A stretch of DNA of 36,769 nucleotides from NCBI GenBank assembly GCA_025927955.1, contig JAICKK010000013.1, positions 1-36,769 of the forward strand. Direction: 5' to 3'. Source of the stretch: Nocardioidaceae bacterium. Lineage in GTDB: Bacteria; Actinomycetota; Actinomycetes; Propionibacteriales; Nocardioidaceae. A program made the position numbers and the translations under genes. Under the pieces are notes generated by a model, which saw nothing but the letters and a program-made list of their open reading frames with translations, did not search any database and was not told the origin of the DNA. This document shows positions 1-36,769 of the stretch, in pieces (position 1 is the stretch's first letter; every line of letters starts with the position of its first letter).

Positions 1-1
1 G

Positions 2-340
2 CGGTCGTTCATGCTCAAGCAGACCGGTGACAAGGAGGTCGCGCTGCTCACCGAGGTGGCGCACCGCGAGAAGCCGGCGACGCCGGACGACGTCGCGATG
101 ACCACCCTCGTGCCCGCGTTCATCCTCAGCGAGCTCAAGCAAGCCTTCATCATCGGCTTCATGATCTTCATCCCGTTCCTGGTGATCGACATCGTGGTCA
201 GTGCCGCGCTGATGTCGCTCGGCATGATGATGATGCCGCCGGTGATGGTGTCGCTGCCGTTCAAGATCCTGCTGTTCGTCCTCGTCGACGGCTGGGGCCT
301 GATCATCAAGGCCCTGGTCCAGAGCTACGGAGGTGGATAG
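2..340 (+). CDS. fliP: Flagellar biosynthetic protein FliP, C-terminal part (gene starts before the window)
   Basis: Frame open from base 2; RSFMLKQTGDKEVALL...PAFILSELKQAFIIGFMIFIPFLVIDIVVSAALMSLGMMMMPPVMVSLPFKILLFVLVDGWGLI is typical FliP/T3SS SctR family; followed by fliQ, fliR, flhB, flhA. Confidence 0.96.
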   Translation, partial: RSFMLKQTGDKEVALLTEVAHREKPATPDDVAMTTLVPAFILSELKQAFIIGFMIFIPFLVIDIVVSAALMSLGMMMMPPVMVSLPFKILLFVLVDGWGLIIKALVQSYGGG

Positions 341-343
341 CCC

Positions 344-508
344 ATGTCTCTCGCACCTGGGGTCGCGGCCGCGGCCCCGCATCCCGGCCGCCGGCGTCCG
401 CGCCGCTCGGCGCAGCCCGCTGCGCTCTCGCGCCGCGTCCTTGGCGGACCGGGCGCGGATGCCACGCCCGCCATGACCCCATCTGCTCGAGACAAGGGCC
501 AGCCGTGA
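344..508 (+). CDS. Candidate 54-aa small ORF between fliP and fliQ (Arg/Pro/Ala-rich), unknown function
   Basis: ATG 3 nt after the fliP stop, GGAGG at 329-333 upstream, TGA overlaps the fliQ GTG start (GTGA at 505-508); no recognised family; could be an inserted hairpin element instead. Confidence 0.35.
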   Translation: MSLAPGVAAAAPHPGRRRPRRSAQPAALSRRVLGGPGADATPAMTPSARDKGQP

Positions 509-774
509 CCGACAGTGACGTGCTCGACATCGCGCTGCAGACCATGGTCGTGGCGCTCAAGCTCTCGGCCCCGATCCTGGTGCCCGCGCTCGTGATCGGC
601 TTCGTGATCTCGCTCTTCCAGTCGATGACCCAGATCCAGGAGGTCACGCTGGCCTTCGTCCCCAAGGTGATCGGGGTCGGGCTCTCGCTGCTGTTCTCGG
701 GCAACTGGATGCTGCACACGCTCATCGACTACACCAACGACCTGTTCCAGCGCCTGCCCGGCCTCCTGGGTTAG
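505..774 (+). CDS. fliQ: Flagellar biosynthetic protein FliQ
   Basis: 89 aa, two TM segments, MTDSDVLDIALQTMVVALKLSAPILVPALVIGFVISLFQSMTQIQEVTLAFVPKV typical of FliQ. Confidence 0.96.
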   Translation: MTDSDVLDIALQTMVVALKLSAPILVPALVIGFVISLFQSMTQIQEVTLAFVPKVIGVGLSLLFSGNWMLHTLIDYTNDLFQRLPGLLG

Positions 775-777
775 GCC

Positions 778-1545
778 GTGACGCTCACGCTCTCGGGGGC
801 GCCTCTGGTCGCCTACCTGCTGGCCTCGGTGCGGCTGGCGGCCTGGCTGGTGGTCGCGCCGCCGTTCTCGTCGAGGTCCGTGCCGATGATGGCCAAGTCC
901 CTGCTCGCGCTGGGACTGGCCATGGTGGTCGTCCCGCAGATGCGCGGTGCCACCGTGCCGGACGGACTGGCGGAGCTGGGTGCGAGCGCGCTGCAGGAGG
1001 CCCTGGTCGGGGCGTCGCTGGGCTTCGTCACCTACCTCCTCTTCGCCGCCATCGAAGCCGCCGGAAGCCTCGTGGACGTGTTCGGCGGGTTCAGCCTGGC
1101 CGCCGCCTTCGACCCGTTGTCGCAGAACATGAACTCCGTGCACGGCAAGCTCTTCTCGATGCTGGCCACCATGCTGCTGTTCGTCAGCGGCGCGCACCTG
1201 CTGGTGATCGGCGGGGTGCTGCGCACCTTCGAGGCGATGCCCGTCGGGTCTGCGTGGCACCCCGCCGGCGTCGCCGACGTCCTCAGCACGGCGTTCGGGA
1301 TGTTCTTCACCGCGGCGGTCCAGATCGCCCTGCCGCTCATCGGCGTGCTGTTCCTGGCCGACCTCGGCCTCGCGCTGCTCACCCGGGTCGCGCCGCAGCT
1401 CAACGCCATCGGGATCATGTTCCCGGCGAAGATCGGGCTGACGCTGCTGGTCGTGGGGATGTCCATCGCGGTGCTCCCCGACGCGATGATGCGGCTCCTG
1501 GAGGACCTCTCCCAGGCCATGCGCGCGATGGTCGCCCAGGGATGA
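778..1545 (+). CDS. fliR: Flagellar biosynthetic protein FliR
   Basis: 255 aa multi-TM, FliR position in operon, ...LADLGLALLTRVAPQLNAIGIMFPAKIGLTLLV typical FliR. Confidence 0.95.
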   Translation: MTLTLSGAPLVAYLLASVRLAAWLVVAPPFSSRSVPMMAKSLLALGLAMVVVPQMRGATVPDGLAELGASALQEALVGASLGFVTYLLFAAIEAAGSLVDVFGGFSLAAAFDPLSQNMNSVHGKLFSMLATMLLFVSGAHLLVIGGVLRTFEAMPVGSAWHPAGVADVLSTAFGMFFTAAVQIALPLIGVLFLADLGLALLTRVAPQLNAIGIMFPAKIGLTLLVVGMSIAVLPDAMMRLLEDLSQAMRAMVAQG

Positions 1546-2705
1546 GCACCGAGGAGAAGACCGAGAAGGCGACTCCCAAGAAGGTCAAGCAGAGCCGCAA
1601 GGAGGGCCAGGTCGCGCGGACCCAGGAGCTCGGCGCCTGGGTCTCGGTGCTCTTCGTCGCGATGAGCCTGCAGTGGCTGTGCCGCAGCGGCCTCGGTAAG
1701 GTCCGCGACCTTCTGCTGACCACCATCCCTCAGACGGCCTCCCCCGACCAGCACCAGATGATGGCCGTGCTCAAGGACGGCGCGACGATGGCGCTGCTGA
1801 TGACCGTGGTGCTCGGCTCCTGCATCCTGGTGATCGGGGTGGCGTCCGCGATCGCCCAGGGCGGCCTGTTCTTCGCGACCAAGGCGATGAAGCCGAAGTG
1901 GTCCAGGCTCAACCCCGTGCAGGGCGTCAAGCGGCTCTTCGGGCCGCATGCCGTGTGGGAGGGGCTGAAGATGCTCCTCAAGAGCGCGCTGGTCGGCTTC
2001 TTCGTCTGGCGTGCGGTCATCGGCCTGCTGCCGCTCGTCGGGGGCCTGGTCCCCCTCGACGCGGGCTTGCACGTCGCGGGGGAGGCCGCCACCGGTCTGA
2101 TGCGTGACGTCGCCCTCGCCGGTCTCGTCTCCGCCGCCGCGGACTACGCCGTGCAGCGGCGCAAGACCGGCAAGCAGGTGCGGATGACCAAGAAGGAGGT
2201 CCGTGACGAGCACAAGCAGAGCGAGGGCGACCCGCACGTCAAGGGGCAGATCCGGTCCCGCCAGATGGCCGCGGCCCGCAACCGCATGATGGACGCCGTC
2301 CCCGACGCCGACGTGGTGCTGGTCAACCCCACCCACGTCGCCGTGGCGCTGCGCTACGACCCGGCCAAGGGAACCCCCCGGGTGGTCGCGAAGGGCGCCG
2401 GCCTGGTCGCGACCAAGATCCGCGAGCTCGCCGAGGCCAACCGCGTCACGCTCGTCGAGGACATCCCGCTCGCGCGGGCGCTGCACTCCGGGTGCGAGGT
2501 CGGCCAGGAGATCCCACCGCAGCTCTACCAGGCCGTCGCCCAGGTGCTCGCCTTCGTGCTCAGCCTGCGGTCCGCAGGCGTGCCCGCCGGTCGGCACCGC
2601 ACCCCGCGGACCGGCGAGCCGCTGCCGGACGTGCCCCGCGCCGGCCGGCGGGTCCCGCGACCCGCACCCTCCGAACCCTCAAGTCCGGCCGCCACCCGCC
2701 GATAA
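1542..2705 (+). CDS. flhB: Flagellar export switch protein FlhB, with Pro/Arg-rich C-terminal tail
   Basis: ATGA overlap with fliR; MSTEEKTEKATPKKVKQSRKEGQVARTQEL N-terminus and autocleavage motif NPTH (codons 2325-2336). Confidence 0.96.
   Translation: MSTEEKTEKATPKKVKQSRKEGQVARTQELGAWVSVLFVAMSLQWLCRSGLGKVRDLLLTTIPQTASPDQHQMMAVLKDGATMALLMTVVLGSCILVIGVASAIAQGGLFFATKAMKPKWSRLNPVQGVKRLFGPHAVWEGLKMLLKSALVGFFVWRAVIGLLPLVGGLVPLDAGLHVAGEAATGLMRDVALAGLVSAAADYAVQRRKTGKQVRMTKKEVRDEHKQSEGDPHVKGQIRSRQMAAARNRMMDAVPDADVVLVNPTHVAVALRYDPAKGTPRVVAKGAGLVATKIRELAEANRVTLVEDIPLARALHSGCEVGQEIPPQLYQAVAQVLAFVLSLRSAGVPAGRHRTPRTGEPLPDVPRAGRRVPRPAPSEPSSPAATRR
2325..2336 (+). other. flhB: FlhB autoproteolytic NPTH motif
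   Basis: aac ccc acc cac in flhB frame (VLVNPTHVAVAL). Confidence 0.9.
2679..2705 (+). promoter_or_regulatory. Sigma28/FliA (WhiG)-type promoter for flhA
   Basis: TCAAGTCC - 11 nt - GCCGATAA, compared with the enterobacterial FliA consensus TAAAGTTT-N11-GCCGATAA; -10 is identical and spacing exact; next gene is flhA. Confidence 0.72.
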
Positions 2706-2747
2706 GAAGGGTGGGCCAGGACGGCCAGAGCAGCCCGCACCACGGAC

Positions 2748-2795
2748 GGTGCCTTCCACAGGCGGTAGCACCGCCGTTGCGAGAGGCAAAGCACC
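2748..2795 (+). promoter_or_regulatory. Structured 5' leader of flhA
   Basis: Hairpin GGCGGT-AGC-ACCGCC (2761-2766/2770-2775) nested inside GGTGC/GCACC (2748-2752/2791-2795); possible SD GAGAGG at 2781-2786. Confidence 0.45.
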
Positions 2796-2796
2796 C

Positions 2797-4911
2797 GTGG
2801 CGCAGAAGCAGCTCCCGTCCCCGTCGGCCCGCGCGAGCGCCGGCCCGGGAGCCGGTGGCCTCGGCCACGGCCGTATGTCGCTGGTCGGCGTCCCCGTCGC
2901 CGTGGTCGGCATCGTGGTGATGCTCGTCGTACCGCTGCCTCCGATGCTGCTCGACGTCCTCATCGCCGGCAACATCACCGCGGCGCTGCTCGTCCTGCTC
3001 ACCTCCATGTTCGTGCACCGGCCGCTGGACTTCTCCGCCTTCCCGGCACTGATCCTGGTGGCCACCTTGTTCCGGCTGGCGCTCAACGTCAGTGCGAGCC
3101 GGCTGGTGCTGCTCGACGGCTACGCCGGCAAGGTCATCGACACCTTCGGGCACTTCGTCATCGGGGGCTCGCTGATCGTCGGCATCATCGTGTTCGCGAT
3201 CCTCGTCGTGATCCAGTTCGTGGTGGTCACCAACGGTGCCGGACGCGTCGCCGAGGTCGGCGCCCGGTTCACCCTCGACGCCATGCCCGGCAAGCAGATG
3301 GCCATCGACGCCGACCTCAACTCGGGGCTCATCGACGACGACGAGGCCCGCCGCCGGCGCGCGGAGGTCTCCGGCGAGGCGGACTTCTACGGCGCGATGG
3401 ACGGCGCCTCGAAGTTCGTCAAGGGCGACGCGATCGCCGCGATCGTGATCACCATGGTGAACCTGCTCGGCGGGTTCACCGTCGGCATCGTGCAGAAGGG
3501 CATGTCGCTCTCCGACGCGGTGCACACCTACAGCCTGCTCACCATCGGCGACGGCCTGGTGTCCCAGATCCCGGCCCTGCTGCTCTCGGTCGCGACCGGC
3601 CTGATCGTGACCCGCTCCACAGGGAACTCCGACATGGGCTCGGAGGTGGTCCAGCAGCTCACCCGCCAGCGGCTGCCCATGCGCATCGCCGGCTTCGGCG
3701 CGCTCGGCCTGTGCCTGATCCCCGGGATCCCGAAGCTTCCGTTCGTGCTGGCCGGCGGCACCATGCTGGTGCTCTCCACCCGCGTCCACCCCGAGGCCGA
3801 GTCCGTCGCGCCGGAGACCTCGGCCGACGGCGATCCCGCGACCCCCTCCCCGGACTCGCTCGAGGCGATCATCGAGGACATCCGGGTGGACCCGCTCGAG
3901 ATCGAGCTGGCCGCGGACCTCATCGACCTCGTGGACCCCACCTCCGGCGGCGACCTGCTCGACCGGGTGAAGTCGCTGCGCCGCAAGGTCGCCACCGACC
4001 TCGGGCTGGTGCTGCCCCCGGTGCGCACCCGAGACAACCTCGACCTGCCGCTGCACACCTACGCGATCCGGCTCTTCGGGGTCGAGGTCGCCCGCGGCGA
4101 GGCGCCTCCCGGCACGGTCCTGGCCATCGGCGACCGGCTGGACTCGCTGCCGGGGCGCCGGACCCAGGAGCCCGTGTTCGGGCTCACCGCGGTGTGGGTC
4201 CCGTTCGAGCTGCGCGCCCAGGCCGAGATCCTCGGCGCCACCGTCGTCGACCGCTCCTCGGTGCTGACCACCCACCTGGCCGAGGTGGTGCGCAGCTACG
4301 CGTCCCGCCTGCTGGGGCGCGAGGAGGTCAAGATGCTCGCGGACGCCGTCCGGCGCACCCACCCGGCGGTCATCGAGGAGCTCACCCCGGCGCAGCTCAG
4401 CCTCGGCGAGATGCAGGAGGTGCTGCAGGTGCTGCTGGAGGAGAGCGTGTCCGTGCGCGACCTGCCGCGGATCTTCGAGGCCCTTTCGCTGCGGGCCCGC
4501 GTGTCCAAGGACGTCGACGGCCTGGTGGCCGCCGCCCGCGAGACGCTCGGCCCCGCGATCGTGGCGCCGTACCTGCACGACGGGTCGATCCCGGTGCTCA
4601 GCTTCGAGCCGACCCTCGAGCAGCGGCTGCTCGAGGGCCTGCGGGTCAGCGAGAAGGGCGGCTTCCTGGCCCTCGACCTCGACCTCTCCCAGTCCCTGAT
4701 GAACGAGCTGTCCGCCCTCAACGCCCAGGCGGAGCAGCAGAACATCAGCCCCGTGCTCGTCTGCGCTCCCCAGATCCGCGCGGCCGTACGGCGCCTCACC
4801 GCGACCACCCTCGGGCGGCTGCCGGTGCTGTCCTACAGCGAGCTGAGCGGACCGATCCAGATCCGCTCGGTGGGCGTGGTCAACGCCCGGACCGCGCTGA
4901 TGCCGACCTGA
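2797..4911 (+). CDS. flhA: Flagellar biosynthesis protein FlhA
   Basis: FHIPEP family; ...RMSLVGVPVAVVGIVVMLVVPLPPMLLDVLIAGNITAALLVLLTSMFVHRPLDFSAFPALILVATLFRLALNVSASRLVL; GTG start at 2797 favoured over 2749 because of GAGAGG upstream. Confidence 0.95.
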   Translation: MAQKQLPSPSARASAGPGAGGLGHGRMSLVGVPVAVVGIVVMLVVPLPPMLLDVLIAGNITAALLVLLTSMFVHRPLDFSAFPALILVATLFRLALNVSASRLVLLDGYAGKVIDTFGHFVIGGSLIVGIIVFAILVVIQFVVVTNGAGRVAEVGARFTLDAMPGKQMAIDADLNSGLIDDDEARRRRAEVSGEADFYGAMDGASKFVKGDAIAAIVITMVNLLGGFTVGIVQKGMSLSDAVHTYSLLTIGDGLVSQIPALLLSVATGLIVTRSTGNSDMGSEVVQQLTRQRLPMRIAGFGALGLCLIPGIPKLPFVLAGGTMLVLSTRVHPEAESVAPETSADGDPATPSPDSLEAIIEDIRVDPLEIELAADLIDLVDPTSGGDLLDRVKSLRRKVATDLGLVLPPVRTRDNLDLPLHTYAIRLFGVEVARGEAPPGTVLAIGDRLDSLPGRRTQEPVFGLTAVWVPFELRAQAEILGATVVDRSSVLTTHLAEVVRSYASRLLGREEVKMLADAVRRTHPAVIEELTPAQLSLGEMQEVLQVLLEESVSVRDLPRIFEALSLRARVSKDVDGLVAAARETLGPAIVAPYLHDGSIPVLSFEPTLEQRLLEGLRVSEKGGFLALDLDLSQSLMNELSALNAQAEQQNISPVLVCAPQIRAAVRRLTATTLGRLPVLSYSELSGPIQIRSVGVVNARTALMPT

Positions 4912-4973
4912 CCACTGCCGCCCTCCCCCGAGAACCCGTCAGCGCCCGACGACCCGAGAGCAAGGAGTAGCCC

Positions 4974-5228
4974 ATGAGCCCGCTGTCCGCACCGGTGCTC
5001 CTCATCGCCGCCCTGGTGAGCGGACCGGCCCTGTGGGGAGCCTTCGTCGACGGGTCGACAAGCCTCCAGACGGCGCTGGTGCGCTTCCTGGTCTGCGCGG
5101 TGCTGGGCTGGGTGGGCCTGTCCGTCGTCTCGATGCTCGTCGGTCCGGCGCCGAGACGCCCTGGCGAACGGGACGAGGCCGAGCGCGAGCCCAGCGCGTC
5201 CAAGACCTCCGAGCCGAGCTCCTTCTAG
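4974..5228 (+). CDS. Small (84 aa) two-TM membrane protein at the end of the flagellar export operon
   Basis: AAGGAG upstream of ATG; MSPLSAPVLLIAALVSGPALWGAFVDGSTSLQTALVRFLVCAVLGWVGLSVVSMLV...; co-oriented, 62 nt after flhA. Confidence 0.75.
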   Translation: MSPLSAPVLLIAALVSGPALWGAFVDGSTSLQTALVRFLVCAVLGWVGLSVVSMLVGPAPRRPGERDEAEREPSASKTSEPSSF

Positions 5229-5232
5229 AGGG

Positions 5233-5246
5233 GGCCGGCTCCGGCC
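5233..5246 (+). terminator. GC-rich hairpin at the end of the flagellar operon
   Basis: GGCCGG-CT-CCGGCC just after the stop of the small membrane protein; no U-tract. Confidence 0.35.
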
Positions 5247-5277
5247 GCCACCTGTGCGCGGACGCCACCGCGGTCAC

Positions 5278-5341
5278 GGTTGGCGCGGGCGTGGCGGTGG
5301 TCTCGAGGCCTCGGCTAGCGCCTCGGCACCTCGACCAACGC
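5278..5341 (+). repeat. 64-bp direct repeat copy 1, carrying a palindromic element (5298-5337)
   Basis: GGTTGGCGCGGGCGTGGCGGTGGTCTCGAGGCCTCGGCTAGCGCCTCGGCACCTCGACCAACGC, identical to 5426-5489. Confidence 0.92.
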
Positions 5342-5350
5342 CCGTCCCGC

Positions 5351-5392
5351 TGGTTGAGGTGCCCGAGCCCCCGGGGCGAGGGCCTCGAAACC
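5351..5392 (-). repeat. Inverted repeat unit of the second type between the two 64-bp copies
   Basis: TGGTTGAGGTGCCCGAGCCCCCGGGGCGAGGGCCTCGAAACC; one mismatch to 19800-19841. Confidence 0.85.
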
Positions 5393-5425
5393 GCCGCACC
5401 GACGCGCGGACCCGACCGTGGTCGG

Positions 5426-5489
5426 GGTTGGCGCGGGCGTGGCGGTGGTCTCGAGGCCTCGGCTAGCGCCTCGGCACCTCGACCAACGC
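5426..5489 (+). repeat. 64-bp direct repeat copy 2, carrying a palindromic element (5446-5485)
   Basis: Identical to 5278-5341. Confidence 0.92.
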
Positions 5490-5661
5490 GGCCCCGCCGG
5501 GCGTAATCGAGTTGGGTCTGTCGGCGCCCGCGCGTAGCGTGCGTCCTACAACCAACCGCACGCTCTGCCGCTTCCCGGGGGCTCCGGGCCACCGCCCGGT
5601 CGTGGGTCCCGCCCTGTCCTCGCGGGAGCGGTGCGCCGCTCACCCGAGGTGCCCACCCCCG

Positions 5662-7461
5662 ATGTCGCACGCCCTGCCCGAGTCCGCTGGACCGCACGAC
5701 CATCCGCCCGCCGGGGCCAGGTCGCTGTGGCGGCTGCGCGGCTACCTGCGGCCGCACGTCCGGTCGATGCTGGTGATGGCGGGTGCGGCGCTGGCCGGGG
5801 TCGCCCTGACCATCGCGATCCCGCTGGTCACCAAGGCGATCATCGACGGCCCGATCGCCGACCACCGGATCGGTGCCATCGCGCCGCTCGGGCTGCTCGC
5901 CCTCGGCCTGGGGATCCTCGAGGCCCTGTGCATCTTCTGTCGCCGGTGGGTGCAGTCCAACGCGGTGCTCGGCATGGAGACCGACATGCGCCGCGACCTC
6001 TACGCGCACCTGCAGTGGCTGCCGATGGCCTTCCACGGCCGCTGGCAGTCCGGGCAGCTGCTGTCGCGGGTCACCAACGACCTGTCGAGCATCCGCCGGT
6101 TCAGCGGCTTCGGCCTGCTGTTCCTGGTGATGAACGTGCTGCAGGTCATCGTCGTGACGCTCGTCCTCCTGCACATGTACTGGCCCCTGGGCCTGGTCGT
6201 GGCCGCGGCGTCGGTGCCGATCGTCGCGGTCTCGAACCGCTTCGAGCGCCGCTACGTCCTGATCTCCCGCACCGTGCAGGACCAGCAGGGCGACCTCGCC
6301 ACGCTCGCGGAGGAGGGCGCGGTCGGCGTCCGGGTGATCAGGTCCTTCGGCCGTGGCCGCTTCGTCTCCGACCGGTACAACGACGCGGCCCGCAGGCTCT
6401 ACGACACCTCCATGGAGAAGGTGCGGCTGTCTGCGAGATTCTGGACCTTCCTGGAGGTGATCCCGAACCTCGCGGTCGTGGTGGTGCTGCTCCTCGGAGC
6501 GCTGGGAGTGGGGGAGGGCCGCCTCACGCTGGGGACCCTGGTCGCCTTCATCACGCTGATGCTCTCCCTGGTGTGGCCGATCGCCTCGCTCGGCTACATC
6601 CTGTCCATGGGGCAGGAGGCGATGACCTCGGCGGCCCGGATCCTCGAGATCTTCGATACCGCCTCCTCCATCGGCTCCGGCGCCACCGTGCTCGAGCGTC
6701 CGCGGGGACACCTGCGCTTCGAGGGTGTGGGCTTCGCGTTCCCCGACGAGCCCGGCGAGCCCGTCCTGCACGACATCGACCTCGACGTGTCGCCCGGGGA
6801 GACGGTGGCCGTGGTCGGCGCGACCGGGTCCGGCAAGACGGTGCTGACCTCCCTCGTGCCCCGCCTGTACGACGTGACGGCGGGGCGGATCACGGTCGAC
6901 GGGGTCGACGTACGCGACCTCGACCTGGTGAACCTGAGGCAGATCGTGGCCACCGCGTTCGAGGAGCCGACGCTGTTCTCCATGAGCGCCCGCGAGAACC
7001 TGCTTCTCGGGCGCCGCGACGCCACCGAGCAGGACCTGCTCGACGCCGTGGAGGTGGCTCAGGCCGACTTCGTGCACGACCTTCCGTGGGGCCTCGACAC
7101 GCGGATCGGGGAGCAGGGCATGGCGCTGTCCGGCGGTCAGCGCCAGCGCCTCGCGCTGGCGCGGGCGGTGCTGGCCCGGCCCCGGATCCTGGTGCTCGAC
7201 GACACCCTGTCGGCGCTGGACGTGCACACGGAGCAGCTCGTGGAGGAGGCGCTGCGACTCGTGCTGCGCGACGCCACCGGCATCGTGGTCGCGCACCGCG
7301 CCTCGACGGTCCTGCTCGCCGACAAGGTCGCGCTGCTGCAGGACGGCACGGTCACGCACGTCGGCCGGCACAGCGACCTGATGGCCACGGTGCCGGCCTA
7401 CCGCGAGCTGCTGGCGGCCGACGCCGACTCCGACGCGGACCTCGAGGGGGTGGGCGCGTGA
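5662..7461 (+). CDS. ABC exporter half-transporter (TMD-NBD), subunit 1
   Basis: Walker A GATGSGKT, signature LSGGQRQRLALARA, Walker B ILVLDDTLSALD, switch His VVAHR; start MSHALPES. Confidence 0.92.
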   Translation: MSHALPESAGPHDHPPAGARSLWRLRGYLRPHVRSMLVMAGAALAGVALTIAIPLVTKAIIDGPIADHRIGAIAPLGLLALGLGILEALCIFCRRWVQSNAVLGMETDMRRDLYAHLQWLPMAFHGRWQSGQLLSRVTNDLSSIRRFSGFGLLFLVMNVLQVIVVTLVLLHMYWPLGLVVAAASVPIVAVSNRFERRYVLISRTVQDQQGDLATLAEEGAVGVRVIRSFGRGRFVSDRYNDAARRLYDTSMEKVRLSARFWTFLEVIPNLAVVVVLLLGALGVGEGRLTLGTLVAFITLMLSLVWPIASLGYILSMGQEAMTSAARILEIFDTASSIGSGATVLERPRGHLRFEGVGFAFPDEPGEPVLHDIDLDVSPGETVAVVGATGSGKTVLTSLVPRLYDVTAGRITVDGVDVRDLDLVNLRQIVATAFEEPTLFSMSARENLLLGRRDATEQDLLDAVEVAQADFVHDLPWGLDTRIGEQGMALSGGQRQRLALARAVLARPRILVLDDTLSALDVHTEQLVEEALRLVLRDATGIVVAHRASTVLLADKVALLQDGTVTHVGRHSDLMATVPAYRELLAADADSDADLEGVGA

Positions 7462-9305
7462 GCTCCCAGATGCAGGAGCAGGCAGCAGAGCAGGAGTGGC
7501 GCGGGGTCGCGGCCGAGCGCAGCGAGGACGAGCTGACCGCGCACACCTCGACCATGCTGCAGGCGCGGTCCCGGCGCCTGCTGGGCGACCTGCTGCGCCC
7601 GCACCGGCGGCTGCTCCAGCTGCTGCTGGCGGTCGTGCTGGTGGAGAACGTCGCGCGACTGTCGATCCCGTACCTCGTCAAGGAGGGCATCGACCGCGGC
7701 ATCCCGCCGATCCGCGCGACCGGCGACGCGAGCACGCTCTACGTCGTCGTCGGCATCGTGTTCGGCGCCACGGTCGTGCAGGCGGTCTCCCGTCGCTGGT
7801 TCCTGGTGATGTCGGGCCGGATCGGCCAGGACATGCTCTTCGAGGTCCGCCGCCGGGTGTTCCGGCACTTCCAGCGGCTCAGCCCCTCGTTCCACGACGA
7901 GTACACCTCGGGGCGGGTGATCTCCCGCCAGACCTCCGACATGGACGCGATCTACGAGATGCTGGAGACCGGTTTCGACGGCCTGGTGACCGCCGTGCTC
8001 ACCCTGGTCGGGGTCGCGGTGCTGCTGCTCACCCTCGACGTCCGGCTGGCGCTCGTCGCGCTCGTGTGCGTCCCGTTCCTGCTGCTGCTGACGAACTGGT
8101 TCCGCAAGGAGTCGTCGAGGACCTACCGCTTGACCCGGGAGAGGGTCGCGCTGGTCATCGTGCACTTCGTCGAGTCCATGCTCGGCATCCGGGCGGTCCA
8201 GGCGTTCCGGCGCGAGCCGCGCAACGAGGAGATCTTCGCCCGGGTCAACGACGACTACCGCGTCGCGAACCTGCGGGCGTTCCGCCTCGTCGCCTGGTTC
8301 ATGCCCGGCATCAAGCTGATCGGCAACATCACCATCGCCGTCGTGCTGGTGTACGGCGCCTACCTCGCCTACCACGGGTCGGTGACCGTCGGCGTGCTCG
8401 CCGCGTTCCTCCTCTACCTGCGTCAGTTCTTCGAGCCGATGCAGGAGATCTCGCAGTTCTACAACACCTTCCAGTCCGCCAGCGCCGCGCTGGAGAAGCT
8501 GTCCGGCGTCCTGGAGGAGGAGCCCTCGGTGCCCGAGCCGGTCGAGGCGACGCCGCTGGCCCGGGTGCGCGGCGAGGTGCGCTTCGCGAACGTGAGGTTC
8601 TCCTACGGCGACGGCCCGGCGGTGCTCCCGGACCTCGACCTGCGGGTGCCGGCCGGGCAGACCGTGGCCCTGGTCGGGACCACCGGCGCGGGCAAGACCA
8701 CGATCGCCAAGCTGCTGTCGCGGTTCTACGACCCCACCGGCGGCCGGGTGAGCCTCGACGGCGTCGACCTGCGCGAGCTCGACGAGCAGACGCTGCGCCG
8801 CGCAGTCGTGATGGTGACCCAGGAGAGCTACCTCTTCGGCGGCACGGTCGCGGACAACATCCGCTTCGGGCGTCCGTCCGCCTCCCGTGAGGAGGTCGTC
8901 GGCGCCGCCCGGGCCATCGGGGCGCACGACTTCATCACCCGGCTCCCCGACGGCTACGACACCGACGTCGCCAACAAGGGTGGCCGGCTCTCGGCGGGTC
9001 AGCGGCAGCTCGTCGCGTTCGCCCGCGCGTTCCTGGCCGACCCCGACGTGCTCATCCTCGACGAGGCGACCAGCTCCCTCGACGTGCCGTCGGAGCGCCT
9101 GGTGCAGCGCGCCCTGCGGACCATCCTCGCCGAGCGCACCGCGGTGATCATCGCGCACCGGCTCTCCACCGTGGAGATCGCCGACCGCGTCCTGGTGCTC
9201 GAGCACGGTCGGATCGTGGAGGACGGCACGCCCGGCGACCTTGTCGAGAGCGGCGCGGGCCGGTTCTCCGACCTCCACGACGCCTGGCTGGAGTCGCTGG
9301 CCTAG
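7458..9305 (+). CDS. ABC exporter half-transporter (TMD-NBD), subunit 2
   Basis: GTGA overlap with subunit 1; Walker A GTTGAGKTT, signature LSAGQRQLVAFARA, Walker B VLILDEATSSLD. Confidence 0.93.
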   Translation: MSSQMQEQAAEQEWRGVAAERSEDELTAHTSTMLQARSRRLLGDLLRPHRRLLQLLLAVVLVENVARLSIPYLVKEGIDRGIPPIRATGDASTLYVVVGIVFGATVVQAVSRRWFLVMSGRIGQDMLFEVRRRVFRHFQRLSPSFHDEYTSGRVISRQTSDMDAIYEMLETGFDGLVTAVLTLVGVAVLLLTLDVRLALVALVCVPFLLLLTNWFRKESSRTYRLTRERVALVIVHFVESMLGIRAVQAFRREPRNEEIFARVNDDYRVANLRAFRLVAWFMPGIKLIGNITIAVVLVYGAYLAYHGSVTVGVLAAFLLYLRQFFEPMQEISQFYNTFQSASAALEKLSGVLEEEPSVPEPVEATPLARVRGEVRFANVRFSYGDGPAVLPDLDLRVPAGQTVALVGTTGAGKTTIAKLLSRFYDPTGGRVSLDGVDLRELDEQTLRRAVVMVTQESYLFGGTVADNIRFGRPSASREEVVGAARAIGAHDFITRLPDGYDTDVANKGGRLSAGQRQLVAFARAFLADPDVLILDEATSSLDVPSERLVQRALRTILAERTAVIIAHRLSTVEIADRVLVLEHGRIVEDGTPGDLVESGAGRFSDLHDAWLESLA

Positions 9306-9330
9306 GCGACGGCGCTGTCACGGCGCTGGG

Positions 9331-9344
9331 CCGGCCTCGGCCGG
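9331..9344. terminator. Bidirectional GC hairpin between convergent genes
   Basis: CCGGCCTCGGCCGG between the ABC exporter stop (9305) and the convergent regulator stop (9372). Confidence 0.3.
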
Positions 9345-9371
9345 GGAGCCCGGCGGCACGGCTCGCCGCCG

Positions 9372-9827
9372 TCAGCCGCCGGCGCGGCGCTCGTCCCAGC
9401 GACGTACGAGCGTGTCCAGCTCGTCGATGACGAACAGCAGGAAGTCGCGCGACAGCGTGATGCGGTGCCTCGCGGGGGCCTCGGCCGGCAGCTCGGACAG
9501 GCCCCGGCCCAGGGCGGCGAGCATGGGCGCATAGAGCTGCCGGACACGGGTCATGGTGCCGTGCCAGGCGTCGTCGTCGACCACGTAGACGTCGCGCCGT
9601 GAGCCGCGCTCGCGCTCGCGGCGCACCATGCCCACGCCCACGAGGTACTTCACCGCGCCGGAGACGGAGGCGGGGCTCACCGCCAGGACGCCGGACAGCT
9701 CCGTCGAGGTCATCCGCCCGTCGTCGTCGACGAGCAGCGCGGAGAACACCAGGGACGCCACCCGTGGCATGCCGGCCTCGGTCAGTGCGCCGGCCATCTG
9801 CTCCACGAACCGCTCCGCCGCCGACAT
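9372..9827 (-). CDS. MarR/GbsR-family transcriptional regulator
   Basis: MSAAERFVEQMAGALTEAGMPRVASLVFSALLVDDDGRMTSTELSGVLAVSPASVSGAVKYLVGVGMVRRERERGSRRDVYVV, winged HTH; divergent from an ABC exporter. Confidence 0.85.
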   Translation of the reverse strand: MSAAERFVEQMAGALTEAGMPRVASLVFSALLVDDDGRMTSTELSGVLAVSPASVSGAVKYLVGVGMVRRERERGSRRDVYVVDDDAWHGTMTRVRQLYAPMLAALGRGLSELPAEAPARHRITLSRDFLLFVIDELDTLVRRWDERRAGG

Positions 9828-9880
9828 ACAGACATCATACAAACTTCACAAGATTCTGAAACTTGCAGTACCATGCGCCT
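9828..9880. promoter_or_regulatory. Divergent overlapping promoters with leaderless architecture and AAACTT direct repeats
   Basis: Minus: TATGAT (9834-9839) 6 nt before ATG 9827. Plus: TTCACA (9845-9850)-N18-TACCAT (9869-9874) 6 nt before ATG 9881. AAACTT at 9841-9846 and 9859-9864. Confidence 0.55.
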
Positions 9881-10795
9881 ATGAGCGAAGCGGTCGGTGA
9901 CCCGGTCATCGCGGTCCGTGGACTGGTGAAGCGCTACGGAGCGGCGCGGGCCCTCGACCGCCTCGACCTGAGCGTGGCGCGCGGCGAGGTCCACGGCTTC
10001 CTCGGCCCCAACGGTGCCGGCAAGTCCACCACGATCAGGGCACTGCTCGGCCTGGTCCGGGTCCAGGGTGGCAGCGCGACCGTCTTCGGGCTCGACCCGT
10101 GGCGGGACGCGGTGGCCATCCACCGCCGGCTCGCCTACGTCCCCGGCGACGTCGCGCTGTGGCCGAACCTCAGCGGAGGCGAGACGGTCGACATGCTGCT
10201 GCGCATGCGCGGGGCCGACCCGGCAGCGTCCCGGCGCCAGGAGATGCTGGACAGGTTCGCGCTCGACCCCACCAAGAAGGGCCGCGCCTACTCGAAGGGC
10301 AACCGGCAGAAGGTGGCCCTGGTGGCCGCCTTCGCCGCCCCGGCCGACCTGCTGGTGCTCGACGAGCCCACGTCGGGGCTCGACCCGCTCATGGAGCAGG
10401 TGTTCGCCGCCTGCGTGGCCGAGTGCACCGCGGCGGGGACCACCGTGCTGCTGTCGAGCCACCTGCTCAGCGAGGTCGAACGACTCGCGACCAGGCTGAC
10501 GATCATCCGGGAGGGCAGGGCGGTCGAGACAGGGACGCTCGAGGAGCTGCGGCACCTGAGGCGTACCCGCCTGCGGGCCGCCTTCGCGGGACCCGCGCCC
10601 GACCTCGCGGCGCTGCCCGGTGTCCACGACGTCGTCGTCGAGGGCGCCACCCTCGGCTGCACGGTCGAGCCGGAGGGCCTGCCGCTGGTGCTGGAGGCGC
10701 TCACGCGGGCCGGCGTCTCCTCGCTGACCAGCTCGCCGCCGACCCTGGAGGAGCTGTTCCTGGAGGCCTACCGACCCACCGTGGGGAGCGCGTGA
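9881..10795 (+). CDS. ABC transporter ATP-binding protein (ABC-2 / drug export type)
   Basis: Walker A GPNGAGKSTT, Walker B LLVLDEPTSGLD; start MSEAVGDPVIAVRGLVKRYG. Confidence 0.93.
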   Translation: MSEAVGDPVIAVRGLVKRYGAARALDRLDLSVARGEVHGFLGPNGAGKSTTIRALLGLVRVQGGSATVFGLDPWRDAVAIHRRLAYVPGDVALWPNLSGGETVDMLLRMRGADPAASRRQEMLDRFALDPTKKGRAYSKGNRQKVALVAAFAAPADLLVLDEPTSGLDPLMEQVFAACVAECTAAGTTVLLSSHLLSEVERLATRLTIIREGRAVETGTLEELRHLRRTRLRAAFAGPAPDLAALPGVHDVVVEGATLGCTVEPEGLPLVLEALTRAGVSSLTSSPPTLEELFLEAYRPTVGSA

Positions 10796-12399
10796 TGGCT
10801 GGGGGCGGCGGGTCGGGCATCGTCCTGCTGGTGCGCCACCACCTGCGCCGCGACCGCGTCCTGGCGTCGGTCTGGCTGCTGTTCCTGGTCGGCGTCTGCT
10901 ACGCCTCCGCCGCCGCCACCCCGGCGCTCTACACCAGCGAGGCCGACCGGGTCCGGGCGGCCGAGGCGATCAACGCCAGCCCCGGTGTGGTGGCGCTCTA
11001 CGGGCCGATCCCCGACGTGCACAGCCTCGGGCAGCTGGCGATGACGAAGATGACCGTGGTCTACGCGGTCCTCGTCGCGGTGATGTTCCTCGTCGTCGTG
11101 CGCCGCCACACCCGGACCGACGAGGAGACCGGTCGCGCCGAGCTGCTGGCGGGCACCGCGCTCACCCGGCAGGCGCCGCTGGCCGCAGCGCTCGCCGAGG
11201 CGGTCCCGCTCGCCGTCGTGCTGGGCCTCCTGGCCGCGCTGGTGAACATCGCGGCCGGCCTCCCGGTGGTGGGCTCGCTCGCCTTCGGGGCGAGCTGGAC
11301 GGCGGTGGCGCTGGTGGCCACGGGCATCGCCCTCGTGGCCTGCCAGGTGTCGGCCAGCTCCCGGACCTGCGCCGCGGTCGCCGGCACCGCCTTCGGGGTG
11401 CTGTACCTGCTCCGTGCGGTCGGGGACACCTCCGTGGGCTGGGTCGGCTGGCTGTCGCCGTTCGGCTGGTCGACCCAGCTGCACGCCTACTCCCACGAGC
11501 GCTGGTGGGTGCTCGCGCTGCCGGTGGCAGCCTGCGTCGCCCTGGTCGCCGCGGCACGGTGGCTGAGCAGCCGTCGCGACCTGGGGGCCGGGCTGGTCGA
11601 CGCGCGTCCGGGGCCCGAGCACGGGTCGCCGCGGCTGGCCGACGCGATGGCCCTGACCTGGCGGGTGCACGGTGGCGCCCTCGTCCTCTGGACCTGTGCG
11701 CTGGCGGTGATGGGACTGGTCATGGGGGCGATCGCTCCCGGCATCGGGTCGCTGCTCGACTCCCCGGCAGCCCGGCAGGCGATGCAGCGTCTCGGTGGGG
11801 TGGGCACGGTGCAGGAGACCATGCTGGGCGCGATGGTCTCCGTCGCGGGGGTCGTCGTCACCTGCTTCGCGCTCGGCGTCGTCGCGCACGGCGCCACCGA
11901 GGAGCGTGACGGGCGCGTGGAGCAGGTCCTGGCGACCGCGACCTCGCGCGGCGCGACGCTGGCGGCCACCGTCGTCGTCGCGACCGCGGGCGTCCTGTGG
12001 CTGCTGCTGGTCGTGGGCATCGCGCTCACCGTCGGGTACGGCGGGGCCGGCGGCGGGCTCACCGGCACGGGGCTCACCGGCCCCGGGCGGCTGGTGGCGG
12101 CCGCGCTGGTCCAGGCGCCGGCCGTCTGGACGGTGACGGCCCTGGCCGTGCTGCTGCTGGCGCTGCGCAGCGGCTGGGCGGTCCTCGGTTGGGCGCTGCT
12201 GGGCCTGTTCGTGGCCCTCGACCAGGTCGGCGAGCTGCTGCGGCTGCCCGGCTGGACCAGCGACCTCTCGCCGTACGCCCACACCCCGCGGATGCCGGTC
12301 GAGGCCTTCGCCGCCGCACCGCTGCTGCTGCTGACTCTCGCGGCGGCCGTGGTCCTGGCGCTCGCGGGGCGACGCTTCGCGGTGCGCGACATCGGCTGA
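10795..12399 (+). CDS. ABC-2 type exporter permease (polyketide/antibiotic exporter-like)
   Basis: 534 aa, about 12 hydrophobic segments; ATG overlaps the upstream TGA. Confidence 0.85.
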   Translation: MAGGGGSGIVLLVRHHLRRDRVLASVWLLFLVGVCYASAAATPALYTSEADRVRAAEAINASPGVVALYGPIPDVHSLGQLAMTKMTVVYAVLVAVMFLVVVRRHTRTDEETGRAELLAGTALTRQAPLAAALAEAVPLAVVLGLLAALVNIAAGLPVVGSLAFGASWTAVALVATGIALVACQVSASSRTCAAVAGTAFGVLYLLRAVGDTSVGWVGWLSPFGWSTQLHAYSHERWWVLALPVAACVALVAAARWLSSRRDLGAGLVDARPGPEHGSPRLADAMALTWRVHGGALVLWTCALAVMGLVMGAIAPGIGSLLDSPAARQAMQRLGGVGTVQETMLGAMVSVAGVVVTCFALGVVAHGATEERDGRVEQVLATATSRGATLAATVVVATAGVLWLLLVVGIALTVGYGGAGGGLTGTGLTGPGRLVAAALVQAPAVWTVTALAVLLLALRSGWAVLGWALLGLFVALDQVGELLRLPGWTSDLSPYAHTPRMPVEAFAAAPLLLLTLAAAVVLALAGRRFAVRDIG

Positions 12400-12420
12400 G
12401 CCGGCGCGACCCTCCTCAGC

Positions 12421-13677
12421 TCAGCGGGCCAGGGCGCCCGCCCTCGGCGCCGGCGCGGTGCCGAGCTGCCGGAACCTGGGGCGGACCGCGGGCAGCAGGG
12501 TGGCCAGCAGGTACGCGCCGCCGACGAGCAGCAGCGCCGGCGCGAGCCCCGCGGCCCCCACCAGGACGCCGCCGACCAGGCCGCCGAAGGGGATGCCCAC
12601 CCAGCACAGCGCGGTGTTGAGGGAGCTGACCCGCCCCACGAGCGGCGCGGGGATCCGCTCGAAGATCACCGCTGCGAGGATCGGGTTGATGAGCCCCGCC
12701 GCGAAGCCGCCCACCACCGCGACGCCCAGCACCGCCCACAACGGGCTGTGCACGGCGAGGACCACGAACCTCGGAGCCCCGCAGACCAGGAACGCCAGCA
12801 GGTATGTCGCGAACCGGGGCAGCCGGGCGGCGAACGACGCGGCCAGCACGCTGCCGAGCACGGCGGCGCCGGCGAACGTGGCGAAGAGCAGGCCGACGGC
12901 ACCCGCTCCTCCACCGCTCTGCCTGGCCCACACCGGGACCAGCACGGCCGCGTAGGCCTGGTCCAGCAGGTTCGTGACCGCGACCATGGTGACGATCGCG
13001 ACCAGGACCCGGTCGCGGCGCAGGAAGTCCCAGCCCTCGCGCAGCCGTCGGAGGTAGCCGGTGCCCTCCGGGGCGAGGTCGGCGGGGACGGTGGGGCGCT
13101 CGTGCCGGAGCCCGCTCGTGGTGGTGGCGAGCACGAGTGCCGACACGCCGAAGCTGGCGGCGTCGACGACCAGCGCGGGGCCCGGGCCGACGACGGCGAC
13201 CAGCCCACCGCCGACGGCGGCCCCCACGGTGCTGGCCAGCCTCTCCACCGCGCCGCCGAGGCCGGTCGCCCGCTCCATCGGCACCTGCGCGTGCTCGACC
13301 AGCGCGGGCACCATCGCCTGCTTGGCGCCGTCGCCCGGGCCGCGGACGAGGCCGGCCAGGGCCACGAGCACCAGCAGCAGCGGCAGCGGCAGGCGCCCGG
13401 CCAGGTGCAGCAGCGGCACGGCCGCCACCACGACGACGCTCGTGGCGTCCGCCAGAACGCTCACGGTCCGGGCACCGACGCGGTCCAGAACCGGGCCGGC
13501 GGCGGCCTTCGCGACGACGTACGGCGTCATCTCGGCGAAGGCGGCCAGCCCGGTCCAGGTGGCACTGCCCGTGCTGGTCAGCACCAGCCACGGGACCGCC
13601 ACCATCGAGACGCGCGTGCCGGTCAGGCACACCGCCTCGCTGACCAGCCAGCCGGCCAGCGGCGTGCGCCGGCTCAC
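12421..13677 (-). CDS. MFS transporter
   Basis: 418 aa multi-TM; MSRRTPLAGWLVSEAVCLTGTRVSMVAVPWLVLTSTGSATWTGLAAFAEMTPYVV resembles EntS/MFS_3-type exporters. Confidence 0.88.
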   Translation of the reverse strand: MSRRTPLAGWLVSEAVCLTGTRVSMVAVPWLVLTSTGSATWTGLAAFAEMTPYVVAKAAAGPVLDRVGARTVSVLADATSVVVVAAVPLLHLAGRLPLPLLLVLVALAGLVRGPGDGAKQAMVPALVEHAQVPMERATGLGGAVERLASTVGAAVGGGLVAVVGPGPALVVDAASFGVSALVLATTTSGLRHERPTVPADLAPEGTGYLRRLREGWDFLRRDRVLVAIVTMVAVTNLLDQAYAAVLVPVWARQSGGGAGAVGLLFATFAGAAVLGSVLAASFAARLPRFATYLLAFLVCGAPRFVVLAVHSPLWAVLGVAVVGGFAAGLINPILAAVIFERIPAPLVGRVSSLNTALCWVGIPFGGLVGGVLVGAAGLAPALLLVGGAYLLATLLPAVRPRFRQLGTAPAPRAGALAR

Positions 13678-14234
13678 CGCACTCCCGGCCGGGGGAAGGC
13701 GTGCACCTGGACGAGGAACTCGCTGGCCCCGGCATCCGCCTCGTCCTCGGTCCAGCCCTCGACCACGGCCGCCAGGGCCGCGGTGAGCTCCCGGGCGCGG
13801 GCGGGTGTCAGCCGCAGCGCCCAGTCGCTGAGGGTGGAGGCGGCCCGCCAGTCGGGGGAGAGCAGCGCGCGCTGCTCGGTCGCCTGCTGCAGCGCCTCGG
13901 TGTGGACGACCGCGACGGCCTGCCCGAAGGCGTCGGCGGCCTCACGGCCGGCAGCGCTGTCGTCGAGGTCGTCGCCGGTGCGGGTGGCCTGGTGCGCTGC
14001 CCGCCACCACCGCTCACGGCCGTTGCCCCGCGTCCGGTCGTCGACCACGAAGCCGTGCTGGTGCAGCTGGCGCAGGTGGTAGCTGGTGGTCCCGGAGCTC
14101 TCGCCGAGGAGGGCCGCCAGCCCGCTGGCCGTGGCCGGCCCCTCCATCCGGAGAACGCCCAGGATGCGCAGCCGCATCGGGTGCGACAGCGCGCGCAGCG
14201 CCTCGGGCGCGGGGGTGATGCTCGAGAGCTCCAT
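13674..14234 (-). CDS. ArsR-type winged-helix transcriptional regulator
   Basis: EALRALSHPMRLRILGVLRMEGPATASGLAALLGESSGTTSYHLRQLHQHGFVVDD; overlaps the MFS start. Confidence 0.88.
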   Translation of the reverse strand: MELSSITPAPEALRALSHPMRLRILGVLRMEGPATASGLAALLGESSGTTSYHLRQLHQHGFVVDDRTRGNGRERWWRAAHQATRTGDDLDDSAAGREAADAFGQAVAVVHTEALQQATEQRALLSPDWRAASTLSDWALRLTPARARELTAALAAVVEGWTEDEADAGASEFLVQVHAFPRPGVR

Positions 14235-14241
14235 GCCCCAG

Positions 14242-14285
14242 AGGATAGAACGCCGACAGATCTTTGCAAAGACTTCTTTGCAGAA
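14242..14285 (-). promoter_or_regulatory. ArsR-family promoter/operator with two tandem palindromes
   Basis: TCTTTGCAAAGA (14261-14272) and TTCTTTGCAGAA (14274-14285); -10 TATCCT (14242-14247) 7 nt before ATG 14234; -35 would lie in the first palindrome. Confidence 0.65.
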
Positions 14286-14289
14286 CGGT

Positions 14290-14751
14290 CTAGGGCGCCG
14301 AGGTGCGGTCCGCCTCGGCGGCCTCCTTGAGCCGGGCCAGCGTCGCGGTGATGCCGAGCCGGTTGCGGCGCGGGAAGCCGGCCAGCCGGAGCAGCGCCGC
14401 CCAGACCGGGCCGTAGCGGGTGAAGTCGAAGGTCTCGGTGACCCGAGTGCCGCCCTCCGCGGTGGGCTCGAGCCGGTAGCGCCAGCGATGCGCGCCGAAG
14501 TGCCGCCAGGCGATCAGCCGGTCCTGCTCGAGCTCGACGACGCGGTTGTCGATCCGGTACCGCACGCCGAAGAGCCGCATCGACACCCCGAACGTGTCCC
14601 CCCTCGCCAGCCGCTCGGGTCCGGTGATGACGCCGCGCACGGAGCCCGACCCGTCGATGCGGGGATGCTGGCGCGGGTCGGCGACGATCGCGAACACCAC
14701 CTCCGGCGGCGCGTCGATGGTGGTGCTGCCGCTGACGAGACGTTGGCCCAT
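14290..14751 (-). CDS. SRPBCC family protein (polyketide cyclase/dehydrase-like)
   Basis: MGQRLVSGSTTIDAPPEVVFAIVADPRQHPRIDGSGSVRGVI... Confidence 0.85.
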   Translation of the reverse strand: MGQRLVSGSTTIDAPPEVVFAIVADPRQHPRIDGSGSVRGVITGPERLARGDTFGVSMRLFGVRYRIDNRVVELEQDRLIAWRHFGAHRWRYRLEPTAEGGTRVTETFDFTRYGPVWAALLRLAGFPRRNRLGITATLARLKEAAEADRTSAP

Positions 14752-14769
14752 CCGCGCACGGTAGCCAGG

Positions 14770-15765
14770 TCAGGTCCGCGCCTCGCGCAGCGGCCCCGGC
14801 TCCCCGGTGGCCGCGACCTCCGGAGGCTTCGTACGGCGGGGGCGCTCGGCGCCGATGACGACCGCGACCGCGGCGACCACGATGCCGCCGCCGAGCAGCA
14901 CCGGAACCGTCACCGGCTCCCCGAGCACCAGCCAGCCGAGGAACACCGCGACGACCGGGTTGACGTAGGCGTAGGTGGCCACGAACGAGATCGGCGCGTT
15001 GGCCACCAGCCACACGAAGGAGGTGAAGGCGACGACCGAGCCGAAGACGACCAGGTAGCCCAGCGCCGACCAGGTCCGCAGGCTGTACGTCGACGCGGTG
15101 AACGCCTCGCCGGAGAGCCGCCCGACGAGGAGGAGGTACACGCCACCGAAGGCCATCTCGTACACGGTGGTGACGAACACGTCGCGCGGCAGCCACAGTC
15201 GCGGCTGCAGGTAGGAGCCGAGGGCCCAGCAGGTCGAGGCGAACATCACCAGGAGCGCCGCACCGACCGGGAACCCGCCGCTCACGCTGCCGTCGAGCAC
15301 GAGCACCGCCAGGCCGACGAAGCCGATGAGCACGCCGAGCAGCGTCAGGGCACGGGGCCGGTCGCCCTCGACGGTGCGGAACACCACGATGATCAGCGGC
15401 GCGACCGCGATCAGCAGCGCGGTGACGCCGGAGGGCGCCCCGAGGTTCTCCCCGACCGAGACCATGCCGTTGCCCATCATCGGCAGCATCAGCCCGAGGA
15501 AGGCCGTGCCGAGGGCCTGCCGGCGGGTCAGCGAGAGACGCCGTACGCCTCCCCGGGTGGAGAGCAGGCCGCCGAGCAGCACGGCGGCGGCCAGGTAGCG
15601 CACCCCCATGGACGTCAGCGGCGGGGCCTGCTCGACCACGATCCGGATGCCGAGGTAGGTCGAGCCCCACACGACGTACACGATGCCCAGGGCGGCCAGC
15701 ACGAGACCGAAGGCGGGCGCCGCCGTCGTGGCCGGCGCCGGCCGGCGGGGTCGAGCCTGCGTCAT
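14770..15765 (-). CDS. EamA/DMT family transporter
   Basis: 10-TM pattern, VLAALGIVYVVWGSTYLGIRIVVEQAPPLTSMGVRYLAAAVLL; AAGGGA RBS upstream of MTQARPRR. Confidence 0.88.
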   Translation of the reverse strand: MTQARPRRPAPATTAAPAFGLVLAALGIVYVVWGSTYLGIRIVVEQAPPLTSMGVRYLAAAVLLGGLLSTRGGVRRLSLTRRQALGTAFLGLMLPMMGNGMVSVGENLGAPSGVTALLIAVAPLIIVVFRTVEGDRPRALTLLGVLIGFVGLAVLVLDGSVSGGFPVGAALLVMFASTCWALGSYLQPRLWLPRDVFVTTVYEMAFGGVYLLLVGRLSGEAFTASTYSLRTWSALGYLVVFGSVVAFTSFVWLVANAPISFVATYAYVNPVVAVFLGWLVLGEPVTVPVLLGGGIVVAAVAVVIGAERPRRTKPPEVAATGEPGPLREART

Positions 15766-15942
15766 GAGTGTCCCTTCTTTCGCACATGACAAGGGTAGGC
15801 CGTCGCGGGCCGGGTCGTCGCGCGGGTTCCGGACATGGCGGCGTCGAGATGCGGCCAGCTCCTCCGGCCGGCCGGGACGAGGCGCAGGGGGCGTGATTAG
15901 GCGGCCCTGGACGGCCCCGGTACGTTAGGAGGCACGCCGACC

Positions 15943-15962
15943 GGTGTGGTGCCGGTCACACC
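15943..15962. promoter_or_regulatory. Inverted repeat in the leader of the BCKDH operon
   Basis: GGTGTG-N8-CACACC. Confidence 0.35.
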
Positions 15963-16069
15963 ACGGCTCGCCCACGACCCGCCGCACCACCCTCGCGTCG
16001 GTCCGGTCGGGCCGTCGGACCGGCAGCGGAGACCCCGCACGCCGACCAGACGAAGGAGTGTGCAGTTGA
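15944..16069 (+). CDS. Candidate upstream ORF (41 aa) coupled to the E1alpha start
   Basis: GTG with AGGAGG at 15927-15932; MWCRSHHGSPTTRRTTLASVRSGRRTGSGDPARRPDEGVCS; TGA overlaps the TTG start (TTGA 16066-16069). Confidence 0.28.
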   Translation: MWCRSHHGSPTTRRTTLASVRSGRRTGSGDPARRPDEGVCS

Positions 16070-17253
16070 GCGACCCCACGTCCGCCCCGGCCGCCGAGCA
16101 CGGCGAGGCCTTCGCCCGCCACCAGGCCGCCATCGCCGACCTGAAGTCCGCGCACCTGGTCCAGCTGCTCACGCCGGAGGGCGAGCGCGTGGAGCACCCG
16201 GAGTTCTCCTTCGACGCCGGCGAGGGAGCCGACGAGGACGAGACGATCCGCGGCTTCTACCGCGACATGGTGCTGACCCGGCGCATCGACACCGAGGCCA
16301 CCGCCCTGCAGCGGCACGGCGAGCTCGGCATCTGGGCCCAGCTGCTGGGCCAGGAGGCCGCCCAGATCGGCTCCGGCCGTGCGCTGCGCCCCCAGGACTT
16401 CGTCTTCCCCACCTACCGCGAGCACGGCGTCGCCTGGTGCCGCGACATCGACCCGCTGCGGCTGCTCGGCCTGTTCCGGGGAGTCGACCAGGGCGGCTGG
16501 GACCCGCACGACGGCAACTTCGGGCTCTACACGATCGTCATCGGCGCGCAGACGCTGCACGCCACCGGCTACGCGATGGGGATGCAGCGCGACGGCGTCG
16601 TCGGCACCGGCGACCCCGAGCGGGACGCGGCGGTGGTGGCGTACTTCGGCGACGGCGCCAGCAGCCAGGGCGACGTCAACGAGGCCTTCATCTTCGCCGC
16701 GTCCTACAACGCGCCCGTGGTCTTCTTCTGCCAGAACAACCAGTGGGCGATCTCCGAGCCGATCGAGCGGCAGAGCCGGATCCCGCTCTACCAGAGGGCG
16801 CTCGGCTTCGGGTTCCCCGGCGTCCGCGTCGACGGGAACGACGTGCTCGCGACGTACGCCGTCGCGCAGGCCGCCCTGCAGCGCGCGCGCGACGGGCAGG
16901 GCCCCACGTTCGTGGAGGCCTACACCTACCGGATGGGCGCGCACACCACCACCGACGACCCCACCCGCTACCGGCTCTCGGAGGACCTCGAGACCTGGAA
17001 GCTCAAGGACCCGATCCAGCGGGTCAAGGCCTACCTGGTCCGCAACGGGCTGGCCGGCCAGGACTTCTTCGACGAGGTCGACGACGAGGCCGAGCGGCTC
17101 GGGGAGCACCTGCGCGAGGGGTGCCGCGCGCTGCCGGAGCCGGACCCGCTGTCGGTCTTCGACCTGGTGTACGCCGAGCAGACGCCCGAGCTCGCCGAGC
17201 AGCGGGCCGGCTACGCGGCGTACCTCGACTCCTTCGAGATGGGAGCAGTGTGA
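16066..17253 (+). CDS. Branched-chain 2-oxoacid dehydrogenase E1 component, alpha subunit (TPP-binding)
   Basis: GDGASSQGDVNEAFIFAASYNAPVVFFCQNNQWAIS, YTYRMGAHTTTDDPTRYR; GAAGGAG RBS before TTG 16066. Confidence 0.93.
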   Translation: MSDPTSAPAAEHGEAFARHQAAIADLKSAHLVQLLTPEGERVEHPEFSFDAGEGADEDETIRGFYRDMVLTRRIDTEATALQRHGELGIWAQLLGQEAAQIGSGRALRPQDFVFPTYREHGVAWCRDIDPLRLLGLFRGVDQGGWDPHDGNFGLYTIVIGAQTLHATGYAMGMQRDGVVGTGDPERDAAVVAYFGDGASSQGDVNEAFIFAASYNAPVVFFCQNNQWAISEPIERQSRIPLYQRALGFGFPGVRVDGNDVLATYAVAQAALQRARDGQGPTFVEAYTYRMGAHTTTDDPTRYRLSEDLETWKLKDPIQRVKAYLVRNGLAGQDFFDEVDDEAERLGEHLREGCRALPEPDPLSVFDLVYAEQTPELAEQRAGYAAYLDSFEMGAV

Positions 17254-18239
17254 TGGCCAAGGTCACGCTCGCCAAGGCGCTCAACGCCGGCCTGCGCAAG
17301 GCCATGGAGGACGACCCCAAGGTGCTGCTGATGGGGGAGGACGTCGGCAAGCTCGGCGGCGTCTTCCGGGTCACCGACGGCCTGCAGAAGGACTTCGGCG
17401 AGGACCGGGTCATCGACTCCCCGCTCGCGGAGTCCGGCATCGTCGGCACGGCCGTCGGGCTCGCGATCCGCGGCTACCGCCCGGTGTGCGAGATCCAGTT
17501 CGACGGGTTCGTCTACCCCGCCTACGACCAGATCGTCAGCCAGGTCGCGAAGATCCACTTCCGCAGCCTCGGCAAGGTCAAGATGCCCGTGGTCGTGCGG
17601 ATCCCGTTCGGCGGCGGGATCGGCGCCGTCGAGCACCACAGCGAGAGCCCGGAGGCGCAGTTCGCCCACACCCCCGGCCTGAAGGTCGTGGCCTGCTCCA
17701 ACCCGGTCGACGGGTACTGGATGATCCAGCAGGCCATCGCCTGCGACGACCCGGTGATCTTCCTCGAGCCGAAGCGGCAGTACCACGCCGACAAGGCCGA
17801 GCTGGACGACCACCAGACCCTGCAGAGCGTCCAGCCGCTGTTCACCTCCCGGGTGGTGCGCGCGGGCACCGACCTGACGCTGCTGGCCTACGGGCCGATG
17901 GTCAAGACCGCGCTGGCCAGTGCCGAGGCGGCCGCCGGCGAGGGGCGCAGCATCGAGGTCGTCGACCTGCGCTCCCTCTCTCCCCTCGACCTGGGGCCGG
18001 TCCACGAGTCGGTGCGCAAGACCGGTCATGCGGTCGTGGTCCACGAGGCGCACGTCAACCTCGGGATGGGGGCCGAGGTCGCCGCGCGGATCAGCGAGCA
18101 GTGCTTCTACTCGCTCGAGGCGCCGGTGCTGCGGGTCGGCGGCTTCGACACGCCGTACCCACCCAGCCGCATGGAGGAGCAGTGGCTGCCGGACCTCGAC
18201 CGGGTGCTGGACGCCGTCGACCGATCCCTCGGCTTCTGA
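17253..18239 (+). CDS. Branched-chain 2-oxoacid dehydrogenase E1 component, beta subunit
   Basis: MAKVTLAKALNAGLRKAMEDDPKVLLMGEDVGKLGGVFRVTDGLQKDFGEDRVIDSPLAESGIVGTAVGLAIRGYRPVCEIQF. Confidence 0.95.
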   Translation: MAKVTLAKALNAGLRKAMEDDPKVLLMGEDVGKLGGVFRVTDGLQKDFGEDRVIDSPLAESGIVGTAVGLAIRGYRPVCEIQFDGFVYPAYDQIVSQVAKIHFRSLGKVKMPVVVRIPFGGGIGAVEHHSESPEAQFAHTPGLKVVACSNPVDGYWMIQQAIACDDPVIFLEPKRQYHADKAELDDHQTLQSVQPLFTSRVVRAGTDLTLLAYGPMVKTALASAEAAAGEGRSIEVVDLRSLSPLDLGPVHESVRKTGHAVVVHEAHVNLGMGAEVAARISEQCFYSLEAPVLRVGGFDTPYPPSRMEEQWLPDLDRVLDAVDRSLGF

Positions 18240-18270
18240 GCCGCGAGACCTTCCAACGAGAGAGAGCGCT

Positions 18271-19719
18271 GTGCCCGAGTACAAGCTGCCCGACGTCGGC
18301 GAGGGCCTGACGGAGGCCGAGATCGTCACCTGGAAGGTCAAGGTCGGCGACGTCATCAAGGTCAACGACGTGGTGGTCGAGATCGAGACCGCCAAGTCCC
18401 TGGTCGAGCTGCCGTCCCCGTACGCCGGGACCGTGCAGGCCCTGCACGTCCCCGAGGGGGAGACGGTCGCGGTCGGCACGCCGATCGTCACCATCGGCGA
18501 GGGCGCCGCGGCCACCGAAGCGCCGTCACGGCCGGCGGCTCCCGCGGCCGCGCCCGCAGCCCTGGACCTGTCCAACCCGGCCGCCAGCGGAGGCGGCGAG
18601 AACCAGACGCTCGTCGGGTACGGACCGCGGACCGCGTCCGCCCAGCGGCGTCCCCGTCGGGGCGCGGCCAGTCCGAGGAGCGAGGCCGGTGCGGCCGCGC
18701 AGCTCGAGGTGCAGGGCGCCTTCGGGCAGGGCGGCGCGGTGCCCGCGGACGTCGTCGAGACCGACGAGCCGGCCGTGCCCGCCGTGCCCGCGCAGGCCGA
18801 CCCCGGTGCGGCGCCTGTCGAGACCCGGACGCTGGCCAAGCCGCCGGTGCGCAAGCTGGCCAAGGACCTGGGAGTGGACCTGCGCTCGCTGGTGCCCTCG
18901 GGCCCGGGCGGCACCGTCACCCGCGAGGACGTGGAGCGGGCCGGCCGCGAGCAGCCCGCGACGATGGAGGACGAGCCGGCGGCCGCCGGGGCCGCGGGGG
19001 ACCGGTCGACCGGGTGGGGCGAGCGGGAGACCCGCGAGCCGATCCGCGGCGTGCGCAAGATGATGGCGCAGGCGATGGTGGAGTCGGCGTTCAGCGCCCC
19101 GCACGTGACGGAGTGGGTCACCCTGGACGTGACGCGCACCATGAGGCTGGTTCGCCGGCTGCGCGAGCACCGCGACTTCCGCGACGTGAAGGTCTCGCCG
19201 CTGCTGGTCGTCGCCAAGGCGGTCTGCCTCGCGGTCCGTCGTACCCCCGAGGTGAACGCGACGTGGGACGAGGCGGCCCAGGAGGTCGTCCTGAAGTCCT
19301 ACGTCAACCTCGGCATCGCCGCCGCCACCCCGCGGGGCCTGGTCGTGCCCAACGTCAAGGACGCCGACCGCCTTTCCCTGCCCGAGCTCGGCGCGGCGAT
19401 CAACGACCTGGCGCTCGGCGCGCGGGAGGGCCGGACCCAGCCGGCGGAGATGAGCGGCGGCACGATCACCATCACCAACGTGGGGGTCTTCGGCGTCGAC
19501 GCCGGCACGCCGATCATCAACCCCGGCGAGTCGGCGATCCTCTGCGTCGGGGCCGTCCGGCAGCAGCCGTGGGTGCACAAGGGCAAGGTGCGCGCGCGCG
19601 ACGTCACCACCCTGGCGCTGTCGTTCGACCACCGACTGGTCGACGGCCAGAAGGGATCGCGGTTCCTCGCCGACGTGGCCGCGGTCCTCCAGGACCCGCG
19701 GGACGCCCTGCTGCTCTGA
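18271..19719 (+). CDS. Dihydrolipoamide acyltransferase (E2) of 2-oxoacid dehydrogenase complex
   Basis: Lipoyl domain MPEYKLPDVGEGLTEAEIVTWKVKVGD...EIETAKSLVELPSP, PSBD KPPVRKLAKDLGVDLRSLVPSGPGGTVTREDV, catalytic DHRLVDG. Confidence 0.95.
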   Translation: MPEYKLPDVGEGLTEAEIVTWKVKVGDVIKVNDVVVEIETAKSLVELPSPYAGTVQALHVPEGETVAVGTPIVTIGEGAAATEAPSRPAAPAAAPAALDLSNPAASGGGENQTLVGYGPRTASAQRRPRRGAASPRSEAGAAAQLEVQGAFGQGGAVPADVVETDEPAVPAVPAQADPGAAPVETRTLAKPPVRKLAKDLGVDLRSLVPSGPGGTVTREDVERAGREQPATMEDEPAAAGAAGDRSTGWGERETREPIRGVRKMMAQAMVESAFSAPHVTEWVTLDVTRTMRLVRRLREHRDFRDVKVSPLLVVAKAVCLAVRRTPEVNATWDEAAQEVVLKSYVNLGIAAATPRGLVVPNVKDADRLSLPELGAAINDLALGAREGRTQPAEMSGGTITITNVGVFGVDAGTPIINPGESAILCVGAVRQQPWVHKGKVRARDVTTLALSFDHRLVDGQKGSRFLADVAAVLQDPRDALLL

Positions 19720-19813
19720 GCCTGCGCTGGCTCAGCCGCCCGAGCCTGCGCTGGTTGTGGTCCCCGAGCCCGCGTTGGTTGAGGTGCCCGAGCCCGCGTT
19801 GGTTGAGGTGCCC
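19718..19813 (+). repeat. Four 24-bp tandem repeats starting inside the E2 stop codon
   Basis: gagcctgcgctggctcagccgccc / gagcctgcgctggttgtggtcccc / gagcccgcgttggttgaggtgccc / gagcccgcgttggttgaggtgccc. Confidence 0.88.
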
Positions 19814-19841
19814 GAGCCCCCAGGGCGAGGGCCTCGAAACC
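19800..19841 (-). repeat. Palindromic repeat unit (same type as 5351-5392)
   Basis: TGGTTGAGGTGCCCGAGCCCCCAGGGCGAGGGCCTCGAAACC. Confidence 0.85.
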
Positions 19842-19868
19842 TGGTGACCTGGGGCGCGGACGTGACCG

Positions 19869-19908
19869 TGGTTTCGAGGCCTCGGCTAGCGCCTCGGCGC
19901 CTCAACCA
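19869..19908 (+). repeat. Palindromic repeat unit (same type as 5298-5337 and 5446-5485)
   Basis: TGGTTTCGAGGCCTCGGCTAGCGCCTCGGCGCCTCAACCA; 25-nt core TCGAGGCCTCGGCTAGCGCCTCGGC shared. Confidence 0.88.
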
Positions 19909-20001
19909 GCGGCGCGGGCCGGAGCGTGCGAGGAACGGCACGTCGGCCGGCGTGAGACGACGGCCGGGCGAGGGCGTCGACCGGCCGTAGAATGAGTGCA
20001 C

Positions 20002-21363
20002 GTGAGCACAGCACCCACAGTCGGTCGACGTGCGTGGGTCGTCTGGGCCACGGCGGTCTCGGTGTACTTCCTGGCGATCTTCCACCGCTCCTCGCTCGGG
20101 GTCGCGGGCCTGGTCGCCGAGCAGCGCTTCCACGTCTCCGCCGCCCAGCTCTCGACGTTCACGGTCCTGCAGCTGCTCGTGTACGCCGCGATGCAGATCC
20201 CGGTCGGCGTGCTGCTCGACCGGTTCGGGCCGCAGCGGCTGCTGCTCACCGGGACCATCTTGATGACCGGTGCCCAGCTGGGCTTCGCCTTCACCGGTGC
20301 GTACGCCGGCGCCCTCCTCGCCCGGGTGGTCCTCGGGATGGGCGACGCGATGGTGTTCATCAGCGTGCTGCGGATCGTCGCGGCGTGGTTCCCGCCGGTG
20401 CGCAACCCGATGCTGACCGCCCTGACCGCCGGCATCGGCCAGAGCGGTGCGCTGCTCGCCGCGATCCCGCTCGCCAAGGCGCTCGCGGCGTACGGCTGGA
20501 CGACCAGCTTCGTGGCCAGCGCCTCGGTGGGGGTGCTGCTGGGACTGCTCGTGGTCCTGCTGGTCCGCGACGCGCCGAGGGGCGCGCCACCGGCTCGGTC
20601 GTCGAAGCCGCTGCGGGTCGTCGGACGCGACCTGCGGCTGGCCTACCACGACCCGGGGACCCGCCTGGGGTTCTGGTCGCACTTCACCGCCCCGCTGGCG
20701 GCGAACGTCATGGGTCTGCTGTGGGGCTACCCGTTCTTCGTGCACGCCGAGCACTGCTCCCGCACCGAGGCCGGCGCCCTGCTCACCCTGCTGGTCGTGG
20801 TGTTCATCACCGGCGGGCCGCTCGTGGGCGGGTACATCGCCCGTCATCCCTGGCAGCGCTCGACCGCGGTGCTGAGCATCGTGGCGGCGATGGCGCTCAC
20901 CTGGACCGTGGTGCTGGTGCTGCCCGGGGACGCGCCGCTGTGGCTGCTGTGCCTGCTGGTCGTGACGACCGGGCTCGGCGGTCCGGGCTCCATGATCGCC
21001 TTCGACCTGGCCCGCACGTTCGCACCCGCCTCGAGGCTCGGGCAGGCCAGCGGGATGGTGAACGTCGGCGGCTTCGTGGCCTCGCTGCTGACCATGCTGG
21101 GGATCGGCCTCGTCCTCGATGCGGTCACGCCCGGCTCGTCGGCCACCTACAGCGCCGGCGCCTACCGGGTGGCGATGTGCGTGCAGTACGTCGGCTGGGT
21201 GCTCGGCGGAATCCAGCTGTGGCGCTACCGGTACCGGGCGAGGGTGCACCTGGCCGACACCCAGCCGGAGGCGTTCCGGGACATGAGCGGCCTCGAGCAG
21301 TACCCGGCGCCGCGGACCAGGGCCGCCCGAGCCTCCGGTAGCGGCCGGCGCGGTCGTCGGTGA
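20002..21363 (+). CDS. MFS transporter
   Basis: MSTAPTVGRRAWVVWATAVSVYFLAIFHRSSLGVAGLVAEQRFHVSAAQLSTFTVLQLLVYAAMQIPVGVLLDRFGPQR; TAGAAT -10-like box at 19988-19993. Confidence 0.9.
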   Translation: MSTAPTVGRRAWVVWATAVSVYFLAIFHRSSLGVAGLVAEQRFHVSAAQLSTFTVLQLLVYAAMQIPVGVLLDRFGPQRLLLTGTILMTGAQLGFAFTGAYAGALLARVVLGMGDAMVFISVLRIVAAWFPPVRNPMLTALTAGIGQSGALLAAIPLAKALAAYGWTTSFVASASVGVLLGLLVVLLVRDAPRGAPPARSSKPLRVVGRDLRLAYHDPGTRLGFWSHFTAPLAANVMGLLWGYPFFVHAEHCSRTEAGALLTLLVVVFITGGPLVGGYIARHPWQRSTAVLSIVAAMALTWTVVLVLPGDAPLWLLCLLVVTTGLGGPGSMIAFDLARTFAPASRLGQASGMVNVGGFVASLLTMLGIGLVLDAVTPGSSATYSAGAYRVAMCVQYVGWVLGGIQLWRYRYRARVHLADTQPEAFRDMSGLEQYPAPRTRAARASGSGRRGRR

Positions 21364-21429
21364 CGGTCGACACCGAGGCGTCCCGTCCCGTGGTGTGTTG
21401 GTCGCCGAGGCGTCTCGTTCTGTGGAGCT

Positions 21430-21493
21430 CGGCGTGGCCGCGAGCGCGGAACGGGACGCCTCGGCGTGGCCGCGAGCGCGGAACGGGACGCCT
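21430..21493 (+). repeat. 32-bp tandem repeat, two copies plus a partial third
   Basis: CGGCGTGGCCGCGAGCGCGGAACGGGACGCCT x2 (21430-21461, 21462-21493); ACGGGACGCCTCGG is the reverse complement of CCGAGGCGTCCCGT at 21373-21386. Confidence 0.85.
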
Positions 21494-21539
21494 CGGCGTG
21501 GACGGGCAGGACCCGGCGCTGGCGACGGCGGCGGTGGTC

Positions 21540-21740
21540 ATGGGTCCCAGCCCGCTCACGCCGCGGGAGAGGGAGGTCCTGAACGCCGCGGCGGACGGCG
21601 CGACCGTCACCGACATCAGCGCCCGCACGCACCCGTCGGGCAGCAGGGTGCGCAACCACCTGTCGGACGCGATCGGCAAGACGGGGACGCGCAAGCGGAG
21701 GGAGGCCGTGCGGGTGGCCCGCGAGAACGGCTGGCTCTGA
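21540..21740 (+). CDS. Orphan LuxR/NarL-type HTH domain protein (66 aa), possible response-regulator remnant
   Basis: MGPSPLTPREREVLNAAADGATVTDISARTHPSGSRVRNHLSDAIGKTGTRKRREAVRVARENGWL; no receiver domain upstream. Confidence 0.6.
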   Translation: MGPSPLTPREREVLNAAADGATVTDISARTHPSGSRVRNHLSDAIGKTGTRKRREAVRVARENGWL

Positions 21741-21952
21741 CCGGTGTCCCGGAGGGGCCGCCGGCTCCACGCCCCGGACCTACGGACAGCCCTGGGGCGC
21801 CGCTGGGCAGCGTCGAGGAGCGGCTGAGCCCGTTCCGGCCGTCCAGGGCGCCACGCCCCGATGCGCTGGTCCGGCTCGACGGGACAGCGCTGCGCGCAGC
21901 TTGAGGCAGATGCCCCATGCCGCCGGCACGGGTTGCGGGCCAGGCTGCGGTC

Positions 21953-22732
21953 ATGGCGACAGCTCCCCGACCCGCGGTCGGCACCCTCTCAAGAAGCCCC
22001 AGGCTCGGCGTCGGGCACGACGAGCGGTTCACCGGGTACGGCGCGATGGGTGTGCCGTACTCCACGGGGCACTACCTGGTCCTTCGCGACATGCTGGCCA
22101 GCTCGGTGGGTCCGGCGTACCGGGCGATCTGGCATCGCGATCCCGCTGGCCGTTGGACCATCTTCACGACCGTCGAGCCGCAGGTCAGCTGTCCCCGCTA
22201 CTTCGGCTCGGTGACCGACGTGGAGCGGGTGCCCGCGATCGAGGTGACCTGGCGAGACGACTGGACGCTGGACGTCCAGATGGGCACCCGCCTCTCGTGG
22301 CGGCTGCAGCTCGCGGCGACACCGGCCACACGGGCGATGACGTCGATGGGCGGTGCCCTCCCGCAGTGGGCCTGGAACAGCCATGCCCTGCTCGGGTCCC
22401 TGGGGCCGGTGGCCGGTGGGTGCCTGCGCTCGGGACGGATCAGGCTGCACGGGCGCACCCCCAACGGGCATGGCTTCACGGCTGCACCGCAGTGGGTGTG
22501 GCGAGTCGCCGGCGGCCATGCCGACCTGGACGGCGCCGATCTCGGCCCTCTCGGCCCGCTGGCGGAGCAGGCGCGTCTCGGCGATGTCTGGCTTCCTCAG
22601 CGGGGGCTGTTCTTCGCCGGCCGCGCCCGGTTCACGACGCCGGTCCCGACCGAGCACCCTTCCACGGCCCGTACGCGCCTCGAGCACTCACCACCCGAGA
22701 GACCACATCAGCACCGAGAGGAGTCATCATGA
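21953..22732 (+). CDS. Uncharacterised protein, coupled to a methyltransferase
   Basis: 259 aa, GYGAMGVPYSTGHYLVLRDML...GPAYRAIWHRDPAGRWTIFTTVEPQVSCPRYFG; ATGA overlap with the next gene. Confidence 0.75.
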   Translation: MATAPRPAVGTLSRSPRLGVGHDERFTGYGAMGVPYSTGHYLVLRDMLASSVGPAYRAIWHRDPAGRWTIFTTVEPQVSCPRYFGSVTDVERVPAIEVTWRDDWTLDVQMGTRLSWRLQLAATPATRAMTSMGGALPQWAWNSHALLGSLGPVAGGCLRSGRIRLHGRTPNGHGFTAAPQWVWRVAGGHADLDGADLGPLGPLAEQARLGDVWLPQRGLFFAGRARFTTPVPTEHPSTARTRLEHSPPERPHQHREESS

Positions 22733-23805
22733 CCGACCTGCAGCAGGCACCGACCGTCGACGTCGACAAGCTCATGGCATTCGTCCTCAAGGCCGTCGAC
22801 GAGGTGGGCGCCACCTTGAACACCGCCCTGGTCGTGCTCGGCGACAAGCTGGGCTACTACTCCACGATGGCAGCGGGACCGGTCACGCCGGCGCAGCTGG
22901 CCGACGCCACCGGGACGGGCGAGCCGTACGCCCGGGAGTGGCTCAACGCCCAGGCCGCTGGCGGCTACGTCGAGTACGACGCCACGGCCGGCCGGTACAC
23001 CTTGCCGCCCGAGCAGGCGACCGCCCTGACCGACCCGAGCAGCCCCGCCTACCTGCCCGGCTTCTTCCAGATCGCCCTGGGCACGACCCACGACCTCGAC
23101 GACGTGCTGCGGGCGGTTCGCAGCCGCACCGGGCTGGGCTGGCACGAGCACCACGGCGACGTGCACGAGGGCTGCGAGCGGTTCTTCCGCACCATGTACA
23201 ACGCACACCTGGTCGGCGAGTGGCTGCCGGCGATGGAGGGGGTCGTCGCGAAGCTCGAGCGTGGCGCCACGGTCGCAGACGTGGGCTGTGGGCATGGCGC
23301 CTCCACGGTGATCATGGCTCAGGCGTTCCCGCGCTCCACCTTCACGGGGTTCGACTGCCACGACGCCTCCATCGCGACCGCCCGTGCGCGGGCCGCCGAC
23401 GCAGGGGTGGCCGATCGCGTGCGGTTCGAGGTTGCGACCGCCACCGACTTCCCCGGTGCCGGGCTCGACCTGGTCACCACGTTCGACGCCTTGCACGACA
23501 TGGGCGACCCGGTCGGCGCGGCCCGGCACGTCCATGACGTCCTGGCTCCCGACGGCACCTGGATGGTCGTCGAGCCGATGGCCGGTGACGCCGTCAGCGA
23601 CAACCTGAACCCGGTCGGCCGCGCCTACTACGGGTTCTCCACCCTGCTGTGCACCCCGTCCTCGCTGGCCCAGGACGTCGGTCTGGCCCTGGGCACGCAG
23701 GCGGGGCCCGCACGGATCCGCGACGTGGTCACCACAGCTGGCTTCACGCGGTTCGCCTCCGTCGCCCAGACCCCCTTCAACCGGGTCCTCGAGATCCGAG
23801 GCTGA
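22729..23805 (+). CDS. Class I SAM-dependent methyltransferase with N-terminal winged-helix domain (Rv2258c-like)
   Basis: SAM motif I VADVGCGHGASTVIMAQAFP; GAGAGGAG RBS. Confidence 0.9.
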   Translation: MTDLQQAPTVDVDKLMAFVLKAVDEVGATLNTALVVLGDKLGYYSTMAAGPVTPAQLADATGTGEPYAREWLNAQAAGGYVEYDATAGRYTLPPEQATALTDPSSPAYLPGFFQIALGTTHDLDDVLRAVRSRTGLGWHEHHGDVHEGCERFFRTMYNAHLVGEWLPAMEGVVAKLERGATVADVGCGHGASTVIMAQAFPRSTFTGFDCHDASIATARARAADAGVADRVRFEVATATDFPGAGLDLVTTFDALHDMGDPVGAARHVHDVLAPDGTWMVVEPMAGDAVSDNLNPVGRAYYGFSTLLCTPSSLAQDVGLALGTQAGPARIRDVVTTAGFTRFASVAQTPFNRVLEIRG

Positions 23806-23837
23806 CCGGCGCCGCGAGGAGGGAGCAGACTCTGCCC

Positions 23838-25424
23838 ATGACAGGTGTGGGCGGACCCGGCGACGGGGCCCCTCCCCGACGCGTCGAGGTCCTGGCCGGG
23901 CTCTCGGTCGCGATCGACCTCGGGCTGGGACAGCCCGCAGAGCACATGGTCCGCTCGGCGACGATCGCGTGCCGGCTCTCCGACCGCCTCGGGCTGAGTC
24001 CCCAGCAGCGCGCGACGGTGTACTACGCCACCCTGGTGATGTGGATCGGGTGCCATGCCGACTCCTCGGAGTACGCCCGCTGGTTCGGAGACGACATCGC
24101 GGTCCGGCACGAGGCCTATCTGGTCGACTGGTCCGGCATGCCCTACCTGCGGTTCCTGGTCGCCAACGTCGCCAAGGGCGAACCGCTTCCCCAGCGGCTG
24201 CGGGTGTTGGGCGCGCTGTTCCGGAGCGCACGCGGGCAGCTCGCCACGCTGGTCCACTCGCACTGTGCGTCGGCAGCGACCCTCGCGCGGCACATCGGCC
24301 TTCCCGAGGAGGTAGCGACCACGCTCGCCTACACCTTCGAGCGCTACGACGGACACGGACTGCCGGCCGGCGCGTCCGGGGACCAGATCCCCATCGAGAT
24401 GAGGGTCGCCCAGCTGGCCGACGTCGCCGAGGTGCACCACCGGACCTACGGCATCGAGGCGGTCGTCGCGATGGTCAGCAGCAGGCGGGGCGGCCAGTTC
24501 GACCCGGCCGTGGCCGACGCCGCGCTGAGCGCCCCGGAGGAGCTGTTCGCGTCCTCGCCGGACAGCGACGTCTGGCAGGACGCCCTCACCCAGGCGCCCG
24601 ACCAGGAAACCCGGCTCACCGACGAGGGCCTCGATCGGCTGGTGTGCGCGATCGGCGACTTCGTCGACCTGAAGTGCCCGTTCACGCTGGGCCACTCACG
24701 CGCCGTGGCCACGCTCTCGGCCGGTGCCGGCCGGCTGCTGGGTGCGCGACCCGGGGACGTCGGCACGCTGCGTCGAGCGGGTCACCTGCACGACCTCGGC
24801 CGTCTCGGGGTCACCAACCAGGTGTGGTCCAAGGCCGGCGACCTGGGCCCCGCCGAGTGGGAGCGCGTGCGCATGCACCCCTACCTGACCGAGCGCGTCC
24901 TGGACCGGATCCCGGGGCTGGGCCCCGTGCGCACGGTCGCCCGGGCACACCACGAGCACCTCGACGGCACGGGCTACCCCCTCGGCCTCGCGGGATCGAT
25001 GCTCGGGCGCAGCGAGCGCGTCCTCGCCGCGGCGGTGGCCTACCAGTCCGCCCTGGAGCCACGCCCCTACCGCGACGCCATGACGCCGGGGCAGGCGATG
25101 GCGCGGCTGCGCGCGCGGAGCAGGTCCGGCGCGCTCGACCCCGAGTGCGTCGAGGCGGTCCTTGCCACCGCCGGGCACCCGACGACACGGCCTCGGCGCG
25201 ACGACCTGCTCACCCCGCGGGAGTGCGAGGTCCTCGCGCTGGTCTCTCGCGGGTTCACCAACCGGGAGATCGCCGACCGGCTGGTGCTGAGCGAGAAGAC
25301 GGTGCGCAACCACGTCGAGCGCACGTACACCAAGATCGGCGCGACCAACCGGGTCGGCGCGAGCCTCTACGCGCTCCAGCACGGCCTGGCGCCCCTCCTG
25401 GCCGAGACGGCCACGGGGCCGTGA
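23838..25424 (+). CDS. Tandem HD-domain (HD-GYP-like) phosphohydrolase fused to C-terminal LuxR HTH
   Basis: C-terminal HD: GHLHDLGRLG...HHEHLDGTGYPLGL; LuxR HTH LTPRECEVLALVSRGFTNREIADRLVLSEKTVRNHVERTYTKIG; degenerate N-terminal HD repeat with YDGHGLPAGASGDQIP. Confidence 0.88.
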   Translation: MTGVGGPGDGAPPRRVEVLAGLSVAIDLGLGQPAEHMVRSATIACRLSDRLGLSPQQRATVYYATLVMWIGCHADSSEYARWFGDDIAVRHEAYLVDWSGMPYLRFLVANVAKGEPLPQRLRVLGALFRSARGQLATLVHSHCASAATLARHIGLPEEVATTLAYTFERYDGHGLPAGASGDQIPIEMRVAQLADVAEVHHRTYGIEAVVAMVSSRRGGQFDPAVADAALSAPEELFASSPDSDVWQDALTQAPDQETRLTDEGLDRLVCAIGDFVDLKCPFTLGHSRAVATLSAGAGRLLGARPGDVGTLRRAGHLHDLGRLGVTNQVWSKAGDLGPAEWERVRMHPYLTERVLDRIPGLGPVRTVARAHHEHLDGTGYPLGLAGSMLGRSERVLAAAVAYQSALEPRPYRDAMTPGQAMARLRARSRSGALDPECVEAVLATAGHPTTRPRRDDLLTPRECEVLALVSRGFTNREIADRLVLSEKTVRNHVERTYTKIGATNRVGASLYALQHGLAPLLAETATGP

Positions 25425-25481
25425 CCCCGGTCGCGGCACGCGCTCGAATGACGCTCCGGCGCGCGACGTGCGTGCGACCGG

Positions 25482-26279
25482 TCAGGCGCGGGGGACAGCG
25501 CCCGACACCTCAGGCTCGCGCCGCTCGACCCGCGTCCACCCGGTCCAGCCACGCTGCGCGAGCAGGTCGCGCAGGCGCGCCACCGCGGGGTGGGCACCGT
25601 GGGCGAACGAGTCCATCAGCCGGACGAACGTCGCGTCGAGCGTGTGCTCGTCCTGCCGGTCCAGCTGCCCGATGACCGCCGCCTGCTCGAACAGCCTGCT
25701 CAGCAGGTCGGCCGTCTCGCGCAGCAGGTCCTCGTCCTCGCCGTTGTCTGCGATCCGCCCGATGAGCCGGTAGAGCCTGACGATCCTCGGGTCGGCCAGC
25801 TGGGCCACCTTGTCGGCCATGATCGCCGGGATCGCCTCCGGCCATCGGGCCGCCACCAGGATCCAGGCGTCTCGCTCGGGCTCGATGATCGCCTCCGGCA
25901 CTCCGGTGGCACGCAGCCGGTCCAGGTAGTCGAGCACCTCCTCGGGGACGGCCAGCGAGTCGCCGGAGCCGAGCTGCGCGATCCGTCGGCGGTGGTCCTG
26001 AAGCGCGCGGATCTGCGCTCGGAGCTGCCGGTCGATCCCGGCGGTGGCGGCGGCGAACGTCTCCGGGTCCGCGTCGAGCAGCTCACGGACCCGGGCGAGC
26101 GGGACGCCGGCCTCGGCCAGCGTCCGGATCCGGACGAGACGGAGGACCGCTCCCGCGTCGTAGGACCGGTAGCCGGAGGCGTCGCGCACCGGCTCCGGCA
26201 GCAGCCCCACCTGGTGGTAGTGCCGCACCGCTCGGATGGTCACGCCGGCGTACGACGCCAGCTGCCCGATCCTCAGCAT
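25482..26279 (-). CDS. MerR family transcriptional regulator
   Basis: MLRIGQLASYAGVTIRAVRHYHQVGLLPEPVRDASGYRSYDAGAVLRLVRIRTLAEAGVPLARVRELL. Confidence 0.92.
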   Translation of the reverse strand: MLRIGQLASYAGVTIRAVRHYHQVGLLPEPVRDASGYRSYDAGAVLRLVRIRTLAEAGVPLARVRELLDADPETFAAATAGIDRQLRAQIRALQDHRRRIAQLGSGDSLAVPEEVLDYLDRLRATGVPEAIIEPERDAWILVAARWPEAIPAIMADKVAQLADPRIVRLYRLIGRIADNGEDEDLLRETADLLSRLFEQAAVIGQLDRQDEHTLDATFVRLMDSFAHGAHPAVARLRDLLAQRGWTGWTRVERREPEVSGAVPRA

Positions 26280-26309
26280 GCCCTCAGCCTGCACCATGGC
26301 TCGACCTCG

Positions 26310-27083
26310 TCACGAGATCGTGCGGCGGTAGACGACCAGCGCGCAGGCGTACGCGACCGCGAGGATGCCGACACACCAGGCGAGGGCGACCCAGAGGTCG
26401 GAGCCGACGGGCTGCCCGGCGAACAGGGTGCGGATGGCCTCGACGATGGAGGTCACCGGCTGGTGCCGGGCGAACGCCCGCACCGGGCCGGGCATGCTGT
26501 CGGTGGGCACGAACGCCGAGCTGATGAACGGCAGGAGGATGAGCGGGTAGGAGAACGCGCTCGCGCCGTCCACGGACCGCGCGGTCAGCCCGGGGATGAC
26601 GGCCAGCCACGTCAGGGCCAGCGTGAACAGGGCCACGACGCCCGTGACACCGAGCCAGGCCAGCACCCCCGCACCCGAGCGGAAGCCCATGAGGAGGGCG
26701 ACCAGCGTCACGACCACGACCGAGACCAGGTTGGCGACCAGCGAGGTCAGCACGTGTGCCCACAGCACGGACGAGCGGGCGATCGGCATGGACTGGAACC
26801 GCTCGAAGATGCCGCCCCTCAGGTCGAGGAAGATCCGGTAGGCGGTGTAGGAGACGCCCGACGCCACGGTGATGAGCAGGATGCCGGGCAGCAGGTAGGT
26901 CACGTACGAGCCGGTCCCCGTCTGGATGGCTCCCCCGAGCACGTAGACGAACAGGAGCATGAACGCGATCGGCATGATCGCGGTCGTGATGATCGTGTCG
27001 GGGCTGCGGCCGATGTGACGCAGCGAGCGTCCGAGAAGGACGGCGGTGTCGGCGGCGAAGTGCCTGGTCATCGTCGTCCTCAC
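26310..27083 (-). CDS. ABC-2 type transporter permease
   Basis: 257 aa, DrrB-like: SLRHIGRSPDTIITTAIMPIAFMLLFVYVLGGAIQTGTGSYVTYLLPGILLITVASGVSYTAYRIFLD. Confidence 0.9.
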   Translation of the reverse strand: MRTTMTRHFAADTAVLLGRSLRHIGRSPDTIITTAIMPIAFMLLFVYVLGGAIQTGTGSYVTYLLPGILLITVASGVSYTAYRIFLDLRGGIFERFQSMPIARSSVLWAHVLTSLVANLVSVVVVTLVALLMGFRSGAGVLAWLGVTGVVALFTLALTWLAVIPGLTARSVDGASAFSYPLILLPFISSAFVPTDSMPGPVRAFARHQPVTSIVEAIRTLFAGQPVGSDLWVALAWCVGILAVAYACALVVYRRTIS

Positions 27084-27892
27084 CTGCCCGCCGCAGTGCT
27101 CGTCGTGCCCTCGTCGGCGACGAGGGCGAGGAAGACGTCCTCGAGGGTCGCCTGCTTCTCGACGTACTCGACCCGGGCGGGTGGCAGCAGCCGCTTGAGC
27201 TCGGCGAGGGTGCCGTCGACGATGACCCGGCCTTCGTGCAGGATCGCGATCCGGTCGGCCAGGTGCTCGGCCTCGTCGAGGTCCTGCGTGGTGAGCAGCA
27301 CCGTCGTCCCTCGCTCGGCGAGGTCCCTGACCGCCTGCCAGACCTCCAGGCGCGCGTGCGGGTCCAGCCCCGTGGTCGGCTCGTCGAGGAAGATCACCGG
27401 CGGGCTCCCGACCAGGCTCATGGCGATGTCGAGACGCCGACGCATGCCACCGGAGTACGTCGCCACCCTTCGCGCGCTCGCGTCGGTCAGCGAGAAGCGG
27501 TCAAGCAGACGCTCGGCGGTCCGTCCCGGGTCCCTCAGGTGTCTCAGCCGGGCGACGAGGACCAGGTTCTCCCGCCCGGTGAGGATCTCGTCGACCGCCG
27601 CGAACTGGCCGGTGAGGCTGATCGACTCCCGGACGTCGGCGGCCTGCGTGGTGACGTCGAAGCCGTTGACGACGGCCGTGCCCGCGTCCGCCCTCAGCAG
27701 CGTGGACAGGACTCGTACGACGGTCGTCTTGCCCGCCCCGTTGGAGCCGAGCAGGGCGAGGACGCCGCCCCGGGGCACCTCGAAGTCCACGCCGCGCAGC
27801 ACGCGAAGCGCCCCGTACGACTTCTCCAGGCCCTGCACGCGGATCGCAGGCTCGCGGACCCGCTCGGTCCGCAGGTGGCGGTCGATGCTCAT
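27080..27892 (-). CDS. ABC transporter ATP-binding protein (DrrA-like)
   Basis: Walker A GSNGAGKTTVV, signature YSGGMRRRLDIAMSL, Walker B VIFLDEPTTGLDPHAR. Confidence 0.93.
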   Translation of the reverse strand: MSIDRHLRTERVREPAIRVQGLEKSYGALRVLRGVDFEVPRGGVLALLGSNGAGKTTVVRVLSTLLRADAGTAVVNGFDVTTQAADVRESISLTGQFAAVDEILTGRENLVLVARLRHLRDPGRTAERLLDRFSLTDASARRVATYSGGMRRRLDIAMSLVGSPPVIFLDEPTTGLDPHARLEVWQAVRDLAERGTTVLLTTQDLDEAEHLADRIAILHEGRVIVDGTLAELKRLLPPARVEYVEKQATLEDVFLALVADEGTTSTAAGR

Positions 27893-27909
27893 GGTGCCAG
27901 CGTGCAGGG

Positions 27910-27930
27910 TTGACGCTGCGTCAAGGTCAA
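27910..27930 (-). promoter_or_regulatory. Probable MerR operator upstream of the ABC operon
   Basis: Perfect dyad TTGACG-CTG-CGTCAA (27910-27924) with flanking GGTCAA; on the minus strand TTGACCTTGACGCAGCGTCAA. Confidence 0.6.
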
Positions 27931-28075
27931 GTCGACGCCCGGACGGTCGGGACCCTCAGCCTCGGCCGCCGGCGACACCCTACGAGCATGCACTTGCCGC
28001 AGAGCGCGAGCGGTCACCGCACGCCCCAGGAGCGGATGTGAGCGACCGATCCGAGCGCAAGCCGCGGGTGAGGAG

Positions 28076-30120
<2,045 letters not shown>

Positions 30121-30219
30121 AGGCAGGGACCCGATGGGCCGGCCGGGGCGTGCTCAGCCGCTCCGCTGCGCCACGAGCGACCAGATGGCCTCGGCGCCCG
30201 GCGTGTCGAGCCCGGCGCA

Positions 30220-30495
30220 CTACTCGTGCGGCGCAGCCTTGTCGTCGACGAGGTTGCCGGCGTGCCCCGCGTGCGGGCCGTTGGGGTAGTACTTGAAGCA
30301 GATGACCCCGTTGCCGTTGGTGTCGACCACGGGGAAGATCGCCTGTGCAGCAGGGTCGAACGCGAGCCCGTCATACGTGTAGGCGCCGTAGCTCTTCGTG
30401 CACGTGCCGGTCGGAGGTGCTGCCGTCGCCGGTGCAACGAGGACCATCGAGACCAGGGTTGTGGTGCCGAGAACGGCCAGGGTGGTTCTGTTCAT
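30220..30495 (-). CDS. Small secreted protein with EF-hand-like DTNGNG motif
   Basis: 91 aa; signal peptide MNRTTLAVLGTTTLVSMVLVAPATAA; AFPVVDTNGNGVICFKYYPNGP-like mature part; GGAAGGAA RBS region. Confidence 0.75.
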   Translation of the reverse strand: MNRTTLAVLGTTTLVSMVLVAPATAAPPTGTCTKSYGAYTYDGLAFDPAAQAIFPVVDTNGNGVICFKYYPNGPHAGHAGNLVDDKAAPHE

Positions 30496-30725
30496 GTCGG
30501 GTTCCTTCCTCGCCCCCACAGTGAGCCGGGGCCGAGGTGGGCGCCATAGCCCGGGCTGACCATTGTCCGGGTGCAGGCGTGACGAACCCGACCATGCGAG
30601 CAGTGCGCCCCGCTGAGCCGGCCAGACCTCGACAGGGGCGAGGTGCCGGCCGCGAGAGGCAGCGAGGGTCACCACTGTCGGGCCCACCACAGGCACCGGG
30701 TCACGGATGGGCTGTGCCGACACGG

Positions 30726-31154
30726 TCAGAACAGCGTGCCGCGGATCTCCTTGCTGCGGCCCACGAACGTCGCCACGACCGTCTCGTCGCGACGCACCGT
30801 GACCTCGTACACCCCGTCGCGACCCTCCCGGCTGCGCTCCTCGGCCGTCGCGACCAGCAGGTCCCCGAGCCGGGTGGGGGCCAGGAACCGGATCTCGCAC
30901 GACGCCGCGACGGTGCTGCGGTTGTAGGAGTTGCAGGCGACCGCGAACGCCGAGTCCGCCAGTGCGAATGTCAGCCCGCCGTGGCCGGTCCCGTGCCCGT
31001 TGACCATGTCGTCCCGGACCGTCATGGTCACCGTCGCCCGACCCGGCGCGACCTCCGCGACCCGCATGCCCAGACCGCGGCTGGCCCGGTCCCCGGCCCA
31101 CATCGCCTCGGCTGAGCGCCGGGCCACCTCCTCGGGCGACAGCGCGTCGCTCAC
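30726..31154 (-). CDS. PaaI-type hotdog-fold acyl-CoA thioesterase
   Basis: MRVAEVAPGRATVTMTVRDDMVNGHGTGHGGLTFALADSAFAVACNSYN. Confidence 0.85.
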   Translation of the reverse strand: MSDALSPEEVARRSAEAMWAGDRASRGLGMRVAEVAPGRATVTMTVRDDMVNGHGTGHGGLTFALADSAFAVACNSYNRSTVAASCEIRFLAPTRLGDLLVATAEERSREGRDGVYEVTVRRDETVVATFVGRSKEIRGTLF

Positions 31155-31636
31155 AGCGCCTTCTCGCGCATGGACACCAGGTGGTGCTCGTCGCCGGTGC
31201 GGCCCACCTCGACGTACCCGCGAGCGGCATGGAAGGCGAGCGACGCGTCGTTGCGCGGCACCAGGTTGACCTCGAGCGAGAGCCTCCCGTACGGCGCCGC
31301 GACCCGCTCGATCTCGTCGTAGACGAAGCCGCCGAGGCCCTTGCGGCGGAAGCTCTCGTGCAGCACGATCCGGTCGAGGTAGTAGAAGCTGCCGTGCCGC
31401 TGGTGACGCCGGGCGAACCAGCGGTAGTTGTCCGAGTCGTACGACGAGCCCGGGGCGAAGGTCATCACGAACCCCGCGAACGCACCGTCGACGTCGAGGA
31501 CGTCGAAGCGGTCGACGAGCCCGCGGAGCTCCTGCAGACGGGTCTCGTCCATCGGGGCGAGCATCTCGACGTTGGCGTCGTTGAGGGTCAGCACCTCGGC
31601 GACGTCGGTGTCGCGGAGCGGTCGCAGGTCGGGCAC
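31151..31636 (-). CDS. GNAT family N-acetyltransferase
   Basis: LRPLRDTDVAEVLTLNDANVEML...YLDRIVLHESFRRKGLGGFVYDEIERVAAPYGRLSLEVNLVPRNDASLAFHAARGYVEVG. Confidence 0.9.
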   Translation of the reverse strand: MPDLRPLRDTDVAEVLTLNDANVEMLAPMDETRLQELRGLVDRFDVLDVDGAFAGFVMTFAPGSSYDSDNYRWFARRHQRHGSFYYLDRIVLHESFRRKGLGGFVYDEIERVAAPYGRLSLEVNLVPRNDASLAFHAARGYVEVGRTGDEHHLVSMREKAL

Positions 31637-31743
31637 GGCGGTCAGCCTAGTGCCGCGGTGCCAGCCAGGCGGTGCCGCGGGAGGCGGCCCCCGCGTCCGA
31701 CCCGGACCTCGGCGTCACCGACCCTCCCCGCCGTCGCGGCAGG

Positions 31744-33057
31744 TCACCGCCAGCTCATCGGCAGCCGCTTGACCCCCCGCTGGAACGACGACTGCAGCAG
31801 TGCCGGCTCCCCGGCCGCCTCGAGCCACGTCGTGCGGCGCAGCAGCTCGGTGAGCATGGCGCGCATCTGCACGCGCGCCAGGTGCGCGCCCACGCACAGG
31901 TGAGGACCGTGCCCGAAGGCGAGGTGGCTGCGACTGCTGCGGCCCACCCGGAAGGAGCCGGGGTCGTCGAAGACCCGGGGGTCGCGGTTGGCGGACAGGA
32001 AGCTGACGACCACCTTCTCGCCCCGGGCCACCGGCTGCCCGTTGACCTCGCAGCCTCGGGTGGCGGTCCGCCGGAACACCATCACGGGCGTCCACCATCG
32101 CAGCATCTCCTCGACCGCCGGCGCCACCAGGCCCGGCTCCGCCCGGAGGCGCCGCTGGGCCTCGGGGTGGCTCAGCAGCGCGTGCATGCCGCCGGGGAGC
32201 CCGTTGCGCAGCGTCTCGTTGCCGGCGACGGCGAAGAGCCAGAACATGTTCTCGAACTCCTCGACGCCGACCGCGTCGCCCTGGGCCAGCACCGTCGACA
32301 TGACGTCCTCGCCCGGGTGCTGCTGCCGGTGCCGAGCCAGGTGGTGCGCGTAGGCGTACAGGTCCGGCATCCCCGCGCGCGACCTCGGGTCCGGCATCCG
32401 TCCGGCCTCGTCCGGTCCCGGGCGTACGGCGAGCGCGGCCCGTGCCATCTCGGTGCCCGAGGCGCCGTCGAAGACCGCGCTGGTGGCGTAGTCCGGGTCC
32501 TGGAAGCCGATCACCCGGTTCGACCAGTCGAACAGGAGCATCCGGTCCTGTGCCGGCACGCCGAGCACGTCGGCCAGCGTGAGCAGCGGCAGGTCGGCGG
32601 CGACGTCCCTGGCGAAGTCGAGGACCTGACCGGGCGAGGACAGGGCCCGGTCCAGAATGTCGCGGACGTGTCCGCGGATCTGCTCCTCGAGCCGGGCCAC
32701 GGCCCGCACGGTGAAGGAGCGCTGGATCGGCCTGCGCAGCCGCGAGTGCTCCGGGTCGTCCATGTTGAGCATCATCTGGCGCACGTAGGCGAGGTCCTCC
32801 CCGCTGGCCGGGTCGCGGACCTGCGTGGCTCCCAGGGAGGAGGAGAACGTGTCCGCGTCGCGCAGCACCGCCTTGACGTCCGCATGGCGCAGGACCAGCC
32901 AGTAGCCCGGGCCGCCGCCGTAGCCGGGTGTCGGTGGCTCCTCGACCCACGCCACCCCCGGGTCCTGCTCGCGGAGCCGGTCCAGGACGTCGAGCGGGGC
33001 GCCCTCGACGTACGTCGCGGGGTCGTGGACGACCTCGGTCCCCGGTGTGCCCCTCAC
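31744..33057 (-). CDS. Cytochrome P450
   Basis: Heme ligand loop FGHGPHLCVGAHLARVQ; I-helix AVAGNETLRN; 437 aa, GTGA overlap with upstream hydrolase. Confidence 0.92.
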   Translation of the reverse strand: MRGTPGTEVVHDPATYVEGAPLDVLDRLREQDPGVAWVEEPPTPGYGGGPGYWLVLRHADVKAVLRDADTFSSSLGATQVRDPASGEDLAYVRQMMLNMDDPEHSRLRRPIQRSFTVRAVARLEEQIRGHVRDILDRALSSPGQVLDFARDVAADLPLLTLADVLGVPAQDRMLLFDWSNRVIGFQDPDYATSAVFDGASGTEMARAALAVRPGPDEAGRMPDPRSRAGMPDLYAYAHHLARHRQQHPGEDVMSTVLAQGDAVGVEEFENMFWLFAVAGNETLRNGLPGGMHALLSHPEAQRRLRAEPGLVAPAVEEMLRWWTPVMVFRRTATRGCEVNGQPVARGEKVVVSFLSANRDPRVFDDPGSFRVGRSSRSHLAFGHGPHLCVGAHLARVQMRAMLTELLRRTTWLEAAGEPALLQSSFQRGVKRLPMSWR

Positions 33058-33803
33058 TTGTCGGAGAGGAAGGCCTCGACCTGGGTCGCCAGCCGGACGG
33101 GTGCCTCGTGCATCGGGTAGTGGCCGCAGGACGCCAGCTCGACCAGGGTGACGTTCGGGTAGATCTGCATCCAGCTCTGCCGCATGGCGTCCGCCGACAT
33201 GGCGGGGTCGGTCTCGCCCACGATGCAGGCGATGGGCGTCTCCGGCCGGCCGACCTCGGCCAGGTAGTCGTCGCCGACCCACGACCGGACCGCGCCCGCG
33301 GTCGCCGCCTCGGTGGAGGCGGACCGGGAGAACGCCACCATGTCGTCGAGCCACGCCCCGGAGCTGCGCCCGCCGGTGGTGAGGTCGATGATCGCGCGCC
33401 GGTTCCGGTCGTGCTCGGGAGCACCGAAGAAGAGGTCGCGCCCGTCCTCGTCGAGCGGGACCGGAGCCGGTGGCACCGGCGAGATCCCGACCAGGGCACG
33501 CACCCGGTCGCCGGCCTGGGCCAGCAGGGAGGCCGCCGCCTTGCCGCCCATCGAGTGCCCGACGACGGAGAACCGGTCCAGGCCGAGCCAGTCGGCCACG
33601 GCCAGGGCGTCGGTGGCGTACTCGCGCATGGTGTACTCGCCGGTCTCGTCGCGACGCTCGCCGTACCCGCGCATCTCGGGGAACACGTAGGTGAACCTGC
33701 TCCTGTCGACGACCTCCGGCAGGTAGCCCCAGCCGTCCGCGGACCCGAACCAGCCGTGCAGGCAGACCACCGCGTGGTCGCCCTCGCCGACGCTCTTCAC
33801 CAT
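33054..33803 (-). CDS. Alpha/beta fold hydrolase
   Basis: CLHGWFGSADGW, VVGHSMGGKAA, PNVTLVELASCGHYPMHEAPVRLATQVEAFL. Confidence 0.9.
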   Translation of the reverse strand: MVKSVGEGDHAVVCLHGWFGSADGWGYLPEVVDRSRFTYVFPEMRGYGERRDETGEYTMREYATDALAVADWLGLDRFSVVGHSMGGKAAASLLAQAGDRVRALVGISPVPPAPVPLDEDGRDLFFGAPEHDRNRRAIIDLTTGGRSSGAWLDDMVAFSRSASTEAATAGAVRSWVGDDYLAEVGRPETPIACIVGETDPAMSADAMRQSWMQIYPNVTLVELASCGHYPMHEAPVRLATQVEAFLSDK

Positions 33804-33862
33804 GCCAGCACACCTCCTGTTCGGCCGCCTCGACGCGAGAGGGCCGGTCGCGGAAGCACCTG

Positions 33863-33923
33863 TCTACACCCGACCCCGCCGACCCGGCGCGTCTGCACCC
33901 CTCGACCCCGCCGAGCCGGCGCA
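33863..33923 (+). repeat. Imperfect tandem repeat (two units, about 30 bp) upstream of the hydrolase-P450 operon
   Basis: TCTACACCCGACCCCGCCGACCCGGCGCG / TCTGCACCCCTCGACCCCGCCGAGCCGGCGCA. Confidence 0.5.
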
Positions 33924-33958
33924 CATGCACCGGAGCACCGGCCGGCACCGGGCCGCAG

Positions 33959-34315
33959 TCAGCTCAGGCAGAGGCAGAAGGGGTGCCCCGCCGGGTCGAG
34001 GAGCACCCGGAACGTCGTGCCGGGCTGGTGCTCGTGCTTGGTGGCCCCGAGGTCGAGCACCGCCGCCTCGGCGGCATCGAGGTCGTCGACGACCACGTCG
34101 AGATGCATCTGCTGGGGCGCCTCCTGGCTCGGCCAGGTGGGCGGGGTGAAGTCGTCGACCTTCTGGAAGGAGATGCACTGACCGTAGTCCGCGCGGATGT
34201 CGACCCAGTCGGAGCCGGGCTCCACCTTCCAGTCCAGCATGGTGCCGTAGAAGCTCGCGAGAGCGTCCGGGTCGGGACAGTCGATGACGATGCTCGGGAA
34301 GCGTGCGATAGCCAT
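33959..34315 (-). CDS. VOC family (glyoxalase-like) protein
   Basis: MAIARFPSIVIDCPDPDALASFYGTMLDWKVEPGSDWVDIR...LDPAGHPFCLCLS. Confidence 0.9.
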   Translation of the reverse strand: MAIARFPSIVIDCPDPDALASFYGTMLDWKVEPGSDWVDIRADYGQCISFQKVDDFTPPTWPSQEAPQQMHLDVVVDDLDAAEAAVLDLGATKHEHQPGTTFRVLLDPAGHPFCLCLS

Positions 34316-34457
34316 GCCGGCACCGTACGGGCGGTTGCGGACGATCGACGTCCGGATGGCCGGGCGAGCCGTTCGCCGCCGGGCCCTTCTTGTCAGGCCG
34401 CGCCGGTCCCCGGCAGACTGACGTCCGGCACGGGGACCGTGGAACGGAGGCGGGCGG

Positions 34458-35048
34458 ATGGTCGAGCTGGCGAGGCTGACCGGCGCCTGCTCGGCCGTCG
34501 GTGGCGCCGCACTGTCGGCGGCCTGCCTCGTCCACAACTCGCTCCCCCAGGGTTGCATCGACGCGGGGTGTGAGAGCCGCGTCATGCGCGGCTCCTCGCC
34601 GGCGGACCTGGTGCTGTTCGCGGTCGCCGGCCTCATGCTCGCCGTCAGCGGCGTCGGTCTCCTCCTGCTGACCCGCCGCAAGCGAGGCGGCCGAGGTGCG
34701 ATGGTGGCGACCGCCGGGATCGCGGGTGCAGCCGGGCTGGTGCTGTTGCTGGCGGCTGCAGTCGTGTCCACGTTCGTCGACAACAACTGGGAGGGGATGC
34801 CCGGTCTGGTCGTCCCCGGGGTCGCGCTGCTGGCCCTGGGCCTGGTCCTCGTGGCCGTCGTCGTCATCCGCGCCCGCGTCCTGCCGACGCCGCTGTCGGC
34901 GCTCCTGCTGGCCACCGTGGTGACGCTGCCGTTCGCGAACGAGCAGACCTCGCGGATCCTGCTCGCCGTTCCCTTCGGGCTGACCTGGCTCGGCGCAGGT
35001 GTGCTGCTGCTGCGCTCGAGCGAGGACGGGACGGCGGCTCTCGCCTAG
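34458..35048 (+). CDS. Multi-TM membrane protein of unknown function
   Basis: 196 aa, hydrophobic segments, CIDAGCESR segment. Confidence 0.7.
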   Translation: MVELARLTGACSAVGGAALSAACLVHNSLPQGCIDAGCESRVMRGSSPADLVLFAVAGLMLAVSGVGLLLLTRRKRGGRGAMVATAGIAGAAGLVLLLAAAVVSTFVDNNWEGMPGLVVPGVALLALGLVLVAVVVIRARVLPTPLSALLLATVVTLPFANEQTSRILLAVPFGLTWLGAGVLLLRSSEDGTAALA

Positions 35049-35072
35049 CGCCTCGGCTCTAGGCTCGTCCTC

Positions 35073-36761
35073 GTGAGCGCACCGACGCCGGCGATCGTGC
35101 TGGTCTCCGAAGACCATGCCGACGACCTGCTCGACGAGTTCGGACGCTACGCGCGCGACTACGCTCTCGAGGTCGCGCACTCCTGTGCCGACGCGCTCGC
35201 GGTCACCGAACGGGTACGCGCCGCCGGCGGCACGGTGGCGCTGTTCGTCGCCGAGTCGGTGCTGCCCGACGCGCCCATCCTGGCGGCGTTCGGGAGGTGG
35301 CGCGAGGTGGTGCCGACCGCCCGACGGCTGATCGCCGCCCACTACTCGCGGTTCCTCCTCGATGCACCCGGGCTGCGGGCCGGCATGGCCAAGGGCAAGT
35401 ACGACGCCTACCTGCTGATGCCGCGGGGGCCACGCGACGAGGAGTTCCACAACGCGGTCACCGACCTGCTCTCCGACTGGGGCTCGACCGTCCCTGACCC
35501 CGAGGTCGTGGCCGTCAAGGTCATCTCGCCGGCCCAGGACGTCCTGACCCTGTCGATCCGCGACTTCCTCGACCGGATGGGCATGCCCAGCAGGGTCTAC
35601 CACCCCGACAGCCAGGTCGGCCGGGCCGTGCGAGAGCAGCATCCGGACCAGGAGGGCTACCCCCTCGTGCACGCACCCGACCGGCCGGCGGTCGTGGCGA
35701 CCTCGGTGCGCGACGTGGCGCTGTCGATCTACGGCGCACCCACCGATCTCGACGTCGACCACGTCGTGGACGTGGTGGTGGTGGGCGGCGGACCCGCCGG
35801 GCTGGCGACGGCGGTGTACGCGGCCTCGGAGGGCCTGAGCGTCGTGGTGCTTGAGGCGGAGGCGATCGGCGGCCAGGCGGGCACCAGCTCGATGATCCGC
35901 AACTACCTCGGCTTCCCGCGCGGCATCTCCGGCATGCGGCTCGCCCAGCGGGCGCGCAACCAGGCCCTGCGGTTCGGGACCCGCTTCTTCACCGGCCAGG
36001 TCGTCGAGGAGCTGCGGATCGGGAAGGACGGCGCTGCGCACGTCGTCTGCACCGACGCCGGCCGGGTCCACACCCGGAGCGTCGTGGTCACCAGCGGCGT
36101 CACCTACCGCAAGCTGCGCGTCGAGCCCATCGAGCGGCTGGTCGGGATGGGTGTCCACTACGGCGCGGCCATGTCGGCGGCCCGTGAGATGGAGGGCCAG
36201 GACGTCTTCGTGGTCGGCGGCGGCAACTCCGCCGGGCAGGCGGCGGTGCACCTCTCGCGCTTCGCCCGGTCGGTCACGATCGTCGTACGACGCCGCGACC
36301 TGGCCGAGACGATGTCGGCCTACCTTCTCGGCGAGATCGCCTACAACCCCCGGATCGCCGTGCGGACCCGCGCGACCGTCGTCGACGGCGGCGGTGAGGG
36401 CCACCTCGAGTGGCTGTGCCTGGAGGACGTCGACATCGGCCAGCGCACCCGCGTCCCGGCGTACGGCCTGTTCCTCCTGCTCGGCGCCGAGCCCCACTGC
36501 GACTGGCTGCCGCCGGAGGTGGCGCGCGACGGGCGTGGGTTCGTCCTCACCGGCCGCGACGTCCCGAAGGACCGCTGGCCCGACGGCCTGCCGCCCGCGA
36601 ACCTCGCCACGACGGTGCCCGGCGTCTTCGCCGCCGGCGACGTCCGCTCGGGCTCGATGAAGCGGGTGGCCGCGGCCAGTGGCGAGGGCGCCTCCGTCGT
36701 ACCCCTCGTGCATGCCTGGTTGGCCGAGGGGCTCGAGGAGCGAAGGGTGGGGCAGCCATGA
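35073..36761 (+). CDS. Fused pseudo-receiver / thioredoxin-reductase-like FAD oxidoreductase lacking CxxC
   Basis: N-terminal REC-like IVLVSEDHADDL...LFVAESVLPDAPI; FAD motif VVVVGGGPAGLATAVYAASEGLSVVVLE; NADP motif VFVVGGGNSAGQAAVHL; GVFAAGDVRSGSMKRVAAA. Confidence 0.88.
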   Translation: MSAPTPAIVLVSEDHADDLLDEFGRYARDYALEVAHSCADALAVTERVRAAGGTVALFVAESVLPDAPILAAFGRWREVVPTARRLIAAHYSRFLLDAPGLRAGMAKGKYDAYLLMPRGPRDEEFHNAVTDLLSDWGSTVPDPEVVAVKVISPAQDVLTLSIRDFLDRMGMPSRVYHPDSQVGRAVREQHPDQEGYPLVHAPDRPAVVATSVRDVALSIYGAPTDLDVDHVVDVVVVGGGPAGLATAVYAASEGLSVVVLEAEAIGGQAGTSSMIRNYLGFPRGISGMRLAQRARNQALRFGTRFFTGQVVEELRIGKDGAAHVVCTDAGRVHTRSVVVTSGVTYRKLRVEPIERLVGMGVHYGAAMSAAREMEGQDVFVVGGGNSAGQAAVHLSRFARSVTIVVRRRDLAETMSAYLLGEIAYNPRIAVRTRATVVDGGGEGHLEWLCLEDVDIGQRTRVPAYGLFLLLGAEPHCDWLPPEVARDGRGFVLTGRDVPKDRWPDGLPPANLATTVPGVFAAGDVRSGSMKRVAAASGEGASVVPLVHAWLAEGLEERRVGQP

Positions 36762-36769
36762 CCGACGCA
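36758..36769 (+). CDS. Start of the next gene (MTDA..., truncated by window end)
   Basis: ATGA overlap with the oxidoreductase stop. Confidence 0.5.

Follow-up and report, generated by a model that had tools for sequence, protein, structure and literature searches.

Fusion of a receiver domain to a thioredoxin reductase (TrxR)-like flavoprotein is an architecture recorded in a census (PMC5847659), and in the literature that we searched this mention stood alone, with no functional or biochemical study of the fusion family. Other described systems resemble it in part. Bacterial pseudo-receivers have the receiver fold without its catalytic residues and are common in orphan genes that have no partner kinase (PMC12632262). 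The TrxR-type ferredoxin/flavodoxin:NADP+ oxidoreductases (FNRs) have the TrxR fold and intact FAD and NAD(P)H motifs without a CxxC, and their FAD hands electrons directly to a partner with no dithiol relay (PMC10294844). AhpF carries a thioredoxin-fold domain N-terminal to a TrxR-like module, with a redox cysteine pair in both parts.

The protein considered here is encoded at the right end of the window, by which we mean the whole stretch of DNA analysed (36,769 nucleotides), which is one whole contig of a Nocardioidaceae draft genome (G000; 3.79 Mb, 284 contigs, ~87 percent complete). It shares domain order, length and CxxC loss with the fusion family, whose members are called 'FAD-dependent oxidoreductase' in RefSeq and are ~36-46 percent identical to it. 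Unlike the canonical members, which keep the receiver pocket of Asp61, Thr/Ser89 and Lys116 (D/T/K) and have a cNMP-HATPase kinase gene adjacent, its branch has neither. It is like the pseudo-receivers of PMC12632262 in fold, in its missing catalytic residues and in its orphan gene; unlike them, it has a flavoenzyme as output and has diverged too far for PF00072 to pick it up in this sequence. It is like the TrxR-type FNRs of PMC10294844 in its TrxR fold without CxxC and in both coenzyme motifs, but it has extra N-terminal domains, a sequence closer to TrxR and no C-terminal FAD-stacking extension. AhpF, which is among the top Foldseek matches, shares the thioredoxin-fold/TrxR-like order, whereas the window protein is without both cysteine pairs and has a pseudo-receiver in addition. 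The same middle domain and CxxC-less flavoprotein domain are also found in a 'Cyclic nucleotide-binding domain-containing thioredoxin-disulfide reductase' (WP_260640578.1); in proteins of this type, seen beside a UBP-type zinc finger gene, a cNMP-binding domain replaces the receiver. Neither a kinase-uncoupled pseudo-receiver branch nor family-wide absence of CxxC is described in the literature searched. We compared 171 receiver-bearing relatives: 30 kinase-adjacent forms, 30 kinase-less intermediates and 111 in the window protein's clade. The features discussed below are as follows.

35073-36761, forward strand: pseudo-receiver / glutaredoxin-like / TrxR-like flavoprotein gene (562 aa, GTG start)
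35091-35483, forward strand: pseudo-receiver domain, residues 7-137, (beta-alpha)5 fold by AlphaFold and Foldseek
35106-35111, forward strand: S12-E13 at the site of the DD acidic pair of receivers
35253-35255, forward strand: Glu61 at the phosphoacceptor position (Asp in 45/111 clade members)
35337-35339, forward strand: Ala89 in place of the receiver Thr/Ser
35418-35420, forward strand: Met116 in place of the receiver Lys
35508-35744, forward strand: Cys-less glutaredoxin-like middle domain, residues 146-224, by AlphaFold order and family profile
35661-35663, forward strand: invariant Pro197, occupying the cis-Pro site of the thioredoxin fold (presumably cis)
35784-35801, forward strand: FAD motif GGGPAG, residues 238-243
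35898-35900, forward strand: Arg276 (RNYLGF); almost all kinase-linked and receiver-less relatives have Glu here (ENYLGF)
36162-36173, forward strand: G364-A-A-M367 where TrxR has its CxxC (alignment with CATC of M. tuberculosis TrxR)
36183-36188, forward strand: R371-E372 at the TrxR FF (thioredoxin-docking) site
36216-36233, forward strand: NAD(P) motif GGGNSA, residues 382-387
36288-36293, forward strand: R406-R407, part of an HRRxxxR-like NADPH motif
36498-36500, forward strand: Cys476, clade-specific (104/111 in the clade; Thr in almost all relatives)
36758-36769, forward strand: possible further gene start in an ATGA overlap with the stop codon; the contig ends at 36769

Domain anatomy and locus

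The open reading frame is not a chance one, because full-length relatives occur in ~70 other actinobacterial genomes, including Nocardioides, Terrabacter, Phycicoccus and Gordonia; the loci of its closest relatives match the window only inside the ORF and share nothing around it. An AlphaFold model built with 57 family members (mean pLDDT 84.7 overall, and 92.6 over residues 1-226), together with Foldseek and paralogue alignment, shows a single chain made up of a receiver, a middle domain and a TrxR-like flavoprotein. Foldseek with the N-terminal domain returned receiver domains (best E 9.6e-7). A Pfam search found no PF00072 match in the window protein; PF00072 does match a paralogue in the same genome (L002, 2.7e-17) and, weakly, one of the intermediates, and the window protein's receiver identity is one of predicted fold and of paralogues, not of Pfam. 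The middle domain has in the model the beta-alpha-beta-alpha-beta-beta-alpha order of glutaredoxin, and a profile of it made from all branches has M. tuberculosis glutaredoxin Rv3198.1 as its best solved relative (5.5e-6), with the Pfam Glutaredoxin family matching in 5/27 members. Assignment of this domain to a Pfam family from the window protein alone failed, and only the family profile finds glutaredoxins. There is no conserved cysteine pair at this domain in any branch of the family alignment. An earlier note on this DNA had seen here a thioredoxin/glutaredoxin fold without Cys and had placed the ORF, Glu61, the GAAM tetrapeptide and the GGGPAG and GGGNSA motifs; our analysis bears out both the fold and the placements.

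Residues 231-553 are TrxR-like by sequence comparison and Foldseek, with the FAD GxGxxG and NAD(P)H GxGxxA motifs both intact, and the flavoprotein model is closer to TrxRs in the flavin-reducing form (TMt 0.88 to 5mh4/3cty) than in the flavin-oxidising form (0.61 to 5mjk). The protein ends 12 residues past the point at which ~30 residues of the FNR 5twb remain, and its predicted secondary structure ends with a TrxR-type helix. Because the C-terminal FAD-stacking extension is missing, we do not file it with the TrxR-type FNRs.

A putative membrane protein of 196 aa (window 34458-35048) ends 24 bases upstream of the flavoprotein gene; it has no Pfam match above cut-off and is not conserved beside flavoprotein relatives. 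At the other end, the sequence ATGACCGACGCA (window 36758-36769) contains an ATGA overlap with the stop codon, a pattern typical of translationally coupled genes. In many Nocardioides (L005-L080) the gene has truA on one side and a carbohydrate kinase gene on the other, near rplQ-rpoA-rpsD-rpsK-rpsM, and in other genera it lies elsewhere; these neighbours (truA, rplQ, rpoA, rpsD, rpsK and rpsM) are what we take them to be from inspecting their sequences by eye. We rejected an assignment of function from neighbours, as in Nocardioides the conserved ones are housekeeping genes that sit at one common place on the chromosome, and among the family loci compared no conserved neighbour names an electron acceptor.

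The lost dithiol site and clade-specific residues

In TrxR, the CxxC is followed by an FF thioredoxin-docking motif (PMC9025218), and the window protein has neither; its clade reads R-E at the FF site. The CxxC is missing in 171/171 receiver-bearing relatives and in nine receiver-less ones, from which it follows that its loss predates the receiver changes. Positions 364-367 read G[ASTV]xx in all receiver-bearing relatives, with G[AS]A or similar in the ~70 nearest full-length ones; the same holds further out, in Actinomycetota, Deinococcus, Nostoc, Gloeothece and Burkholderiaceae, and in receiver-less or cyclic-nucleotide-domain forms A or G replaces the first Cys. That the protein is nonetheless a genuine thioredoxin reductase could be argued from its best solved sequence relatives, which are TrxRs, and from the naming of some relatives as thioredoxin-disulfide reductase; we regard this as barely credible, given both missing motifs, a score of 187.3 bits against NCBIfam TIGR01292 (TRX_reduct), which is below the curated cut-off of 343.45, and a separate ordinary TrxR with CATC in the same genome (L003). 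None of the relatives examined has the catalytic Cys pair, so the annotation misleads. Judged from the sequence, dithiol TrxR activity of the window protein is very unlikely, and on this point the earlier note, which had doubted thioredoxin reduction, was right.

Thiol chemistry could also proceed by another route, with Cys476, together with Cys433, acting as a monothiol or mixed disulfide in place of the CxxC. The clade-wide prevalence of Cys476 at a position that is Thr in nearly all relatives, and the presence of Cys433 in 80/111 members, speak for such a route, but Cys476 is Ser, Gly or Ala in several members, the window protein has Arg rather than Cys433, and M. tuberculosis TrxR has Ser at 476, suggesting a small structural residue. 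We consider this route improbable, although conservation of Cys476 leaves a thiol role possible. A different single cysteine, Cys373, lies near the lost CxxC in 23/30 kinase-linked forms (e.g., L002, L182, L183, L190 and L191) and 8/9 receiver-less forms and is lost in kinase-less forms.

Other residues set the branch apart. Glu276 is changed to Arg in all kinase-less forms. R407, present in 111/111 clade members and not in other branches, sits at the second Arg of the NADPH motif HRRxxxR (PMC8564101) and is consistent with NADPH use. Taken together, the branch-specific changes suggest altered coenzyme use and an altered flavin environment.

The pseudo-receiver and the adjacent kinase

All five receiver active-site residues are changed in the window protein (S12, E13, E61, A89 and M116), and these changes place it within the definition of a pseudo-receiver (PMC12632262). 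Across its clade the acidic pair has become Ser or Ala plus a variable residue, with the first Asp lost in 107/107 aligned sequences; Thr/Ser at 89 is lost in about 90 percent, mostly to Ala; and Lys116 is lost in 111/111, with Met, Ile, Ala, Leu or Val instead. The domain is still under purifying selection: dN/dS between close relatives is mostly 0.02-0.3, with three comparisons higher, and R102, R121, F125 and H126 are identical in 107/107 clade sequences. Glu61 lies directly after strand beta3 (residues 55-60) in the AlphaFold model, in agreement with the earlier note, which had put it at the phosphoacceptor position; the receiver is indeed non-canonical. The further proposal that Glu61 is a fixed phosphomimetic that locks the receiver is one that we reject. 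Of the 111 clade members, 63 have Glu at position 61 and 45 have Asp, with at least 12 interchanges on the tree, and because Thr and Lys are gone in Glu and Asp members alike, Glu61 cannot be taken for a phosphoryl mimic of the usual sort.

The state of the pocket follows the presence of a kinase gene. D/T/K is complete in 30/30 kinase-adjacent forms, 3/30 kinase-less intermediates and 0/111 clade members, so that only 3/141 forms without an adjacent kinase gene keep it, one of these three having 2 bases of flank on one side and hence an uncertain kinase status; these counts overstate the correlation, which reflects very few independent evolutionary events, the tree needing only a handful of changes to account for it. 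For the same reason, the Fisher value computed for the association is no true probability. Four kinase-linked loci are among the 29 that were added last, after the pattern had been seen; all 29 fit it except those three intermediates. We found no adjacent kinase beside any clade member examined; at the window copy the downstream side is cut by the contig end, so a kinase there is possible, though we found none beside its clade relatives. The adjacent kinases have cNMP_binding and HATPase_c domains (Pfam), and the genome of the window protein also carries a canonical paralogue, L002, with such a kinase next to it (L002, L081).

In a tree computed without the receiver columns, the window protein's clade is supported 100/100 and the kinase-less forms split from the kinase-linked and receiver-less forms at 100/100. 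An earlier quick tree agrees on the split and has the kinase-linked forms as one clade; the more careful tree leaves unsettled whether kinase-linked or receiver-less forms are basal, and our claim is limited to the split. The receiver, as far as sequences can tell, decayed separately from the CxxC loss and in step with loss of the kinase neighbour. This does not agree with the view in the earlier note that CxxC and receiver were lost in combination, since the CxxC is also absent where an intact receiver stands beside a kinase gene. Overall, that note's interpretation is upheld in its doubts about TrxR activity and about a canonical receiver, and fails in the phosphomimetic lock and the single combined loss.

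One could still suppose that an orphan kinase encoded at some other locus phosphorylates the receiver with low efficiency, the Glu members being constitutively on. Position 61 is acidic in almost all members, and phosphorylation can survive a substitution at DD, T or K (PMC12632262). The losses of Lys, of the first Asp and of Thr/Ser across the clade nevertheless count against this, as do the repeated interchanges at position 61 and the failure to find any member with an adjacent kinase, and we think it quite improbable.

In the canonical arrangement the receiver/TrxR-like gene is followed by the cNMP-binding/HATPase kinase gene, often with a 4-base overlap, and this conserved pair spans Actinomycetota, Deinococcus, Cyanobacteria and Burkholderiaceae (L151:3977-7484, L152:3908-7391, L154:3995-7059, L155:3938-7074, L158, L162). 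It has the look of an uncharacterised two-component system whose output is a flavoenzyme. A UBP-type zinc finger gene comes after the kinase in some actinobacteria, and such genes recur beside the flavoprotein family whatever its N-terminal domain, including 8/9 receiver-less loci (receiver-less forms: L136-L141, L159 and L160; other loci in the set: L057, L070, L144, L145, L148, L167 and L168). This suggests that the UBP-type zinc finger protein is a functional partner of the flavoprotein family. Two genes of this kind lie on contigs C22 and C71 of the genome to which the window belongs.

Electron transfer, sensing and the retained receiver domain

We lean, with modest assurance, toward the window protein belonging to a kinase-uncoupled branch of the receiver/TrxR-like fusion family and working as an NAD(P)H flavoprotein that transfers electrons directly from FAD, with the pseudo-receiver as a fixed module. 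Direct support exists for the domain anatomy (by model), the lost residues, the clade structure, the kinase association and the purifying selection; we infer where the hydride comes from, that electrons are transferred directly and what the pseudo-receiver does. In the canonical branch, the adjacent kinase would presumably phosphorylate the receiver and so control the flavoprotein. The actinobacterial branch has lost the kinase neighbour together with every element of receiver chemistry, yet has retained the receiver domain. Judging from the motifs, NAD(P)H, probably NADPH, would give hydride to FAD, and because no dithiol relay is left, FAD would pass the electrons on directly, either to a partner protein or to a small acceptor, as the TrxR-type FNRs do. 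The pseudo-receiver and middle domain probably provide fixed surfaces for docking or oligomerisation, or else a site for a ligand.

The main rival, one of the two roles that the earlier note had offered, is a non-enzymatic redox sensor: the redox state of NAD(P)H/NAD(P)+ or of FAD would set the rotation of the domains, and a partner would be informed of it through the pseudo-receiver or the middle domain. Receiver ancestry, the conserved pseudo-receiver residues, the lost dithiol chemistry and the absence of metabolic neighbours would all suit such a sensor, and there are precedents for ligand or partner binding by pseudo-receivers (PMC12632262). However, an output partner or conserved regulatory neighbour is absent, and the flavoprotein part is the most conserved, with a mean commonest-residue frequency of 0.80 as compared to 0.67 for the receiver, which fits catalysis at least equally well. 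We consider the sensor unlikely, and electron transfer is the role that we favour by inference.

One may tentatively go further and picture a phosphorelay-controlled flavoenzyme family from which a kinase-independent branch arose, the former receiver there directly sensing a ligand or partner and regulating a flavoprotein that lacks redox cysteines. A two-component part would thereby have become a one-component redox switch; we regard this as speculative. The family is in any case a natural contrast, with phosphorylatable and non-phosphorylatable receivers on the same enzyme and both within one genome, and this contrast offers an enzyme readout by which to test how pseudo-receivers work.
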